Assembly (NCBI GenBank): GCA_019347575.1
Contig: JAHWKY010000006.1
Span: 62,001 to 126,000 of the forward strand
Source: Actinomycetota bacterium
Lineage (GTDB): Bacteria > Actinomycetota > Nitriliruptoria > Nitriliruptorales > Nitriliruptoraceae
DNA: 64,000 nt
Reading direction: 5' to 3'
This document shows, piece by piece, positions 1 through 64,000 of this stretch (its first letter is position 1; each line of letters begins with the position of its first letter). The position numbers and the translations under genes were made by a program. The notes under the pieces were generated by a model, which was given only the letters and a program-made list of their open reading frames with translations, did no database searches and was not told where the DNA came from.

Positions 1-1289
1 ACCTCCGCGGAGCGACGGTTGAGCACGGACAGCTCGGCCAGCAGCCGGCCGGCGGACGCACCGCCAGCGAGCGGAACGGGCGCGTCGGGATCCATCCCCT
101 CGAGCAGCGCCTGGGCCTGACGCCATGCCCTGCCCGCGCCGGCCAGGTCGCCGACGTGGAGTGCGGCGCGGCCGAACGCGACCTGCGCCACGACCAGGTC
201 CGGCTGCAGGTACAGGGCGCTCCTCGCCGCCCGTACCGCTTCCTCCCAACGCCCTTCGGCGAGCAGCGTGGTGGCCCGCACGTACTCGGCCTCCGGCCTC
301 GGAACCTCGCTCACGGGAACCGACGCCGCCTGCGGCCGCGCAGCACGGTCAGCAGCGTGAGGGTCGCCTCGCCGCCGGACGCGCGACGCTGCCGCCGTGG
401 CGGACCGGCCGCCGGTCAGGCTGGTGTTCCGGGTGCCGGTTCCCCCCGGGACGGTCGTCGACGTGGTGGGTACGCGGCGGTACACCACCCCGTGCTCGGT
501 CACGACAGCTTCCAGCCCAGCCTGCGACGACAGGTGTGGGTCCGAGGACGCCGTCATCAACCAGCCATCGGGCGCGAGCGCCCCGACGAGGCGTCGGACC
601 ACCGCGGCGATCGCCTCGGGCGTGAGGTAGATCAGCACGTTGCGGCAGAGGATCACGTCGAAACCCACACCGGACGAGGGGACCGGGTACGGGTCGGCGA
701 CGAGGTTGAGCACCTCGAAGGTCACCCGCTGCGCGAACCGTCGCTCAAGCTGGAGGTGGTCCCCTTCGGCACGGAAGTAGGCACGACGACGCGCGTCGCT
801 GACCCCTCGCATCGACCACGGGCGGTAGCTGGCGTCACGTGCCCGTTGCAGGGCTGCGGCGGAGATGTCGGTCCCCCGCACATCGGCACGATCGGCCAAG
901 CCCAGCTCCTCGAGCAGGATCGCGACGGAGTACGCCTCCTCGCCGCTGGAGCAACCTGCCGACCAGATCTGTAGCCGGTGGGATGCGGAACGGTCGCGCA
1001 GGAGCTCGGGAAGCATCCGGCGGCGCAGCAGTTCGAACTGGCGGGGCTCACGGAAGAAGTGCGACTCAGCCACCGTGACCCGGCGGACCAGATCCTGGAA
1101 GCTCGCGGCGTCCCTCTCGAGGAGGTGGCGGTAAGCCGTACCGGCGACCCCGGCCGCGCCCATCGCCTCCTCGATCGCAGCTGCGGTCCGGTAGGACCGC
1201 TCGTCGAGCGTGCGCAAGCCGGCGACCTCCGCGAGCAACCGCGCCGCATCCACCGTGCCACGTGTAGGCGGACGTGGAGATGCGCTCAC
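1..1289 (-). CDS. cheR: CheR-type methyltransferase with C-terminal TPR-like region (partial)
   Basis: This is an S-adenosylmethionine-dependent methyltransferase of the CheR family, which methylates glutamates on chemoreceptors. An N-terminal helical region is followed by the SAM-binding fold, with WSAGCSSGEEAYS (motif I), GTDIS and the family hallmark FDVILCRNVLIYL. After a low-complexity linker, the last ~100 visible residues are Ala/Leu/Arg-rich helices resembling a TPR repeat, as in CheR-TPR proteins of alternative chemosensory systems. The gene runs off the left edge, so its C-terminus is not seen. The GTG start at 1289 overlaps the stop of the upstream cheW gene (GTGA), so the two are probably translationally coupled. 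No receptor or CheA is visible; they may lie to the left. Confidence 0.9.
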   Translation of the reverse strand, partial: MSASPRPPTRGTVDAARLLAEVAGLRTLDERSYRTAAAIEEAMGAAGVAGTAYRHLLERDAASFQDLVRRVTVAESHFFREPRQFELLRRRMLPELLRDRSASHRLQIWSAGCSSGEEAYSVAILLEELGLADRADVRGTDISAAALQRARDASYRPWSMRGVSDARRRAYFRAEGDHLQLERRFAQRVTFEVLNLVADPYPVPSSGVGFDVILCRNVLIYLTPEAIAAVVRRLVGALAPDGWLMTASSDPHLSSQAGLEAVVTEHGVVYRRVPTTSTTVPGGTGTRNTSLTGGRSATAAASRVRRRGDPHAADRAARPQAASVPVSEVPRPEAEYVRATTLLAEGRWEEAVRAARSALYLQPDLVVAQVAFGRAALHVGDLAGAGRAWRQAQALLEGMDPDAPVPLAGGASAGRLLAELSVLNRRSAE

Positions 1290-1801
1290 GGGCCGGCCGA
1301 GTCAGCCAGCGCCGCATCCAGCCGGTCCTCCTCCTCCAGGGCCAGGAACGTCGCCAGGTCGTGCAGGACGATCAGGCCCTCGTCGTCGTGGGCCACGCCC
1401 TCGACGTGGATCACGCCGGGGAACCGCGAGGCGGCCCGGTCGATGCGATCCTGGGGTACCTCGGTCAGCCCGAGGACCGCGTCGACGCGTAGCGCGACCG
1501 TCCTGGCCCCCGCACGGGCGATCACGAGATGATCGGCGGGATCGACCGGCTTCGGAGCGAGGCCGAACCGGTCCCGAACGTCGAGGACCGGTACGAGCCG
1601 GCCCCGGAGATCGAACACCCCCTCGACGATGCGAGGCGCGCCGGGCAGCGCTACCAGCTGCACCATGCGCTGTACCTCGATGACGTCCTCGGCCGCGAGC
1701 GCGTAGCGCTGCCCGTGGAGGCCGAACACCACCAGTCGGGGCGTCGGGCCCCGCCGCGAGGAAGCTGCTGGCTCGGAACGTGCCTGTTCGCGAAGTTGCA
1801 C
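1286..1801 (-). CDS. cheW: CheW-like coupling protein
   Basis: A 171-residue protein with a single CheW domain, which normally bridges chemoreceptors and the kinase CheA. After a ~20-residue basic leader the domain begins with RLVVFGLHGQRYALAAEDV. It continues with GVFDLRGRLVPVLDVRDRFG, the conserved CheW strand pair, and ends with an acidic helical tail. The start is a GTG at 1801. It is first in a leftward operon with cheR, which it overlaps by 4 bases. Because the partner is a CheR with a TPR-like tail, this may be a non-flagellar chemosensory pathway (inference); the c-di-GMP and biofilm-type genes next door are consistent with that. Confidence 0.92.
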   Translation of the reverse strand: MQLREQARSEPAASSRRGPTPRLVVFGLHGQRYALAAEDVIEVQRMVQLVALPGAPRIVEGVFDLRGRLVPVLDVRDRFGLAPKPVDPADHLVIARAGARTVALRVDAVLGLTEVPQDRIDRAASRFPGVIHVEGVAHDDEGLIVLHDLATFLALEEEDRLDAALADSAGP

Positions 1802-2014
1802 CTGCGCCCCACTCCGCCGATGGTGCCGCCTTCACTAGGTGCACCCTACATCTACGGTTGTCGTGACGCGACAAAGGTCATGCCGTGACGTGCCACCATC
1901 TGTGACTATACCCCCACGCATTGTTCCACGCCGGGTGAGGCGTCCGGCCGTTCGACAGGGGTGGCGGGAGAACGCGGTTCGCCGTGCTCCGTCGGAGGCA
2001 CCGCCGGGGCCGCT

Positions 2015-2584
2015 TCACCCCCACAGCGTCGTGATGACGTGCTGGACGAGGTCCAGCAGGTCGGCGTCCGTGTCGCGGAGGATCCATTCGTCGATCGCGC
2101 AGCCCACCAGCGCGACGGCCGCGGTGGCAGCGATCCGTTCGTCGAAGGTGGGCGATCCGCGACCGTCGAGGTCCGCCAGGCCCTCAGCGAGCTCGGTCGC
2201 CCAGCGTTGTCGCCAAACGGCAGCCCGATCGTGGAGTTGCGGCCGTCTGACCTGGCGGACCGCGATGCTGGCCCGGCCGACCGTGACTTCGTCCCGCAGG
2301 TGCTCGGCCAACAGCCGTAGCAGCCCGCGGGGATCCGGCCGGCGGATCCCTTCGGTTCGCAGGCGCTCGATCAGCAGCCTGAGCAGCAGCGAACCGGGTT
2401 CGGCCAGGAGAGCGTCTTTGGTGGGGAAGTAGCGGAAGAACGTGCGGGCCGACACCATCGCGGCGTCGGCGATCATCTCGACCGTGGTGGCGTCGTAGCC
2501 GTGCTCGTCGAACAGACGGAAGGCGGCGTCGATCAACCGTTGGCGGGTGTGTTCCTTCTTGCGCTCTCGGAAACCCACATCCAT
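2015..2584 (-). CDS. TetR family transcriptional regulator
   Basis: A 189-residue regulator. The N-terminal helix-turn-helix is typical of TetR: RQRLIDAAFRLFDEHGYDAT, then VEMIADAAMVSARTFFRYFPTKDALL (read here in two pieces). The remaining ~130 residues form the variable ligand-binding helical domain. It is monocistronic, leftward, and starts at ATG 2584. Its ligand and targets cannot be told from sequence. It is not next to the acyl-CoA genes, and its own promoter lacks the CCTGAC-N6-GTCAGG palindrome found in front of those genes, so there is no evidence that it is their regulator. Confidence 0.93.
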   Translation of the reverse strand: MDVGFRERKKEHTRQRLIDAAFRLFDEHGYDATTVEMIADAAMVSARTFFRYFPTKDALLAEPGSLLLRLLIERLRTEGIRRPDPRGLLRLLAEHLRDEVTVGRASIAVRQVRRPQLHDRAAVWRQRWATELAEGLADLDGRGSPTFDERIAATAAVALVGCAIDEWILRDTDADLLDLVQHVITTLWG

Positions 2585-2876
2585 GCCCCTGACGGTCGCG
2601 ATCGTCCTGACCGGGCTCGCGCACCCGTGACCGCCTCCCCCGCCTGAGAGGCATGCGGCATCAGCTTACGCCGACGACGTGTAGCCGATGGCCGAAACGG
2701 AAGAACCGGGCGTCTGTGAGCCGCCAGCGCACGTTCCGTGCGACGTAGCTGGGCAAGTTGACCTACCAGGATGGGACGACGCCCCCATCCGGCTGCGGAC
2801 GTCGCGCACCGACAACATCATCGAACCGGCTTCTGCAAGCGTGAGTTGCAACGCCTCTTCCGTGGAAGGACGTCCT

Positions 2877-3710
2877 GTGGTCACCACCAGCCTTCGAAGC
2901 CTGCGCGGCCCCGGCTCGCTCAGCAGGTACCAGCGACCCGACACGCACCGACGTTCTCGTCTCGTTCCGCGCCGCCCCGACATCGTGGTGGTGAGCGGGG
3001 ATCCGGACGGCGCAGCGGCTCTGCGGACGTCGCTGACGCTCGGGGGTGCCGTGGTCGGCATCGCGCCGACCGGCCCCGAGGTCGCCGCGGAGATCATCCG
3101 CCTCGCTCCTGACGTGGTGGTCCTGGACGTCCCCACGGACGATGTCCGTGCCTGGGAGGTCCCCCTGGCGCTCGAGCGCGCCGGCGGCAGCGACATCCCC
3201 GTCGTTGTCGTGGCGCCCCGGCCGTGGGGAGACGAGGTCGGGCGCTGCCTGTTGGCCGGCGCCTACACCGTGCTCCTGCCCGAGGACGCAGCCCGGCCGG
3301 CCGAGTTGATCGCCCGCGCCGCAGGGGACGTGCCCGCGGACCCGGTCGTCGCGGCACATCGGCTCGCTGCCCTACGCAAGCTCGCAGACGCCGGCACCGA
3401 GCGGTCGGCGGATGCCATCAGCGTGCGCGTGACCCGCCTCGAACGCCCCGCCCGGCCCGCGACGAGACGGGATGGTGACCACCTGACCCTTCTGAGCAGT
3501 GCACAACGGCGAGTGGTGGAGGGCATGGTCCGGGGCCGTAGCGCCTCCGAGATCGCCGGCGCCGCCGGGATCAGTCGGCAGGCGGTCTACGGAGCGCAGC
3601 GGCGGCTGGCTCGCCGGCTCGGCGTCACCACGCAGCAGCTAGCCGACGAGGTTCGCCAACGGTTCGGGATGTCACGGACGAGAGGACAGCGCCGACACCT
3701 CCCAGTATGA
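2877..3710 (+). CDS. Receiver-like / HTH response regulator
   Basis: A 277-residue two-domain regulator. Residues ~28-140 look like a receiver: PDIVVVSGDPD supplies an acidic pocket and VVVLDVPTDD carries the Asp at the phospho-acceptor position. The conserved Lys near the end of the domain appears replaced (YTVLLPEDA), so phosphotransfer chemistry may be altered. The C-terminus has a LuxR/sigma-4-like helix-turn-helix (LSSAQRRVVEGMVRGRSASE, then IAGAAGISRQAVYGAQRRLA). GTG 2877 is chosen because GGAAGGA lies 7 bases upstream. An in-frame ATG exists at 2688, but the extra 63 residues look non-coding. It precedes the kinase and EAL genes but is separated from them by ~118 bases. Confidence 0.75.
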   Translation: MVTTSLRSLRGPGSLSRYQRPDTHRRSRLVPRRPDIVVVSGDPDGAAALRTSLTLGGAVVGIAPTGPEVAAEIIRLAPDVVVLDVPTDDVRAWEVPLALERAGGSDIPVVVVAPRPWGDEVGRCLLAGAYTVLLPEDAARPAELIARAAGDVPADPVVAAHRLAALRKLADAGTERSADAISVRVTRLERPARPATRRDGDHLTLLSSAQRRVVEGMVRGRSASEIAGAAGISRQAVYGAQRRLARRLGVTTQQLADEVRQRFGMSRTRGQRRHLPV

Positions 3711-3828
3711 ACGTACAGAGGACGCGCGACACAAAGGTGAGGGTGGGGCCGTAGCATCCGCTGGCATGTCGGAGAAGGGCGCTAACGTCGAGAGGTCGAG
3801 GCGTCCACCTCCCAGGGGTCCCAGATCG

Positions 3829-4983
3829 ATGGCGTCGGTTCTGATCGTCGACGACAGCGCTACGAACCGTGCCGTGCTCGCCGAGGCGCTGGCTGACGCT
3901 CACCGCGTCTTCGAGGCGTCCAACGGTGCGGAAGGGATCGGACTCGCACGTGTCGAACGGCCGGACGTGGTAATCACCGACGTGCTGATGCCCAAGGTCG
4001 ACGGCTACCAGCTGTTACGTGACCTGCGTGGGGATCCGCACACCTCATCCGTGCCCGTGATCGTCCACACCTCGGCCTACGAGGACGATGAGGTCCTCCG
4101 GATCGTCGGCCACGACCCTCACACCTTCGTGCTGCCGAAGCCCAGCACGAGCCACGCGATCGTCGCTGCCGTGGCCACCGGCCTCGCGGCGGCCCAGCAT
4201 CCCCGACGGGACCCCGGTGGGACGTGGAACGGTGAGACGGACGCCGGGAGGGACCAACTGTCGGCGCTCAACACCCAGCTTCTCGCCAAGGTCCGTGCGT
4301 TACAGCTGGCTGATCGCGAACGCGAGCGGCTCCTCGCGCAGCTCGTGCACGCACAGGAGGAAGAGCGCGAACGCATCGCCGCGGACATCCACGACGACTC
4401 GATACAGGTGCTGACCGCGGCCTCCATGCGTCTGGAACTGCTGGGCCGAGCGTTGAAGGACCCCGCATCGCTCGAACAACACGCGAAGCTGCGTGAGACC
4501 GTGACGTCGGCGATCGCGCGTCTGCGTCGGCTGCTGTTCCAGCTGCGTCCGCCGGAACTCGATCGAGAGGGGCTCGCGCGGGCCCTGGAGGTTTACCTCG
4601 AGCACACCGCCGACGAGGTCGGGTACCGCTACGAAGTCCACGATCGCACCGAACGCCAGCCTGCACCGGCCGTTCGGGTGCTGCTCTACCGCATCGCCCA
4701 GGAAGCGCTCGTCAACGTCGCCAAGCACGCACGAGCCTCGTCCGTCCAGGTCCTGCTGGACGAGGATGAGGACGGTTACGTCATGCGCGTCGTAGACGAT
4801 GGGGCGGGTTTCGTGCCCGACGAGGTCGTGACCGCGCCGCCCGTTCACCTGGGGCTCAGTTCCATGCGCCAGCGAGCCGAACTGGCCGGCGGTCGCTGCC
4901 GGATCGACAGCTCCCCAGGCCGAGGTACCCATGTGGAGGTGCGGATCCCACGTCGTGATGTGACCGCAGACACCACCAAGTGA
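3829..4983 (+). CDS. Hybrid receiver-histidine kinase (HisKA_3 type)
   Basis: A soluble 384-residue signalling protein. An N-terminal receiver (residues 1-120; Asp51 in VVITDVLMPKVDG, Lys104 in VLPKP) is followed by a coiled-coil linker. Next comes a NarX/DegS-type dimerisation domain with the phosphorylated histidine in ERIAADIHDDSIQVL (~His188). The C-terminal HATPase has ALVNVAKHA (N box) and VVDDGAGF (G1). It has no transmembrane segment, so its input is likely phosphorylation of its own receiver. ATG 3829 follows AGGGG; an in-frame ATG at 3766 would add 21 residues. The stop overlaps the GTG start of the next gene (GTGA), so kinase and receiver-EAL protein form an operon and probably a phosphorelay. 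Confidence 0.93.
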   Translation: MASVLIVDDSATNRAVLAEALADAHRVFEASNGAEGIGLARVERPDVVITDVLMPKVDGYQLLRDLRGDPHTSSVPVIVHTSAYEDDEVLRIVGHDPHTFVLPKPSTSHAIVAAVATGLAAAQHPRRDPGGTWNGETDAGRDQLSALNTQLLAKVRALQLADRERERLLAQLVHAQEEERERIAADIHDDSIQVLTAASMRLELLGRALKDPASLEQHAKLRETVTSAIARLRRLLFQLRPPELDREGLARALEVYLEHTADEVGYRYEVHDRTERQPAPAVRVLLYRIAQEALVNVAKHARASSVQVLLDEDEDGYVMRVVDDGAGFVPDEVVTAPPVHLGLSSMRQRAELAGGRCRIDSSPGRGTHVEVRIPRRDVTADTTK

Positions 4984-6170
4984 ACAACGTGGAGAGCCTG
5001 CGGGTGGTGATCGCCGATGATGACCTCGTCCTGCGCGAGGCGCTGACCGAGGTGATCACCGCCTCGGGCCTCGAGGTCGTGGCGGGCGCGGCCGACGCCG
5101 AGAGCGCGATCGCCATGGCCCGCGAGCACCAGCCCGACCTCGTGCTGCTCGATGTGAAGATGCCGCACGGGGGCGGTCCGCGGGCAGCGCAGGAGATCGC
5201 CCGTGAATGTCCCGCGACACGGGTGGTCGCGCTGTCGGCCTACGACGATCGCGGCGCCATCCTCGAGATGCTGCACGCCGGCGCGATGAGCTACCTGATC
5301 AAGGGCGTGTCCACCAACCGCGAGATCATCGACACCCTCCGGCGAACCGCCGCCGGCGAGATCTCGCTACCCGCCTCGGTCGGCGAGAAGGTGTTGCACG
5401 AGCTCGGTGAGCACCTCGACCGCACCCACAGCGAAGAGCGACGTCGCCAGAGCATCGACGCACGCGTGCGAAGGGTGATCGCGGCCGGACAGGTCGACAT
5501 CTTGTTCCAACCGATCCGTCAACTGGCCACCGGCAGCGTGGCGGGGTACGAAGCACTTGCGCGCTTCGATGCGGGATCAACCCGCGGGCCTCGAGCGTGG
5601 CTCGACGACGCTCGGAGCGTGGACGCGCTGCTGGAGCTCGAACTGCTGGCGGTACGCGCGGCACTGGCCCACGTCGCGGAACTTCCGGCGGGGACCTACC
5701 TCGCCGTCAACGTCTCGCCGGCCACCGCCACGGACGAGGGACTGCAAGACCTCGTCCTGTCGGCCGCGCCCTCCGCCACGGTGCTCGAGATCACCGAACA
5801 CGCCCCCGTAGACGATTACGAGGGGTTCCACCGCGCCGTGGAGCCCTTGCGGTCCGCCGGCGTCCGGCTCGCGATCGATGACACCGGTGCCGGGATGGCC
5901 AGTCTGCGCCACCTGCTGTCGCTGGCACCGGATGTGATCAAGCTCGATGTCTCGCTGACCCGGGGCATCGACAGCGATCGCAGCCGACGCGCTCTGGCCC
6001 GCGCACTCATCTCGTTCGCGGACGACACCGGTAGCCAGATCGTCGCCGAGGGTGTCGAGACCGATCAGGAGCTGCACGCGCTGGTCGACCTGGGCGTCAC
6101 CTACGGACAGGGTTACTTCCTGGGGGTGCCGCGGGCATCGCTGCAAGCCGGAACGCCGCAAGGCGCGTGA
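4980..6170 (+). CDS. Receiver-EAL protein, predicted c-di-GMP phosphodiesterase
   Basis: A 396-residue response regulator whose output hydrolyses cyclic di-GMP to pGpG. The receiver occupies residues 1-125 (DDD acidic pocket, Asp58 in LVLLDVKMP, Lys108 in YLIKG). The EAL domain spans ~165-390. The signature catalytic residues checked are present: GYEALAR (Glu191), LAVNVSP (Asn), EITEHA (Glu), AIDDTGAG (Asp pair), IKLDVSL (Lys), VAEGVET (Glu) and GQGYFLG (Gln). It is therefore predicted to be active. It is translationally coupled to the upstream kinase. The TasA-like gene 228 bases downstream and the c-di-GMP riboswitch at ~29.8 kb suggest an envelope or matrix role (inference). Confidence 0.95.
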   Translation: MNNVESLRVVIADDDLVLREALTEVITASGLEVVAGAADAESAIAMAREHQPDLVLLDVKMPHGGGPRAAQEIARECPATRVVALSAYDDRGAILEMLHAGAMSYLIKGVSTNREIIDTLRRTAAGEISLPASVGEKVLHELGEHLDRTHSEERRRQSIDARVRRVIAAGQVDILFQPIRQLATGSVAGYEALARFDAGSTRGPRAWLDDARSVDALLELELLAVRAALAHVAELPAGTYLAVNVSPATATDEGLQDLVLSAAPSATVLEITEHAPVDDYEGFHRAVEPLRSAGVRLAIDDTGAGMASLRHLLSLAPDVIKLDVSLTRGIDSDRSRRALARALISFADDTGSQIVAEGVETDQELHALVDLGVTYGQGYFLGVPRASLQAGTPQGA

Positions 6171-6176
6171 CCTGGG

Positions 6177-6199
6177 GTCCGATCGGCGATCGGCCGGAC
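6177..6199 (+). terminator. Possible hairpin terminator after the EAL gene
   Basis: Seven bases after the stop, CCGATC-ggc-GATCGG forms a perfect 6-bp stem, nested in an alternative GTCCG/CGGAC pairing. There is no T-run, as is common in GC-rich genomes, so terminator function is only suggested. Confidence 0.4.
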
Positions 6200-6398
6200 G
6201 GGCGGCGCGCATGGTGCATATGACCTACCGCCACAACGGTTCACCCGCCTCACCAGGCGACCCCGCGGGCAGACGATGTCCTTCTCAGATGCTGCGACGA
6301 GCAGCACTGGTCCTGACAACAGGGTCTGTACGAGGATCATCCAACCCGGGTGACGCCACCAGCCGCCGACGCGCGGCGCGAGACTGAGAAGGAACATC

Positions 6399-7016
6399 AT
6401 GAACTCCGCACGCAACCTGTTCAACCGCAAGAGCGGCGGCAACGTCGGCCGTTCCATGTTGGTCGCCTCGCTGTCGGTCGCGGCCATCGCCACTTCCGTC
6501 ACCGGTGCCTACTTCACCGACTCCGACGCCCCCACGGGCAGCGGCTTCACCACCGGCGACGTCAACCTCGCCCTCAGCGCGAGCACGGCGATCGTCGCCA
6601 ACGCCAACATGGCGCCGGGCGACGTCGAGTACGGCACGGTCACCGTCAGCAACAGCGGCAGTCTGGAGCTGCGCTACGCGCTCAAGTCCGTCACGACCGA
6701 GAACGTCCTGGCCGCCCAGCTCGACCTGACGGTCTGGGACGAGAGCGCGGAAGCCGACGTCGGCACCGACTGCTCCACGACCGTGCCCGCCACCACCCTG
6801 TACGCGGCCGCGGACCTCGGTTCGACCACGGGCGTGAAGGTCTTCGGCGACGCCGCGACCGGCGCCCAGGCCGGCGACCGGACCCTGGCTGCCACCGCCA
6901 GCGAGGTGCTGTGCTTCAAGGCGTCGCTGCCTTCCAGCACGGGCAACAGCTTCGAGAGCCTGACCACGACCGCGACGTTCACGTTCGACTCGGAGCAGAC
7001 GGCCAACAACGCCTGA
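6399..7016 (+). CDS. TasA/camelysin-like secreted protein (SipW substrate type)
   Basis: A 205-residue secreted protein. The basic N-terminus and hydrophobic segment (LVASLSVAAIATSVTGAYFT) are followed by TDSD...GFTTGDVNL. This is the arrangement seen in TasA/TapA/camelysin-type proteins processed by SipW: cleavage at a V/A-T-G-A site just before an FTDS sequence. The rest is Thr/Ser/Ala-rich beta-strand sequence with two cysteines (TDCSTT, EVLCFKA). AAGGAAC precedes ATG 6399. The SipW-like peptidase is the next gene, which supports an enzyme-substrate pair. In Bacillus such proteins form matrix fibres; whether this one polymerises is unknown. Confidence 0.85.
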   Translation: MNSARNLFNRKSGGNVGRSMLVASLSVAAIATSVTGAYFTDSDAPTGSGFTTGDVNLALSASTAIVANANMAPGDVEYGTVTVSNSGSLELRYALKSVTTENVLAAQLDLTVWDESAEADVGTDCSTTVPATTLYAAADLGSTTGVKVFGDAATGAQAGDRTLAATASEVLCFKASLPSSTGNSFESLTTTATFTFDSEQTANNA

Positions 7017-7038
7017 TCCGGCTAGCACCAAGTAGGAC

Positions 7039-7076
7039 CCTGCGGGCCGCGCGGTGATCACCGCTCGGCCCGCAGG
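7039..7076 (+). promoter_or_regulatory. Long intergenic hairpin between the TasA-like gene and sipW
   Basis: CCTGCGGGCCG (7039-7049) pairs perfectly with CGGCCCGCAGG (7066-7076). Between them lies the perfect palindrome GCGGTGATCACCGC (7051-7064). The hairpin starts 22 bases after the TasA-like stop. It could be a processing or attenuation site that sets the high substrate : low peptidase ratio. Its 3' arm lies inside the 57-bp tandem repeat. Confidence 0.65.
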
Positions 7077-7182
7077 TCGCCCTGGAGGGGAAACGATGAC
7101 GGCTGTCACCACGTTCACCGCTCGGCCCGCAGGTCGCCCTGGAGGGGAAACGATGACGGCTGTCACCACGTTCACCGCTCGG
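7058..7182 (+). repeat. 57-bp tandem duplication covering the sipW ribosome-binding site and start
   Basis: Two identical 57-bp units (7058-7114 and 7115-7171) are followed by an 11-base partial third copy. Each unit carries TGGAGGGGAAACGATG, a Shine-Dalgarno sequence plus ATG (7096 and 7153). Because 57 is a multiple of three, both starts read in the same frame. Confidence 0.95.
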
Positions 7183-7974
7183 GGGGGCATCATCGGACGG
7201 CCCACCACCACCCCGGCACGTCCCGTGTGCGCCGCCCCGCAGGAGACGACGAGGGACGATCGTCACCAGCTGCTCGCACGGCCAGCACCCGGACGACCGC
7301 TGGGGCTGCGTCTCCTCGGCGGCGCTCTACGCGTCCTCACAACGCTCGCCCTGCTCGTACTGGTCGCGACGTTCACCACGATCGCGGTGATGCCAGCGGT
7401 CGGAGCTCGCGCCATGATCGTGCTCTCCGGGAGCATGGAGCCGGTGCTCTCCGCCGGGGACGCAGCCATCATCCGCGACGTCCCGCCAGAGGATCTCAGG
7501 GTAGGTGACGTCATCACCTACTACGGCATCGGCGAGGACAAGGGGCTCACCACCCACCGGATCATCGACCTGGTGCCCCTCGACGGCGGTCTGCACTTCC
7601 AGACGCAAGGTGACGCCAACCGGACGCCTGACCCCAACCTCGCCCCAGCCAGCAACGTCGTTGGCCGCTACGACGGCGTGATCCCCCACGGCGGGCGCTT
7701 GCTACTGCTCATGAGCCGCCCAGTGGCGAAGATCGTACTCGTGGCCCTCCCCGCCCTGGTGCTCCTCATCGGTGAGCTGCGCACGCTGTCGAAGCTCGTC
7801 ACCTCACGCCTCCGTGACCGCAGCGGCCCCGACCGGCGGCGCGTGGCCTTCGCGGGGCTCACCCTGCTGCTCGTTGCCGCCGTCGCCGTGACCGCGACCG
7901 CGGCCACGATGGCCGTGTTCAGCGACTCGGTGGCCGTCAGTGACAACACCGTCGCGACCGCGACCACGTTCTAG
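7096..7974 (+). CDS. sipW: SipW-like signal peptidase I
   Basis: A membrane signal peptidase of the SipW/archaeal-ER (S26B) type. From the 7096 start (292 aa) there is a cytoplasmic basic stretch, then TM1 (LTTLALLVLVATFTTIAVMP). Next is the catalytic Ser in VLSGSMEP (~Ser113) and the His that replaces Lys in this class (LTTHRIIDL, ~His154). Two C-terminal hydrophobic segments follow. ATG 7096 and ATG 7153 have identical Shine-Dalgarno sequences, so the protein may start at either. The extreme C-terminus (ATAATMAVFSDSVAVSDN) itself resembles a SipW substrate cleavage region. It probably matures the TasA-like protein encoded just upstream. Intergenic hairpin 7039-7076 may tune its expression. 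Confidence 0.9.
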   Translation: MTAVTTFTARPAGRPGGETMTAVTTFTARGGIIGRPTTTPARPVCAAPQETTRDDRHQLLARPAPGRPLGLRLLGGALRVLTTLALLVLVATFTTIAVMPAVGARAMIVLSGSMEPVLSAGDAAIIRDVPPEDLRVGDVITYYGIGEDKGLTTHRIIDLVPLDGGLHFQTQGDANRTPDPNLAPASNVVGRYDGVIPHGGRLLLLMSRPVAKIVLVALPALVLLIGELRTLSKLVTSRLRDRSGPDRRRVAFAGLTLLLVAAVAVTATAATMAVFSDSVAVSDNTVATATTF

Positions 7975-7995
7975 CCAGCGATCGGCGAGGGCGGG

Positions 7996-8640
7996 TCACC
8001 CCGGGGCGTCGATGATGCCCTGCCGCATCGCGGTGGTGACCGCCTCCAGCTTCGAGTGGACGCCGAGCTTGGTGATCACGTTCTGCACGTGGTTGCGGAC
8101 GGTGCTGATACTGAGCACGAGCCGGTCGGCGATGTCCTGGTTCGACAGACCTTCGGCCAGCAGCTGTAGCACCTCGAGTTCGCGCGGAGACAACGCCCCC
8201 ACCGGCCGTCGCTGCGAGCGCATCCGCGGCAGCAGCTTCGCCAGCATGGCGGGAGGCACCGTCATCTCGCCGCGGCTGGCGGCCCGAACGGCCGACACGA
8301 CCTCCTGCGCCGCTCGGTCCTTGGTCACGTACCCGGTGCAACCCGCCTCGATCGCTGCGGCAAGCACCGTGTCGTGGTCCGACGCGGTCACCATGACGAT
8401 CGCGATCTCGGGCTGGCGCGCGCGGATGCGGACCGTCGCCTCGGCGCCGTCGCCGTCCGGCAGCCGGTAATCCATCACCACGACGTCAGGCTCGAAACGC
8501 CCCGCACACAACTCCGCTTCGTGCATCGTGCGGGCCTGACCCACGACCTCCATGTCGGCCTCGGCCCCGAGCACCTCCGACAACCCCTGGGCGACCATCA
8601 CGTGGTCGTCGACGATCAAGACGCGGATGCGGTCGTTCAT
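7996..8640 (-). CDS. NarL/FixJ-type response regulator
   Basis: A 214-residue DNA-binding response regulator. The receiver has VLIVDDH, the phospho-acceptor in VVVMDYRLPDGDG, and Lys in GYVTKDR. The LuxR-type helix-turn-helix has LSPRELEVLQLLAEGLSNQD and LSISTVRNHVQNVITKLG. It is convergent with sipW, 21 bases apart, and starts at ATG 8640. No cognate kinase is adjacent on its strand; the HisKA_3 kinase at 3829-4983 belongs to the family that usually partners NarL-type regulators, so it is a candidate (inference). Confidence 0.95.
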   Translation of the reverse strand: MNDRIRVLIVDDHVMVAQGLSEVLGAEADMEVVGQARTMHEAELCAGRFEPDVVVMDYRLPDGDGAEATVRIRARQPEIAIVMVTASDHDTVLAAAIEAGCTGYVTKDRAAQEVVSAVRAASRGEMTVPPAMLAKLLPRMRSQRRPVGALSPRELEVLQLLAEGLSNQDIADRLVLSISTVRNHVQNVITKLGVHSKLEAVTTAMRQGIIDAPG

Positions 8641-8770
8641 GTGCGGAGGCTATCTGGCACCACTGAGGTGGTAGTGCAGACGTACTAGTCCCGATCTGAG
8701 GTGCCTGGCTCTGCCGCGCCCTCGGGCCTCGGACGAGACCTCCAGTGAGACGTCACCGCTGGAGGCATCC

Positions 8771-11638
8771 GTGAACCCGAGTATCCCCCCGACCCCAGTC
8801 CACGAACGGCCGGCACCCCGTACGCCATCTAAGGCCACTGCCGTGCGGGTCCTGCTGCGACAGGTCGGGAGGCTGGTGGCGTTGGCAACCGTTGCCAGCA
8901 CGCTGGTGGCGTTCAACCACGCGCCAGCGCCCTGTGGCGAGGGTCTGCGGCCACTGATCGCTCCTGCCCTCACCGATACGACGGGTGGCGACCTGGTGCT
9001 GTGCACCCACGGGCCGGACGTTCACCCGCTCGCCGGAACGGACCGCTCGCCGAGCGCCACGGCTGCCGCGCGTGATCAGCAGACCTCCGTGCAGGCCGCC
9101 GCCAGCGCTCCCGTAGCGACTACGCCGGCACAGTGCTACGGCGACGGCGAGAACGGCACGCGGGTCCACGTGATCTACGCCCACCAGCAGGGGACCACGA
9201 ACCGCGCCACGGCCCTGGACACCGACTTGCGCCGTTGGATCGGCCAGACCGAGTGGACCGTGACGGCCTCGGCCGCACGCACCGGGGGGCGCCGACACGT
9301 GCGGTGGCTCACCGAGGCCGGAGTCACCGGGGGGTGCCGTGTGACGATCGATGCCGTGACCCTGCCCTCGACAGCGTTCGCCGATCTGGCGGCCACCGCG
9401 AACGCGCTGGCCACCAAGGGGCACCGTCGCGCTGACCGCAAGTACCTGGTGTTCGCCGACGTCGACCGCGGCAGCTGCGGCGCCGGGGTCGCCTACAGCG
9501 ACGATCGGCCCAGTGCCGACAACCGTGCCAACACCACGGTGGGCTACGCCCGGGTCGACCGGGACTGCTGGGGCGCAGCGGACAACGGGTCCTTCAGCGT
9601 CGCAGCCCACGAGCTGGTCCACACGCTGGGTGGCGTGCAGAGGTCCGCGCCTCACGCGACCGCGGGTTACCACTGCACCGACGAGTGGGATGCCATGTGC
9701 TACGTGGATGGTGCGGGCGTCGCGACCACCCAGGTGTGCATCGACGGTCACTCCGCCACGAGCAAGGACCGCGATACCAACAACCGGCTCCTGGACTGCA
9801 ACCACGACGACTACTTCCACACGGCCCCCCGTCGAGGCACGTACCTGGCCGACCACTGGAACGTGGCCGACAGCGCGTTCCTGATGCCGATCACGAGTGA
9901 CGGTTCTGGCTACTCCACACGGCCACAGGTCGCCGAGGACCCGCAGGGTCGTCCACGCGTGTGGTCGGGCAACCTGGGTGGGGCTCACCGTCCACTCCTG
10001 GCGGATGCGTACGGTTGGGAGAGGTGCGACCTACCGATCCGAGTGGCGGTGCAGCGAACCGAGCGAACCGACGGCAGCGTGCTGGGCGAGGTCCTCGACG
10101 GCACGACCAGCGGAGGTGCGGTCCTCGCCGGTGACGTGCTGCGGGTCGCCGTACGCGGGGCTACCGATACGGTCAACCGGGCCGTGGGCGAGACCGTGAT
10201 GGAGGTCGATCGGGACCCCTGGTCGGGTGGCGAGCCACCCGAGGGAACGCTCGTGATCCGGTGGGGCGACACCGTCGGGACAACGCACGTGGCGGTGACG
10301 ACCCGTGCCGCGCGCATCCGCGCCGCCACCCTCACCGTCGACACCAGCCTGACGTCAGCGACGTCGGCTCAGCGCGAGCTGTCCGTCCTCCAGGGCATGG
10401 TCCAGTCCCTGGGTCTGGGCAGGGTCGGAGGGACCGACACACTGATGGCCCCCTACCCCCGACCAGGCGCGGACGAGCGACACGCGATGGCCGCCCTGAG
10501 GTTCCTCTACGGCCAGCCGTGCAGCGTCGACGCACGCCTCGATGACGTGGCGCCAGGTCACCCCGCGCAACGTCGGACCGGCGGCACACGACAGCGCGTC
10601 GATATCGCCAGCGGGGCTGAGACACCCGTCGCTGCGGCGGCCGCGGTGGCCGCCTGGCTGCGCTCCGAGCGTGGTGGAGGGTGGGCCTCCCGAGCGGTCG
10701 TGTGTCGTGACGACGTCCACGCTGACTGCCTGGCCGGCACCGGACTGATCGGCCACGCCGGCCCGATCCTCTACGTCCCGGGTGGGCCGGATGGTCTGCT
10801 TCCCGACGAGGTGAGGGACGAACTCCGCGCCAGCGTCCGGGCTGGGGGAACGATCACCGTGCTCGGCGGTTCCCAGGCCGTATCCGACGACGTGCTCGAG
10901 ACGCTACGTGAGACGCTCACGGGGCGAGACGTCCACCGGATCGCGGGGCAGGACCGCTACGCGACCGCCGCAGCGGTGGCACGCACCGTGGCGGCGACGT
11001 CCTCGAGCGACCGGGTGGTGCTGGCTAGAGCCGACGTGGCCGCCGATGCGGTGGCCGCCGGGGCGGCCGCCGCGGAGTTCGGTATCCCGGTGCTGCTGAC
11101 GGCGCCGCACGCGGTTCCCCCCGTGACCCTCGAGACGTTGACGGAGTTGGGTCCTCGCCGGGTGCTCATCACGGGCGGCCACGTGGCGGTGAGTGAAGGC
11201 GTCGCTGCGATGTTGCGTGCAGAAGGACGCGAGGTCTCGCGCCTGGAGGGACGGACCCGGAACGAGACGGCCGTGGCCATCGCCCGTGCGCCCGAGCTGT
11301 GGAACCGTGTGACCGTGGTCGACTCGGGATCGGTGATCGGGCTCAACGGTTGGCACGAGCAGACCTGGACGCTCGCCCTGGCTGCCGCCGCCGTCGGCGC
11401 CCACCTCGACGCACCGGTGCTGTTCACGACGCGCGATCACGTCCCGTCACAGCCTCCGTCCGGGAGCTACCCCGGTGAGACCTCGCACCTGCTCGTCAGC
11501 CTGCCGGTGAGCGGACGCACCCCGTCGGTCACCACCGTGCACGTCGGCGGCCAGGTGTGGACCAGCACAGGGGCGATCGAGGCCTTCCACGGTGCGTCAC
11601 TCCCCGGCTTCGACGGCAACGTGTCAGTCCGCACCTAG
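8771..11638 (+). CDS. Secreted zinc metalloprotease-like protein with cell-wall-binding repeats
   Basis: A 955-residue exported protein; GGAGG lies 7 bases before GTG 8771. A basic N-terminus and hydrophobic stretch (~36-48, RLVALATVASTLVAFN) act as signal or anchor. The first half has AAHELVHTLGGVQ (HExxH zinc motif, His280/Glu281/His284), then PHATAGYHCTDEWDAMCY, which supplies a possible third ligand and Met-turn. The middle (~380-600) is a degenerate beta-rich region. The C-terminus (~690-950) carries cell-wall-binding repeat 2 units (VLGGSQAVS, RIAGQDRYATAAAVARTV, VLITGGHVAVSEGV, RLEGRTRNETAVAIA). It probably acts on the cell surface, attached to the wall; the substrate is unknown. The last repeat looks degenerate. 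Confidence 0.85.
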   Translation: MNPSIPPTPVHERPAPRTPSKATAVRVLLRQVGRLVALATVASTLVAFNHAPAPCGEGLRPLIAPALTDTTGGDLVLCTHGPDVHPLAGTDRSPSATAAARDQQTSVQAAASAPVATTPAQCYGDGENGTRVHVIYAHQQGTTNRATALDTDLRRWIGQTEWTVTASAARTGGRRHVRWLTEAGVTGGCRVTIDAVTLPSTAFADLAATANALATKGHRRADRKYLVFADVDRGSCGAGVAYSDDRPSADNRANTTVGYARVDRDCWGAADNGSFSVAAHELVHTLGGVQRSAPHATAGYHCTDEWDAMCYVDGAGVATTQVCIDGHSATSKDRDTNNRLLDCNHDDYFHTAPRRGTYLADHWNVADSAFLMPITSDGSGYSTRPQVAEDPQGRPRVWSGNLGGAHRPLLADAYGWERCDLPIRVAVQRTERTDGSVLGEVLDGTTSGGAVLAGDVLRVAVRGATDTVNRAVGETVMEVDRDPWSGGEPPEGTLVIRWGDTVGTTHVAVTTRAARIRAATLTVDTSLTSATSAQRELSVLQGMVQSLGLGRVGGTDTLMAPYPRPGADERHAMAALRFLYGQPCSVDARLDDVAPGHPAQRRTGGTRQRVDIASGAETPVAAAAAVAAWLRSERGGGWASRAVVCRDDVHADCLAGTGLIGHAGPILYVPGGPDGLLPDEVRDELRASVRAGGTITVLGGSQAVSDDVLETLRETLTGRDVHRIAGQDRYATAAAVARTVAATSSSDRVVLARADVAADAVAAGAAAAEFGIPVLLTAPHAVPPVTLETLTELGPRRVLITGGHVAVSEGVAAMLRAEGREVSRLEGRTRNETAVAIARAPELWNRVTVVDSGSVIGLNGWHEQTWTLALAAAAVGAHLDAPVLFTTRDHVPSQPPSGSYPGETSHLLVSLPVSGRTPSVTTVHVGGQVWTSTGAIEAFHGASLPGFDGNVSVRT

Positions 11639-11662
11639 GGACCGCACTAGACAGCAGGCGGA

Positions 11663-13168
<1,506 letters not shown>

Positions 13169-13222
13169 CCGGATCCTCCCGTCGCCGGCCCGTGGTCGCA
13201 GCCTACGCCACCCGGACCTGAC

Positions 13223-13240
13223 CCTGACACCGGCGTCAGG
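13223..13240. promoter_or_regulatory. CCTGAC-N6-GTCAGG operator, site 1
   Basis: CCTGAC ACCGGC GTCAGG is an inverted repeat centred between two divergent genes, 54 bases from the aldehyde dehydrogenase start and 41 from the acyl-CoA synthetase start. Six other copies lie before CoA-metabolism genes in this window. Its size and symmetry suit a TetR-type dimer (inference). Confidence 0.75.
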
Positions 13241-13281
13241 CTGTGCTTCACTCCCCGCTGCCCGATACACGGAGCGCGGCG

Positions 13282-14796
13282 ATGGCCTTGATCCCCGATC
13301 AGGTGCGGCTCAACGCCGAAGACCATCCCGACGAGATCGCCTACCGGGTCGTCGGTGCCGGCGAGATGACCTTCGCCACGTGGGAGGCGGCGTCCAACCG
13401 GCTGGCGCGCGGTCTGATCGACGCCGGCGTCGCCAAGCAGGACCGGGTCGCGCTGCTGTTCGAACCCAGCGACGCCGTCGCGAACCTGCAGAGCTACATC
13501 GCGGTGCACAAGGCCGGCGCGGTCACGGTGCCGACGAACGTGCGCCTGTCGACCCACGAGCTACGCCACGTGCTGGGTCACGCCGAGCCGACCGCGGCGA
13601 TCGCCAGTCCGAGCCTGGCCGACCGGCTGGCCGAGATCCGCCCCGACATCCCCACCCTCCGCGTCGTCGCTGCGAGCGGGCCATCATCCGCCACCGACGC
13701 GCTGACGTGGGACGACCTCCTCGCCGATGACGACTCACCGATCCAGGTCGAGGTCGACGACGAGGACATGGCCGACATCCTCTACACGTCGGGGACGACC
13801 GGCCTCCCCAAGGGCATCGTGGTCCGACACGCCAACGCGACCCACATACCGGTCGACCACGTCGACGACTTCACCGGGTTCCGCTACGTGCACGCCAGCC
13901 CGTTCTTCACCTTCGCCGGTCTCAGCTTCATCTTCATCCCGCCCCGTCTCGGCTTCACCGGGATCTACCTGCCCCGCTTCGACCCGGGCACCTGGCTCGA
14001 CCTCGTCGAGAACGAGCCGGTGCGGATGTCGTTCCTCGTACCCGCGATGGTCGAGCTGCTGCTCGCCCACGACCGGTTCGAGACGGCCGATCTGTCGGGG
14101 CTGAACCTGCTCTCGGTCGGCAGCGCCCCGATCGCCCCCGACAGCCTCCTGCGACTGCAACGCCGGCTCCCCGACACGGTCATCTCCAACAGCTACTCGA
14201 TGAGCGAGGCCGGCCAGGCGTACCTGATCATGCCACCGGGCGAGCTCGAGAAGCGTCCCGCTTCGGTAGGGCGGCCCGCCCCTCCGATGGAGGTCCGCAT
14301 CGTCGACGACGACGGCGAGGAGGTGCCCGCCGGCGACATCGGCGAGATCCTGATGAAGACCGCGGGTCGCCAGCGCGAGTACTTCCGCAACCCCGAGGCC
14401 ACGGCCGAGCTCTGGCGTGAGGGCTGGATCCACACCGGCGACCTGGGCAAGCTCGACGACGACGGCTACCTCTACGTCGTGGGGCGCAAGAAGGACGTGA
14501 TCATCCGGGGCGGGCACAACATCCACGCCACGGATGTCGAGCACGTGATCCACGAGCACCCGGACGTGTTCGAGGTGGCCGTGGTGGGCGTGCCACACGA
14601 CGTGCTCGGCGAGGATGTCGCCGCGTTCGTCGTCCCTCACGAAGGTTCCGCGGTGACCGTCGCCGACATCGCCACCTGGTGCGAGGAGCGGCTGGCGGAC
14701 TACAAGCGACCACGCCGGATCGAGTTCCTGGCTAGCCTGCCCCGCAACGCCATGGGGAAGGTGCTCAAGCGCGAGCTCGTCCCCCCGGGCGCCTGA
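13282..14796 (+). CDS. Acyl-CoA synthetase (class I adenylate-forming enzyme)
   Basis: A 504-residue AMP-binding ligase that activates a carboxylic acid to its acyl-AMP and then acyl-CoA. Motifs: the P-loop YTSGTTGLPKGIV, NSYSMSEAGQAYL (A4/A5), and the hinge region GWIHTGDLGKLDDDGYLYVV followed by GRKKDVIIRGGHNI. The catalytic Lys is in AMGKVLKREL. ATG 13282 is preceded by GGAG. The acid chain length or ring type is not predictable. It shares a promoter region and operator with the divergent aldehyde dehydrogenase, and is convergent with the ABC exporter operon across a hairpin at 14851-14874. Confidence 0.94.
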   Translation: MALIPDQVRLNAEDHPDEIAYRVVGAGEMTFATWEAASNRLARGLIDAGVAKQDRVALLFEPSDAVANLQSYIAVHKAGAVTVPTNVRLSTHELRHVLGHAEPTAAIASPSLADRLAEIRPDIPTLRVVAASGPSSATDALTWDDLLADDDSPIQVEVDDEDMADILYTSGTTGLPKGIVVRHANATHIPVDHVDDFTGFRYVHASPFFTFAGLSFIFIPPRLGFTGIYLPRFDPGTWLDLVENEPVRMSFLVPAMVELLLAHDRFETADLSGLNLLSVGSAPIAPDSLLRLQRRLPDTVISNSYSMSEAGQAYLIMPPGELEKRPASVGRPAPPMEVRIVDDDGEEVPAGDIGEILMKTAGRQREYFRNPEATAELWREGWIHTGDLGKLDDDGYLYVVGRKKDVIIRGGHNIHATDVEHVIHEHPDVFEVAVVGVPHDVLGEDVAAFVVPHEGSAVTVADIATWCEERLADYKRPRRIEFLASLPRNAMGKVLKRELVPPGA

Positions 14797-14850
14797 CGTG
14801 GGTCCGCACGGCCGGCGTACACCGCTCGGCGGTCTGCTGCTCCGCCGACG

Positions 14851-14874
14851 CGACTGACCGTTGCGCGTCAGTCG
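14851..14874. terminator. Hairpin between convergent genes
   Basis: CGACTGAC and GTCAGTCG form a perfect 8-bp stem with an 8-base loop. It spans the stop of the leftward permease and lies 54 bases after the acyl-CoA synthetase stop. This position suits a bidirectional terminator. The half-sites resemble the 18-bp operator, but the spacing is 8, not 6. Confidence 0.55.
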
Positions 14875-15566
14875 ACGTCCTGCCGTCGCAGGAGCCACGA
14901 GCAGATCACCACGCCCAGGACGGCGACGCTCACGAGCGTGAGGACGGCGGAGATGACGCCGACCGGGAAGCGCACCTCGACCCCCTCGCCGAGACCGGAC
15001 AGGATCGAGCCCACGTAGCGTCGCACCGAGAGCGTCGCGAGGTCACTGCTGACGTTGGAGAGCACGTCCTCCCACAGCAGCACGTACAGCAGGCCCCACG
15101 CGAGGGATCGGCGGGTCCGCAGGCCCAGCCCGAGGAACAGCGCGCTGTACGCACCGGCTCCGAGCGCGGCTCCGAGCATCGCCCCGACCGTCAGGCCCGG
15201 GCGACCCGATACGACCGCGGCCAGACCGGTGGGGACGACCGTGAGCGGCAGCACGGTGGTGAGCGCCGCGACGAACGCCGTGACGGCGAGCCGCGTGCGC
15301 GCGATGGGGCGCAGCCACACGTAGACGAGGGTGCGATCCTCGGCGAGATCACCCAGGACCGCGACGGCGAAGATCAGCGAGACGACGGGGACCAGGAAAC
15401 CAAGCGCCGGGCCCTGGACGAACCCCGTGGCCGCGCGGCTGGGAGCGTCGACGGCGCCGATCGCGACGCCACCGAGCACGACGAGCACGCCCGCCGCCAG
15501 CGAGAAGAGCAGTCGGCCCCGCGTCAGGTGGGTACGCAGCAGAAGTCGGTACGCCGGGACGTTCAC
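14868..15566 (-). CDS. ABC-2 type transporter permease
   Basis: A 232-residue polytopic membrane protein with about six hydrophobic segments (LLFSLAAGVLVVLGGVAIG, LGFLVPVVSLIFAVAVLGDL, VVPTGLAAVV region, LGAALGAGAYSALFLGLGL, and a C-terminal VLTLVSVAVLGVVICSWLL). Short charged loops (EDRTLVYVWLRPIART) are typical of ABC-2 permeases. It is last in a four-gene operon, and its ATG overlaps the stop of the preceding ATPase (ATGA). It would pair with the ATPase at 15563-16513 in an export complex; the substrate is unknown. Confidence 0.85.
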   Translation of the reverse strand: MNVPAYRLLLRTHLTRGRLLFSLAAGVLVVLGGVAIGAVDAPSRAATGFVQGPALGFLVPVVSLIFAVAVLGDLAEDRTLVYVWLRPIARTRLAVTAFVAALTTVLPLTVVPTGLAAVVSGRPGLTVGAMLGAALGAGAYSALFLGLGLRTRRSLAWGLLYVLLWEDVLSNVSSDLATLSVRRYVGSILSGLGEGVEVRFPVGVISAVLTLVSVAVLGVVICSWLLRRQDVD

Positions 15567-16513
15567 GGCCTGCCCCCTACCAGGTAGCGGAACACGCTCT
15601 CGAGGTCCTCGTCGAGTGGCGCCACCTCGAACAGACGCGCCTGCTGCCGCTGCGCGACGCTCGCCACGAGAGCGCGGAAGGTCGCGACGTCGTGGGTGTC
15701 GATCAGCGCGATCCCGCCCTCGGGGTCGAGCTCGATGCCGTCGGCGGCTCCGGCAGCGAGGAGAGCCGCCCCGAGCTCACGCGGACGATCGGTTCGCACC
15801 CGGATCCTGCGGGGCCGGTCGTCCATGAGCTCGCGGATGTCGTGGAAGTCGCCCTCCGCGACCAGACGCCCCTGTGCGAGCAACAGGATCCGCGAACCGA
15901 ACCGCTCGACCTCCGCCAGCACGTGACTGGACACGACGACACAGCGCCCGTCGTCGGCCAGCTGGCGGAACAGATCGATCGTGCGGACGCGCTGGCGCGG
16001 ATCCATCCCGTTGAGCGGCTCGTCGAGCACCAGGACATCCGGATCGTGCGCCAGCGCCTGCGCCACCTTGACCCGTTGCCGCATCCCCTTCGAGTAGGTG
16101 CGCAACGGCCGCGGATCGGCAGGATCGAGGTCGACCATCCTGAGCGCGTCGCCAGCAGCCGCATCGGGGTCCGCGACGTCGTTCATCGCGGCGCAAGCAG
16201 CGACGAACTCCTGTCCGGTAGCCGCGTCGAAGACCGCCTCCTGCTGAGGAACGAGCGCGAGACGACGGAACAGCTCCGGGTCCCCGCGAGGGTCGGCACC
16301 GAGGAGCCGGACCGTGCCCTCCGACGGCCTGGTCAGACCACAGACCAGCCGCAGGAGCGTGGACTTGCCCGCGCCGTTGGGTCCCAGGATCGCCGTCATG
16401 CCGGGCCCGATGGTGCAGGAGACATCGCTGAGGGCGACGACGTCCTTGAAGGACTTCGAGGCACGCGCGACCTCGACGACCGGGACGTCGGTCGGCAGCC
16501 GGCTCGTCGTCAC
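15563..16513 (-). CDS. ABC transporter ATP-binding protein
   Basis: A 316-residue ATPase of the drug/antibiotic-exporter (DRA/CcmA) type. Walker A is LGPNGAGKST, the signature is YSKGMRQRVKVAQAL, Walker B is VLVLDEPLNGMD, and the H-loop is SSHVL. A ~90-residue C-terminal extension after the nucleotide-binding domain is typical of ABC-2 exporters. The GTG start at 16513 overlaps the stop of the upstream permease (GTGA). An in-frame extension to 16750 would lie wholly inside that permease and is rejected. It is the third gene of the operon. Confidence 0.94.
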   Translation of the reverse strand: MTTSRLPTDVPVVEVARASKSFKDVVALSDVSCTIGPGMTAILGPNGAGKSTLLRLVCGLTRPSEGTVRLLGADPRGDPELFRRLALVPQQEAVFDAATGQEFVAACAAMNDVADPDAAAGDALRMVDLDPADPRPLRTYSKGMRQRVKVAQALAHDPDVLVLDEPLNGMDPRQRVRTIDLFRQLADDGRCVVVSSHVLAEVERFGSRILLLAQGRLVAEGDFHDIRELMDDRPRRIRVRTDRPRELGAALLAAGAADGIELDPEGGIALIDTHDVATFRALVASVAQRQQARLFEVAPLDEDLESVFRYLVGGRP

Positions 16514-17373
16514 CGTGTCACCTGCAGCCGGTGGTAGCGCCACCGCACGAACGCAGCGGTGCCACCGATCCACATGACCGCGGCCAGCGCGACCAACGGG
16601 AGCGCCACGTCGTAGTCGCTGGACGTGCCGTAGACGCGTGCCGTGAACTCCAGCGCCACCGTCGTGACGTCCAGCAACGCCACCGGAGCCGGAGCACCGA
16701 GGCTCTCGAGGAGCAGACCGTTCACGAGCGCGCCGCCCGCTAGTAGCCACAGGATGATGAAGCCCGACGCGGTGGCGTGTCGGTCCGTGAGGCTCGCCAA
16801 CGCCATGGTCAGGCCGGTCACCACCGCCGCGACGACCGTCCCGGCTCCGATGGCACGGATCAGCTCGATGCCGAACCCCACGATCCCATCCGGGCCGGCG
16901 TCGATCGCGGCCAGACCGATCAGGAGCAGCAGCGCGGGACCGACCGTGGCGATCGCCAGGAAGCCCAGCAGGGCGGTCGACTTGGCGCCGAGGTAGCTGT
17001 CACGCGTCAGCGGGGACGCGAAGTACAGCGCGAGCGCGCCCTCTCGCCGATCGGGGCAGAGGATCGCGGGTGCGCCCAGCGCGGCGAAGAGGTAGACGCT
17101 GGGCAGGACGAAGCCGAGGTAGTCCTCGCTGCCGGGTAACAGCAGGTCCCCGATCTCGCGCGGGACCAGGACCGCGACACCCACGAAGACGATCGCGGGG
17201 ACGTAGGCGATCAACCCGGCGATCACCGGGAGCGCCTTCGCACGAGCTCGGCGCTTCAGACCGAGCAGCCGCCGGACGCTGTGCCAGACGAGGCTGCGGA
17301 CGGCGGTCTCGGGTCCTCCGCGCACACCCTCGTAGCGCACGAAACCGCGCTCGTGGATGCGCGCCCCGTTCAC
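16510..17373 (-). CDS. ABC-2 type transporter permease
   Basis: A 287-residue membrane protein. A ~45-residue basic cytoplasmic N-terminus is followed by about six hydrophobic segments (VIAGLIAYVPAIVFVGVAVL, LGFVLPSVYLFAALGAPAIL, LLGFLAIATVGPALLLLIGL, AGTVVAAVVTGLTMALASL, SGFIILWLLAGGALVNGLLL, LPLVALAAVMWIGGTAAFV). The loop CPDRREGALALYFASPLTRD matches ABC-2 permeases that carry a conserved R/E-rich cytosolic loop. It overlaps both neighbouring ATPases by 4 bases. It is likely the partner of the ATPase at 17370-18290. Confidence 0.87.
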   Translation of the reverse strand: MNGARIHERGFVRYEGVRGGPETAVRSLVWHSVRRLLGLKRRARAKALPVIAGLIAYVPAIVFVGVAVLVPREIGDLLLPGSEDYLGFVLPSVYLFAALGAPAILCPDRREGALALYFASPLTRDSYLGAKSTALLGFLAIATVGPALLLLIGLAAIDAGPDGIVGFGIELIRAIGAGTVVAAVVTGLTMALASLTDRHATASGFIILWLLAGGALVNGLLLESLGAPAPVALLDVTTVALEFTARVYGTSSDYDVALPLVALAAVMWIGGTAAFVRWRYHRLQVTR

Positions 17374-18290
17374 GCCCGCTCCTCATCCGGCACGGCGAAG
17401 AACAGGTCCTCCAGCGAGCGCGTGCGCGGCTCGAGCCGACGCAGTCCGACGCCGGCCTCGATCAGTGCGTCGCGGATCGTGTCGAGGACGGCGTCATCGT
17501 GGACCGCGACCACGAACTGGGCCACGCCGACCGCCTCGACCGTGAGACCTGCGCGCTCGAGCTGCGCGCGAACCGAGTCGGCGACGCCGTCGACCTCGAT
17601 GAGCAGTCGATCGCTGACGGTCTTCAGTCCCTCGACGGGGCCTGCGGCCGCGAGACGTCCGGCGTCGAGCACCACCACGCCATCGCAGATGCGCTCGACC
17701 TCGTGGATGAGGTGGCTCGAGACCACGACATGGATGCCGAGGTCGTGACCGATGCGACGGATCAGCGCGAGCATCTCCTCGCGCTGGAGGGGATCGAGTC
17801 CGTTGGTCGGTTCGTCGAGCAGGATCAGCGCGGGGTCGTGAGCAATCGCTTGCGCGACCTTGACGCGTTGCTTCTGCCCTGTGGACATCGTCCCGATCGG
17901 GCGGAAGCGCTCCTCACCGAGGCCGACGAGGAACAGCGCGTCGCTGGCTCGGGTCACGGCGGCGCGGCGGGGGATGCCGTGCAACTCGGCGATGTGCCGC
18001 ACCAGGTCCTGGGCCTGCACGTCCGTGGGCATGGCCTCGTGCTCGGGGGCGTACCCGATGCGCATGCGCACATCGGGACCGAAGGTGGAAGGGTCGTGAC
18101 CGAACACCTCGATGGCACCGGCGTCGGGGCGGTGGAAGCCCAGCACCAGTCCGAGCAGGGTGGTCTTGCCCGCGCCGTTCGCGCCGAGCAGACCGGTGAC
18201 CCCTCCGGGCACGTCCACCGTCACGGAATCGAGCGCGAGCGTGCTCCCCCACCGCTTGGTGAGGTCAGCGACGCGGACGACAGGTTCCAT
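17370..18290 (-). CDS. ABC transporter ATP-binding protein
   Basis: A 306-residue ATPase, first gene of the leftward exporter operon. Walker A is LLGANGAGKTT, the signature MSTGQKQRVKVAQAI, Walker B LILLDEPTNGLD and the H-loop SSHLI. The C-terminal ~90 residues form the alpha/beta extension usual in ABC-2 exporter ATPases. The ATG at 18290 begins 138 bases from the divergent vapB start. The operon carries two ATPases and two permeases, so it encodes either one heteromeric exporter or two related ones. No substrate clue is seen. Confidence 0.94.
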   Translation of the reverse strand: MEPVVRVADLTKRWGSTLALDSVTVDVPGGVTGLLGANGAGKTTLLGLVLGFHRPDAGAIEVFGHDPSTFGPDVRMRIGYAPEHEAMPTDVQAQDLVRHIAELHGIPRRAAVTRASDALFLVGLGEERFRPIGTMSTGQKQRVKVAQAIAHDPALILLDEPTNGLDPLQREEMLALIRRIGHDLGIHVVVSSHLIHEVERICDGVVVLDAGRLAAAGPVEGLKTVSDRLLIEVDGVADSVRAQLERAGLTVEAVGVAQFVVAVHDDAVLDTIRDALIEAGVGLRRLEPRTRSLEDLFFAVPDEERA

Positions 18291-18400
18291 GGCCGGGCCA
18301 CGCTACCCAAGGGCGCTGCGAGAGCGCGGCCGCCGCTTCCACGTGGGGATCCTCCGGGAGGGCGCGGGAAGGTGGTCACGCAGGATCTCGTACATCGAAA

Positions 18401-18422
18401 CATCAGCGTCTGATGCTATGAT
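18401..18422 (+). promoter_or_regulatory. vapBC operator and -10 element
   Basis: CATCAG-cgt-CTGATG (18401-18415) is a perfect inverted repeat immediately upstream of TATGAT (18417-18422), a good -10 element. The vapB ATG is only 6 bases after it, so the transcript is probably leaderless. An operator overlapping the promoter is expected for autorepression by an antitoxin-toxin complex. Confidence 0.6.
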
Positions 18423-18428
18423 GCCCGG

Positions 18429-18680
18429 ATGCGTACGACGATCCGCATCGACGACGAGCTCTACCGTTCCGTGAAGGAACGGGCGGCGCGCACGGGGCGT
18501 ACCGTGACGGCCGTGATCGAGGACGCCATCCGGCTCGCGTTCACCGTCCGCCGACCATCAGGAGATCCCGAGCCGACGCCGGTGTTCGGAGGGTCCGGGA
18601 CGCTCCCGGGCGTTGACCTCAGCGATAACGCGGCGCTGCGCGAGCTCATGGATGGAGACGGGGTCGATGCGCTGCGTTGA
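18429..18680 (+). CDS. vapB: VapB-type ribbon-helix-helix antitoxin
   Basis: An 83-residue antitoxin. The N-terminal RTTIRIDDELYRSVKERAAR with TVTAVIEDAIRLA is a ribbon-helix-helix DNA-binding fold. The C-terminal half is flexible and acidic (VDLSDNAALRELMDGDG), as expected for the toxin-neutralising tail. It is followed by, and overlaps by 14 bases, a PIN-domain toxin gene. No Shine-Dalgarno sequence is seen; the start is probably leaderless. It likely autorepresses through the 18401-18415 inverted repeat. Confidence 0.92.
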   Translation: MRTTIRIDDELYRSVKERAARTGRTVTAVIEDAIRLAFTVRRPSGDPEPTPVFGGSGTLPGVDLSDNAALRELMDGDGVDALR

Positions 18681-19110
18681 CGTCAACGTCCTCGTCTACG
18701 CGCACCGGCCAGAGTCACCCGACCACGACCGTTACCTCCACTGGCTAGACGTAGCAAGGAGCGCCGACGAGCCGCTCGGGCTGAGTCCGATCGTCCTCTC
18801 AGGGTTCCTCCGCGTGGTCACGCATCCCCGCATCTTCCGCGAGCCGACGCCCCTGGAGGTTGCGCTGGAGGCCGTCGCGGTGTGGCGCGCCACCCCGAAC
18901 GCCCTGGAGCTGACGGCAGGTGATCGCCACTTCGACATCTTCACACGCATGTGCCGTGGTGCCGACGCCCGCGGCAACCTGATCCCCGACGCCTACCTGG
19001 CCGCTCTCGCCGTCGAGCGCGGCGCGACGTGGTACTCGGCCGACCGATCGTTCGCCCGCTTCGCGGACCTCGACCACCGCCACCCTCTGGACGATCAGGT
19101 CGCGCGCTGA
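18667..19110 (+). CDS. vapC: VapC-type PIN-domain toxin ribonuclease
   Basis: A 147-residue PIN-domain RNase that would cleave structured RNA when freed from its antitoxin. Asp5 in CVDVNVLVYAHRP opens the active site. The segment LGLSPIVLSGFLRVVTHPRI is typical of one VapC subgroup, and NLIPDAYLAALAVERGATWY plus SADRSFARF supply the later acidic residues. ATG 18667 lies inside the vapB frame and gives a family-length protein; a start at 18613 would add 18 unlikely residues. It is convergent with an acyl-CoA dehydrogenase. Confidence 0.92.
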   Translation: MRCVDVNVLVYAHRPESPDHDRYLHWLDVARSADEPLGLSPIVLSGFLRVVTHPRIFREPTPLEVALEAVAVWRATPNALELTAGDRHFDIFTRMCRGADARGNLIPDAYLAALAVERGATWYSADRSFARFADLDHRHPLDDQVAR

Positions 19111-19124
19111 GGGCAGGTTCGAGC

Positions 19125-20222
19125 CTACGCGACGGGTCCCAGGAGGAGATCGGCGACCCGCTGACGCTGCCAGCCCTGCTGCCCGAGGAGCAGATCGTTG
19201 ACCTTGGCCCGTCGGTAGTGCCAGTGCGGCTCGGCCTCCCACGTGAAGCCGACGGCGCCGTGGATCTGGATCGACTCCCCGGTCACGTGGATCGCTGCCT
19301 CCGCGACCCACGACTTGGCCATGGCCGCGGCGACCTCGCGCTCCGGTCGGTCCTCGTCGGAGGTCCACGCCGCGTAGTGCGCCCCGACGCGTGCGAGCTC
19401 GACCGCTTCCAGCATCTCAGCGGCCTTGTGACGGATGGCCTGGAACGCCCCGATCGGTCGACCGAACTGCTCACGCACGTGGCTGTACTCCACCGCCAGC
19501 TCCAGCGCGCGCTCCGCCGACCCCACCGTCTCCGCCGCCAGCGCGACGGCGGCGTCGTCCGCGACACGGCGGAGGATCGCGGTCTGGTTGCCGTTCGGCC
19601 CCAGCCGCCGCGCAGGCGTCGCGGTCAGCTCGAACCGGGCGAGCTTGCGTAGGGGGTCCATCGACGGGACCGCGGTCGCCGGGGGTCGCTCGACCAGGAA
19701 GCCGGCGAGTCCGGTGTCGTCACGCGCGACGACGATCGCCCAGTCGGCGGTGTGCCCATCGGGGACCGTCGGCTTGATCCCATCGAGGATCCAAGCGTCC
19801 CCGTCCCTGGTCGCCGTCACGGCGACGGCGGTCAGCGGGTCGCGCGCCCCGACCTCGTCCAGTGCCAGCGTGCCCCTGGTCGAGCCGTCAGCCAACCCAG
19901 GCAGCAGGTCGTCGGCACCGAGCGCGCGTGCCGCGAGGGTGGCGAGCACGGCGGACGACAGGTACGGGCCCGGCATCGGCACGCGTCCCATCTCCTCGAG
20001 CACGACGACCAGGTCGACCAGCCCCAGACCGAGCCCGCCGTGCTCCTCGGCCACGAGCAGGCCGGTCCAGCCGGAGCCGGCGATCACTGACCACAGCGCG
20101 TCGGTGAAGCCGCGCTCGTCGTCGCCGAGGGCGATGAGCCGTTCGCGGTCGATCTCGGCGGCGAGGGTCTTCTTGACCGCCGCGCGGAGGGCTTGTTGCT
20201 CCTCGTCGAACGCGAAGTCCAC
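19125..20222 (-). CDS. Acyl-CoA dehydrogenase (short, FadE27/29-like)
   Basis: A 365-residue flavoprotein of the acyl-CoA dehydrogenase fold, starting VDFAFDEEQQALRAAVKKTL at GTG 20222. FAD and dimer motifs include EYSHVREQFGRPIGAFQAIR and SIQIHGAVGFTWEAEPHWHYRRA. Short proteins of this type in actinobacteria often form heteromers with a longer partner, as in the ChsE-type sterol side-chain enzymes. The divergent longer homologue at 20304 is a natural partner (inference). Operator site 2 lies between the two. Reading frames extending upstream of 20222 pass through the neighbour and are rejected. Confidence 0.92.
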   Translation of the reverse strand: MDFAFDEEQQALRAAVKKTLAAEIDRERLIALGDDERGFTDALWSVIAGSGWTGLLVAEEHGGLGLGLVDLVVVLEEMGRVPMPGPYLSSAVLATLAARALGADDLLPGLADGSTRGTLALDEVGARDPLTAVAVTATRDGDAWILDGIKPTVPDGHTADWAIVVARDDTGLAGFLVERPPATAVPSMDPLRKLARFELTATPARRLGPNGNQTAILRRVADDAAVALAAETVGSAERALELAVEYSHVREQFGRPIGAFQAIRHKAAEMLEAVELARVGAHYAAWTSDEDRPEREVAAAMAKSWVAEAAIHVTGESIQIHGAVGFTWEAEPHWHYRRAKVNDLLLGQQGWQRQRVADLLLGPVA

Positions 20223-20243
20223 CGCCGCCCTCCCGCTGGCAAG

Positions 20244-20261
20244 ACTGACGTCCGTGTCAGG
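20244..20261. promoter_or_regulatory. CCTGAC-N6-GTCAGG operator, site 2
   Basis: ACTGAC GTCCGT GTCAGG matches the palindrome at 11 of 12 fixed bases. It lies between two divergent acyl-CoA dehydrogenase genes, 22 and 42 bases from their starts, so a bound repressor could control both. Confidence 0.7.
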
Positions 20262-20303
20262 TACGGTGCAGCCTACTGGACCGGCGGATCTGGAGGCAGT
20301 CGC

Positions 20304-21518
20304 GTGGACTTCGCGCTCACGCCCGAGGACGAGGCGTTCCGCGACGAGCTGCGTGGGTGGCTCGATGACAACCTCCCGGACTTCCAGGACGGCACCGAGA
20401 TCGTCGACACGTGGCTGCCGCGCTCGTTCGCGCGGCGGCGCGCGTGGCAGAAGCGGCTCCACGAGGGCCGCTGGGCGGCGATCAACTGGCCCATCGAGTG
20501 GGGCGGCCGCGAGGCCACCATCATGCAGAACTTCATCTACTCCGAGGAGATGGCCCGCGCCCGGGCGCCGGGGATCATCAACGCGGTCGGCATCTGGCAC
20601 GTCGGACCGATGATCCTGGAGCACGGCACCGAGGAGCAGGCGCAGCGCTGGTGCCCGGGCATCCTGACCGCGGACGAGATCTGGTGCCAGGGCTTCAGCG
20701 AGCCGGAGGCCGGCAGCGACCTCGCGAACCTGCGTGCCACTGCGATCCGCGACGGCGACCACTACGTCGTGAACGGCGAGAAGATCTGGATCACGACGGC
20801 GCACATGGCCCACTGGGGGATGTTCCTGCTGCGCACCGATCCGACCGCGATCGAGCGGGGCGCCAAGCACGAGGGCATCACCGCGTTCGTGCTCGACATG
20901 AGGACCGAGGGCATCGAGGTCGAGCCGATCCGCGACATCGCCGACGAGCACGCCTTCAACCACGTCCGCTTCACCGACGCCCGCATCCCGATCGAGTCCC
21001 GGCTCGGCGACGAAGGCGAAGGCTGGCTCGTCGCGATGGGAACGCTGAGCCACGAGCGCGTCGGGACAGCGGGATTGTCGATCTCGATGAAGTCCGAGCT
21101 CGACGAGATGGTCGCGACCGCCCGGGAACTCAACCCCGGGGCGCTGGAGGATCCGCTGCTCCGCGACCGCCTCGCGCGGGCGTACACCCGGGTCGAGCTC
21201 ACCCGTCTGCTGACGGCCCGGGCGCTGTCGAAGATCCTGAAGGGCCAGCCGAACTGGCCCGAGGTGCCGCTCGCGAAGCTGCAGTGGAGCTACCTCAGCC
21301 AGACCCTCGCCGAACTCGGTGTCGACCTGCTGGGTCCCGCAGGCGTGCTGTGGAAGGGCGGACCCGACGCGATCGAGAAGGGTCGGTGGTCACGCAGCTA
21401 CGTCTACCAGCGCTACACGAGCATCGGGGCGGGCACCACCGAGGTCCAGAAGAACATCATCGCGGAGCGCGCACTGAAGATGCCCTCGAAACGTTCGAAG
21501 CGGACCTCCTCGGGCTGA
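20304..21518 (+). CDS. Acyl-CoA dehydrogenase (long, FadE26/28-like)
   Basis: A 404-residue acyl-CoA dehydrogenase; GGAGG lies 7 bases before GTG 20304. It begins VDFALTPEDEAFRDELRGWL, the usual opening of the FadE26/28/17 group. It has the substrate/FAD loop GFSEPEAGSDLANLRATA, ITTAHMAHW, and the C-terminal YTSIGAGTTEVQKNIIAERA. It is oriented away from the short homologue across a shared operator, which suggests a heteromeric dehydrogenase. The substrate is unknown. An upstream in-frame start at 20193 would run through the operator and is rejected. Confidence 0.94.
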   Translation: MDFALTPEDEAFRDELRGWLDDNLPDFQDGTEIVDTWLPRSFARRRAWQKRLHEGRWAAINWPIEWGGREATIMQNFIYSEEMARARAPGIINAVGIWHVGPMILEHGTEEQAQRWCPGILTADEIWCQGFSEPEAGSDLANLRATAIRDGDHYVVNGEKIWITTAHMAHWGMFLLRTDPTAIERGAKHEGITAFVLDMRTEGIEVEPIRDIADEHAFNHVRFTDARIPIESRLGDEGEGWLVAMGTLSHERVGTAGLSISMKSELDEMVATARELNPGALEDPLLRDRLARAYTRVELTRLLTARALSKILKGQPNWPEVPLAKLQWSYLSQTLAELGVDLLGPAGVLWKGGPDAIEKGRWSRSYVYQRYTSIGAGTTEVQKNIIAERALKMPSKRSKRTSSG

Positions 21519-21623
21519 GCGCGGGGCGCACGTGCCGGCGGGGCGCGCAAGGTGGCGTCCACGATCGCGGCGAACAACTCCTCATCCTCCCGGCGCGGGG
21601 TCGGGACGTCACGGGGAACCGCC

Positions 21624-23756
21624 ATGCGCCATGCGCGCAGCACCTCCATCTCTGCCGTGCTGGTCACCGTCGCGCTGGCGGCCTCCACGCTCGGCTTCGC
21701 CACTGCTCCTCGCTCATCCGCCGAGGGGGATGGCGGCGCGCCGTCCGTCACGGCACCGCGGCGATCGGCCACTCCGGCCGTCGCGACGCTCGCCGGCGCC
21801 GACGGCGTCGAGCGCGACCGCGGTGGTCGCGCCAGCGCGCGAGCCGTCCTGGGACAAGTCGACGATCTGCGTGCCGTGAGCGCACCGGGCGAAGCAGCGC
21901 GGACCCACGTCGACGCCCTCATGGGGCGTCCTCCGACGGCCACGCCGGAGGAGAACGACGTGGCCGACTCCGACTCCGACTTCACCCCGGTACCCGCGTC
22001 GTGGAGGTTCGCGCGACCGGTGCCCGACCTCGACGGCGACGGGATCGACGATGTGCTCGATCAGAGCTTCGACGCCGACTCCGGCGAGTACGCGATCGTC
22101 GCCCGGCGGGGGACCGACGGTGCGGAGCTGTGGTCGCTCCTCGCGACCGACAGCGCCGACGTGCTCAGCGAGGTGGTGCCCGACCTCACCGGCGACGGCG
22201 CGTCGGACCTGTTGATCTGGGACATCACGTTCGGCGACTACGGCTGCGAGGACGAGAACTGCGATACCTGGTACGCGGATTTCACCTGGAGTGTCCGCGT
22301 CCGTGACGGTCGCACAGGTGCAGCGGCGTGGACCACGACCTACCCCGGTAGCTACCGCGACGCCTTCGTGTACGAGGAGGGGGAGTCGACGTGGGGCAAC
22401 ACCTACGACTACCGCTCGGAGTTCGAGGCCGACAACTACTGGGTCGTCCCGCTGGTCGCCGACGACCACGACGGCGACGGTGTCCGCGACCTCATCGTCA
22501 ACCAGATCGACTTCATCGGAGCAGAGGATCGCCAGTACGCCACCTACGAGGAGCCGCTGCCCATCCGTGAGGAGGGCACGAGCCGCTCGATCGACGTGCA
22601 CGCCACCGTCTCGCTCGTCGGGGGTTCCGATGGTGAGAGCTTCTGGGAGCGGACCGCCGAGGGCGCGGATGGGGACGCGGTCGCCGTCCCGTTCGGCGAC
22701 GCGGTCGGTAGCGGGACCGATGAGTTGCTGTGGCTGCGCTTCGGTCACCCCACCGGCGACGCATCGTGCCGCTACCTCGACGTGCTCGTCGTGAACGAGC
22801 AGCTCGACTGCACCGACACCCTGGTGGAGGAGTGGACCACGACCGCCGAGCTCCTCGATGGCGACGCCCGCGCCACGGCGTGGTCGTACACCGTCACCGA
22901 CGGCCCCGAGCAGTTCACCTGGATCCTCCCTGCTGAGGCTGACCTCGACGGCGACGGCAGTGATGACCTGTTCGAGATCGTGGACAGCTTCGACTTCGAC
23001 AGCTGGGAGTCGAGCACGACCATCACCCCGAGATCAGGCGCCGATGCGTCCGCGCTCTGGTCGGCCGTGACCGAGTGGGGTTTCCCGATCGCGGTCGGCT
23101 CCCTGGACGGCGGTGCTGGCCAGGACGTTCTGATCGCCGACTCCAGCTTCGTGGAGACCGAGGAGGACTGGTTCACGCGCACCTCGCTCCATCGCCTGGA
23201 TGGTGCGACCGGGACCGAGCTGCTCACCACGACGCACGACTCCGACGACCTCGACGGGAGCGGGGGAACGTTCACCGGTCTGTTCCTGGGCCAGGACCTG
23301 GATGGGGACGGCGGCGAGGATCTGTGGTTGTCCTCCTACACCATCAACTTCGACACCGGCGCCGAGACCTCGAGGGATCTCGTGGAATCGCTGGCGACGG
23401 GTGAACAGGTGTACCTGCTGGAGAGCGCAGGCGACCGCTGGGTCTGGGACCTCACCGACCTCGATGCCGACGGTGACGCCGAGGTGGTGCAGGTCGACCT
23501 GGTCTCGACCCGGGTGCGCCTCTGGGACGAGTGGACCAGGGTGCCGGTCGCGCTGGACGTTAGTGCGCACCAGCACGACTCCGGCGCGGCCCTCTGGGCG
23601 CTGCCACGACTCGACTACTGGGACGACAGCCTCGCGACCGGCAGCGATGTCGACGGTGTCCCCGGTAGCGACCTCATCGAGGCGCGCGCAGCGAGTGATC
23701 CAGCGGGCGTCACCCTGCGCCACGGCGCGACGGCGGACGTGCTCTGGACGCGCTGA
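21624..23756 (+). CDS. Secreted FG-GAP/VCBS-like calcium-repeat protein
   Basis: A 710-residue exported protein with a signal peptide (HARSTSISAVLVTVALAAST). At least six Asp-rich loops recur about every 60-130 residues: DLDGDGIDD, DLTGDGASD, DHDGDGVRD, DLDGDGSDD, DLDGDGGED and DLDADGDAE. Such loops are calcium-binding motifs in FG-GAP/integrin-alpha-like beta-propellers. More degenerate repeats lie between them (GSGTDELLWLRFG, GAGQDVLIAD). No enzymatic motif or anchor is seen. ATG 21624 is preferred over 21552 because it begins directly at the signal peptide. The protein probably folds as one or two propellers outside the cell. Confidence 0.85.
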   Translation: MRHARSTSISAVLVTVALAASTLGFATAPRSSAEGDGGAPSVTAPRRSATPAVATLAGADGVERDRGGRASARAVLGQVDDLRAVSAPGEAARTHVDALMGRPPTATPEENDVADSDSDFTPVPASWRFARPVPDLDGDGIDDVLDQSFDADSGEYAIVARRGTDGAELWSLLATDSADVLSEVVPDLTGDGASDLLIWDITFGDYGCEDENCDTWYADFTWSVRVRDGRTGAAAWTTTYPGSYRDAFVYEEGESTWGNTYDYRSEFEADNYWVVPLVADDHDGDGVRDLIVNQIDFIGAEDRQYATYEEPLPIREEGTSRSIDVHATVSLVGGSDGESFWERTAEGADGDAVAVPFGDAVGSGTDELLWLRFGHPTGDASCRYLDVLVVNEQLDCTDTLVEEWTTTAELLDGDARATAWSYTVTDGPEQFTWILPAEADLDGDGSDDLFEIVDSFDFDSWESSTTITPRSGADASALWSAVTEWGFPIAVGSLDGGAGQDVLIADSSFVETEEDWFTRTSLHRLDGATGTELLTTTHDSDDLDGSGGTFTGLFLGQDLDGDGGEDLWLSSYTINFDTGAETSRDLVESLATGEQVYLLESAGDRWVWDLTDLDADGDAEVVQVDLVSTRVRLWDEWTRVPVALDVSAHQHDSGAALWALPRLDYWDDSLATGSDVDGVPGSDLIEARAASDPAGVTLRHGATADVLWTR

Positions 23757-23765
23757 GTCCGGTCG

Positions 23766-25244
23766 TCAGGCGCGGGCGATGTTGACGTCGTCCTGCGGCG
23801 CCAGGTCGAGCTTGCGGCCGACGTGCTCCTCGGTCTCGAGCGCCGCGAGCAGGTCGGGATCGGTGGCGGTCGCGTAGCAGCGCTCGCCGGTCGACAGCTC
23901 GGCGACGATGACGGCACGTTCCGGGCCGCGATCGCGGCTGTGCTGCACCGTGTAGCTCACCACTTCCGCTGTACCTGTGTAGCGGTCGACGATCTCGCGC
24001 TGCGGCTCGGCCTCGAGACGAGCCTCGAGGGCTGCGGCATCGGGTGGCGACAGTGGTCCGGGCTCGGTGCTGTAGGCCGCGTAGACGTGCTTGGTCAGGT
24101 GCATGCCGACCCCGGACACGACCCCCAGGGCGCCGGGATCCGCGCGGAGTCGATCCGCCATGGTCGCAACCGAGTGCAGCAGGTAGTTGCTCGCCGGCCC
24201 GCCCGCGAACGGCAGACCACCGGTGACCGTCAGGTCCCGGTCGCCGAGCGGGTCGATGCCGAGTTCGTCGCACGCGATCGTGACGGAACTCGAGAAGCAG
24301 CTGTACAGATCGAGGTGCGCCACATCGTCGATGCCGGCCCCGACCTGGTCCAGGGTGGCGGCAGCGACCGCCCGGATCGCCGGTGACCGCGATAGGTCCT
24401 CGCGGGCGGCCGGGTACCAGGGATCGTTGCCGTAGGCCCACCCACGGAGGTAGACCCGGCGGTCCGGGGGGACACCGAGCGCGTCGGCCTTGGCGTGGCT
24501 CGTCAGCACCAGCGCCCCGGCCATGTCCACGTCCATGACCGCGATCGTGTACTTGGTGTACGGGTAACTCACCATCCGGTTGTCCGCCGTCGGTTCCACG
24601 AGCTCGGCGGCGGAGCGTTCGAACGGGAACCAAGCGTGCTCGTTCGCCGCCGCGACCGAGGTCATCGGGGCGAACAGCTCACCGATGGAGCGGCGGTGGT
24701 CGTCGGGCGTGGTGCCGAGACGAGCGCGCCGCGCGATGTCGTTGAGCGCGAACGTCGTGTACGCCTGCCACACCCCGTGGCTCATCTCGGACGCGTGGGG
24801 CATCGCCTCGAACGGCATCTGCTGCTTCTCGGGATGGCGGTGGGACCACGCGGGGCGCTCTGCGGCCTTCTTCAGCACCCGTTTCGTGTTAAGCGCCTCG
24901 CCGCCGACGATCACCGCAAGATCGAGCTCGCCTCGCAGGATCGCCTCAGCCGTGTCGTTGACGAGCACCTGGGGGGTGGTGCCGCCGATCCCGGAGTAGA
25001 AGCGATGCCGCGGCGCGATGCCGAGCGACGCGGCGAGCCGGGCGACGGGGTCGTCGTAGGGCCACGACATGCAGTAGACGACCTGGAGCGAGTCGACCGC
25101 TCCGAGCGCGCCGCCGGTGCCGACGTCGTCCACGGCCTCGCGTACGACCGTGGCCCACATCTCCAGCGGCTCGGGTGCCGGCGGCTCACGCCACGTGCGT
25201 TGCGCCACCCCGATGATCAGCGGGGCGTGTGGATCGACCGCCAA
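23766..25244 (-). CDS. Thiolase-like protein lacking the nucleophilic cysteine
   Basis: A 492-residue protein of the thiolase fold; AGGAGG precedes TTG 25244. The N-terminal half follows thiolase order but has FYSGIGGTTPQVLVND where the active Cys would be. The later motifs are DLYSCFSSS (HNEAF position), GGLPFAGGPASNYLLH (normally GGxxxxGHPxGxSG) and SGVGMHLTKH (normally CxGGG). A C-terminal ~80-residue OB-like extension follows (AVIVAELSTGERCYATA). It is probably not a classical thiolase; related actinobacterial proteins are annotated as acetyl-CoA acetyltransferases without proof. Operator site 3 abuts its ribosome-binding site. Confidence 0.85.
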   Translation of the reverse strand: MAVDPHAPLIIGVAQRTWREPPAPEPLEMWATVVREAVDDVGTGGALGAVDSLQVVYCMSWPYDDPVARLAASLGIAPRHRFYSGIGGTTPQVLVNDTAEAILRGELDLAVIVGGEALNTKRVLKKAAERPAWSHRHPEKQQMPFEAMPHASEMSHGVWQAYTTFALNDIARRARLGTTPDDHRRSIGELFAPMTSVAAANEHAWFPFERSAAELVEPTADNRMVSYPYTKYTIAVMDVDMAGALVLTSHAKADALGVPPDRRVYLRGWAYGNDPWYPAAREDLSRSPAIRAVAAATLDQVGAGIDDVAHLDLYSCFSSSVTIACDELGIDPLGDRDLTVTGGLPFAGGPASNYLLHSVATMADRLRADPGALGVVSGVGMHLTKHVYAAYSTEPGPLSPPDAAALEARLEAEPQREIVDRYTGTAEVVSYTVQHSRDRGPERAVIVAELSTGERCYATATDPDLLAALETEEHVGRKLDLAPQDDVNIARA

Positions 25245-25258
25245 GGCGTTCCCTCCTA

Positions 25259-25276
25259 CCTGACGCGTACGTCAGG
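25259..25276. promoter_or_regulatory. CCTGAC-N6-GTCAGG operator, site 3
   Basis: CCTGAC GCGTAC GTCAGG is a perfect palindrome across all 18 bases except the two central ones of GCGTAC, which pair as GCG/TAC with one mismatch. It lies 14 bases from the thiolase-like start, adjoining its Shine-Dalgarno sequence, so binding could block transcription directly. Confidence 0.75.
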
Positions 25277-25367
25277 GTAGTCACGGTCCCGTCCAGGACT
25301 CCCGAGGGCTGGCAGGGCGTTGCCCGTGCGTTGCCCGTGCGTTCCCCCAACTTCTCGACCCACCTGC

Positions 25368-25396
25368 TTGACAAGCGAATAGCTGTTCGGTACATT
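25368..25396 (+). promoter_or_regulatory. Sigma70-type promoter with an embedded SOS (LexA) box
   Basis: TTGACA (25368-25373) and TACATT (25391-25396) are separated by exactly 17 bases. Inside the spacer, CGAATAGCTGTTCG (25376-25389) matches the CGAAC-N4-GTTCG SOS box at 9 of 10 fixed positions. 13E12/DUF222 genes of mycobacteria are known LexA targets, so this fits the gene that follows. Confidence 0.7.
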
Positions 25397-25430
25397 AGTT
25401 CATAACGCGGCTGGGGAGACTGCGACCGGG

Positions 25431-26728
25431 ATGGCAACCACCGACACGATGCGGGCCTACGGGCCCGACTCCGACACCGCCACACCGGTGCCCGACTTCG
25501 CCCGTGCCCTCGCCGACATCGATGCGCTGGCCGCGACCGACCCGCTGCTGGTCCACCCCGACGAGCTCCCCGCGGGGCTGAAGCAGCTCCAGGCTCTGTC
25601 CAACAAGCTGGGCACCGTGCGGGCACGCTGGATCGCCGCGAGCGAGACCCGCAACTCCAACGGGGCGGAGCGCCACAGCAAGTGGCTGAGCGGCTAGCTG
25701 GGGGTCGACGGTGACGTCGCCGCCAAGGACGCCGCCGTCGCCCACACCGTCAAGGACCACGAACCGGTCGCCGAGGCGGCCGGGGCGGGCGAGATCAGCC
25801 CCGACCACGTCCGCGTCATCGGCCGCGCCGCCGGACAGGTCGAAGAGGAGCACGAGGCCGCGCTGGTGGACGAGCTCGTCGGCTACGCCAAGGACCACAC
25901 CCCCGAGCAGACCGCCCACGCTCATCGTCCCAACCTTCGCAGTGGCGACGGGCTTTTCAGACTTCCACCGGATCCGGTGGTTTCGGTCCTGAAACCACCG
26001 GACTCCGGTGGAAGTCGCAAAGCACGTCCGCGACCACCAACACCAGCATGCGCGAAGGGCTGTTCACGCCCGAGGTCGCCAACAAGCTGCAGTCCGCCCT
26101 CGAGCCCCTCACCGGCCCCGACGGTGACGACGTGCCCGAGGACCAGCGCCGCAGCTACCCCCAACGCCTCCACGACGCCCTCGGCGAACTCGCCGACATC
26201 GCCATGGGCACCCCCGGCTTCCCCCACTCGCGCGGGCTACCCACCCAGGCCATGATCATCGTCGACCTGCCGTGGCTGATCACCGAGCACGGCCTCGACC
26301 TCGACGAGTACGGGCTGCGGATGCGGTCCGGCCCCGAACCGGCGATCACCTTCCAGGGCCAGCCCATCCCCGCAGAGACCGCGCGGCGGATGCTGTGCGA
26401 CGCCGACATCTCCCGGGTGATCACCAACGGGCCCTGCCAGGCCATCGACGTGGGCCGCTCCACCAACGCCTGGCCCGCCCCCATGCGCCGCGCCATCTAC
26501 GCCCGCGACCGCGGACGCTGCCGCCGCTGCGGCCGAGCGGCCCAGACCGCCCACCACATCCGCCACTGGCTCGACCTCGGCCCCACCTGCGTCGACAACG
26601 GCATCTCGCTGTGCCTGAGCTGCCACCTCGCCGTCCACGAAGGCCACTGGCGCATCACCCTCCACCCCGACAACTCCGCCACCTTCACCGCACCCCAAGG
26701 AGACGTCCTCGAACGACCACCCCCCTGA
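25431..26728 (+). pseudogene. Broken DUF222-HNH (13E12-type) nuclease gene
   Basis: The pieces form a DUF222 protein with a C-terminal HNH nuclease domain, a repeated family in actinobacteria. The first 88 codons (from ATG 25431) end at an in-frame TAG (25695-25697). DUF222-like sequence continues in the same frame (AVAHTVKDHEPVAEAAGAGE) to ~25930. A ~57-bp double palindrome (25960-26016) then interrupts it. The remainder resumes in another frame at ~26035 (MREGLFTPEVANKLQSALEP) and ends with a plausible HNH zinc core: CRRCGRAAQTAHHIRHW, then LCLSCHLAVHEG. The product is therefore inactive unless read through. It sits behind an SOS-type promoter. Confidence 0.85.
25960..26016. repeat. Paired palindromes inside the DUF222-HNH gene
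   Basis: The left palindrome (25962-25984, core CCACCGGATCCGGTGG) and right palindrome (25991-26014, core CCACCGGACTCCGGTGG) are inverted copies of each other with one indel, separated by 6 bases. The whole can fold into one 25-bp stem or two small hairpins. Relatives with the same core occur at 46319-46414. Confidence 0.9.
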
Positions 26729-27045
26729 CCCGCCCGCCCCCGCCACCGGCGAGGGCCGACCAAGCACACCCGCACACGACACAGCAACAGCCAGACCTTG
26801 ACCGCGACGGCTGAAGCCAGGGCCGTCCCGATCCATGACAACTGCACAGCGAACGACCGACGCCGACGGGGCGCGTGTCCCGACGACGAACCAACACGCC
26901 GCCGGCATCCGCCCCGCCGACGTCGGTCACCCGCGACCGTGACGACGCTGGCGAGCGGCGGAACGCCGCCCTCGCGTGTGCCAGATGACGGCTAGCCCGG
27001 ACTTCCGCGTACCAGATGCGACCGAGCCGACCTATCGCGTGACCC
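26729..27045. other. 317-base stretch without a recognised gene
   Basis: No credible coding frame is seen between the broken HNH gene and the stop of the leftward cell-wall-binding gene. A stem-loop at 26951-26975 (GCGAG-c-GGCG-gaa-CGCC-gc-CTCGC) could end the leftward transcript, though it lacks a T-run. The C-rich first 150 bases look like decayed continuation of the HNH region. Confidence 0.6.
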
Positions 27046-29628
27046 TCAGAGATCGGCTCCGGCTCCGTAGACGGTGGGCACGAACGGGACCGCCCCCGCC
27101 GGGAGCGACCCGCCGCCGAGCTCGGTCAGGAAGGAGCCGTCGGCGTCCTGGCCGTACGACCTCCACTGCGCGGTGGTCTTCGCGGAGTCGTCGCCCCAGA
27201 AGAAGCGGCGCTGGGTGAGGCTGTCGAGGCGGTAGGTGTTGGCCTCGAACCGGTTGCCGCGGTCGGTGTACGCCGCGGTCGTCTCGCCCTGGTCGATGTT
27301 CAGCCCGGTGCGGCCCTCGGTGACCTGGATGTCGTTGTGGTGCACGTGGAGGTTGGAGACGACGGGACTGCGGTTGCCGGCCGAGCGCGCCACGATTCCC
27401 GAGGGGTTGCCGTACACGAGGTTGTGGAACACCTCCACGTCCGGCGAGCTGCTGACGTAGATGCCCGCGGCGTTGATGACCGGAGACTTGCCAACACCGT
27501 TGTAACGCACGACGTTGTCGTAGATGACCGCACCGTGGCTGATCTCGTAGAAGATGCCCTTCTCGGTGTTGTGTTCGACGAGGTTCGAGCGGATCACGGC
27601 GTCGTGGTTGTAGACGTCGAACCACGGACCGGGGCCGTCGTTGTGGTGCACCCAGTTCTGCTCGAAGAGGATCCCGGCGGCGTGCTCCGCGAACTTGGTG
27701 GCGCCGCCCTCCCAGCTCCACTTGAAGTCGAGGACCGCGTTGTGAGCGATCTCGTTGTGCCGGACCGTTACGGGGAGGCTCTGGCCCTCACGTGGTCCCC
27801 AGCGGAAGGTGCCGACGCCCTTGACACCGAGCTGACCGTTGTGGTGCAGGCGCGAGTACTCCAACACGGACCCCGGACCGGTAGAGACGCCCGCCCCGTG
27901 GTTCCACCGTGCGGTCACACGCCGGATGGTCCAGTTGGCGCTGTTGATGGCGTTGATCGCCCCGTGCGAGGAGCGGTTCGCGTACTTCTCGACGGTAACG
28001 TTGTCGATGGTCACACCGTCGACGTTGGGCCCATCGAACGCGTACTCGACGGCGCTCGCTTCGATGCGGCCGAGAGTCGTCGGATCGGTCCCGACCCAGA
28101 TACGGTCGGCCGCATCGTCGAGGAACCAGCGCCCCGGCGCGAGCTCGGCCACACTCCCGACGCGCTGCCACCGGGCGTCGTCCACGAACAGCTCGTTGCC
28201 GTACGCGTGCCAGGGGTTGCCACCGCTGTCGATGGTGCCGTTGGACGAGCTGGTCTGGGTCTGTCCCTCGACGTACCAGGCGCCGCTGGCGGCCCGCCAC
28301 GTGATCGCTCCCGCCGACAGGTCGCGTGCGCCGGACAGGACCGTGCCGGGCTGGCCGACGAACGTGTCGCCTGACTTCGGCGTCGCGGTGGCGAGCCGGT
28401 GGATGCCGGCGGTCAGCAGGTAGGTGGTGCCGGCGGGGTGGGCGTCGACCACGGTCTGCAGGTCCGTGCCGGGCTCGACGACGACGTCGGCGTCGTAGGT
28501 GGGCAGTCCCGTCGGGGCGATGCGATCAGCCATGACCCATCCGTCACCGGTCGGCTCCGGCTCTGGGTCGGGAGTCGGCTCCGGGGTCGGGATCGGCGTC
28601 GGTGACGCCGTCTGCTCCGACGCCGTTGGCAGCGCCTGCGCCACCTCGGTGGCGACCCCGTCGTTGACGGCGGCAGGTCCGCCGACCACGAGGACCCCGC
28701 TGGGACCATCGAACTCCGCGATACCGGCGAGCTGGACCGGATCGGCGCTCTGTGGCGGCACCAGCAGCAGCGTGCCGTCCAGTGCCGCCGCGAGCGGGCC
28801 CGCGGCGAGGCCATCGGGGAAGTCGGCGCCCGTGGCGAGCACGAGCGGTCCCGATCCCACGGACAGCGCCGCGACCCGGAGCGAGGTCTCGTACCGGGTG
28901 GCGCCAGCGACCCGATCCACCGCGTAGCCGCGCCTGATCAGCGCATCCGCGACTGGAGCCGGCACGGCTGCTTCACCACCGATCAGCAGCACACGAGCCG
29001 GGCGTAGGAGATCGAGCGCCTCCCAGGTCGCCTTCGGGACGTCGGTGTTCACGACGAGGACGGGCCACGGCTCGCCCGACGCGGCGCGTCGTGCCGCGAG
29101 ACCGGAGACACCAAGCGCGTCGGGCCAGCCGCCCACGACCAACGCGGTGCCGCCCGGCGCGACGTCCAGGTGGCGGGCGACGACGGCGGCGGTCTCGTAG
29201 CGGTCCTTGCCCGCGAGGCGGACCACGGCGTCCACGCCCGCCTCGCTCAGGCCATCGGCGACGGCACCGGAGAGGGCGACCTCGCCGCCGAGCACGTAAG
29301 CGGTGCGAGCGCCGAGGCGGGCGACCTCCGCGGCGACGTCATGAGCCAGAGCCGTCGAGGGCGTGATCAGCAGCGGGGCGGAGAGTCGGCCGGCGAGTGC
29401 GGCCCCGGAGAGCGCATCGGCGGGGTCGTCCGCGCGCGCGATCACCACCGCGTCCGACGTTCCCCAACCGTGGCGGCTGACCGCCACCGCGGTGGCGACC
29501 CGGCTGTCCCCGGCGATGCGGCTGAACTCGGCCGCTCGAGCAGCGGGTACGGCGACCACGCCGACCAGCAGTCCCGCCACCACGACGGCAGCGACGGACC
29601 GGAGAGTGCTCCAACGCAACGCGACCAC
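27046..29628 (-). CDS. Secreted cell-wall-binding / parallel beta-helix protein
   Basis: An 860-residue exported protein. A signal peptide (SVAAVVVAGLLVGVVAVPAA) precedes three cell-wall-binding repeat 2 units (~35-320; SRIAGDSRVATAVAVSRHGW, RLAGKDRYETAAVVARH, DRVAGATRYETSLRVAAL). A Pro/Thr linker (TPEPTPDPEPEPT) follows. The C-terminal ~480 residues are a right-handed beta-helix with recurring N/G turns (VTIDNVTVEKYANRSSHGAI, IRSNLVEHN, VIYDNVVRYNG, VEVFHNLVYGN). Such helices usually bind or cleave polysaccharide. GTG 29628 follows GAGGGAG; GTG 29646 is an alternative. A c-di-GMP-I riboswitch lies ~100 bases upstream, so expression probably responds to c-di-GMP. Confidence 0.9.
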   Translation of the reverse strand: MVALRWSTLRSVAAVVVAGLLVGVVAVPAARAAEFSRIAGDSRVATAVAVSRHGWGTSDAVVIARADDPADALSGAALAGRLSAPLLITPSTALAHDVAAEVARLGARTAYVLGGEVALSGAVADGLSEAGVDAVVRLAGKDRYETAAVVARHLDVAPGGTALVVGGWPDALGVSGLAARRAASGEPWPVLVVNTDVPKATWEALDLLRPARVLLIGGEAAVPAPVADALIRRGYAVDRVAGATRYETSLRVAALSVGSGPLVLATGADFPDGLAAGPLAAALDGTLLLVPPQSADPVQLAGIAEFDGPSGVLVVGGPAAVNDGVATEVAQALPTASEQTASPTPIPTPEPTPDPEPEPTGDGWVMADRIAPTGLPTYDADVVVEPGTDLQTVVDAHPAGTTYLLTAGIHRLATATPKSGDTFVGQPGTVLSGARDLSAGAITWRAASGAWYVEGQTQTSSSNGTIDSGGNPWHAYGNELFVDDARWQRVGSVAELAPGRWFLDDAADRIWVGTDPTTLGRIEASAVEYAFDGPNVDGVTIDNVTVEKYANRSSHGAINAINSANWTIRRVTARWNHGAGVSTGPGSVLEYSRLHHNGQLGVKGVGTFRWGPREGQSLPVTVRHNEIAHNAVLDFKWSWEGGATKFAEHAAGILFEQNWVHHNDGPGPWFDVYNHDAVIRSNLVEHNTEKGIFYEISHGAVIYDNVVRYNGVGKSPVINAAGIYVSSSPDVEVFHNLVYGNPSGIVARSAGNRSPVVSNLHVHHNDIQVTEGRTGLNIDQGETTAAYTDRGNRFEANTYRLDSLTQRRFFWGDDSAKTTAQWRSYGQDADGSFLTELGGGSLPAGAVPFVPTVYGAGADL

Positions 29629-29724
29629 GAACCGCTCCCTCGACACCCATGAGGGGGGTGGTCGCGGAACGGCGTGTGGTCACGCCCTCCGTTCACAGCC
29701 CGCACGCGAGGCGCGGGACTGGCC

Positions 29725-29808
29725 TGGTCCTTCGGTAGCCCGGCTGTCCGTTCTGGATCCGTAGCTTTGCACTACCCGCCTTCCGACGGGCTCGCCTTTG
29801 TCGGCACC
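29725..29808 (-). ncRNA. Cyclic di-GMP-I (GEMM) riboswitch
   Basis: On the minus strand the sequence contains the class I core in order. ACAAAGGCGAGCC comes first. Then stem CCCGUC/GGCGGG is capped by a GGAA (GNRA) tetraloop. UAGUGCAAAGCUACGG follows, with a second stem (CGG-a-UCC with GGA-cag-CCG, loop AGAAC) and finally CCGGGCUACCGAAGG. These match the conserved GGCnAnCC, GCAAAGC and GGGnUACCGA blocks and the two-helix layout with a tetraloop. It lies in the leader of the cell-wall-binding/beta-helix gene. A hairpin with GGCGTG-acca-CACGCC between aptamer and start may be the expression platform. Confidence 0.88.
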
Positions 29809-29875
29809 ACGCCCCTGTTGCTCTTGCTCTATCGTTGTCGTCAGGCCCGGAACGCTGCTTGAGTCGGCCGTTCGG

Positions 29876-32692
29876 TCACCGCACGACCCCCCGCCGCCGC
29901 CGGGCGAGCCCCGCCAGCAGCAGCAGCGCCCCGAGCGCGGCGATGCCGCCGCCGGTCGTCGGCAGTGGTGCGACAGGGGCTGGGGGCGAAGCAGGTGCCG
30001 GGGGTCGTGGCTCCTCGACCGACCCGACACCGAACGCCAGCACCTGCTGGAAGGTGGGGCGGTTCTGCCAGTCCATCGGCGGGGGCACGTCGGAATCGAG
30101 CGCGCTGAACGAGATGTCCTGGCTGGACTCGTCGAAATCCCACTCCGAAGGGTCGGTGCCGTGGTCCGCCTCGATGCCGGCCAGCACCTCGTCGAGACTG
30201 TCCAGCAGCGCCTGCCGGCACGCGTCAGCATCGCCGCCACCGCAGTAGGTGCGCGACGCCGGGGCGGTGAGGGACTCGCCGAGGAGCTGGCGAAGGTCGC
30301 GGTGGATCTGGCCGTGCCAACCGCCGAAGTAGGCGCTGCCACCGGGGCGTGCCCGTTCGGTCAGCGCCAGCGGCACCTCGTCCATCGCCGCCCCCAGGGT
30401 CGGGCGGAAGATGGCCTCGGTGAGGGCCGGGAACCACGCGTCGTAGAGCACCAGCGGGGCCTGCACGTCGACCTCGCCGTCGTCATCGAGGTCCCGACGG
30501 TGGGCCCCGCCGTCGACCCAGTCGTCGATCAGATCGAGCGCTGCCTCGAGCCGGGCATCGCCGGCGTCGCCGATCACCTGGCGCACGAGACGGTGGACCT
30601 CGAGGGCGTAGAGGTCCTGCGTTCCCGCGATCGCCATCGCCCGGGTGAGCTCGACCAGGCTGACCTTGCCGTCATCCGCGGCGCCTCGCAGCACACCGTC
30701 CGTGAGCATCGTCACCCGTTGGGTGGGCCCGAAGGCGTACACGTTGTCGGCGGCACGGAAGTCCGGAGCCTGCTTGCCGTTCCAGTTCGTGATGAACCCA
30801 CTCGCCGGGTTCGTGGCGTTGGGGATCTCGGACTTCTCCAGGAGCCGCACCGGATCCCACGCCGGGTCGCCGCTGATGGGCAGATCCGGATCGACGCCAT
30901 CTCGCAGCACCGGGTAGTGGCCGGTGAGCTGGTAAGCGATGTCGTCGTCGTGCACCAGGAACCAGTTGAAGCTGTAGCTGAAGAAGTCGACGAACGCGTC
31001 CTTGGCGTCCTGGATCGACTCGATGCGGTCGGGGTCGTGCAGCTTGGTGTAGGTCAACGTGGCGTCGACCTCCTTCATGTAGCTCTCGCGGCTGAGCACG
31101 AACACGTACGGGACACCGCCGTCGGCCAGGGCGCGGGTCTGCACGATGCCCGCGTGGGTCCGCTCGGTGGTCGCCGAGACGACGACGTCCGTGGGGTCCT
31201 CGGGGATGCCCGCCGCCGTCGGCTTCGCGACCCACGTGTCGGTCCGGGTGTGCAACGCCTTGCACTCCCCGTCGTGGAGGTAACCGTCGCTGTCGAGCGT
31301 CGCCTCGCCGCCGCCGGTGTCGCACAGCGGGAACGCGCGGATGTCACGGTGGTCGCCGTTGGCGGTGGTCGCGCTCCAGGCGTAGTTCTGGCCCCGTCCG
31401 AGGAGCACGTACAGCCCCACACCGGGGAACGCCGCCCCGCGCGCGTGCACGCCCGGGGCGTGGATGTCCAACTCCAGCAGAACCTCGGGCGAGAAGTACC
31501 CGACCTGCGGGCCCATCACCGCCAGCGCCTGGCCGGTGTCCGACAGCTGCGAGCCGACGAGCAGGGCGTTGCTGGCCGGGCGACCGGGCCCGAGAGCCAG
31601 GGGCCCGAACGGTGTGTCGATGGTCTCGAGCGCCGCGTACGCCGCGTTCACCTCGGCGGCGACGGCCTGCGGGTCGTCAGGCAGCACGACCGCGTCGGGG
31701 TCGGGCTCGCCGAGGTCGTCGTTGAACGGGAACGGCGCGTCGACGGTGTGGGGCGCCTCCGGGTCGTCGGCCATGCGGAGGTCGGCCAGGATCTCGCGCG
31801 CCTGGGATCGCTCGAAGCCCTCGTCCTCGAGCGCCCCGACGACGGCGGCGTTCTGCAGCTGCGCGCCGCCGCCGGGACTGAACACGGCGCCGATGTTCAC
31901 GGCCACGGCGACGGTGTCCGCGACGGTCCACGGCTCGGGGACCTGTTGGAGGAGGTGGTAGACGGCGGGGAGCTTCGACTGGTCGAGAGTGACCTCGCCG
32001 ATGTACTGGTTCACGCCCGCGACGTACGCCTCGACGTCGGCGCGAGCGATCGGGCCGAGTTCGGGGTCGAGCGTCTCGACGCGATCGGCCATCGCGGTCA
32101 GCTCCTCCTCGGTGTAGTCGGCGAGCTTGCGCATCGCGAGGTCGTCCTCGATGGTGTCCGGGTCGGGCCCGGTCAGCTCCGACAGCTTGCCGCGACCGAG
32201 GTGGCGCAGCGCGTCCATCGCGAACAGCCGGTCCTGGGCGTTCACGTAGCCCGCGGCGTACATCGCGTCGTCGCGCGTGAGCCCGTAGATGTGGGGCACG
32301 TCGTAGGAGAGGTCGCGGATGATCACCGCGGCACCGTCCCGCAGCGTCGTCACCTCGCCGACGTCACCGGCGGGGACCCCGAACGAGGCGTCCTTGAACA
32401 GCGCGTCGAGGTCGTCGGCCGTGAGGTCCGGCGCGGCCCGGATCAGGTCCTCGTACAGCGCGATCTGATCGGTGTTGTGCGGGGGGAAGTCACCGCCTGC
32501 CTGGACCTGGAGGAACTCCGCGTCGGTGAGGTGGTGGCCCTGGCCAGGCGGGAGGATGTTGCGAGCGGAAGCCGCCTCATCACCCTCACGGTACGCCTGG
32601 ACCGGTGAGTCCTGGCTGATCGCGGCGGCGGGGAGGCTCGCAGCGAGCAGAGCGACGCCGACGAGCGTGAGCAAGGTCCGGGAAGGAGACAT
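29876..32692 (-). CDS. Penicillin-acylase family (S45) hydrolase with LPxTG anchor
   Basis: A 938-residue Ntn-hydrolase precursor. The signal peptide is LLTLVGVALLAASLPAAAIS. The alpha-subunit region includes HIYGLTRDDAMYAAGYVNAQ DR-type sequence. The autoprocessing site and nucleophile are in GRPASNALLVG (Ser374), followed by the beta-subunit segment LGRGQNYAWSATTANGD. Family members hydrolyse amides such as penicillins, N-acyl-homoserine lactones or aculeacin. The C-terminus has LPTTG (910-914), a hydrophobic stretch and RRRRG, so it should be anchored to peptidoglycan by sortase, which is unusual for this family. ATG 32692 starts at the signal peptide; longer frames are rejected. Confidence 0.92.
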   Translation of the reverse strand: MSPSRTLLTLVGVALLAASLPAAAISQDSPVQAYREGDEAASARNILPPGQGHHLTDAEFLQVQAGGDFPPHNTDQIALYEDLIRAAPDLTADDLDALFKDASFGVPAGDVGEVTTLRDGAAVIIRDLSYDVPHIYGLTRDDAMYAAGYVNAQDRLFAMDALRHLGRGKLSELTGPDPDTIEDDLAMRKLADYTEEELTAMADRVETLDPELGPIARADVEAYVAGVNQYIGEVTLDQSKLPAVYHLLQQVPEPWTVADTVAVAVNIGAVFSPGGGAQLQNAAVVGALEDEGFERSQAREILADLRMADDPEAPHTVDAPFPFNDDLGEPDPDAVVLPDDPQAVAAEVNAAYAALETIDTPFGPLALGPGRPASNALLVGSQLSDTGQALAVMGPQVGYFSPEVLLELDIHAPGVHARGAAFPGVGLYVLLGRGQNYAWSATTANGDHRDIRAFPLCDTGGGEATLDSDGYLHDGECKALHTRTDTWVAKPTAAGIPEDPTDVVVSATTERTHAGIVQTRALADGGVPYVFVLSRESYMKEVDATLTYTKLHDPDRIESIQDAKDAFVDFFSYSFNWFLVHDDDIAYQLTGHYPVLRDGVDPDLPISGDPAWDPVRLLEKSEIPNATNPASGFITNWNGKQAPDFRAADNVYAFGPTQRVTMLTDGVLRGAADDGKVSLVELTRAMAIAGTQDLYALEVHRLVRQVIGDAGDARLEAALDLIDDWVDGGAHRRDLDDDGEVDVQAPLVLYDAWFPALTEAIFRPTLGAAMDEVPLALTERARPGGSAYFGGWHGQIHRDLRQLLGESLTAPASRTYCGGGDADACRQALLDSLDEVLAGIEADHGTDPSEWDFDESSQDISFSALDSDVPPPMDWQNRPTFQQVLAFGVGSVEEPRPPAPASPPAPVAPLPTTGGGIAALGALLLLAGLARRRRGVVR

Positions 32693-32806
32693 GGGCGATC
32701 CTGCGGCTGGGGGTCCACGGGATGGACTACGACGTCGGTAGGGCGACTTCCTGCCCAGTGGGTGCAGGTCGACCACCGGCTACCGGGCCGAGATGCACGC
32801 GCTCGG

Positions 32807-33619
32807 TTACCGGGCCTGCCAGTTGGGGGGGCGCTTCTCCGCGAAGGCGCGGGGGCCTTCCTTGGCGTCCTCGCTGGTGAACACCCGGTAGCTGAGCTTC
32901 ATCTCGATGCCGTACGCCTCCGCCATGTCCACCGCCAGACCCCGGAGGACCGACTCCTTGGTCGCCTGGACGGCGATCGGCGCGTTCTTGGCGATGCGCC
33001 GGGCCCAGTCGAACGCCCGGTCGAGCAGGTCGTCCGGGGCGCACACCTCGTTGACCAGCCCCATCTCGTACGCGCGGAGCGCCGGGATGGGGTCGGCGGT
33101 CAGAAGCACCTCCATCGCGTGCGGGTAGCTGATCTGGCGCGGGAGCCGGACGGTCGTCCCACCGCCGGCGAACAGGCCCTGCCGCGGCTCGAACACGCCC
33201 ATGCTCGCGTTCTCGGCAGCGACGCGGATGTCGATGCCCCCGAGCATCTCCATCCCGCCCGCGACGCAGAAGCCGTTGATGGCGGCGATGATCGGCTTGT
33301 ACATCTCGACGTCGCGGAGCACGGCGAAGGTGGAGTCGGTCAGCGGGAAGCCGTCGATCTCGGTCACCATCCCCTGCGCGATCTCGCGCTGCGCAGCAGT
33401 CACCTTGGGGATGAAGTTCTTGAGGTCGGCGCCGGTGCAGAACGTGTCACCCACGCCCGTGATGATCGCGACCCAGGCCTGCTCGTCGTCACGGAACCGT
33501 CGCCACGACTGGGCGAGGTGGTGGAAGTGCTCGGCGTCGAGCGAGTTGCGGTGGTCCGCACGGTCGATCGTGATGAGGACGATGTGGCCGTCGTCGTGCG
33601 TCTCGTAGCGGATCGCCAC
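32807..33619 (-). CDS. Enoyl-CoA hydratase/isomerase family protein
   Basis: A 270-residue crotonase-fold protein. Oxyanion-hole segments are DTFCTGADLKNF and AAINGFCVAGGMEMLGGIDI; the Glu of GGMEM is at the first catalytic position. The second catalytic region reads FEPRQGLFAGGGTTVRLPR, with Gly where Glu often stands, so hydratase chemistry is uncertain. GTG 33619 follows GGAG and fits family length. It lies 56 bases after the thiolase gene on the same strand, consistent with one transcript in which thiolase and hydratase act in beta-oxidation. Confidence 0.92.
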   Translation of the reverse strand: MAIRYETHDDGHIVLITIDRADHRNSLDAEHFHHLAQSWRRFRDDEQAWVAIITGVGDTFCTGADLKNFIPKVTAAQREIAQGMVTEIDGFPLTDSTFAVLRDVEMYKPIIAAINGFCVAGGMEMLGGIDIRVAAENASMGVFEPRQGLFAGGGTTVRLPRQISYPHAMEVLLTADPIPALRAYEMGLVNEVCAPDDLLDRAFDWARRIAKNAPIAVQATKESVLRGLAVDMAEAYGIEMKLSYRVFTSEDAKEGPRAFAEKRPPNWQAR

Positions 33620-33675
33620 GGGGGCTCCTCGGCGTCGGGTACGGGTGGTCGGGATGTTCGGACAGCGCCGATCGG

Positions 33676-34863
33676 TCAGGCGACGCGTTCGATGACCGTC
33701 GCGTTGGCCTGGCCACCGCCCTCGCACATCGTCTGGAAGCCGTAGCGCCCTTCGGTGGCCTCGAGTTGGTTCAGCAGCGTCGTCATCAGGCGGACGCCGC
33801 TCGCTCCGAGCGGGTGTCCCAGAGCGATCGCCCCGCCCCGAGGGTTCAGACGCTCGGGATCCGGCTCGAACTCGCGCGCCCACATCAGCGCGATCGAGGC
33901 GAACGCCTCGTTGACCTCGATGGCGTCGAACTGGTCCACCGTCATGCCGGAGCGTTCGAGCAGCTTGCGTGTGGCGGGGTTCGGGGCGGTGAGCACCCAC
34001 ACGGCATCGTCCGCGGCGACGGTCAGGTGCCGGATGACGGCTCGGACCGGCAGGCCCAACGCTTCGGCGGTGGCGCGGTCGGCGACGAGCATCGCCGCCG
34101 CCCCGTCGCTGATCTGGCTGGAGTTGCCCGCCGTGATGTCGGGCGCGAGATCGGGATCCCAGTGGGTCGCCGGGCGCAGGTTGGCCAGCGTGTCCATCGT
34201 GGTGTCGCGGCGGATGCCCTCGTCAGCCGTGATGACCTCATCGGTGCGGTTCCCGTCGGGGTCCTTGCGGGGCGTAGGGACGATCTCGTTGGCGAACAGG
34301 CCCGCGGCGGTGGCCTCCGCCGCGCGGCGGTGCGACTCCATCGCCAGCGCGTCCATGTCCTCGCGCGACACGCCCCAGTCCTTGGCGATGTGTTGCGCGA
34401 CCTCGAACTGGCTCTTGAGCTGTCCGTCGGTGGCAGCGAGGAAGTCCTGGCTGAAGGGCCCCACCCCGCCCCGCGCGTTGCTGCCCATCCCGATGCGGCT
34501 CATCGACTCGACCCCGCACGCGATGGCGAGGTCGTAGGTCCCGGCCATCACGCCCTGCGCCGCGAAGTGCAGCGCCTGCTGACTGGAGCCGCACTGGCGG
34601 TCGACGCTCGTGGCGGGGACCGACCACGGCAGACCGGCGGAGACCCAGGCGTTGCGGGTGACGTTGCAGCCCTGCTCGCCGACCTGGCTGACGCAGCCAC
34701 CGATGACGTCGTCGATGCGCTCCGGATCAGCACCGGTGCGGTCGAGCAGTGCGTTGAGGGTGTGCGCGAGCAGATCGGCGGGGTGCCAGCCGGAGAGCAC
34801 GCCGTCACGCTTGCCGATCGGGGTGCGCACGGCGTCAACGATGACGGCCTCACGGATCTGCAC
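33676..34863 (-). CDS. Acetyl-CoA C-acyltransferase (thiolase)
   Basis: A 395-residue canonical thiolase that cleaves 3-ketoacyl-CoA to acetyl-CoA and a shortened acyl-CoA. All active-site residues are present: the nucleophilic Cys in SVDRQCGSSQQAL, the HNEAF-like EVNEAFASIA, the His in GGAIALGHPLGASG and the second Cys in TMCEGGGQANA. The start is at 34863 by homology to QIREAVIVDAVRTPIGK. It is transcribed leftward, with an enoyl-CoA hydratase following. Its promoter shares operator site 4 with a divergent SDR. Confidence 0.96.
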   Translation of the reverse strand: MQIREAVIVDAVRTPIGKRDGVLSGWHPADLLAHTLNALLDRTGADPERIDDVIGGCVSQVGEQGCNVTRNAWVSAGLPWSVPATSVDRQCGSSQQALHFAAQGVMAGTYDLAIACGVESMSRIGMGSNARGGVGPFSQDFLAATDGQLKSQFEVAQHIAKDWGVSREDMDALAMESHRRAAEATAAGLFANEIVPTPRKDPDGNRTDEVITADEGIRRDTTMDTLANLRPATHWDPDLAPDITAGNSSQISDGAAAMLVADRATAEALGLPVRAVIRHLTVAADDAVWVLTAPNPATRKLLERSGMTVDQFDAIEVNEAFASIALMWAREFEPDPERLNPRGGAIALGHPLGASGVRLMTTLLNQLEATEGRYGFQTMCEGGGQANATVIERVA

Positions 34864-34880
34864 GGCTTCCTCCCGCGGCG

Positions 34881-34904
34881 AACCCTGACATGATAGTCAG
34901 GGTT
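34881..34904. promoter_or_regulatory. Extended CCTGAC-N6-GTCAGG operator, site 4
   Basis: AACCCTGAC-ATGATA-GTCAGGGTT has perfect 9-base arms around 6 bases, the best copy in the window. It lies 20 bases from the thiolase start and 30 from the divergent SDR start. Confidence 0.82.
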
Positions 34905-34934
34905 CTCACGGGCTCCCGACGCCGGAGGTGGGCG

Positions 34935-35753
34935 GTGCACGTTGCAGGTGCGGTCGCGGTCGTGACCGGGGCGTCGTCGGGGATCGGGGAGGCGACCGCG
35001 CTGGCGCTCGCTCGTCGCGGCGCGCGGGTGGTCGGGGTCGCCCGTCGCGAGGAGCAGCTCCAACGTGTGGTGGACGCGTGTCGGACCCACGCCCCGGACT
35101 CGGTGGCGTCTCCTGGCGACGTCTCCGACCGCGCGACGTGCGAGCGCGTCATCGCGGACGCGACCGAACGGTTCGGCCGGGTCGACATCCTCGTCAACAA
35201 CGCCGGCGTGTCGATGCGCCGCCACGTCGCGGAGCAGACCATCGACGAGGTCGAGCGCGTGATGCGCATCAACTACCTCGGCACGGTCTACCTGACCTTG
35301 TCGGTGCTGCCGCAGATGGTCGAGCGCGACGAGGGTTGCATCGTGAACGTGACCTCCGTCGCCGGGTACGTGCCCAACCCGCGCGAGTCCGCGTACGCCG
35401 CCTCGAAGGCCGCGATCAGCATGTTCACCCACACCGCGGCGGTGGACCTCGCGGACAGCGGTGTGCACGTCGGGGTCGTCAGCCCCGGACCGATCGCGAC
35501 CGAGATCTGGGACAAGGACGAGGAGGAGGCCGCCTACGAAGGCAAGCTCTATGCCCCGTCCCTCGTCGCCGACGCCATCATCGACGTCATCGAGCACGAG
35601 ACGGTCCACCTCACCGTCCCGCGCCACTACGGCCTCGTCGGCGCCCTCTACCCCCTCCTCCAACGGCCGATGCGACGGGGCTTGGTGCGCTTCCAGCAGA
35701 AGGCCGAGTCCGCACGCGGCTCGATGAAGCGCGACCGGCCTCCCAGCGTCTGA
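34935..35753 (+). CDS. Short-chain dehydrogenase/reductase
   Basis: A 272-residue SDR oxidoreductase. The dinucleotide-binding motif is VVTGASSGIGEA, with an acidic residue expected later; NNAG is in ILVNNAGVS, Ser in VTSVAGYV, and the catalytic YAASK is present. The Arg pairs after the first strand (GVARREEQ) suggest NADP. GTG 34935 follows GGAGG. It is divergent from the thiolase across operator site 4. Its C-terminal ~35 residues (PMRRGLVRFQQKAESARG) are basic. The substrate is unknown; a role in reducing or oxidising a hydroxyacyl-CoA or alcohol in the same pathway is inferred. Confidence 0.93.
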   Translation: MHVAGAVAVVTGASSGIGEATALALARRGARVVGVARREEQLQRVVDACRTHAPDSVASPGDVSDRATCERVIADATERFGRVDILVNNAGVSMRRHVAEQTIDEVERVMRINYLGTVYLTLSVLPQMVERDEGCIVNVTSVAGYVPNPRESAYAASKAAISMFTHTAAVDLADSGVHVGVVSPGPIATEIWDKDEEEAAYEGKLYAPSLVADAIIDVIEHETVHLTVPRHYGLVGALYPLLQRPMRRGLVRFQQKAESARGSMKRDRPPSV

Positions 35754-35916
35754 CCGACGCCCCGGCCGGTCGGCCGGGGGCGCCCCTTGGCCCTCCGGCC
35801 ACTGTCTTCGACCGGAGCGGGACGGTGCCACGCTCGTCGGTCCATCCCGGCCGGTCCCGTGAGCGCACGTCATGCCCGACGGTCCGACGGCAGGCTCACC
35901 AAGGAGGAGGATGAGC

Positions 35917-36222
35917 ATGTCCGCGACCTACACGCACGAGGAACTCGGTTCGATGCTCGACTCGTACCGACCGGCCGGGACCGACGCCGAACGGCAGGAG
36001 TTCGCCCGGGACTTCGCGGCTGCGATCCGGCGCCACATCGAGGCCGAGGGCCGGGACGCGACGCCGGATGATGGTTCCGCGACCGGCGACGTAGAGGACC
36101 TCGAGCAACTGGCGATGCAGCTCGGAGAGGCCGACCCCTCGGACACGCGGTTCGACAACCTCGTCGAGAACCTGCGCTCGAGCCTCCGCGCGCACGCCGA
36201 CGCGTTTCCCGATGGGAGCTGA
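35917..36222 (+). CDS. Small acidic hypothetical protein
   Basis: A 101-residue soluble protein, Asp/Glu-rich and probably helical (YTHEELGSMLDSYRPAG, EFARDFAAAIRRHIEAEGRD, DVEDLEQLAMQLGEAD). No family is recognised, and no signal peptide, membrane segment or metal motif is visible. An excellent AAGGAGGAGG lies 6-9 bases before ATG 35917; ATG 35911 is closer than usual to the ribosome-binding site. It stands alone between an SDR and a strong bidirectional hairpin, so it is probably its own transcript or the last gene after the SDR. Confidence 0.65.
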   Translation: MSATYTHEELGSMLDSYRPAGTDAERQEFARDFAAAIRRHIEAEGRDATPDDGSATGDVEDLEQLAMQLGEADPSDTRFDNLVENLRSSLRAHADAFPDGS

Positions 36223-36268
36223 TCCCGTACGGGTGGGTGGTCAGCCCTCCGCACGGTTCCACCGCCAA

Positions 36269-36308
36269 GGGGAGCATGGGACCCCGCGACCGGGGATGCG
36301 TGCTCCCC
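36269..36308. terminator. Strong hairpin between convergent genes
   Basis: GGGGAGCA (36269-36276) pairs with TGCTCCCC (36301-36308), with inner CCCC/GGGG pairing. It lies between the small acidic gene and the leftward SDR, so it can end both transcripts. Confidence 0.7.
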
Positions 36309-36321
36309 TCACCGTTGCGGG

Positions 36322-37104
36322 TCACCCGTGGATGAACGCCCCGCCGTCCACCATGAAGGTCTGCCCGGTGAGGTAGCGACAGGCGTCGCTGCAGAGGAAC
36401 GCCACGACGGGAGCGATGTCGTCGCGCGGATCGCCCTGACGGCCGATCGGGTGGTCTCGGAGGAACTCGCGGTAGGCGTCGGTCTCCTCGGCGGCGGCAC
36501 GAGCCCCTCGCTCGCTGGCGGCGGCCGGGGCGACGGCGTTGACGACGATCCCGTCGCGACCCCACTCGCGAGCGGCCGTGCGGGTGAGGGCGCGCACACC
36601 CTCCTTCGCCACGTTGTAGGCGCCGTAGCCGGGCATGCCACGGATCCCCGCGGCCGAGACGAAGTTGACGATCCGCCCCCACCCCGCAGCGGCCATGTGC
36701 GGGTGGACCGCCTGCATGCACCACAGCGATCCCAGGGCCGCCGAGCGCACGTGGGTGTCGAGCTCCTCCGGCGTGGTCTCCAGCAACGAGCGGTTCGGCG
36801 TGAACGTGTGCGCGTTGTTCACCAGTGCGTCGATGCGGCCCCACTCCTCCACAGCACGCGCGACCATCGCCCCGATGCTGTCGCGGTCCATCACGTCCGT
36901 GACGACGCCGATGGCCTCACCGCCGGCGTCGTTCACCGCGGTGGCGGCCTCGTGGCAGCGCACCTCGCGCCACTCCGCGATGACGACCCTGGCGCCCCGC
37001 GACGCGACGTGCTCGGCGATGCCGCGGCCGATGCCGCGCCCCGCGCCGGTCACGATGACCACGCGACCGTCGAGATCAGGAGCGCCCGGCACCATCGCGG
37101 TCAT
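36322..37104 (-). CDS. Short-chain dehydrogenase/reductase
   Basis: A 260-residue classical SDR with IVTGAGRGIGRGI, VNNAH (normally NNAG), SAAG, the catalytic YNVAK (YGAYNVAKEG) and the C-terminal YLTGQTFMVDGGAFIHG. It likely uses NAD(P) to oxidise or reduce a hydroxy group. It is the second gene of a leftward pair; a 65-bp tandem duplication separates it from the upstream SDR. The ATG at 37104 is preceded by AGGGGGAGG, provided by the repeat unit. Confidence 0.93.
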   Translation of the reverse strand: MTAMVPGAPDLDGRVVIVTGAGRGIGRGIAEHVASRGARVVIAEWREVRCHEAATAVNDAGGEAIGVVTDVMDRDSIGAMVARAVEEWGRIDALVNNAHTFTPNRSLLETTPEELDTHVRSAALGSLWCMQAVHPHMAAAGWGRIVNFVSAAGIRGMPGYGAYNVAKEGVRALTRTAAREWGRDGIVVNAVAPAAASERGARAAAEETDAYREFLRDHPIGRQGDPRDDIAPVVAFLCSDACRYLTGQTFMVDGGAFIHG

Positions 37105-37230
37105 GCCTCCCCCTTTGAGGGGGGAGGGGCCGGCGTTGCCGGCCTGGGGGGTGTGGTCTGATCGGTCATGCCTCCCCCTTTGAGGGGGGAGGGGCCGGCG
37201 TTGCCGGCCTGGGGGGTGTGGTCTGATCGG
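37101..37230 (-). repeat. 65-bp tandem duplication between two SDR genes, encoding overlapping mini-ORFs
   Basis: There are two identical 65-bp units (37101-37165 and 37166-37230). On the minus strand each holds two hairpins (CTCCCCC/GGGGGAG and GGCCGGC/GCCGGCC) and ends with a Shine-Dalgarno sequence plus ATGA. Each unit reads as a 22-codon frame (MTDQTTPPRPATPAPPP, then SKGEA, stop) whose TGA overlaps the next ATG. This makes a self-coupled chain from the upstream SDR stop to the downstream SDR start. Confidence 0.85.
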
Positions 37231-38019
37231 TCACGAGCGTCCCGACTGACGCAGCAGCATGCGTCGGTGCAGTCGCGGCGCGATCGCCTTCACGAGGGGA
37301 GCGGCGAGCGCCGCTCGGGCGAGGTTGATATCCACCGGTCCTCCCAGTCCGTCGAGCACGGCGTCGACGACCTGATCGGGTGTCCGCCGGACCAGCCTCG
37401 GCGGCATCGGCATCCCTGCCTCCACCGCCTCCAGTCCCATCGGCGTCGGCACCCAGCCGGGGTAGAGCACGTGGAGGTGGACACCGGTCCCGTGGTGCTC
37501 GAGGGCCACCGCCTCGGTGAAGGCCGACAGCGCCGCCTTGGATGCGGCGTAGCTCGAGGTCGCGACGGTCGGGGCGCGGGCCGAGTCCGACGAGACGTTC
37601 ACGATGTGGCCTCGACGTCGCTGTCGCATGCCCGGCAGGACCGCGAGCGTCCCCGCGACGGCAGCGAGGTAGTTGACCTCCATGACCTCGCGGTAGTCGG
37701 CGACCGTGGCGTCGATGGCCTCCAGCCGTCGCTCGATCGCGGTCACGTTGAGCAGCAGGTCGATGCGCCCGTGATCCTCCTCGACGTCAGCGAGGAGGCC
37801 GGTCCACGCGGACCGATCGGAGACGTCGCAGACGGCGTGCCGACTCGCCCGGCTGTGCGAGCGCAACTCGTCGCTGACCTCGGCCAGCCGGTCCGCGCGG
37901 CGCGCCACGACCACGACCGTGGCGCCCCGCCGGGCGAGCGCCACGGCCAGGTGACGCCCGATGCCGGACGACCCACCGGAGAGGACGGCGATGCTGCCGT
38001 CGACGTCGACCCGCGCCAC
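37231..38019 (-). CDS. Short-chain dehydrogenase/reductase
   Basis: A 262-residue SDR with VLSGGSSGIGRH, the catalytic YAASK (SSYAASKAAL) and Ser in NVSSDSA. The usual NNAG is LNVTA. Its C-terminal extension (RRTPDQVVDAVLDGLGG, then LARAALAAPLVKAIAPRLHR) is typical of membrane-associated 'classical' SDRs in actinobacteria. GTG 38019 follows GGAGG. It is upstream of the second SDR on the same strand and divergent, 53 bases away, from an F420-type oxidoreductase. Confidence 0.92.
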   Translation of the reverse strand: MARVDVDGSIAVLSGGSSGIGRHLAVALARRGATVVVVARRADRLAEVSDELRSHSRASRHAVCDVSDRSAWTGLLADVEEDHGRIDLLLNVTAIERRLEAIDATVADYREVMEVNYLAAVAGTLAVLPGMRQRRRGHIVNVSSDSARAPTVATSSYAASKAALSAFTEAVALEHHGTGVHLHVLYPGWVPTPMGLEAVEAGMPMPPRLVRRTPDQVVDAVLDGLGGPVDINLARAALAAPLVKAIAPRLHRRMLLRQSGRS

Positions 38020-38072
38020 GCTCCCGCCTCCCCGCCTAGCGTCCAGGACCCTGGGCGAGCGTAGGGGCGACC

Positions 38073-38957
38073 GTGACCGCACCGCTGTTCGACCTGTACC
38101 TGCCGCAGGTCCACATGGACTTCGCGACGATCCTCGAACGGGTCCGGGTCGCGGAACAGGCGGGGTTCCACACCGTGTGGTTCATGGATCACCTCGCCGC
38201 GCCTCTGCTCCCCGACGCGGACGTGCTGGAGGCCTGGACCCTCGCCGCCGCGGTGGCGGCACGGACCGAACGGATCCGCATCGGCCACCTCGTCCTCGCG
38301 GACGCCATGCGTCATCCCGCCGTTCTGAGCAAGCAGATCGCGACCGTCGACCACATCAGCGGCGGCCGGGTGGAGCTCGGACTCGGCTGGGGCTCGGTGC
38401 CGGATGAGCTGCGGCGCTTCGGCATCACCGACGCCCCGGGCGAGCAACGAGCGGCGCGGCTGCGGGAGAGCCTCACCGTCGTGACACGCCTCCTCGCGGG
38501 CGAGACGGTGGATCACGAGGGCGAGCACCTCCGGCTCCGTGGGGCGCTCCAGCGCCCAACGCCCGTGCAGGCACGCGTTCCCATCACGGTCGGGGGCGCG
38601 GGCCCCACGCTCACCATGCCCCTGGTGCGTGACTTCGCGGACTGGTGGAACTGCCCCAGCTACGCCGCGGATCGGCTCGACGAACTCCGTCCCCTCGCCG
38701 GTGACGCTCGCATCTCGATCCAGCGTCCCATCGCGCTCGCACGCCGGGGTGACGACGTGGCCACGGTCGAAGCCACCGCGCGACGACGCTTCGAGGGGTG
38801 GGGAGGTCTCACGATCGGCTCACCGTGGACCGTCGCCGAAGGTCTGCGCGCCGACCTCGCCGCTGGCGTCGAGCGCTTCATCATCCAGTTCCACGACTTC
38901 GGACTAGCTCCCTCCGTGGAAGCGTTCGCCGCCGACGTCGTCCCGCTCCTGTCCTGA
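38073..38957 (+). CDS. LLM-class F420-dependent oxidoreductase
   Basis: A 294-residue luciferase-like (beta/alpha)8 barrel. Diagnostic segments are AEQAGFHTVWFMDHLA, TERIRIGHLVLADAMRHPAV, ATVDHISGGRVELGLGWG and PITVGGAGPTLTMPLV. Actinobacterial members with this pattern use coenzyme F420, less often FMN. GTG 38073 gives standard length. It sits between SDR genes and a DNA glycosylase. Its substrate is unknown; it may reduce an enone or imine in the surrounding catabolic pathway. Confidence 0.92.
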   Translation: MTAPLFDLYLPQVHMDFATILERVRVAEQAGFHTVWFMDHLAAPLLPDADVLEAWTLAAAVAARTERIRIGHLVLADAMRHPAVLSKQIATVDHISGGRVELGLGWGSVPDELRRFGITDAPGEQRAARLRESLTVVTRLLAGETVDHEGEHLRLRGALQRPTPVQARVPITVGGAGPTLTMPLVRDFADWWNCPSYAADRLDELRPLAGDARISIQRPIALARRGDDVATVEATARRRFEGWGGLTIGSPWTVAEGLRADLAAGVERFIIQFHDFGLAPSVEAFAADVVPLLS

Positions 38958-38986
38958 CCCCGACGGAACCCGGACCGTCCCAGGGG

Positions 38987-39757
38987 TTAACGCCGCTGCT
39001 CCCGCGGGCACCAGTAGGTCGTGCGTCCCGCGACGGTTGCGCGCGCCAACGCGCCGTCGCCGTTGGGGCACGTCGGTTCGTCGCTGCCACGCTGGCTGTT
39101 GATCCACGTCGGACCCGACGGAACGTGGCCGGCACGCACCGACCGGCGGAGCACGTCGCGCATCGCGCGGTACAGCTCGTCGGTGTCGGCCTCGTCGAGA
39201 TCCGCGTCGCTACGGGGGTGGAGTCCGGCACGGAAGAGGATGTCGTCGACCAGCTCGTTCCCGAGCCCCGCGATGAAGGTCTGGTCCATCAGGGCGGACT
39301 TCAGGCCACCGCGGCGACCCTCGAGCAGGCGACCGAGCTCGTCGCGGTCTACGTCGAGGGCGTCCGGTCCGAGCGGACCGGTTACGTCCGAGAGCGCCTC
39401 GGCTGACCGCAGGTAGTGCACCCGGCCGAGCCGCCGCTCCGTGCGGTACGCCAGCCACCCGCGACCGAACCCCAGCGCCACGGCCGCCTGACCATCGGGT
39501 TCGTCGTCGTGCCAGTCCAGCGCACCCGTCATGCGGAAGTGCACCGCCAGTCGGGGACCGTCCAGCTCGAGCACGAGCCACTTGCCGTGTCGACGAGCCG
39601 CGGTGATCGTGCGCCCCACCAACGACCGGCCTAGACCCTGGGGCGTGGTTCCCTCGAGGATCTCCCCGTCGGGGACCCGGACCGCCTCGACCTCGTGCCC
39701 GCAGGCGTGCCGTGCGGCGAGGCGACGATGGGCTTCGACGTCCGGTAGCTCGGGCAC
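38987..39757 (-). CDS. Formamidopyrimidine-DNA glycosylase / endonuclease VIII family
   Basis: A 256-residue base-excision repair enzyme. The N-terminal PELPDVE supplies the Pro nucleophile and Glu, and the conserved Lys is in HGKWLVLEL. The helix-two-turn-helix reads SALMDQTFIAGLGNELVDDI. The C-terminal zinc finger is degenerate: CPNG ... TTYWCPRE keeps only one Cys of each CxxC pair, so zinc may be absent. GTG 39757 follows GGAGGGG and places Pro at position 2, as required for catalysis. It is convergent with the F420-type oxidoreductase. Confidence 0.94.
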   Translation of the reverse strand: MPELPDVEAHRRLAARHACGHEVEAVRVPDGEILEGTTPQGLGRSLVGRTITAARRHGKWLVLELDGPRLAVHFRMTGALDWHDDEPDGQAAVALGFGRGWLAYRTERRLGRVHYLRSAEALSDVTGPLGPDALDVDRDELGRLLEGRRGGLKSALMDQTFIAGLGNELVDDILFRAGLHPRSDADLDEADTDELYRAMRDVLRRSVRAGHVPSGPTWINSQRGSDEPTCPNGDGALARATVAGRTTYWCPREQRR

Positions 39758-39963
39758 CAGCCCCTCCGGGATCGGGTCGCCGAGACGAGGATGCGCTGCT
39801 GGAGGGCGGCGGAGGTGGAACGCGCGCCGACGAACGGCCAGGGCGACATCCCGGCCGCGCCCGGTCGCGACCGCGGGACCTCGCGCCAGCGGGACCTCGT
39901 GCCCGGGTCGGCCTACTCGCACGGGAGGCTTCGGCCGCCCCCTCCGACGTCGCCGGTTCGGCG

Positions 39964-40641
39964 TCAGTCGCGAGGGGGGACCTGCCCGATGCGGCGGTAG
40001 GCGTCCTCCGGGATGGCCTCGAGGTCCTTGTAGACGTGGTGGACGCACGGCTCGCCAGGCGCGGTGGGCGGGTGCTCGACCGTGACGGGGTACCCGGTCG
40101 CTTCGATCGCCTGCATCTCGTTGTTGACCGAGCAGTGGGCGCAGTAGACGGGGAGCGCGTCGCGGTCGAAGGTGCGTGGGGCGCGCTCGGTGAGCGTCAG
40201 CAGCGCTCCGTCGCCCTCGTAGCGGCGCTCGTCGATCAGGCGACCGCCGGTGCCGCAGCGGAACGACAGGGTGATCTTCTCTGCGTCCTCGTTCACGTCC
40301 ACGGTGCCGAAGTTGGCGACCATCATCGAGGCGATAGCGCGGGCGCGGGTGCGCGCCGGCAGGGCGTTCCAGTCGACCTCACCGAAGTTCCGCGGCCGGA
40401 TGTAGTCGTCGCCGAACTCCCGCAGCGCCTCCTCGACCGCCGGCTCGCCGAGGCGGCGCCCCACGAACGACAGCAGCTGGGCGATCCACGAGATGGAGTA
40501 GTCCTGCAGCCGCCGCCACCGCTCGACGGCGGTGTCGAGGTGCGCCTCGGCCGCCTCGAGATCCCCGTCGTGGAGCGCCGTCCGGACCTTCTCCCACTCC
40601 GGCGTCGACATCTCCGCGACGCGTTCCTCATCGAGTTCCAC
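39964..40641 (-). CDS. Conserved hypothetical protein with Cys/His-rich C-terminus
   Basis: A 225-residue soluble protein that I do not recognise. The first half is helical (ALHDGDLEAAEAHLDTAVER, DYSISWIAQLLSFVGRRLGE, EEALREFGDDYIRPR). The second half holds CGTGGRLID, VYCAHCSVNNEMQAIEATG and GEPCVHHVYK, a cluster that could bind metal, heme or an iron-sulfur centre. This layout is reminiscent of V4R-like or small-molecule sensor domains, but that is a guess. It is the downstream neighbour (19 bases) of an acyl-CoA dehydrogenase on the same strand, so it is probably co-transcribed. Confidence 0.8.
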   Translation of the reverse strand: MELDEERVAEMSTPEWEKVRTALHDGDLEAAEAHLDTAVERWRRLQDYSISWIAQLLSFVGRRLGEPAVEEALREFGDDYIRPRNFGEVDWNALPARTRARAIASMMVANFGTVDVNEDAEKITLSFRCGTGGRLIDERRYEGDGALLTLTERAPRTFDRDALPVYCAHCSVNNEMQAIEATGYPVTVEHPPTAPGEPCVHHVYKDLEAIPEDAYRRIGQVPPRD

Positions 40642-40660
40642 GGATCACCTCCGGCCGGTC

Positions 40661-41866
40661 CTACCGTTCGCGGGGCAACCCGAGCACCCGTTCCGCGATG
40701 ATGTTGCGCTGGATCTCCGACGTCCCGCCGGCGATCGTCTGCGCGAACGAGCGCAGGTACTGCAGTTCCCACGCGCCCCGCCCGTAGTTCACCCCGCCCT
40801 CGTCGTCCGACACGTCGAGCGCGTCGGCGCCGAGCGCGTCGACCCCGGCCTGGTACAGCCGCTGCTCCAGCTCGGAGCCGTAGAGCTTGAGGATGAGGTG
40901 CTCGGGGGCGAGTTCGCCCTTGGCCGCCTTCGCGAAGCCCTTGTACCCGAGGAGCCACAGCGCCTGGCTGTCGATGTGCAGCTGCGCGAGGGTGTCGGCC
41001 CAGCGCGGATCCTCGGAGAGCCGCGATCCATCGGGTCGGACTTGGTCGAGCTCATCCTGCAGGCGCGAGAGGTTGCGCTCGATGTTCGCGGCCTGCATGA
41101 CCCACAGCATGGCCCGCTCGTGACCGAGCGAACCAACGGCCATGGCCCACCCTTGGTGCAGGCCCCCGAGCAGTCGGTCGGCCGGCACGTCGACGTCCTC
41201 GAAGAAGACCTCGTTGAAGTCGGCGTGGTCGGGATCGGTGAGCTCGGGCAGCGGTCGGCACGTGATCCCGGGCGTGTCCATGTCGATGATGAGCGTGCTG
41301 ATGCCCTTGTGCTTGGGCGCCTCGGGATCGGTGCGCACGAACGCGAGACAGTGATCGGCGTGGTGTGCCCCGCTGGTCCAGACCTTCTGTCCGTTCACGA
41401 CGAACGAGCCGTCGTCGCGCAGCACGGCGGTGGTCCGGAGTGAGGCGAGGTCACTGCCGGCATCGGGCTCCGACATCCCCACGCACCAGCTCACGTCGGC
41501 GCGCAGCGTCGGCAGCAGGAAGCGCTGCTTCATGTCCTCGTCACCGAAGTCGTACAGGGACGGGGCGATGATGCCAAGACCCTGCGGGTTGTACGACCGC
41601 GCGAGGTCGGTACGAGCGAACTCCTCGAAGTACACCATCTGCTGGGTGGGGGCCGCGTCGCGCCCGCCGAGCTCGGGCGGCCAGCCGGGGACGAGCCATC
41701 CGGCGTCGAACAGCGAACGCTGCCAGGCCCGCGCCCAGTCCGGGAGGTGGGCGCTCGACTGGCGCGGCGTCGCGGCCATCGCCTCGGGGTCGGGGCGGTG
41801 CTCGGCGATCCACGCGCGCAGCTGCGCGCGGAACGCCTCGGTGTCGGCGTCGTACCCCAGTCGCAT
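40661..41866 (-). CDS. Acyl-CoA dehydrogenase
   Basis: A 401-residue acyl-CoA dehydrogenase starting MRLGYDADTEAFRAQLRAWI. It has GMSEPDAGSDLASLRTTA (FAD/substrate loop), KVWTSGAHHADH, and the C-terminal FAQTIAGGTSEIQRNIIAER. It is close in layout to actinobacterial FadE17/26-type enzymes. ATG 41866 is chosen over an upstream in-frame start that would enter the repeat region. It is divergent from a metallo-beta-lactamase gene across a pair of stem-loop repeats, and probably co-transcribed with the hypothetical gene at 39964-40641. Confidence 0.95.
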   Translation of the reverse strand: MRLGYDADTEAFRAQLRAWIAEHRPDPEAMAATPRQSSAHLPDWARAWQRSLFDAGWLVPGWPPELGGRDAAPTQQMVYFEEFARTDLARSYNPQGLGIIAPSLYDFGDEDMKQRFLLPTLRADVSWCVGMSEPDAGSDLASLRTTAVLRDDGSFVVNGQKVWTSGAHHADHCLAFVRTDPEAPKHKGISTLIIDMDTPGITCRPLPELTDPDHADFNEVFFEDVDVPADRLLGGLHQGWAMAVGSLGHERAMLWVMQAANIERNLSRLQDELDQVRPDGSRLSEDPRWADTLAQLHIDSQALWLLGYKGFAKAAKGELAPEHLILKLYGSELEQRLYQAGVDALGADALDVSDDEGGVNYGRGAWELQYLRSFAQTIAGGTSEIQRNIIAERVLGLPRER

Positions 41867-41909
41867 GCTGGCTACCGTACCCCGACCGCCTCCGAGGTCT
41901 GACAGCGAC

Positions 41910-41985
41910 TGCTCAAGTAGGCCGGAGGCCGGTAGCACGACCGACAGTGCTCAAGTAGGCCGGAGGCCGGTAGCACGACCGAGAG
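41910..41985 (+). repeat. Stem-loop tandem repeat, locus A (2 x 38 bp)
   Basis: Two copies at 38-bp period, each with TGCTCAAGTA, the inner stem GGCC-gga-GGCC, then GGTAGCA. The outer TGCT/AGCA arms pair around the inner hairpin. It ends 10 bases before the rightward metallo-beta-lactamase start. It is related to loci at 49994-50098 and 51597-51697, always in the same orientation relative to the gene that follows. Confidence 0.85.
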
Positions 41986-41995
41986 GTGAAGGCCG

Positions 41996-43012
41996 TTGCC
42001 GCAACTTCCTCCCGCCGAGAAGGTACGGCCCGGCATATGGAGTCTGCCGGTCCCGATCCCTGACAACCCCCTCGGCTACACGCTCGTGTACCTGTTCGAC
42101 AGCGATCAGGGACCGGTCCTGGTCGACACCGGCTGGGACGACGACGCCAGCTTCGCCTACCTGACCAAGCGGATCGCCGAGGCCGGCTTCGATCTGGCCG
42201 ACGTGTACGGGGTCCTCGTGACCCACCACCACCCGGACCACCATGGCCTATCGGGGCGCGTGCAGGCGGCGTCGGGGGCGTGGATCGCCATGCACGCCGA
42301 CGACGCCGAGGTGGTCACACGGCGCCGTGAGAGCGGCGACGACTGGATCCTGATGACCGCGCACTACCTGCTGGACGCCGGGGCGGGCGAGGACGCGCTC
42401 GCGTCGCTGCCACCCGCGGACGAGATGATCGATCACCGACCGCCCGCACCGACGCTGCCCAACCGGCTCATCGCGGACGGGGAGCAGGTGGACGTGCCAG
42501 GCTGGGACGTGCGGGCCATCCACACCCCCGGCCACACCCCGGGTCACACGTGCTTCGTCGTGACTGCGGAGGACGTGGTGCTCACGGGCGACTGCGTGCT
42601 GCCACGCATCTCGCCGCACATCGGGCTGATGCACCCCGACCTCGACGACGCCGACCACCTCGGGGACTACCTCGTCTCGCTGCGCCGGCTCCGCGACGGC
42701 CACGCTTCCGCGGAAGGGTTCCCGGCCCACGAGCACCGCTTCCCCGATCTCGCCGGGAGGATCGACGAACTTCTGGCCCACCACGAGGACCGGCTCCACG
42801 AACTGCGCGCGATCCTGGGTGAGGGCGGGGCGCTCACCGGCTGGGACATCAGCGAGCGCATGACCTGGAGCCGCGATTGGTCGGAGATCCACTTCATGAT
42901 GCGCCGCGCCGCGCTCGCCGAGGTCGTCGCGCACCTGCGCCACCTGGAGCGCATCGGCGAGGTCGAGGTGAACACCGCGTCGAGCCCGACGACCTACCGG
43001 ATGACCGGCTGA
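41996..43012 (+). CDS. Metallo-beta-lactamase fold hydrolase
   Basis: A 338-residue MBL-fold enzyme. The zinc motif HxHxDH is in VTHHHPDHHG, the further His in IHTPGHTPGHTCF and the bridging Asp in VLTGDCVLP; the last His is in PAHEH. A C-terminal ~80-residue helical domain (MTWSRDWSEIHFMMRRAALA) resembles that of lactamase-like 2/glyoxalase II-type members. It begins at TTG 41996 after GAGAGGTGAAGG. It is likely a thioester or ester hydrolase. Its place among acyl-CoA genes suggests acyl-CoA or lactone hydrolysis (inference). Confidence 0.9.
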   Translation: MPQLPPAEKVRPGIWSLPVPIPDNPLGYTLVYLFDSDQGPVLVDTGWDDDASFAYLTKRIAEAGFDLADVYGVLVTHHHPDHHGLSGRVQAASGAWIAMHADDAEVVTRRRESGDDWILMTAHYLLDAGAGEDALASLPPADEMIDHRPPAPTLPNRLIADGEQVDVPGWDVRAIHTPGHTPGHTCFVVTAEDVVLTGDCVLPRISPHIGLMHPDLDDADHLGDYLVSLRRLRDGHASAEGFPAHEHRFPDLAGRIDELLAHHEDRLHELRAILGEGGALTGWDISERMTWSRDWSEIHFMMRRAALAEVVAHLRHLERIGEVEVNTASSPTTYRMTG

Positions 43013-43015
43013 CCC

Positions 43016-43065
43016 GTCCGTGTACCGGTTCTGTCGGTCATGACCGAGCAGAGCGGTACACGGAC
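43016..43065 (+). terminator. Long hairpin between the MBL and acyl-CoA dehydrogenase genes
   Basis: GTCCGTGTACCG (43016-43027) pairs perfectly with CGGTACACGGAC (43054-43065). The interior holds a second palindrome, CGGTCATGACCG. It starts 4 bases after the MBL stop and ends 23 bases before the next start. It could terminate, attenuate or stabilise the MBL transcript. Confidence 0.65.
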
Positions 43066-43088
43066 AACGCGAGCAGGAGGTTGACGGC

Positions 43089-44123
43089 TTGGACCTGGAG
43101 CTGACCGAGGACCAGGTGGCTCTCCGCGACACCGTGCGCCGCTCGCTCGACGGCGACCTCCGCCCGGCCCGCGCGGTCCACGAAGGCGGCGCGCTCGACC
43201 GCGACCGGTGGCGTGGCCTGATCGAGCTCGGGACCACCTCGCTGCTGGTCGCCGAGGACCAGGGTGGTCTCGGCCTGGGGATGGTCGAGGCAGCTCTGGC
43301 GGCCGAGGAGCTCGGAGGGGTCGCCGACCCCACGCCCTGGATCGCGGCCGCCGTCCACGCGGTAAGCCTCGGCGAGGAGGAGGTCGCGGCCGCCGTCGGG
43401 GCGGGTGACACCATCGCAGTGGTCGTGGACGGCGGGGTCGAGCCGGACGCGACCCCGACCGGCGGGACGCTGTCCGGTTCCGTGCGCGGGGTCCTCGGAG
43501 CGATGGTCGCGGACGTCCTCATCGCCGTGGCGGAGCCGCACGCGTGGCTCGTCCCGGCGACCGAGCGCGGGGTGACGATCGCGCCCCGCCGCGGCTCCGA
43601 CCCCACCCGCTACCTGGGGGACATCGACCTCGACGGCGCCGCGGCGCGGGCGCTCGCGCTCGAACCCGACGCGGCGGAGCGCGCGATCCTGAGGCGCGAC
43701 GCCGCGCTGGTCGCCGACGGCCTCGGGGCAGGCGAGGCCGCCATGACGATGACGGTGGAGTACGCACGCGTCCGGGAACAGTTCGGCCAGCCGATCGGGG
43801 CGTTCCAGGCGGTGCAGCACCTCTGTGCCGACATGCTGGTCGACCTCGAGCTCACGCGCGCGGGTCTGCTCCGGGCGGCGTGGGCCGTCGATCAGGCGGA
43901 CCCGGAGGTGGCACGTCACGACGTCGCGGTAGCCGTCGCCCAGGCTGCGGAGGCGCTACCACGGGTCACCGAGCGCGCCATCCAGGTGCACGGCGGGATC
44001 GGGGTGACGTGGGAGCACGACCTGCACCTGCTGCACGCGCGCGTGCTGTCGATGCAGCAGCTGCTCGGGGGCGCGCGGGCCGCCGTCGACCGGCTCGCGG
44101 CTGTCGTGGTCCCCCGCCAGTAG
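43089..44123 (+). CDS. Acyl-CoA dehydrogenase (short type)
   Basis: A 344-residue acyl-CoA dehydrogenase of the short FadE27/29-like class; AGGAGG precedes TTG 43089. It has VEYARVREQFGQPIGAFQAV and IQVHGGIGVTWEHDLHLLHA, but the middle beta-domain is shortened and divergent (AVVVDGGVEPDATPTGG). A partner could be the longer homologue at 40661-41866 (inference). It is 76 bases downstream of the MBL gene, beyond a long hairpin. Confidence 0.93.
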   Translation: MDLELTEDQVALRDTVRRSLDGDLRPARAVHEGGALDRDRWRGLIELGTTSLLVAEDQGGLGLGMVEAALAAEELGGVADPTPWIAAAVHAVSLGEEEVAAAVGAGDTIAVVVDGGVEPDATPTGGTLSGSVRGVLGAMVADVLIAVAEPHAWLVPATERGVTIAPRRGSDPTRYLGDIDLDGAAARALALEPDAAERAILRRDAALVADGLGAGEAAMTMTVEYARVREQFGQPIGAFQAVQHLCADMLVDLELTRAGLLRAAWAVDQADPEVARHDVAVAVAQAAEALPRVTERAIQVHGGIGVTWEHDLHLLHARVLSMQQLLGGARAAVDRLAAVVVPRQ

Positions 44124-44156
44124 CTTCCCGTCGGGGCGCGACGAGAGGGCCGACCC

Positions 44157-45800
44157 GTGTGCGAGTCGCTCACTCGGCGACAGTTGCTCAAGTACGGGGC
44201 GATGGTCGCGGCGACCTTCCCGTTCGCCAAGGTGGGGCTCGAGGGGTGGTCGCTCGCGGCCGAGGCACAGACCGGCTTCGCCGTCCCGATGCACCTGGAA
44301 CTGGTGACGGTCACCGACACCTCCGCGATCCTGACCTGGTTCACCGGCGACCCGACACAGCCCGACGAGTTCGGCCGCCCCGCCCCCGTAGCCGCGCCGG
44401 GACGGGTACTGCTGGGCTCGCAGGCCTCGGGGACCCTCGCGGAGGTCGAGTCCCACGATCCCACCCCGTACCACTACGTCGAGCTGACCGGCCTGACACC
44501 CGGGACGACCTACATCTTCGTGGCGGAGTCCAACGGCGTGCCTGCGCTGCGGACCACCATCTCGCCCGCGGGCGCGGTGCTGTCCCCTACCGACGTGGAC
44601 ACCTCGAACGGTGGCCTGTTCACGACCCTCGTGCCGCCGCCGGGAGCTGAGATCGGCCGCATCGCCTGGGTCAACGACCTGCACGTCGGCGAGTCCGTAT
44701 CGGGTCTCGCCTACAGCGACGACCGGCTCCCCGGTGGGGGCTTCCCGCCCGGGTTCGCCGCCGACCCCGACAACCCGTACTGGCGCTTCATGACCGAGGC
44801 CATGACCGCGGAGGCCGCGGCACGAGGTGCGACGTTGCTGCTCGCCAACGGCGACGTCACGGGCAGCGCCGACCCCGCCCAGGTCGGCAACGCCCGGCGT
44901 CTTCTCGACGGCTTCGGCACCCTCGGCCGCGGCGAGCAGGGGCCGGATGGTGTCCGGCTGGTGGCTGCCGGCAGCGCCCCGACCTACTTCGTGACCCGCG
45001 GCAACCACGACCGTGCCCACGCCGGGCCGGAGTACGCCGACTGCTCCCCGGTCGAGGGGCGCCCCGAGCTGTACGACTGCTACCGCGACACCTTCGCCGC
45101 GTCGTTCGTGCCGGGCACCACACGGTTCGCGGTCTCGTTCGGGACCGACACGCACCGCTACCGGTTCGTCGGACTCGACTCCAACGACATCGCGACCGGC
45201 GCGGGACAGATGCCCGACGAGCAGATCGACTTCCTCGCGGCCCACCTCGACGCTGGCGAAGCGACGATCCCGCTGTTCCACCACCCGGTCGGCGACCGCG
45301 CCACCGTGTTCGCGGTCCCACCGGTGGTCTTCGGCGTCCGGCCGGACCAGGCCTCCGGATTCCGGGCGGCGCTGGCCGACCGCGACAACTTCGCCGGTGT
45401 CTACAACGGCCACACCCACCGCAACCTGCGAACCACCTCGACCGAGACCGGCGACGTGCCCTACTTCGAAGGCGGCGCCGTGAAGGAGTACCCGGGCGGG
45501 TACACGATCGTGCGGCTGTTCGAGGGCGGCTACATGGTGAACTTCTACAAGTCGTCCACACCGGAGGCACGCGCGTGGTCGGAGCGGTCGCGGGGCGAGT
45601 ACCTCGGCCTGTACCCCTACTACACCCTCGGCGAGCTCGGGGACCCAACTGGGTCTACGAGATCGACGCCCGCGTCCGCCGTGACGCGAGCGAGCCACCC
45701 GCGGACGGGCCCGACCCCGGCGGGGCGCCCCGAGACGGGGCCCCGGGCGCGGGCAGCGACCTCCCGGCCACGGGCGGAGGTGGCCTCGCGGCCGGCCTGA
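44157..45800 (+). CDS. Tat-type metallophosphoesterase, C-terminus frameshifted
   Basis: A calcineurin-like phosphoesterase with a twin-arginine-like leader (SLTRRQLLKYGAMVAATFPF). A fibronectin-like N-terminal domain (MHLELVTVTDTSAILTWFTG) precedes the metal core: VNDLHVGE, LLANGDVTG, TRGNHDRA, LFHHPVGDR and NGHTHRN. From ~45648 the frame leaves the expected sequence (GELGDPTGSTR). One more C in the GACCCAAC run would give GDPNWVYEIDA and continue to 45871 with an LPATG sorting signal. As written, the protein loses that anchor. This may be a genuine mutation or a sequencing error. GTG 44157 is the start. Confidence 0.85.
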   Translation: MCESLTRRQLLKYGAMVAATFPFAKVGLEGWSLAAEAQTGFAVPMHLELVTVTDTSAILTWFTGDPTQPDEFGRPAPVAAPGRVLLGSQASGTLAEVESHDPTPYHYVELTGLTPGTTYIFVAESNGVPALRTTISPAGAVLSPTDVDTSNGGLFTTLVPPPGAEIGRIAWVNDLHVGESVSGLAYSDDRLPGGGFPPGFAADPDNPYWRFMTEAMTAEAAARGATLLLANGDVTGSADPAQVGNARRLLDGFGTLGRGEQGPDGVRLVAAGSAPTYFVTRGNHDRAHAGPEYADCSPVEGRPELYDCYRDTFAASFVPGTTRFAVSFGTDTHRYRFVGLDSNDIATGAGQMPDEQIDFLAAHLDAGEATIPLFHHPVGDRATVFAVPPVVFGVRPDQASGFRAALADRDNFAGVYNGHTHRNLRTTSTETGDVPYFEGGAVKEYPGGYTIVRLFEGGYMVNFYKSSTPEARAWSERSRGEYLGLYPYYTLGELGDPTGSTRSTPASAVTRASHPRTGPTPAGRPETGPRARAATSRPRAEVASRPA

Positions 45801-45871
45801 CCGCCGTGATGGCCGCCAGCGCCGTCGGGCGCGGTCGGCGCAAAACCCCACCGGACGAGTGTTCGCACTGA
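45648..45871 (+). other. Out-of-frame LPxTG tail of the metallophosphoesterase
   Basis: In the +1-shifted frame the region reads WVYEIDARVRRDASEPP, a Pro/Gly-rich spacer, LPATGGGGLAAGLTAVM and RGRRK: a complete sortase sorting signal. This is the expected C-terminus of the gene at 44157 before a one-base loss near 45650. Confidence 0.8.
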
Positions 45872-45959
45872 CGGTTGGTGGTGCAACCAGACGGCCAGGT
45901 AGCCTGCGGACGAAGCACCACCTCTGAGCGCCACGAGGCGGCCGGAACGGAGAACGCGG

Positions 45960-46286
45960 ATGACCTACACGATCGCCGAGCCCTGCATCGACGTGAAGGA
46001 CAAGGCGTGCGTCGAGGAGTGCCCGGTCGACTGCATCTACGAGGGCGACCGGATGCTCTACATCCACCCCGAGGAGTGCATCGACTGTGGCGCCTGCGAG
46101 CCCGCGTGCCCCGTCGAGGCCATCTTCTACGAGGACGACGTGCCGGATGAGTGGCAGGAGTTCACCCCCATCAACGCGGATTTCTTCAACGACGACGTGA
46201 GCGGTCTGGGCTCCCCCGGGGGCGCCGCCGGTGTCGGTGCCGTCGCCGTGGACCACCCCAAGGTCGCCGCCTGGGAAACCGTCTGA
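45960..46286 (+). CDS. fdxA: 7Fe ferredoxin
   Basis: A 108-residue ferredoxin with one [3Fe-4S] and one [4Fe-4S] site. The first cluster motif is CVEECPVDCIYEG, with the spacing of FdxA proteins, and the second is CIDCGACEPACPVEAI. The C-terminal ~55 residues (DVPDEWQEFTPINADFF) match the conserved extension of actinobacterial FdxA. It carries electrons to oxygenases or reductases. In this setting it could serve a catabolic oxygenase encoded elsewhere (inference). Paired hairpins follow it. Confidence 0.96.
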   Translation: MTYTIAEPCIDVKDKACVEECPVDCIYEGDRMLYIHPEECIDCGACEPACPVEAIFYEDDVPDEWQEFTPINADFFNDDVSGLGSPGGAAGVGAVAVDHPKVAAWETV

Positions 46287-46318
46287 GACGACCGTCGGCC
46301 GCAGGCTGATGCCAGATG

Positions 46319-46414
46319 GGAACCACCGGATCCGGTGGTTCCTGTCATCTCGGAGACGTCTCGACGACCGCAGCTGCTGAAGCTCACGGAGAAACCACCG
46401 GATGCGGTGGTTTC
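46319..46414. repeat. Paired AACCACCG-GAnn-CGGTGGTT hairpins between convergent genes
   Basis: GGAACCACCG-GATC-CGGTGGTTCC (46319-46342) is a perfect palindrome. GAAACCACCG-GATG-CGGTGGTTTC (46391-46414) is a 10-bp stem with a GATG loop. They lie between ferredoxin and a leftward SDR and may serve as terminators. The same core occurs twice at 25960-26016. Confidence 0.9.
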
Positions 46415-46452
46415 CGGGGAACCGGGCAACGCGCCTGCCGGCATGGGCACCA

Positions 46453-47235
46453 TCATCCGGGCATGTTCATGCCGGCGTCGACGCACAGGATCTGGCCGGT
46501 GATCATCCGGGCGTCGTCGCTGGCGAAGAACACGGCAGCACCGGTCAGGTCCTCGGGTTCGAGGTCCTTCTGCAGCGCGGTCATGAAGCGCAGCGCGTCG
46601 AGGAAGTGGCTGGGAACCTGCTTCTCGGTCGCCTCGGTGCGGGTGATGCCGGGGACGATGCAGTTGACGCGGATGCCGTGGCGGCCGAGCTGGCCCGCCA
46701 TGAACTTGGTCAGCCCGATGACCCCGTGCTTGGTCTGGCTGTAGCTGAAGCTGCCGACGCCCTTGAACCGCCCCGAGCCCATCGGCGGGATGACGTAGGT
46801 GTACGCCGCCCCGGAGCTCTGGTTGATGACCGCGCCCCCGCCCTGCTCCACCATCGTCGGGGCGACCGACTTGATCATGATCCAGGTGCCGTGGAGGTTG
46901 ACGTCGAAGACCTTGCGCAGGTACTCCAGGCTCTGGTCGCGGTTGTCGATGTCGTAGTACAGGGCGGCGTTGTTGACGAGCACGTCGACCCGGCCGAAGC
47001 GCTCGACCGTCGCCGCGACGCACGCCTCGGCCGAGGCCTCGTCGGAGATGTCGGTGCGGACGAAAGTGACGGCGTCGCCACCGCCGAGCTCGGACACGGC
47101 GGAGGCGCCCCGCTCCTCGTTGATCTCGGCGATGACCACCTTGGCGCCCTCAGCGAGGTAGCGACGCGCGTACTCCAGGCCGATGCCCTGACCGGACCCG
47201 GTGACGATGGCGACCTTGTCGTCGAGCCGTCCCAT
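46453..47235 (-). CDS. Short-chain dehydrogenase/reductase
   Basis: A 260-residue SDR with IVTGSGQGIGLEY, VLVNNAALYYD (NNAA), NQSSGAA, and the catalytic YSQTK (SFSYSQTKHGV). AEINEERG after the second strand suggests NAD. AGGAG precedes ATG 47235. It is the third gene of a leftward run, DUF35 (48451) then thiolase-like (47247) then this SDR, so it probably acts on the product of the thiolase-like/DUF35 pair. Confidence 0.94.
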   Translation of the reverse strand: MGRLDDKVAIVTGSGQGIGLEYARRYLAEGAKVVIAEINEERGASAVSELGGGDAVTFVRTDISDEASAEACVAATVERFGRVDVLVNNAALYYDIDNRDQSLEYLRKVFDVNLHGTWIMIKSVAPTMVEQGGGAVINQSSGAAYTYVIPPMGSGRFKGVGSFSYSQTKHGVIGLTKFMAGQLGRHGIRVNCIVPGITRTEATEKQVPSHFLDALRFMTALQKDLEPEDLTGAAVFFASDDARMITGQILCVDAGMNMPG

Positions 47236-47246
47236 GGCGTGTCTCC

Positions 47247-48461
47247 TCAGCGGTTGCGGGTGAGCAGGACGCAGCCGGCGAGGTTGCCGCCACCTGCCGC
47301 GGCCACGGCGACCTCGGGGTCGCCGGGTACCTGACGTTCGCCCCCCTCACCTCGCAGCTGCACGATGGCCTCGTGGAGCAGGCCGAAGCCGTGAAGGCGA
47401 CCGCCTGAGAGCTGGCCGCCCGCGGTGTTGAGTGGCAGCTCGCCATCGAGCGCGATGCGCGTCCCGCCCTCGATGAAGGCGCCCGCCTCGCCGCGACCGC
47501 AGAACCCGAGCGCCTCCAACCACATGAGCGTCAGCCAGCTGAAGCCGTCGTACAGCTGGGCGACGTCGACGTCGGCTGGGGTCAGGGAGGTGCGCGACCA
47601 CAGGTGCGCGGCCGCGTCGCGCCCCGCCATCGTGGTCAGGTCCTCCCACTGGTCCCACGACGGCCGGCCGCGCAGCGCCGTCCCGACGGCGTCGACGGTG
47701 ATCACGCGATGGTCCAGGGCTAGGGCGTGGTCGGCGACAGAGACGATCACGACGGTGGCGCCGTCGCACGGGGCGTCGCAGTCGTAGAGGCACAGCGGCT
47801 CGCTGATCATGCGTGCCCCGAGGTAGTCGTCCATCGTGAGGGGATCGCGGTAGACGGCCTTCGGGTTGATGGCCGCGTTGCGTCGGTCGTTGAGCGCGAT
47901 CCAGGCGAGCTGCTCTCGGGTGAGCCCGTACTCGTGGGCGTAGCGCTGCGCGTACAGCGCGGTCCAGTTCGCGGCGGAGTACGCCCCGTAGGGCAGCAGC
48001 CACTGCAGGAAACCACCCATCCCTCTGACCGCGCTGGACGGATCGGCTCCGCCGCTGGGCAGCCCGATCCCCTTGCGGCCTCCGGAGCCCTGGGCCGTGG
48101 CCTCGGTGACCGTGCGGTACACGAGCACGTGGCGAGCGAGGCCCGCCGAGACGGCCAGGACCGCGTCGACGAACGCCGACAGCTGTGCGGGGCCCTCGGG
48201 CCCGGCGCGGTGCCAGGACAGCTGCAGGCCCAGCGCGTCCTGCACCGCGGGCGTCCCCGGTCCGCTGAAGCCCTTGGGTGTGCCCATCTCGCCCGGGTAG
48301 CTGGCGAGTCCATCGATGTCGTCGCGGGTCAGTCCGGCGTCGGCGATCGCCTCGAGGCACGCCTCGACGGTCAGGTCGAGCTCACCCCGGCCGAGGCGGC
48401 GGCCGACCTCGGATTGGCCGATGCCGCTGACGATGGCGCGCCGCTCCGCCTCAGCCACCAC
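47247..48461 (-). CDS. Thiolase-like (SCP2-thiolase / Ltp-type) protein
   Basis: A 404-residue thiolase-fold protein lacking the classical nucleophile and GHP motifs. It has AIVSGIGQSEVGRRLGR, NDRRNAAINPKAVYRDPLTM, AQLYDGFSWLTLMWLEALGF (Tyr near the position used by Ltp2-type aldolases) and LNTAGGQLSGGRLHGFGLLH. Its GTG start lies within the end of a DUF35 gene, whose frame it overlaps by ~11 bases. In mycobacteria, Ltp2 with a DUF35 domain forms a retro-aldolase of sterol side-chain degradation. The same chemistry is a reasonable inference here. Confidence 0.9.
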   Translation of the reverse strand: MVAEAERRAIVSGIGQSEVGRRLGRGELDLTVEACLEAIADAGLTRDDIDGLASYPGEMGTPKGFSGPGTPAVQDALGLQLSWHRAGPEGPAQLSAFVDAVLAVSAGLARHVLVYRTVTEATAQGSGGRKGIGLPSGGADPSSAVRGMGGFLQWLLPYGAYSAANWTALYAQRYAHEYGLTREQLAWIALNDRRNAAINPKAVYRDPLTMDDYLGARMISEPLCLYDCDAPCDGATVVIVSVADHALALDHRVITVDAVGTALRGRPSWDQWEDLTTMAGRDAAAHLWSRTSLTPADVDVAQLYDGFSWLTLMWLEALGFCGRGEAGAFIEGGTRIALDGELPLNTAGGQLSGGRLHGFGLLHEAIVQLRGEGGERQVPGDPEVAVAAAGGGNLAGCVLLTRNR

Positions 48462-48894
48462 CGCCTCCGGTCGGGCGGAACTGTGGCAGGTGCACCTCGC
48501 GCTCGCCCTCGCCGATGACCTCGAAGCACACCTCGACGTCCATCCCGATGCGCACGTCGTCCGGGTCGACGTCAACGAGGTTGGTGAGCAGCCGAGGACC
48601 CTCCTCCAGCTCGACGAGCACGATCGCGTACGGGTGGCTCATCGTGGGGTTCCACGGCTGGTGGTTCAGCGTGTAGCTGTGCACGACGCCCCGACCGCTG
48701 ACCGTCTCGACCTCGAGGTCACGCGACAGGCACTCGCGGCAGATCGGCGCGGGCGGGTGGATCCAGGCTCGGCAGTCCTGGCAGCGCAGCAGGCGCAGCT
48801 CACCATCGGCGCCGCCGCGCCAGTAGTGCTGGTTGGCGTCGTCCACCTTCGGCGGGACGCGGAAGACCGCGGGTTGGCGGAACGTGTGGGTCAC
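48451..48894 (-). CDS. DUF35 zinc-ribbon / OB-fold acyl-CoA-associated protein
   Basis: A 147-residue DUF35 protein. The zinc ribbon has four cysteines (LRCQDCRAWIHPPAPICREC), followed by an OB-fold (VVHSYTLNHQPWNP, YAIVLVELEEGPRLLTNLVD). DUF35 proteins bind acyl-CoA and activate thiolase-like partners. The next gene is such a partner, and the two frames overlap, so they are translationally coupled. GTG 48894 gives family length; the longer frame to 48996 looks non-coding. Confidence 0.93.
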   Translation of the reverse strand: MTHTFRQPAVFRVPPKVDDANQHYWRGGADGELRLLRCQDCRAWIHPPAPICRECLSRDLEVETVSGRGVVHSYTLNHQPWNPTMSHPYAIVLVELEEGPRLLTNLVDVDPDDVRIGMDVEVCFEVIGEGEREVHLPQFRPTGGGGG

Positions 48895-49070
48895 GGGACG
48901 CCCGTCACCAGGAGCGCGCTGAACATGTCGCTGGCGGCGCCTGACGGCCCGACGACGCCCCTGGCGGCGTTGCCGATCCTCGACGATGCGCTGCATCGCC
49001 TCCGGTCGGCGCCTTGCCAGATGACCCTGTCGGCCTCGTCATGCATCCACCGGACATGTCCAGCACACTC

Positions 49071-49409
49071 CTAGTCTGCCTCGGCCTCCTCGGCCTGCTC
49101 GAAGCCGCGCCGGGCTGGTTCGATGGCCGCGCTGGCGGGCAACACGCCGAACGCCGGCTGGGTCAGCGCGAGCGCCTCGACGATGTCGGCCCACGTCGCG
49201 CCAGCCTCGGCGGCGAACTGCGCGTGGCGCGTGACGCCGTCGGCGTTGCGGGCGATGGCGAGGCAGACCATACGGATCAGCTCGTGGGTCCGACGGTCGA
49301 GGCTGGTGAGGGACTGGATCGACTCGAGCCACGCGACCTGCGCCTCGTGCAGCTCGGGGGCGACCTCGTGCAGCGGTCCCTCGTACGGGAAGGTCCAGTC
49401 GTCGGCCAC
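49071..49409 (-). CDS. Carboxymuconolactone decarboxylase-like (AhpD fold) protein
   Basis: A 112-residue all-helical CMD-fold protein. LTSLDRRTHELIRMVCLAIA and GVTRHAQFAAEAGATWADI contain the family His, but the CxxC of redox-active AhpD is absent. It therefore is not a peroxidase and may act as a decarboxylase, hydrolase or structural subunit. It follows the MaoC-type gene by 8 bases on the same strand, so it is part of that leftward operon behind operator site 5. The start is GTG 49409. Confidence 0.85.
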   Translation of the reverse strand: MADDWTFPYEGPLHEVAPELHEAQVAWLESIQSLTSLDRRTHELIRMVCLAIARNADGVTRHAQFAAEAGATWADIVEALALTQPAFGVLPASAAIEPARRGFEQAEEAEAD

Positions 49410-49417
49410 GCGCGGGC

Positions 49418-49906
49418 TCAGGCGCGGTGGATCAGCGTCGTGATCGCGGTAACGACCTTCTCGCCGCTCTCGTCGAGCCAGTCGGTCTCGGTCACCACGA
49501 ACGTCATGGTGCCCGACGACCCCTCCTTGGAGTAGACGTCCTTGATCGTGCCCTGGCTGGTGAGCTTGTCCCCGACGAGGACGGGGCGGTGGTAGACGAA
49601 CTCCTGCTCACCGTGGAGCACGAGACCGCCTTCCTGCATCAGTGCTCCGATGGCGTGCATGACCGGGTTGACGTCGCTGGATCCCTCGGGCTGGATCTCG
49701 GGGTAGGCGCCCATGTGCTGGAACGCGAACGCGTAGGTCGGCGGGGCGGGGATGGCGTCGAAGCCGGCTTCCCTCGCGGCGTCGGGGCGCTGGTAGATCG
49801 GCGACCCGTCGGTGATGGCCTCGGCGAAGTAGCTGACCGGCCCACGCTCGATCACCACCGCCTGCGGCGGGGTCGGCTTGCCGATGAGCTCCCGTGCGTC
49901 CGCCAC
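49418..49906 (-). CDS. MaoC-type (FAS1-like) dehydratase N-terminal domain protein
   Basis: A 162-residue hot-dog-fold protein. The opening ELIGKPTPPQAVVIERGPVS, then YFAEAITDGSPIYQ and AIPAPPTYAFAFQHMG, match the MaoC N-terminal (FAS1 dehydratase) family. EFVYHRPVLVGDKLTSQGTI completes the fold. Such subunits often pair with a second MaoC protein carrying the catalytic Asp/His; a candidate is encoded at 51708-52136. GTG 49906 follows GGAGG. Operator site 5 lies 25 bases upstream. Confidence 0.92.
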   Translation of the reverse strand: MADARELIGKPTPPQAVVIERGPVSYFAEAITDGSPIYQRPDAAREAGFDAIPAPPTYAFAFQHMGAYPEIQPEGSSDVNPVMHAIGALMQEGGLVLHGEQEFVYHRPVLVGDKLTSQGTIKDVYSKEGSSGTMTFVVTETDWLDESGEKVVTAITTLIHRA

Positions 49907-49931
49907 GTGATCCCTCCGCTGATCTCACGAC

Positions 49932-49949
49932 CCTGACATGACCGTCAGG
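49932..49949. promoter_or_regulatory. CCTGAC-N6-GTCAGG operator, site 5
   Basis: CCTGAC ATGACC GTCAGG has all 12 fixed bases. It lies between the leftward MaoC-type gene (25 bases) and the rightward SDR (185 bases away, beyond the stem-loop repeats). Confidence 0.75.
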
Positions 49950-49993
49950 AACGCGAGCTACAGTAGCCAGCCCCCGAGACCCGTCGCAAACGA

Positions 49994-50098
49994 GGTGCTG
50001 AAGCAGCGAAGCGGTAGCACAACTCGATGGTGCTGAATCAGCGAAGCGGTAGCACAACTCGATGGTGCTGAAGCAGCGAAGCGGTAGCACAATTCGAA
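49994..50098 (+). repeat. Stem-loop tandem repeat, locus B (3 x 35 bp)
   Basis: Three copies at exact 35-bp period, each with GGTGCTGAAGCA, the mini-hairpin GC-GAA-GC, then GGTAGCAC. Copy 2 differs by one base (GAATCA). GTGCT/AGCAC form the outer stem. The array ends 36 bases before the SDR start. GCGAAGC is a known exceptionally stable DNA mini-hairpin. Confidence 0.9.
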
Positions 50099-50134
50099 GC
50101 GGCGGGTCGCCTCCCGCGAGGATGGAGCACGCGC

Positions 50135-51043
50135 ATGGGTCTGTTGGACGGCAAGGTCGCGATCGTCACCGGGGCCGGACACGGCATCGGCCGCGGCGAG
50201 GCGCTCGAGCTGGCGGAGCAAGGAGCCAAGGTCGTCGTCAACGACCTCGGCGTCGGCGTCGCCGGCGAGGACAGCGACGAGCGCCCCGCCGAGACCGTCG
50301 CCAAGCTGATCCAGCAGCGGGGCGGCGAGGCGGTCGCGGACCTCGAGGACATCGCCGACTGGGAGGGTGCGGGGCGGCTCGTCCAGCACGCCATCGACGA
50401 GTTCGGACGTCTCGACATCCTCGTCAACAACGCGGGGATCCTGCGCGACTCGATGATCGTGAGCCTCACCGAGACCGACTTCGACGCCGTGGTGCGCGTG
50501 CACCTCAAGGGAACGGTCGCGTGTATCCACCATGCGGCGGCGTACTGGCGGGCGGAGTCGAAGGAAGGCCGCCAGCCGCGTGCGGCGATCGTCAACACGG
50601 TCTCGAGCGCGGGCCTGCAGGGCAACGTGGGGCAGGTCGCGTACGGGGCGGCGAAGGCCGGGATCGCCGCGACCACCGTCATCGCGAGCCTGGAACTGGC
50701 GCGCTACGGCGTCCGCGCCAACGCCGTCGCCCCGGGCGGCTTCACCCGCATGGTCGGCGTTGCTATGCCAGACATAGAGGTCAAGGAGCCGGAGGAGTTC
50801 GACGAGTTCGACCGCATGAGCCCGGGCAACTCCGCCCCGATGGTGGCCTGGCTCGCCTCCGACGAGGCACTGCACGTGACGGGCCAGGTGTTCCGAGCGG
50901 TCGGCTCGTCCATCGCGCACTACGAGCCGTGGAAACTCGGCGCCGAGATCACCACCGAGGATCGGTGGGACGCCACCAAGATCGGCCCCGAGGTCAACGC
51001 CACGATCTTCCGCTCCCGCGCCCCCGGCCTGAAGATGCCCTGA
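50135..51043 (+). CDS. SDR / multifunctional-enzyme-like 3-hydroxyacyl-CoA dehydrogenase
   Basis: A 302-residue SDR with GLLDGKVAIVTGAGHGIGRG, VVVNDLGVGVAGED, ILVNNAGILRDSM, NTVSSAGLQG and the catalytic YGAAK. This pattern (VNDLG, NNAGILRD) is typical of the dehydrogenase part of peroxisomal type 2 multifunctional enzymes, which oxidise (3R)-hydroxyacyl-CoA. It sits opposite MaoC-type hydratases, which make (3R)-hydroxyacyl-CoA, so the two steps fit one pathway. GGAG precedes ATG 50135. Confidence 0.94.
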   Translation: MGLLDGKVAIVTGAGHGIGRGEALELAEQGAKVVVNDLGVGVAGEDSDERPAETVAKLIQQRGGEAVADLEDIADWEGAGRLVQHAIDEFGRLDILVNNAGILRDSMIVSLTETDFDAVVRVHLKGTVACIHHAAAYWRAESKEGRQPRAAIVNTVSSAGLQGNVGQVAYGAAKAGIAATTVIASLELARYGVRANAVAPGGFTRMVGVAMPDIEVKEPEEFDEFDRMSPGNSAPMVAWLASDEALHVTGQVFRAVGSSIAHYEPWKLGAEITTEDRWDATKIGPEVNATIFRSRAPGLKMP

Positions 51044-51111
51044 CTCTGGCGACGGCACGGATGCGCAGTCACCAAGCTCGGCGAGACGGTCCGGATCCCC
51101 GTGCAACCAGA

Positions 51112-51181
51112 GCGGCCGAGACCGCGCTCTCGGCCGCGGGTGGCCGCCGAGGTCTGGATCGACGGCGCGGATGCGCCGTCG
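51112..51181. terminator. Two consecutive hairpins between convergent genes
   Basis: GCGGCCGAGA/TCTCGGCCGC (51112-51121 with 51128-51137) is a perfect 10-bp stem. CGACGGCGC/GCGCCGTCG (51160-51168 with 51173-51181) is a perfect 9-bp stem with a GGAT loop. They separate the rightward SDR from the leftward DUF35 gene. Confidence 0.75.
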
Positions 51182-51193
51182 CCGAAGGAAAGA

Positions 51194-51595
51194 TCAGGCG
51201 GGGGTGAAGAAGGGCAGGACGAGGTCGTCGGTGTGGGCGCGGAAGGTGACCTGCAGGGCCATGCCGACCTCGAGCGTGTCGGGGTCGGCATCGACGATGT
51301 TGGTCTCCATGCGCGGGCCTTCGGCCAGCTCGACGATCGCGGCGACGTACGGGACGCGTTCGGGGAACGGCGGCAGGTCGTTGCGGTGCACCACCGAGTA
51401 GGTGTAGAGGCTCGCCGTTCCTGACGCCTCGACCCACTCGACGTCGTCCGACCAGCACGTCGGGCAGAACGGACGTGGGTAGAAGTGGTGCTCGCCACAC
51501 GCCCCGCAGCGCTTGATCAGCAACCTGCCATCGGCGGCGGCGTCGTAGAACGGCTGGGTCTCGCCGTCGGGGGTCGGGACGTCGAACCTCATCAT
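51194..51595 (-). CDS. DUF35 zinc-ribbon / OB-fold protein
   Basis: A 133-residue DUF35 protein with a zinc ribbon (KRCGACGEHHFYPRPFCPTC) and an OB-fold (SLYTYSVVHRNDLPPFPERV, AAIVELAEGPRMETNIVDAD). It presumably binds an acyl-CoA and partners the thiolase-like protein at 53174-54328. Two ATG codons in tandem (51595 and 51592) begin immediately after the last stem-loop repeat, so the repeat array forms its leader. Upstream on the same strand is a MaoC hydratase; in mycobacterial ChsH2 a MaoC domain and DUF35 domain are fused in one chain. Confidence 0.94.
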   Translation of the reverse strand: MMRFDVPTPDGETQPFYDAAADGRLLIKRCGACGEHHFYPRPFCPTCWSDDVEWVEASGTASLYTYSVVHRNDLPPFPERVPYVAAIVELAEGPRMETNIVDADPDTLEVGMALQVTFRAHTDDLVLPFFTPA

Positions 51596-51596
51596 C

Positions 51597-51697
51597 CGCG
51601 TGCTACCGCCTTCGGCTGCTTGAGCACATCCGCGTGCTACCGCCTTCGGCTACTTGAGCACATCGGCGTGCTACCGCCCTTCGGCTACTTGAGCACA
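51597..51697 (-). repeat. Stem-loop tandem repeat, locus C (3 x 34 bp)
   Basis: Three copies at 34-bp period (the third has one extra base). On the minus strand each reads GTGCTCAAGTA, then the stem GCC-gaa-GGC, then GGTAGCAC. The array abuts the start codon of the DUF35 gene. Family members are at 41910-41985 and 49994-50098. Confidence 0.9.
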
Positions 51698-51707
51698 GCG
51701 CACGCGC

Positions 51708-52136
51708 TCAGCCGCGTGAGGGGAGCGCGGCGGTAGCCGAACCGGTCACGACCGCGACGCCGTCGTCGTTCACCAGTTCGACCTCGAGGTCGACCAGGTT
51801 GTCGTCGCCGTCCTTGCGCTTGTCGGTGACCTTCACCTTCGTGCTCAGGGTGTCGCCGGGCCACGTCTGCTTGGTGAAGCGCACGCCGTACCGACGCAGG
51901 TTCGCCAACCCGACGTAGTCGGTGATCGCGCGGCCGAGCAGCCCCATCGAGAACATGCCGTGGCCGAAGACACTGGGCAGCCCCGCGGCCTGAGCCTTGA
52001 TCTCGTCGTGGTGCATCGGGTTGAAGTCCCCGGATGCTCCCGCGTACCGCACGAGGTCGGTGCGTGTCAGCTCGTGGCTGATCGGCGGCGCCTCGTCGCC
52101 GACGTTGACGTCCTCGAAGTGCAGCTGCTCAGCCAC
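51708..52136 (-). CDS. MaoC-family (R)-enoyl-CoA hydratase
   Basis: A 142-residue hot-dog-fold hydratase. The hydratase 2 motif is complete: YAGASGDFNPMHHDEIKA contains the catalytic Asp and His, followed by GHGMFSMGLLGRAITDYVG. It hydrates trans-2-enoyl-CoA to (3R)-hydroxyacyl-CoA. It may act with the MaoC N-terminal-type protein (49418-49906) as a heterodimer like ChsH1-ChsH2 (inference). GTG 52136 follows GGAG. It is divergent from an enoyl-CoA hydratase gene, with operator site 6 between. Confidence 0.94.
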   Translation of the reverse strand: MAEQLHFEDVNVGDEAPPISHELTRTDLVRYAGASGDFNPMHHDEIKAQAAGLPSVFGHGMFSMGLLGRAITDYVGLANLRRYGVRFTKQTWPGDTLSTKVKVTDKRKDGDDNLVDLEVELVNDDGVAVVTGSATAALPSRG

Positions 52137-52193
52137 GCGCCCGCTCCGGTCACGCTCCGACGTCCGCCGGAGCAGTGTGGTTGGTATCCGTTC

Positions 52194-52211
52194 CCTGACA
52201 CGGGTGTCAAG
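52194..52211. promoter_or_regulatory. CCTGAC-N6-GTCAGG operator, site 6
   Basis: CCTGAC ACGGGT GTCAAG matches 11 of 12 fixed bases. It lies 57 bases from the MaoC start and 100 from the divergent enoyl-CoA hydratase start. Confidence 0.65.
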
Positions 52212-52311
52212 TTGCACGACGAGAGCGGCACCCAGCGTGCGCCACGGTTGGGCGCCGTTCTCCTGTGACCTCACCGCTAGCGTGTCGGCTCCGTCGATGG
52301 GGAGCTGCGTC

Positions 52312-53133
52312 GTGGACGACTTCACCGCCATCGAGTACCGCGTCGACGAGCACGTCGCCTGGGTCACGTTGAACCGCCCCGACGTGCTCAACGCCTTCGA
52401 CGCGACCATGCGCGACGAGCTGCGGACGGTGTGGCGCACCATCCGTCGCGACCTCGACGTGCACGTGGCCATCCTCACGGCCACCGGCGACCGTGCCTTC
52501 TGCACCGGGATCGACCGGGCCGAGATCGCAGCCGGCGGAACCGCGGATGCTCGTGTGGGTGAGGTGGGAAGCAGAGCCAGCTACGTCCACTTCGACGACC
52601 CCGGCGGGATCATCGGACCGAAGTCGAACGACCTGTGGAAGCCGATCATCGCGGCGGTGAACGGCATGGCGTGCGGCGGGGCGTTCTACCTGCTCGGCGA
52701 GGTGGACATCATCCTCGCATCCGAGAACGCCACCTTCTTCGACCCCCACGTCACCTTCGGGATGGCGAGCGTCTTCGAGTCGATCCACATGGCCCAGCGC
52801 ATGCCCCTCGGTGAGGTGCTGCGGATGCAACTCACCGGCAGCCACGAGCGCCTCAGCGCACGACGTGCCTACGAGATCGGCCTGGTGAGCGAGGTCGTCT
52901 CGCAGGAGGAGCTCCCCGTCGCGGCACGGCGGCTCGCGAGGATCATCGCCTCGCAGCCAGCGCTGGCCGTCCAGGCGACGGTCCGATCGGTGTGGACCGC
53001 GTGGGAGATGGGACGTCGGCAGGCACTGGAGCAGGGGTGGGCGCTCATCGCGGCAGGGACCAGCGAGGAGGCACTCGCGGCCGGTCAGGCGCGCTTCGCC
53101 TCGGGCGAGCGCGTCGAGTGGCGGCTGCGGTGA
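52312..53133 (+). CDS. Enoyl-CoA hydratase/isomerase family protein
   Basis: A 273-residue crotonase-fold protein. Oxyanion motifs are DRAFCTGIDRAEI and AAVNGMACGGAFYLLGEVDI. The first catalytic Glu position reads GGAFYLL and the second FDPHVTFGMASVFES, so the usual two Glu are absent or displaced. Its chemistry could differ from hydration. GGGGAG precedes GTG 52312; ATG 52297 is an in-frame alternative. It is followed 40 bases later by a thiolase-like gene on the same strand. Confidence 0.88.
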   Translation: MDDFTAIEYRVDEHVAWVTLNRPDVLNAFDATMRDELRTVWRTIRRDLDVHVAILTATGDRAFCTGIDRAEIAAGGTADARVGEVGSRASYVHFDDPGGIIGPKSNDLWKPIIAAVNGMACGGAFYLLGEVDIILASENATFFDPHVTFGMASVFESIHMAQRMPLGEVLRMQLTGSHERLSARRAYEIGLVSEVVSQEELPVAARRLARIIASQPALAVQATVRSVWTAWEMGRRQALEQGWALIAAGTSEEALAAGQARFASGERVEWRLR

Positions 53134-53173
53134 TCCCCCAGCCGGCCAGGACCACGAGGATCAGGAGGGACGG

Positions 53174-54328
53174 ATGAGGAAGGCCGCGATCGTCGGCGCC
53201 GCACTGAGCGACGTCGGCCGGGTCGATGACCAGACGCCCTTCCACCTCCACTACCAGGCGTCCAGAAGGGCCATCGAGGACGCGGGGCTCGGCAAGCACG
53301 ACGTCGACGGGTTCATGTCCACCGGGATGGGGTTGCTGCAACCGGTCGAGGTCGCCGAGTACCTCGGCCTGCGTCCCACCTACGTCGACTCGACCGGCGT
53401 GGGCGGATCGACCTGGCTCGTGATGCTCGAACACGCCGTCGCGGCGATCGAGTCCGGTCTCGCCACCAACGTGCTGATCGTCTACGGCTCCACCGCCCGC
53501 GCGGATCTGAAGAAGGGGCTGCGCACGGCCAACCTCAGCTTCGGGGCGCGAGGGCCGGTGCAGTTCGACACGCCGTACGGGTTGAGCCTCATCGCGAAGT
53601 ACGCGATGACCGCGCGCCGGCACATGCACGAGTACGGCACGACGATCGAGCAACTGGCGAACATCGCCGTCGACTCGCGCTACAACGCGGGTCTCAACCC
53701 CGATGCCTACTACCGCGAACCGATCACCGTCGACGACGTGCTCGAGTCGGAGATGATCGCCGACCCGTTCACCAAGCTGCAGTGCTGTATCCGCTCCGAC
53801 GGCGGCGGGGCGATCGTGGTCAGCACGGCGGAGCGCGCGCGTGACCTGCGCCAGCCACCGGTCCACGTGCTCGGGACCGGCTCCACGACGAGCCACACGA
53901 CCATGAGCCAGTGGGAAGACTTCACCCTCTCGCCCGCAGCGAGATCGGGCAAGCTCGCCTTCGACCACGCCGATCTGCTTCCCGGCGACGTCGATGTGTG
54001 CCAGTTCTACGACGCCTTCACGATCATGGTCCTGATGACCTTCGAGGCGCTCGGCTTCTGTGAGCGCGGCGAGGGGGGGGCGTACCTCGAGGGCGGCACG
54101 ATGCGTGTCGGCGGAGCGATGCCGACCAACACCGACGGCGGCGGGCTGTCGGCCTGCCACCCGGGGATGCGTGGGATGTTCCTGCTGGTCGAGGCGGTGA
54201 AGCAACTGCGGGGCGAGGGCGGCGACCGCCAGGTGCCGCATGCCGAGGTGGCGTGCGTCAACGGGACCGGCGGCTGGTTCTCGTCGGCATCGACGATCCT
54301 GCTCGGCAGCAACGCGACGCGGGACTGA
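53174..54328 (+). CDS. Thiolase-like (Ltp-type) protein
   Basis: A 384-residue thiolase-fold protein of the lipid-transfer-protein/Ltp class. It has KAAIVGAALSDVGRVDD and VDSTGVGGSTWLVMLEHAVA (no Cys nucleophile). Later segments are QFYDAFTIMVLMTFEALGFC, where the Tyr aligns with the residue used by Ltp2 aldolases, and NTDGGGLSACHPGMRGMFLL. AGGAGGGAC precedes ATG 53174. Its likely partner is the DUF35 protein at 51194-51595. With MaoC, DUF35 and SDR neighbours it fits retro-aldol shortening of a branched acyl-CoA (inference). Confidence 0.92.
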   Translation: MRKAAIVGAALSDVGRVDDQTPFHLHYQASRRAIEDAGLGKHDVDGFMSTGMGLLQPVEVAEYLGLRPTYVDSTGVGGSTWLVMLEHAVAAIESGLATNVLIVYGSTARADLKKGLRTANLSFGARGPVQFDTPYGLSLIAKYAMTARRHMHEYGTTIEQLANIAVDSRYNAGLNPDAYYREPITVDDVLESEMIADPFTKLQCCIRSDGGGAIVVSTAERARDLRQPPVHVLGTGSTTSHTTMSQWEDFTLSPAARSGKLAFDHADLLPGDVDVCQFYDAFTIMVLMTFEALGFCERGEGGAYLEGGTMRVGGAMPTNTDGGGLSACHPGMRGMFLLVEAVKQLRGEGGDRQVPHAEVACVNGTGGWFSSASTILLGSNATRD

Positions 54329-54376
54329 GCGCCCTGCTAAACCTGGCCCCCCGAGCAGGGGGACGGGAGGTCGTTT

Positions 54377-56362
54377 GTGGTGCTGCGCACGATCGTGACC
54401 GCGACGCTGGGCGTGATGGCGCTCACCGTCGGGGCAGCCGTGGCGGTGGAGCCGGCTGCTCACCGCCTGCTGCTGTGGGACGACGACGAGGGCGATGCCG
54501 TGCCCGTCGATGCCTACGTGGTGGAGCCGGACGCGACCAGCCACCCGCTGGGGGCCACCGAGGCCGTGGCCTGGACACCCGAGGGTGGCGAGGTGATGGT
54601 GCTCGGCGACGACGAGGTGAGAGCCGTCGACCTCGGCACGGGAGACGAGCGTCTCGTCGCCGATGTCCGGGGCTCGGTCTCCCCCGACGAGCGTCACGTG
54701 GCGTACGCCCAGACGGTCGGCGAGGGTCCCGATCGCTGGACCCAGATGTACGTCAAACCTGCCATCGGTGGCGAGCCGGTCGCCGTCGGGGCGTTGGTCC
54801 CCGAGTCCGCTCCCGTCTCCCGCCCCGTCTGGGATCAGCAGAGCCACCGCTTCGCCTGGATCGGCGACGGACCGGGGGTGTGGCTGGCCGACGTCTCCGG
54901 ACAGGCGCGACGACTCACGGGCCCGGATCTCGACGCCCAGCAGGTGGCGTGGTCCCCTGAGGCGGACGAGCTCGCCTTCGTCGCCGCGCCCGACGGCGCC
55001 GACGCAGGGACCAGATCGGAGCTCTACCTCGTCTCGACCGACGGCGACGAGGTCTCGAGGCTGAGCAACATCGGGGCGGACGGCGGCTCGGTGCGTCCCG
55101 AGGTCGCTCCCGCCTGGCACCCCGACGCGTCGCGCATCGCCGTCGCCACGCGCGAGCCGACCTCCGGGTACGGACTCACCGTCGTCGGAGCCCACTCCGG
55201 TGAGGCGGTTCCGATCTCGGATCACGCCGACGCGTCGCGGGGCGGCCGTCTGAGCTGGACCCCGGACGGGCTGCAGCTCGCGTTCGATGTCGCTGCGGAC
55301 GATCCCGACTGCGACTGCACGCGCTGGGACACCTGGGTCCTCGACCTCGCCGAGCAGGCCCGCCACAGCGTGGATGCCGACGGAGATACCACGGTGACGA
55401 GCAGCGAACGGCACCCGGTCTTCGCCCCGGGCATTACCCGGCGTCGCGCCGGCGTGACCCGCATCCAGACCGCCGTGGCGATCTCGCGGCACACGTTCGA
55501 TGCTGCCGACGTGGCGGTGCTCGCCCGGGCCGACCTCTACCCCGATGCTCTGAGCGGCGCCCCGCTGGCCCACGCTCACGACGCCCCGCTGCTGCTGACG
55601 CCCACCGGCCACCTCGATGGGGAGGTCGCGGCCGAGCTCGTCCGGCTGGGTGTCGAGACGGTGTTCCTCCTCGGCTCCGAGGCTGCGCTCACGTCGGAGG
55701 TCGTCGACGACCTCGAGGAGCTCGGTATCACCGACGTGCGGCGACGAGGTGGCGCCGACCGCAACGGCACGGCGCGGCTGGTCGCGAAGGAGCTCGGACC
55801 ATCCGACCACGCCTTCATCGTGGAGGGTCGCGACCCGGACCCGACCCGCGGCTGGCCGGATGCCGTGAGCGTGGCGCCCCTCGCCGCCTTCGTCGGCTCA
55901 CCGGTCCTGCTGGTCGAGACCGACCTGCTCCCCGACGAGACCGCTCGGGCTCTGGACGAGGTCGGCGTCGAACGAGCCACGCTGATCGGTGGACCTGCGG
56001 CGATCGGTACCGACGTAGCCGACGAGATCGAGGCGCGAGGCATCACGGTCGACCGGCTCGCCGGCCAGGATCGCTACGCCACCTCGATGGAGGTCGCCGA
56101 GGCCGGTACCGCCGTCGGTCTGGATCCGGCCCGCTCGTGGTTCGCCACGGGGCGCGACTGGCCCGATGCGCTGGGAGCCGGTCCGGCGGTCGCAGCGACC
56201 GGCGGCGTCCTCGTGCTGCTCGACGGCTTCGACCTCGACGGCAGTCCGCACGTCCGGGCCTGGCTCGACACCGTCGACTTCGAGCGCATCGTGCTCGTGG
56301 GTGGCCCCGATGCCGTCGACCCTCGCGTCGCCGTCGAGATCGAGCGCCGGGCAGGGCCGTGA
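54377..56362 (+). CDS. Secreted TolB-like propeller protein with cell-wall-binding repeats
   Basis: A 661-residue exported protein. The signal peptide is TIVTATLGVMALTVGAAVAV. Residues ~40-340 contain WD40/TolB-like blades (SVSPDERHVAYAQ, VWDQQSHRFAWIGDG, VAWSPEADELAFVAAP, PAWHPDASRIAVATREP, SWTPDGLQLAFDVA). Residues ~350-660 hold three cell-wall-binding repeat 2 units (TRIQTAVAISRHTFDAAD, GADRNGTARLVAKELG, RLAGQDRYATSMEVAEAG), so the propeller should be held at the wall. GTG 54377 follows GGGAGG. It is 48 bases downstream of the thiolase-like gene but is functionally unrelated. Confidence 0.9.
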   Translation: MVLRTIVTATLGVMALTVGAAVAVEPAAHRLLLWDDDEGDAVPVDAYVVEPDATSHPLGATEAVAWTPEGGEVMVLGDDEVRAVDLGTGDERLVADVRGSVSPDERHVAYAQTVGEGPDRWTQMYVKPAIGGEPVAVGALVPESAPVSRPVWDQQSHRFAWIGDGPGVWLADVSGQARRLTGPDLDAQQVAWSPEADELAFVAAPDGADAGTRSELYLVSTDGDEVSRLSNIGADGGSVRPEVAPAWHPDASRIAVATREPTSGYGLTVVGAHSGEAVPISDHADASRGGRLSWTPDGLQLAFDVAADDPDCDCTRWDTWVLDLAEQARHSVDADGDTTVTSSERHPVFAPGITRRRAGVTRIQTAVAISRHTFDAADVAVLARADLYPDALSGAPLAHAHDAPLLLTPTGHLDGEVAAELVRLGVETVFLLGSEAALTSEVVDDLEELGITDVRRRGGADRNGTARLVAKELGPSDHAFIVEGRDPDPTRGWPDAVSVAPLAAFVGSPVLLVETDLLPDETARALDEVGVERATLIGGPAAIGTDVADEIEARGITVDRLAGQDRYATSMEVAEAGTAVGLDPARSWFATGRDWPDALGAGPAVAATGGVLVLLDGFDLDGSPHVRAWLDTVDFERIVLVGGPDAVDPRVAVEIERRAGP

Positions 56363-56496
56363 GGCGCCCCGCTCCGTGGAGACCTGGCCTCACTGGTGAA
56401 CATAACTCTCCACGAAGCGGCGTCGGCGGTCCGCGGCTAGAAGAACGGGACTAGCCTGGGTGCGCCCCCGGACCGTTCGACACCCGGAGCTGTCAG

Positions 56497-56981
<485 letters not shown>

Positions 56982-56985
<4 letters not shown>

Positions 56986-57022
56986 GAGGGCTGTGCGCCA
57001 CAGTGGCGCACAGGCCTCCTAG
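56982..57022. terminator. Strong bidirectional terminator hairpin
   Basis: CTAGGAGG-g-CTGTGCGCCA pairs with TGGCGCACAG-g-CCTCCTAG around a CAG loop: 18 base pairs with a single G-G mismatch. It includes the TAG stop of the peroxidase and ends 2 bases before the stop of the leftward Uma2 gene. Confidence 0.88.
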
Positions 57023-57023
57023 A

Positions 57024-57617
57024 TCAGTAAGGCAGCAGGTCGTCGACCGCCACCTCGAAGGCCCCCAGCGCCGTCGAGGCGATGCTCGCCCCGCCCGAGA
57101 CGAGGTCGGGATGCCCGTAGCTGCCGTCCGGTCCGAGCGAGTAGCGCTCGATGCGGTTGGCGTCGAGATCGACGAACCAGTACTCGGCAACCCCCGCCTG
57201 TTCGTAGACGCGACGCTTGCGCACGAGGTCATGCCGTCGCGTCGACGGTGACGACACCTCGACGACGAAGCTGGGCGTGACCCGGACGGGGTGCTCGATG
57301 CGCTCGTCGGTCGGGACCCAGAAGACATCCGGTTGGAGGGTGTGGTCGCCGAGCGCCACGTCCAGCGGCGATAGGCCGGTCTGCCCCACGTGCGCGTCCT
57401 CGTACGACCGGAGGCGCACCGCTAGCTCCAGCACGACACGCTGGTGTGCGGGCGTCGCGGAATCCGAGACGACGTCCGCCATCGGGTCGTCGACGGGCTG
57501 ACCGTCGATGTAGAGCCAGCCGTCGATGATCTCGCGGCGGACGTGGTCCTCGGGCGTGCGCCGCGACAGCTCCTCGTAGGTCCACGGACCCTTGCCGCTG
57601 CGCGTCTCGGCGACCAT
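57024..57617 (-). CDS. Uma2 family (DUF820) putative endonuclease
   Basis: A 197-residue PD-(D/E)XK-like protein. LQPDVFWVPTDERIEHPVRV supplies the Asp, and PSFVVEVSSPSTRRHDLVRK has the E-x-S-P-S..D..K core, followed by YEQAGVAEYWFVDLDANRIE. Uma2 proteins are common, often multi-copy, and of unproven function. ATG 57617 is the start. It is divergent from an amidohydrolase gene. No restriction partner is adjacent. Confidence 0.93.
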   Translation of the reverse strand: MVAETRSGKGPWTYEELSRRTPEDHVRREIIDGWLYIDGQPVDDPMADVVSDSATPAHQRVVLELAVRLRSYEDAHVGQTGLSPLDVALGDHTLQPDVFWVPTDERIEHPVRVTPSFVVEVSSPSTRRHDLVRKRRVYEQAGVAEYWFVDLDANRIERYSLGPDGSYGHPDLVSGGASIASTALGAFEVAVDDLLPY

Positions 57618-57716
57618 GACGACCTCCTCGCCCGTTCGTTCCGAGGCTACTCCCCTCGGTGCGGATGAGCCGTCCGCACACCGGGTCCCTGTGGAGTCCG
57701 CCGCGGAACGCGATAA

Positions 57717-57734
57717 CCTGACACGGACGTCATA
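57717..57734. promoter_or_regulatory. CCTGAC-N6-GTCAGG operator, site 7
   Basis: CCTGAC ACGGAC GTCATA matches 10 of 12 fixed bases. It ends 23 bases before the amidohydrolase start. Confidence 0.6.
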
Positions 57735-57757
57735 GACCGCGGGTGGGAGGCGAGGCT

Positions 57758-59047
57758 GTGCAGCCCGAGGACCTGATCCTGATCAGCGTGGACGACCACG
57801 TGGTCGAGCCCCCCGACATGTTCGATGGCCACGTCCCGGACCGGTTCAGGGACCGCGCCCCGCGCGTCGAGCGCCTCGACAACGGCGACGACGTGTGGGT
57901 CTACGAGGGTCAGCGCATCCCCAACATCGGTCTGAACGCCGTCGCCGGCAAGCCCCCCGAGGAGTGGGGCTTCGAACCCACCGCCTTCGATGACATCCGC
58001 GATGGCTGCTACGACGTCGACCGTCGTGTCGCGGACATGAGCCTCAACGGGGTACTGGCCTCCATGTGCTTCCCGAGCTTCGTGCAGTTCTGCGGTCAGC
58101 TCTTCGCCCGCACCGAGGACAAGGAGCTGGCGCTGACGATGGTGCGGGCGTACAACGACTGGCACATCGACGAGTGGGCGGGCAGCCACCCGGACCGGTT
58201 CATCCCCCTGACCATCCCGCCGCTGTGGGACCCCGAGCTGATGGCCGACGAGGTCCGCCGCGTCGCGGCGAAGGGCTGCCACGCGGTGACGTTCAGTGAG
58301 AACCCCGAGAAGCTCGGATGGCCCAGCTACCACAGCGAGCACTGGGACCCGTTCTTCCGCGCGTGCAGCGAGGAGAACGTCGTCGTCTGCCTCCACATCG
58401 GCAGCTCGAGCCAGCTCGTGATGACCGCCAAGGACGCCCCGATCGACACGATGGTCGTGCTGACCCCGATGAACTCGATCCAGGCGGCGACCGACATCCT
58501 GTTCAGTCCGACCCTGAGGAGGTTCCCCGACCTGCGCTTCGCGCTCAGCGAGGGCGGCATCGGGTGGATCCCCTACTTCCTGGAGCGCGTCGACTACGTC
58601 TACCAGCGCCACTCCCCGTGGACGCACCAGGACTTCGGCGAGAAGCTGCCCAGCCAGGTCTTCCTCGAGCACTTCACCCTGTGCTTCATCGACGACCAGC
58701 ACGGCATCGACGCCCGCCACGCCATCGGGGTCGAGAACATCACCTGGGAGTGCGACTACCCCCATAGCGACTCCTCGTGGCCGCACTCACCCGAGCTGGT
58801 GGCCAAGCAGCTCGACGGGGTACCCGACGACGAGATCAACGCCATCACCCACGGCAACGCGATGCAGCTGTTCAGCTTCGACCCCTTCTCGGTGCGGCCC
58901 CGCGGGCAGGCGACGGTCGGGGCGCTGCGCGCCGAGGCTGGCGACGTCGATCCGACCACCCAGGTCAAGCGCAGCAAGGCGGGTGCCCAGGACGGGTCGG
59001 TCGTGGGGTTCGAGGACCTCGTGAAGAAGATGAGCAAGCGCGACTGA
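57758..59047 (+). CDS. Amidohydrolase family (Amidohydro_2) protein
   Basis: A 429-residue TIM-barrel hydrolase or decarboxylase. SVDDHVVEPPDMF has the first metal-ligand position (DxH-like), VVCLHIGSSS the central His, FALSEGGIGWIPYFLERVDY a conserved Glu-Gly strand, and ECDYPHSDSSWPHS the final Asp. Relatives include ACMSD/LigW-type and uncharacterised sterol- or aromatic-pathway amidohydrolases of actinobacteria. GTG 57758 follows GGGAGG. Operator site 7 lies 23 bases upstream, tying it to the acyl-CoA regulon. Confidence 0.92.
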   Translation: MQPEDLILISVDDHVVEPPDMFDGHVPDRFRDRAPRVERLDNGDDVWVYEGQRIPNIGLNAVAGKPPEEWGFEPTAFDDIRDGCYDVDRRVADMSLNGVLASMCFPSFVQFCGQLFARTEDKELALTMVRAYNDWHIDEWAGSHPDRFIPLTIPPLWDPELMADEVRRVAAKGCHAVTFSENPEKLGWPSYHSEHWDPFFRACSEENVVVCLHIGSSSQLVMTAKDAPIDTMVVLTPMNSIQAATDILFSPTLRRFPDLRFALSEGGIGWIPYFLERVDYVYQRHSPWTHQDFGEKLPSQVFLEHFTLCFIDDQHGIDARHAIGVENITWECDYPHSDSSWPHSPELVAKQLDGVPDDEINAITHGNAMQLFSFDPFSVRPRGQATVGALRAEAGDVDPTTQVKRSKAGAQDGSVVGFEDLVKKMSKRD

Positions 59048-59084
59048 CTACCCTGGTCACCGTGGACCGAACCAGCGCCCCCTC

Positions 59085-59444
59085 GTGACCGACGTACCCG
59101 CCTACGAGCGGGTCGTGGCGATCGCCTCGTGCGGTTCCCGCTGGGAAGCCGACCTGAAGTGGTCCCTCCTCGACGCCGAGGGCTACCGCGTCACCGTCGC
59201 CAGTGACGATGCCGGCGGCCTCCACCCTGAGCTCGCCTACCTCGCCTGTGCGTACCGGCTCATGGTGCCCGAGGGCCAGGCGGAGTCCGCCCGTGAGCTC
59301 CTCGATGCGATCGAGGAGAGCTCCGCGGAGTTCGAGGGCTCGATCGAGCCCATACGGGCGTCGCGTGGCTGGTGGGCGGCTATCGCGGTGCTCATCATGA
59401 CGGTGCTGGCGTACCGGATCTGGTTCCTGCTCACGGCGGGCTGA
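59085..59444 (+). CDS. DUF2007-like protein with C-terminal membrane anchor
   Basis: A 119-residue protein. Residues 9-75 follow the DUF2007 (putative signal-transducing) fold: VAIASCGSRWEADLKWSLLD, AEGYRVTVASDDAGG, and YRLMVPEGQAESARELLDAI. The C-terminus is a membrane segment (WWAAIAVLIMTVLAYRIWFL). The start is GTG 59085 with no clear Shine-Dalgarno sequence. Its function is unknown; it lies 37 bases after the amidohydrolase gene and may be co-transcribed. Confidence 0.8.
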   Translation: MTDVPAYERVVAIASCGSRWEADLKWSLLDAEGYRVTVASDDAGGLHPELAYLACAYRLMVPEGQAESARELLDAIEESSAEFEGSIEPIRASRGWWAAIAVLIMTVLAYRIWFLLTAG

Positions 59445-59503
59445 CCGTTCCGCACAGGGCGCGCTAGCGTTCGTAGCCGCCGTCTGAGGGGCACCCCACA
59501 CCG

Positions 59504-60409
59504 ATGCGCATCCTCATCCTCTCCCGCAACGCGGGCCTGTACTCCACGAGCCGCCTGCGGCAGGCGGCGGAGGAGCGCGGCCACGAGGTGCGGGTCATCG
59601 ACTACCTGCGCTGCTACATGGACATCACCTCGCACCGCCCCGCGGTGCGCTACGCGGGACAGGCGCTGACGGACGCCGACGCGATCATCCCCCGCATCGG
59701 CGCGCCCCACACGTTCTACGGCACGGCGGTCGTGCGCCAGTTCGAGATGATGGGCGTGTACCCGGCGAACGAGTCGCAGGGGATCACGCGCGCCCGCGAC
59801 AAGCTGCGGGCCCTGCAGCTCCTGGCACGCGAGGGGGTCGGCCTGCCGGTCACGAGCTTCGCCCACAGCGCCAAGGACATCGACGGCATCATCGACATCG
59901 TGGGCGGCGCCCCGCTCGTGGTCAAGCTCGTCGAGGGGACCCAGGGCATGGGCGTCGTCCTGGCCGAGACGCGCAAGGCCGCGGAGTCGGTCATCGGCGC
60001 GTTCCGACAGCTCGACGCCAACATCCTCGTGCAGGAGTTCATCAAGGAGGCGGGCGGCACCGACATCCGCGCGTTCGTCGTGGGCAACCGCGTCGTCGCC
60101 GCGATGAAGCGCACGGCGGCACCCGGAGAGTTCCGATCCAACATCCACCGGGGGGGCAGTGCGAGCAAGGTCATACTCACGCCCGAGGAGCGCGCGGCGG
60201 CCAAGCGCGCGGCGAAGATCCTGGGCCTCGACATCGCCGGTGTGGACCTGATGCGCTCCAACCACGGACCCGTCGTTCTCGAGGTGAACTCCTCCCCCGG
60301 TCTCGAGGGGATCGAGACCGCGACCGGCAAGGACGTCGCCGGGGCGGTGATCGAGCACATCGAGAAGAACGCGCGCCCCGGCCGGACTCGCTCGCGCGGG
60401 AAGGGCTGA
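59504..60409 (+). CDS. rimK: RimK-type ATP-grasp ligase
   Basis: A 301-residue ATP-grasp enzyme of the RimK family, which adds glutamates to the C-terminus of ribosomal protein S6 or makes poly-glutamate. Landmarks: [59 protein letters not shown], the ATP loop [17 protein letters not shown], and the metal site [20 protein letters not shown]. Length and order match E. coli-type RimK. Its S6 target is not in the window. Confidence 0.95.
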
Positions 60410-60421
60410 CCCGGGTCGAGC

Positions 60422-61054
60422 TCACGACCTCGTGGATCCACCGTCGGGACCGGCTGGCAGCGGGGTTCCAACGCGGTCGTGCCACGCCACCTCGTCGAGC
60501 GCTCGGCGACGGCTCGGGCCCAGCGGCTCGGCCGGGTACCCCAGCGGGATGACCGCGACCGGATCCCAGGAGGCCGGGGCGCCGGTGGCCTCACGCAGCT
60601 CGTCCGGCAGGTACGTCGCGAGTGTCGTCAGGACCGAGCCCAATCCTTCGGCCGTGGCGGCGATCAGGAGGTTCTGCACCGCGGGCCAGATCGACGGGCC
60701 CGCGTCGCCGGCTCCGGCGGCATCACGGTCGAGCAGGACGACGACCAGCGCCGGCGCCCCGCCGTAGCCGGCGCTCGCCGCCTCGTCGACGTCGACGAAC
60801 AGCGCCGGTGGTAGCGACGCCTCGGCGTGCGATCGCGCCCCGCCCTCCCAGACCTTGCTCGTGATCCCCGCGATCCGCGCTCGCGCGTCGCCGTCCTCGA
60901 CGACGACGAACCGCCACGGCTGGCGGTTCTCGGCGCTCGGGGCGCGCGTGGCCGCGGTGAGCACGGGGCGGAGCAAGTCCCACGGGACAGGATCGGGCCG
61001 GAAGTGACGGCACGCCCGCTGGCGTGCCATCACCTCGAGGAGGGTCGACGTCAT
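60422..61054 (-). CDS. Nitroreductase family protein
   Basis: A 210-residue FMN-binding nitroreductase-fold protein. It opens with LEVMARQRACRHFRPDPVPW, has the FMN segment AATRAPSAENRQPWRFVVVE, and AVQNLLIAATAEGLGSVLTT with VIPLGYPAEPLGP at the C-terminus. It reduces nitro, quinone or enone groups with NAD(P)H. ATG 61054 is chosen over a TTG 4 codons upstream. It is convergent with rimK and divergent from an amidohydrolase. Confidence 0.93.
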   Translation of the reverse strand: MTSTLLEVMARQRACRHFRPDPVPWDLLRPVLTAATRAPSAENRQPWRFVVVEDGDARARIAGITSKVWEGGARSHAEASLPPALFVDVDEAASAGYGGAPALVVVLLDRDAAGAGDAGPSIWPAVQNLLIAATAEGLGSVLTTLATYLPDELREATGAPASWDPVAVIPLGYPAEPLGPSRRRALDEVAWHDRVGTPLPAGPDGGSTRS

Positions 61055-61104
61055 GGCCGCATCCAACCAGGGAGGACGATCGCTCGCGCTTTAGGATGAG
61101 GCTC

Positions 61105-61938
61105 GTGATCATCGATGGGTGGGTCAACCTGTTCCCGGCGTCGTTCGGTCGTGCGTGGAGTGCGACCTCGGAGAACCGCAGCGTGGGTGAGCTCTTCGGC
61201 GGTCGTACCGGCGAGGGCAGCGAGGTGCACGCTCTGCTCGCCGACATGGATGAGGCGGGCGTGGACCGCGCCATCCTCACGCCCGGCCTGTCGGGTACGG
61301 GCGACCAGGCCGGTCTGCCGACGCTGGAGGAGCAGCTCGCCGTCGCGACCGAGCACGCGCCCCGGTTCGGGGTCGCCCCGGCGATCGATCGCGCGACCTC
61401 CCCGATGGACAACGCCCGGCACGTCCGCGACGTGGCCGCCCACGACCCCGTGGTGGCCGTGCGCGTCACGCCGCTGGTCGAGCAGTACCCCCTGAACCAC
61501 CGCCTGTACTACCCCGTCTACGCCGCCTGCGAGGAGGCCGGCCTCCCTGTCACGATCAACATCGGCGTACCCGGACCGCGCGTGCGGTCGGAGTGCCAGG
61601 ACCCCCGCCGGCTCGAGGACGTGCTGATCGACTTCCCGGACCTCGTGGTCGTCGGAGCGCACATGGGCCACCCCTACGAGGCGTTGCTGATCCAGTACCT
61701 GCTGAAGTGGCCGAACCTGTACCTGATGACGTCGGCGTACCTCGCGACCTACCTGGACGAGCGGTTGGCGCGGTTCATGAACTCGAGTCGGGGTCGTGGT
61801 CGCGTGCTGTTCGCATCGGATCACCCCGTGATCCCGCTGCCACGGGCGCTGACGGCGGCCCGCGAGGTTCCCCTCGAAGACGACGCGCGAGCAGCGTTCC
61901 TCGGGGACAGCGCCGGACGGGTCTTCTTCGGGCTATGA
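61105..61938 (+). CDS. Amidohydrolase family (Amidohydro_2) protein
   Basis: A 277-residue TIM-barrel protein. It begins IIDGWVNLFPASFG, in which the usual DxH metal pair is replaced by DGW; later it has INIGVPGP, VVGAHMGHPYEALLIQYLLK and FASDHPVIPLPRAL. The loss of the first metal His suggests altered or absent metal chemistry. GTG 61105 matches the family start; ATG 61096 is an alternative. TAGGAT at 61092-61097 could be a -10 element for a leaderless transcript starting at 61105. The stop overlaps the next start (ATGA). Confidence 0.88.
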   Translation: MIIDGWVNLFPASFGRAWSATSENRSVGELFGGRTGEGSEVHALLADMDEAGVDRAILTPGLSGTGDQAGLPTLEEQLAVATEHAPRFGVAPAIDRATSPMDNARHVRDVAAHDPVVAVRVTPLVEQYPLNHRLYYPVYAACEEAGLPVTINIGVPGPRVRSECQDPRRLEDVLIDFPDLVVVGAHMGHPYEALLIQYLLKWPNLYLMTSAYLATYLDERLARFMNSSRGRGRVLFASDHPVIPLPRALTAAREVPLEDDARAAFLGDSAGRVFFGL

Positions 61939-62432
61939 GGGAGCACCGGTTCGAGATCGACATCCCGCACGCCGTGGAGCGCGTCTGGCGCCTGCTCCAG
62001 GACTACGACCGCTGGACCGAGTTCGCACCGATGGTCGTCGACGTCGAGGTGGTCCATCCCGGGGACGACGATGGGAACGGCCTGCTCCGGCGCGTGATCT
62101 ACCGGCTCCCGTTCGGCCGTCGCGGCGCGGCGCTCGAACTCGTGACCGACGTCGTGCCGGAGCGCGGGTACACCTACACGATGCTCGCGCACCGGCCCGG
62201 CAACGATCAGACCGGTCGGGTGGAACTCGAGCCGGTCACCTCGGATCGGACACGGCTGCGGTTCGAGGAGCGCTACCACCTCACCACGTGGCCGTGGCGC
62301 TGGTTGGAGGGGCCCATCTACCGCTTCATCAACCGACAGAACGAGCGCTCGATGGCGGCGGTCAGCGACTACCTCACCCGCCACCCGGAGTACCCGGGAT
62401 CCGACGGCCGGACCGAGACGGGGTCGCGTTAG
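61935..62432 (+). CDS. SRPBCC (polyketide cyclase/START-like) family protein
   Basis: A 165-residue helix-grip protein that binds a hydrophobic ligand. HRFEIDIPHAVERVWRLLQD, the central strands (LLRRVIYRLPFGRRGAALEL, GRVELEPVTSDRTRLRFEER) and the long C-terminal helix (FINRQNERSMAAVSDYL) are typical. It is translationally coupled to the amidohydrolase. It could be a ligand carrier or coenzyme-Q-binding-like protein. Its stop overlaps the stop of the convergent hypothetical gene. Confidence 0.88.
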   Translation: MREHRFEIDIPHAVERVWRLLQDYDRWTEFAPMVVDVEVVHPGDDDGNGLLRRVIYRLPFGRRGAALELVTDVVPERGYTYTMLAHRPGNDQTGRVELEPVTSDRTRLRFEERYHLTTWPWRWLEGPIYRFINRQNERSMAAVSDYLTRHPEYPGSDGRTETGSR

Positions 62433-63007
62433 ACGAGGTTGGCGAGCAGGGCCTCGTGGAGCTGCTCGTGGAAGATCCGGCGCCGCACCGACTCGATCGA
62501 CGCGCGCAGATCGGACAGCGGCAGATGCGCATGGGCGCAGCTGGGTGGGCAGGACAGCACCACGCGGTACGCGTGCGCGCCGGCGTCGGGCGTGTGCACG
62601 ACGACGAGCAGCCGCTGGTGGGTGTAGACGGGATCGGGGTCGACGCCTCCCAGGGCGTTGTGGTGCAGGCCGAAGCGCGCGAGGGCCGCCACGGTGCGGG
62701 GGCTCCACTCGGGTGTCGCGAGGTCGAGCGCGAGGTCGAGGATCAGGTCGTTGTCGTGGTGCGGGGCCGGTGCCTCGACGAAGCGTGCCTGTCCCGTGCC
62801 ATCGAGGTCGGGACGATCCGTGAGGTCGGCGAGGGCAGCTCGCAGGCGCTGGAGGTGGCGGAGCCGCTCGCCCGGATCGGCGGGACGCTCGGCCGCCGGG
62901 AACGCGTGCACGTCGGCGTCGATCACGCGCTCGTGAGCGATGAGCTCCTCGACCGCGTCGTCGGCCACGGCCTCTCGGAACAGCTCGGTGAAGGCCTCAA
63001 GGCTCAC
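62429..63007 (-). CDS. Hypothetical protein coupled to an acyl-CoA dehydrogenase
   Basis: A 192-residue soluble protein, not recognised. It is helical and Leu/Ala/His-rich (EAFTELFREAVADDAVEELI, GERLRHLQRLRAALADLTD), followed by VYTHQRLLVVVHTPDAGAHA and YRVVLSCPPSCAHAHLPLSD, whose CPPSC could bind metal or form a disulfide. Its GTG overlaps the stop of the upstream acyl-CoA dehydrogenase (GTGA), so the two are coupled and perhaps form a complex. Longer frames upstream run inside that gene and are rejected. Confidence 0.78.
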   Translation of the reverse strand: MSLEAFTELFREAVADDAVEELIAHERVIDADVHAFPAAERPADPGERLRHLQRLRAALADLTDRPDLDGTGQARFVEAPAPHHDNDLILDLALDLATPEWSPRTVAALARFGLHHNALGGVDPDPVYTHQRLLVVVHTPDAGAHAYRVVLSCPPSCAHAHLPLSDLRASIESVRRRIFHEQLHEALLANLV

Positions 63008-64000
63008 GTCGAAGGCTCGGGGTCGCGAGGCAGTCCCAGGAGCCGCTCGCCGATGACGTTGCGCTGGATCTCGGACGTCCCGCCCGCGATCGTGAGGCAG
63101 CGGTTGAGCAGGTAGGCGCGCGACCACCTGCCTCCGTCGCCGTCGGTGATCGCGCCGTCCGGCCCCAGCAGCGACAGCGCGAACTCCGAGACGCGCTGGT
63201 CGTGCTCGACGCCGAGGAGCTTGCGTACGCTCGCCCCGGGACCGGGGTCGGCCCCGGCGAGCTGGCGCAGCGTGGTGCGGTGGCTCAGCAGCCCCACCGA
63301 GAGGCCGTCACCGAGCAGGATCGCGAGCTCGTCGCGGATGCGCGGGTCGTCACGTTCGGGCCGGCTCTCCAGGAACCTCAGCAGGCCCTCGACACTGCCG
63401 CCGAAGGTCGTGCCGCTGGCCATGGCGACGCGCTCGTGTGCCAGGGTGTTGCGGGCGACGCGCCAGCCGCTGTCGACGTCGCCGACGACCTGGTCGTCGG
63501 GGACGAAGACGTCGGTGAGGAAGACCTCGTTGAACATCGCCTCGCCGGTCAGCTCCCGCAGGGGGCGCACGTCGACACCGTCGTTCTGCATGTCGACGAT
63601 GAAGTAGGTGATGCCGTCGTGCTTCGGGGCGTCGGGGTTGGTGCGTGCGAGGCAGATCGCGAGGTCCGCCTGCTGGGCGAGCGAGGTCCACACCTTCTGG
63701 CCGGTCAGGCGCCAGCCGCCGTCGACCCGGACCGCCTTGGTCTGCAGCGATGCGAGGTCGGAGCCGGCACCCGGTTCGGAGAACAGCTGGCACCAGGCGA
63801 TGTCGCCGTGCAGCGTCGGGCGGATGTAGCGGTCCTGCTGCTCGGGGGTGCCGTAGGTCAGCAGCGTCGGGATGACCCACTGCCCGATCGCGAGGCTCGG
63901 CCGTCGGATGCCGGCGTCGCGCAACTCGGCCTCGATGACGAGCTGCTCGATCGCGCCTGCGCCCCGCCCCCAGGGCTCGGGCATCTCCGCGACGAGGTAC
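63004..64000 (-). CDS. Acyl-CoA dehydrogenase (partial, N-terminus beyond window)
   Basis: The C-terminal ~332 residues of an acyl-CoA dehydrogenase. FSEPGAGSDLASLQTKAVRV (substrate/FAD loop), KVWTSLAQQADLA, TLAHERVAMASGTTFG and RCLTIAGGTSEIQRNVIGER are all classical. The frame continues off the right edge (YLVAE before the first visible Met), so the true start is outside. It is coupled to the downstream hypothetical gene. Confidence 0.95.
   Translation of the reverse strand, partial: YLVAEMPEPWGRGAGAIEQLVIEAELRDAGIRRPSLAIGQWVIPTLLTYGTPEQQDRYIRPTLHGDIAWCQLFSEPGAGSDLASLQTKAVRVDGGWRLTGQKVWTSLAQQADLAICLARTNPDAPKHDGITYFIVDMQNDGVDVRPLRELTGEAMFNEVFLTDVFVPDDQVVGDVDSGWRVARNTLAHERVAMASGTTFGGSVEGLLRFLESRPERDDPRIRDELAILLGDGLSVGLLSHRTTLRQLAGADPGPGASVRKLLGVEHDQRVSEFALSLLGPDGAITDGDGGRWSRAYLLNRCLTIAGGTSEIQRNVIGERLLGLPRDPEPST

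What the first reader, a model, noticed from the sequence alone, without database searches (positions are those of the whole stretch)
29725..29808. c-di-GMP-I riboswitch in front of a cell-wall-binding beta-helix protein
The minus-strand leader carries the conserved GEMM blocks, including a GGAA tetraloop stem, GCAAAGC and GGGCUACCGA. The controlled gene encodes a secreted protein with three cell-wall-binding repeats and a beta-helix. This links the second messenger to surface architecture.
Basis: partly seen in the sequence, partly recalled or inferred. Interest (0 to 1): 0.72.

Follow-up and report, generated by a model that had tools for sequence, protein, structure and literature searches.

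The report
Cyclic-di-GMP riboswitch before surface-protein gene
The stretch is a genuine class I cyclic-di-GMP riboswitch, a known kind of RNA sensor, in front of a gene for a secreted cell-wall-binding protein; related bacteria carry the same sensor in front of other surface-protein genes, so it is a well-supported new member of a known family, not a new kind of system.

Summary
Confirmed. The minus strand at 29806-29731 is a class I c-di-GMP riboswitch aptamer: Rfam RF01051, 43.5 bits (gathering 35), E 3.3e-5. A model built from 26 related aptamers without this one gives 64.3 bits, E 1.2e-15. The ligand-contact bases are canonical (G20, A47, C92). Unconstrained folding recovers P2, P3 and an outer P1 of about nine pairs. 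Weak points: a short P3 with no recognisable tetraloop receptor, and U instead of C at the interhelical pair. The likely start (GTG 29628), 102 nt downstream, opens an 860-residue secreted protein with three CWB2 repeats and a beta-helix. The genome has c-di-GMP enzymes and one other such riboswitch, before a response regulator. 34 of 61 genomes examined (this one and 60 relatives) carry the element, mostly before prepilins, CAP proteins and other surface proteins, two more with CWB2. The link to cell-surface biology is therefore supported. The output is not shown: no terminator, and a significant start-codon hairpin points to translational control, perhaps OFF, but its predicted coupling to the aptamer is no better than chance.

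The parts
29731..29806 (-). c-di-GMP-I (GEMM) riboswitch aptamer core
   Evidence: RF01051 43.5 bits, E 3.3e-5; leave-window-out clade model 64.3 bits, E 1.2e-15
29721..29813 (-). aptamer with outer helix P1: 29813-29811/29723-29721, 29809-29806/29728-29725, 29804-29803/29730-29729
   Evidence: minimum-energy fold of the leader at all but one of the transcript lengths tried
29774..29791 (-). P2 stem with GNRA (GGAA) tetraloop
29796..29796 (-). ligand-contact base G20 (Vc2 numbering): G, canonical
   Evidence: alignment to RF01051 position 11
29768..29768 (-). ligand-contact base A47: A, canonical (not the A47G 'GGC' variant)
   Evidence: numbering from PMC7288161
29734..29735 (-). CC holding ligand-contact base C92
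29737..29766 (-). P3 with very short distal part (UCC-AGAAC-GGA) and one A.C mismatch (29758/29746); no recognisable tetraloop receptor
29665..29691 (-). hairpin B, forms early and excludes start sequestration
   Evidence: predicted fold of transcripts ending at 29660 and 29640
29619..29685 (-). start-sequestering hairpin C covering Shine-Dalgarno sequence and GUG
   Evidence: fold; region more stable than 499 of 500 versions with shuffled upstream part
29635..29641 (-). Shine-Dalgarno-like GAGGGAG
   Evidence: sequence
27046..29628 (-). controlled gene: 860-aa secreted protein, signal peptide, 3 x CWB2, Pro/Thr/Glu linker, beta-helix
   Evidence: ORF, Pfam, PDB relatives Cwp8, Cwp6, SlpH
28654..29520 (-). 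three CWB2 repeats (29260-29520, 28951-29220, 28654-28914)
   Evidence: genome coordinates minus 62000
27490..27960 (-). right-handed beta-helix region
   Evidence: PF13229, residues 557-713

Best explanation
A class I c-di-GMP riboswitch in the 5' leader of a cell-wall-binding beta-helix gene. Shown by sequence: aptamer fold, canonical ligand-contact bases, position, target gene, c-di-GMP enzymes in the genome. Inferred: when c-di-GMP is high it binds the pocket between P2 and P3 and stabilises P1; this lets the downstream leader fold into a hairpin that buries the Shine-Dalgarno sequence and GUG start, lowering translation of the surface protein. When c-di-GMP is low, P1 opens, its 5' strand can pair with 29662-29652, hairpin B forms, and the start is exposed. 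Identity as a c-di-GMP-I riboswitch: about 0.95. Translational rather than transcriptional output: about 0.7. OFF rather than ON: about 0.55. The confidence below is for identity and target, not for the direction.
For: RF01051 hit; clade model without the window; only two hits genome-wide with either model. Ligand bases G20, A47, C92 all canonical and shared with most relatives. Interhelical pair C44-G83 is U.G here and U-A in relative L065, so pairing is kept. Aptamer and P1 appear in unconstrained folding. 13 GGDEF matches over the Pfam cut-off and 6 EAL matches in the genome, one EAL response regulator in this window. 34 of 61 genomes carry the family. No terminator-like site in the leader; the start hairpin region beats 499 of 500 shuffles in energy. 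In relatives' CAP-gene leaders an upstream GACGGAGC can pair with GCUCCGUC before the start; this is the consensus fold of the 12 leaders and its z-score is negative in all 12.
Against: The alternative pairing that would couple P1 to the start hairpin is no better than chance (615 of 1000 shuffles as good). At equilibrium the full leader keeps the start buried with or without the aptamer, by roughly 8-12 kcal/mol, so switching would have to be co-transcriptional. In relatives, the P1 state buries the Shine-Dalgarno region more than the anti-P1 state in only 5 of 8 leaders. P3 is short with an A.C mismatch and the element has the lower of the genome's two scores. No promoter-like site was found, though the scan does not cover all actinobacterial promoters. 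No experiment was done.
Confidence: 0.9

Rival explanations
1. Same riboswitch, but an ON switch: c-di-GMP binding raises production of the surface protein, as expected if the protein helps sessile growth.
For: The class I riboswitch Vc1 of Vibrio cholerae activates gbpA (PMC4744006), and Bc2 of Bacillus thuringiensis is described as an ON switch (PMC11218506). High c-di-GMP usually favours surface attachment (general knowledge).
Against: Folding gives no state in which aptamer formation frees the start; the aptamer and the start-burying hairpin are compatible. Direction cannot be settled by folding here.
Confidence: 0.35
2. Control of transcript elongation, Rho-dependent termination or mRNA stability rather than ribosome access.
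For: Class I riboswitches in Clostridioides difficile are transcriptional OFF switches (PMC11477304). The 102-nt platform holds several strong hairpins.
Against: No intrinsic-terminator-like site in the leader; Shine-Dalgarno and start lie inside a hairpin of significant stability.
Confidence: 0.25
3. A degenerate aptamer that no longer senses c-di-GMP, kept as a leader relic.
For: Lower Rfam score than the second copy in the genome (43.5 against 60.4), one inserted base in the junction, A.C mismatch and short P3.
Against: All ligand-contact bases canonical, P1 intact with nine pairs, 64.3 bits in the clade model; short P3 is common in relatives with otherwise strong scores.
Confidence: 0.07
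4. Chance match in GC-rich sequence.
For: High GC makes stable folds common; the proposed coupling helix here is no better than shuffles.
Against: E 1.2e-15 with a model that excluded it, next non-riboswitch hit 10.3 bits; leader position in front of a surface gene like its relatives.
Confidence: 0.01

Closest known systems
Rfam RF01051 c-di-GMP-I riboswitch (GEMM-I; Vc2 of Vibrio cholerae as structural type)
   Same: Full-length match over threshold, GNRA loop on P2, GCAAAGC core, G20/A47/C92 identities, leader position before an extracellular-function gene.
   Different: Very short distal P3 without a recognisable tetraloop receptor, U.G at the interhelical pair, one inserted base in the P2-core junction.
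Rfam RF03167 c-di-GMP-I-GGC variant
   Same: Same clan; short P3 like several relatives that match it.
   Different: The window has A, not G, at position 47, and RF01051 is the family reported for it.
c-di-GMP riboswitch regulons of Clostridioides difficile and Bacillus thuringiensis (PMC11477304, PMC11218506)
   Same: c-di-GMP riboswitches controlling surface proteins, type IV pili and signal-transduction genes.
   Different: There class I elements are described as transcriptional switches; here a GC-rich leader without terminator. No CWB2 gene is named as a target in the passages read.
Cell wall proteins with CWB2 repeats (Cwp8, Cwp6, SlpA of C. difficile)
   Same: Three CWB2 repeats related to solved structures 5j6q, 5j72, 7acz.
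   Different: Partner domain here is a right-handed beta-helix; similarity is distant.

Membership tests
c-di-GMP-I riboswitch (RF01051) | Covariance-model score above the curated threshold over the whole model | tested here: met
   43.5 bits, threshold 35, positions 1-87 of 87; clade model 64.3 bits
c-di-GMP-I riboswitch (RF01051) | Ligand-contact bases G20, A47, C92 | tested here: met
   G 29796, A 29768, C 29735/29734
c-di-GMP-I riboswitch (RF01051) | P2 capped by a GNRA tetraloop | tested here: met
   GGAA loop in a 6-7 bp stem
c-di-GMP-I riboswitch (RF01051) | Interhelical C44-G83 pair | tested here: inconclusive
   U.G wobble in the window; C in 34 of 44 loci, other bases in 10
c-di-GMP-I riboswitch (RF01051) | Tetraloop receptor in P3 | tested here: inconclusive
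   No recognisable receptor in the short P3; short P3 also in several relatives
c-di-GMP-I riboswitch (RF01051) | Binds c-di-GMP and changes expression of the downstream gene | not testable with these tools
   Needs in-line probing and reporters
c-di-GMP-I-GGC variant (RF03167) | G at position 47 | tested here: not met
   A in GCAAAGC
3',3'-cGAMP riboswitch (GEMM-Ib) | A at position 20 | tested here: not met
   G at 29796
CWB2 cell-wall-binding protein | Three PF04122 repeats plus secretion signal | tested here: met
   Three repeats, E 3.8e-43; signal peptide judged by eye only

The most novel reading that the evidence does not exclude
In this class of high-GC bacteria the c-di-GMP-I aptamer is a re-used module attached to unrelated surface proteins (prepilins, CAP, CWB2, SLH, SpaA fold, camelysin-like), working by translational three-strand exchange in place of terminators, with some members having shifted ligand specificity (a G20A copy, L044, and an A47G copy, L060).
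Probability: 0.35. Interest if true: 0.5.

Novelty: new member of a known kind. Interest (0 to 1): 0.33.

Why it matters
It extends a well-studied sensor to a poorly studied, surface-protein-rich lineage and names testable targets: one CWB2 protein among dozens is singled out for direct c-di-GMP control, and relatives suggest a lineage-wide regulon of surface proteins read by one RNA family.

Tried and rejected
Coupling of P1 to the start hairpin through pairing with 29662-29652: energetically possible but no better than shuffles, so kept only as a proposal. Intrinsic terminator and sigma-70 promoter: none found. Riboswitch in front of the closest paralogue (C2:143740-146151) and of homologues in G046 and G050: none. 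Relatives of the protein in the named genome collection: none confirmed in two scans; found through unnamed relatives instead. Structure of the beta-helix from a single sequence: mean pLDDT 36.9, discarded and not searched. Literature searches for this riboswitch in Nitriliruptor-type bacteria found nothing relevant.

Full report
OBSERVATION. The minus strand of 29806-29731 matches Rfam RF01051 (c-di-GMP-I aptamer) over its whole length at 43.5 bits, above the gathering score of 35, E 3.3e-5; it is the only Rfam hit in the 64-kb window. None of 14 control genomes has a hit over the cut-off. To test it independently I aligned 26 aptamers from other loci, leaving this one out, built a covariance model and searched: the window element scored 64.3 bits, E 1.2e-15; apart from the genome's second riboswitch (which was in the model) the next best hit in 105 kb was 10.3 bits. 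A whole-genome search with the same model finds exactly two elements.

ANATOMY. The minimum-energy fold of the leader contains P2 with a GGAA (GNRA) loop, P3, the inner closing pairs and an outer P1 of about nine pairs (29813-29803 with 29730-29721), without any constraint, at all but one of the transcript lengths tried. The ligand-contact bases named for Vc2 (G20, A47, C92; PMC4744006; PMC7288161) are G 29796, A 29768 and C 29735/29734. The base at the interhelical pair is U instead of the common C (34 of 44 loci), facing G; relative L065 has U facing A, so pairing is kept. P3 is short, with one A.C mismatch, and no tetraloop receptor is recognisable; several relatives also have a short P3.

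TARGET. The likely start is GTG 29628, six bases after AGGGAG, 102 nt after the aptamer. It opens an 860-residue protein: a signal-peptide-like N-terminus (by eye), three CWB2 repeats (PF04122, E 3.8e-43), a Pro/Thr/Glu linker and a right-handed beta-helix (PF13229, E 2.5e-17). The CWB2 part is related to solved C. difficile proteins Cwp8, Cwp6 and the S-layer protein. The genome has 157 CWB2 repeat matches, yet only this CWB2 gene has the riboswitch. The closest paralogue (C2:143740-146151, 55-58% identical by part) and homologues in two relatives have none, so the riboswitch-gene pairing is local to this lineage or was lost elsewhere.

SIGNAL. The genome has 15 GGDEF matches, 13 of them over the Pfam cut-off, and 6 EAL matches. 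One EAL protein, fused to a response-regulator receiver, lies in this window at 4980-6170. The second riboswitch (C31:16426-16502) lies ten bases before a stand-alone response regulator gene and about 2 kb from a GGDEF-EAL gene.

RELATIVES. 34 of 61 genomes (this one plus 60 relatives) carry the element at E up to 0.01, 32 over the cut-off. Of 40 downstream proteins, this one included, 15 match the prepilin methylation motif, 12 the CAP domain, 3 CWB2, 2 camelysin, and one each SLH, SpaA fold, GGDEF-EAL and response regulator. The other CWB2 targets are L063 (PKD plus three CWB2) and L042 (CAP plus CWB2). In L039 the riboswitch serves an SLH protein next to a beta-helix homologue of the window's protein. 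Downstream ORFs were picked by hand, so single assignments may err.

MECHANISM. No terminator-like or sigma-70 promoter-like site was found. The Shine-Dalgarno sequence and GUG lie in hairpin C (29685-29619), whose region folds more stably than 499 of 500 versions with the upstream part shuffled. An earlier-forming hairpin B (29691-29665) excludes C. A pairing of the P1 5' strand with 29662-29652 would link aptamer and start; when the transcript ends near 29640 the two states are within about 1.3 kcal/mol, which would give an OFF switch acting during transcription. But that pairing is no better than chance (615 of 1000 shuffles), and at full length the start stays buried in either state. In CAP-gene leaders of relatives the analogous pairing (GACGGAGC with GCUCCGUC) is the consensus fold of 12 leaders, with z below zero in all 12, yet state-by-state burial of the Shine-Dalgarno region follows the OFF logic in only 5 of 8. 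I therefore hold translational control as likely and OFF as slightly favoured, both inferred. Published class I elements act both ways: OFF in C. difficile (PMC11477304), ON for Vc1 (PMC4744006).

VERDICT. A real new member of a known riboswitch family in an under-studied lineage, with a well-defined surface-protein target. Literature searches of the held library found no report of this element in such bacteria, but that library lacks most subscription journals.

Noticed in passing
L044 2773-2856: A relative's aptamer (62.2 bits) has A at the position of G20, the change known from 3',3'-cGAMP riboswitches, before a signal-peptide-bearing, camelysin/TasA-like secreted protein.
   Followed up: partly
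L060 3034-3122: A relative's aptamer before a CAP-domain protein has G at position 47 and passes the RF03167 'GGC' variant threshold (61.5 bits).
   Followed up: partly
L032 3427-3503: The genome's second c-di-GMP-I riboswitch (60.4 bits) ends ten bases before the ATG of a stand-alone response regulator, so its 3' end nearly touches the ribosome-binding site.
   Followed up: partly
window 29876-32776 (-): Penicillin-amidase family protein (E 8.4e-99) just upstream, ending in LPTTG plus hydrophobic stretch plus RRRR, a sortase-signal-like tail; the genome has four sortase matches.
   Followed up: partly
window 4980-6170 (+): Response-regulator receiver fused to an EAL phosphodiesterase domain, next to a histidine-kinase-like gene at 3766-4983.
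   Followed up: no
window 25431-26728 (+): DUF222/HNH endonuclease-like sequence that reads as separate open frames with stops in one frame; apparently a broken or frameshifted copy.
   Followed up: no
L068 1-300 (-): In prepilin leaders an upstream GCAAG can pair with CUUGC near the start, and in L068 ACUUGCACC can instead pair with GGAGGUGCAAGU; a possible second three-strand arrangement, seen by eye only.
   Followed up: no
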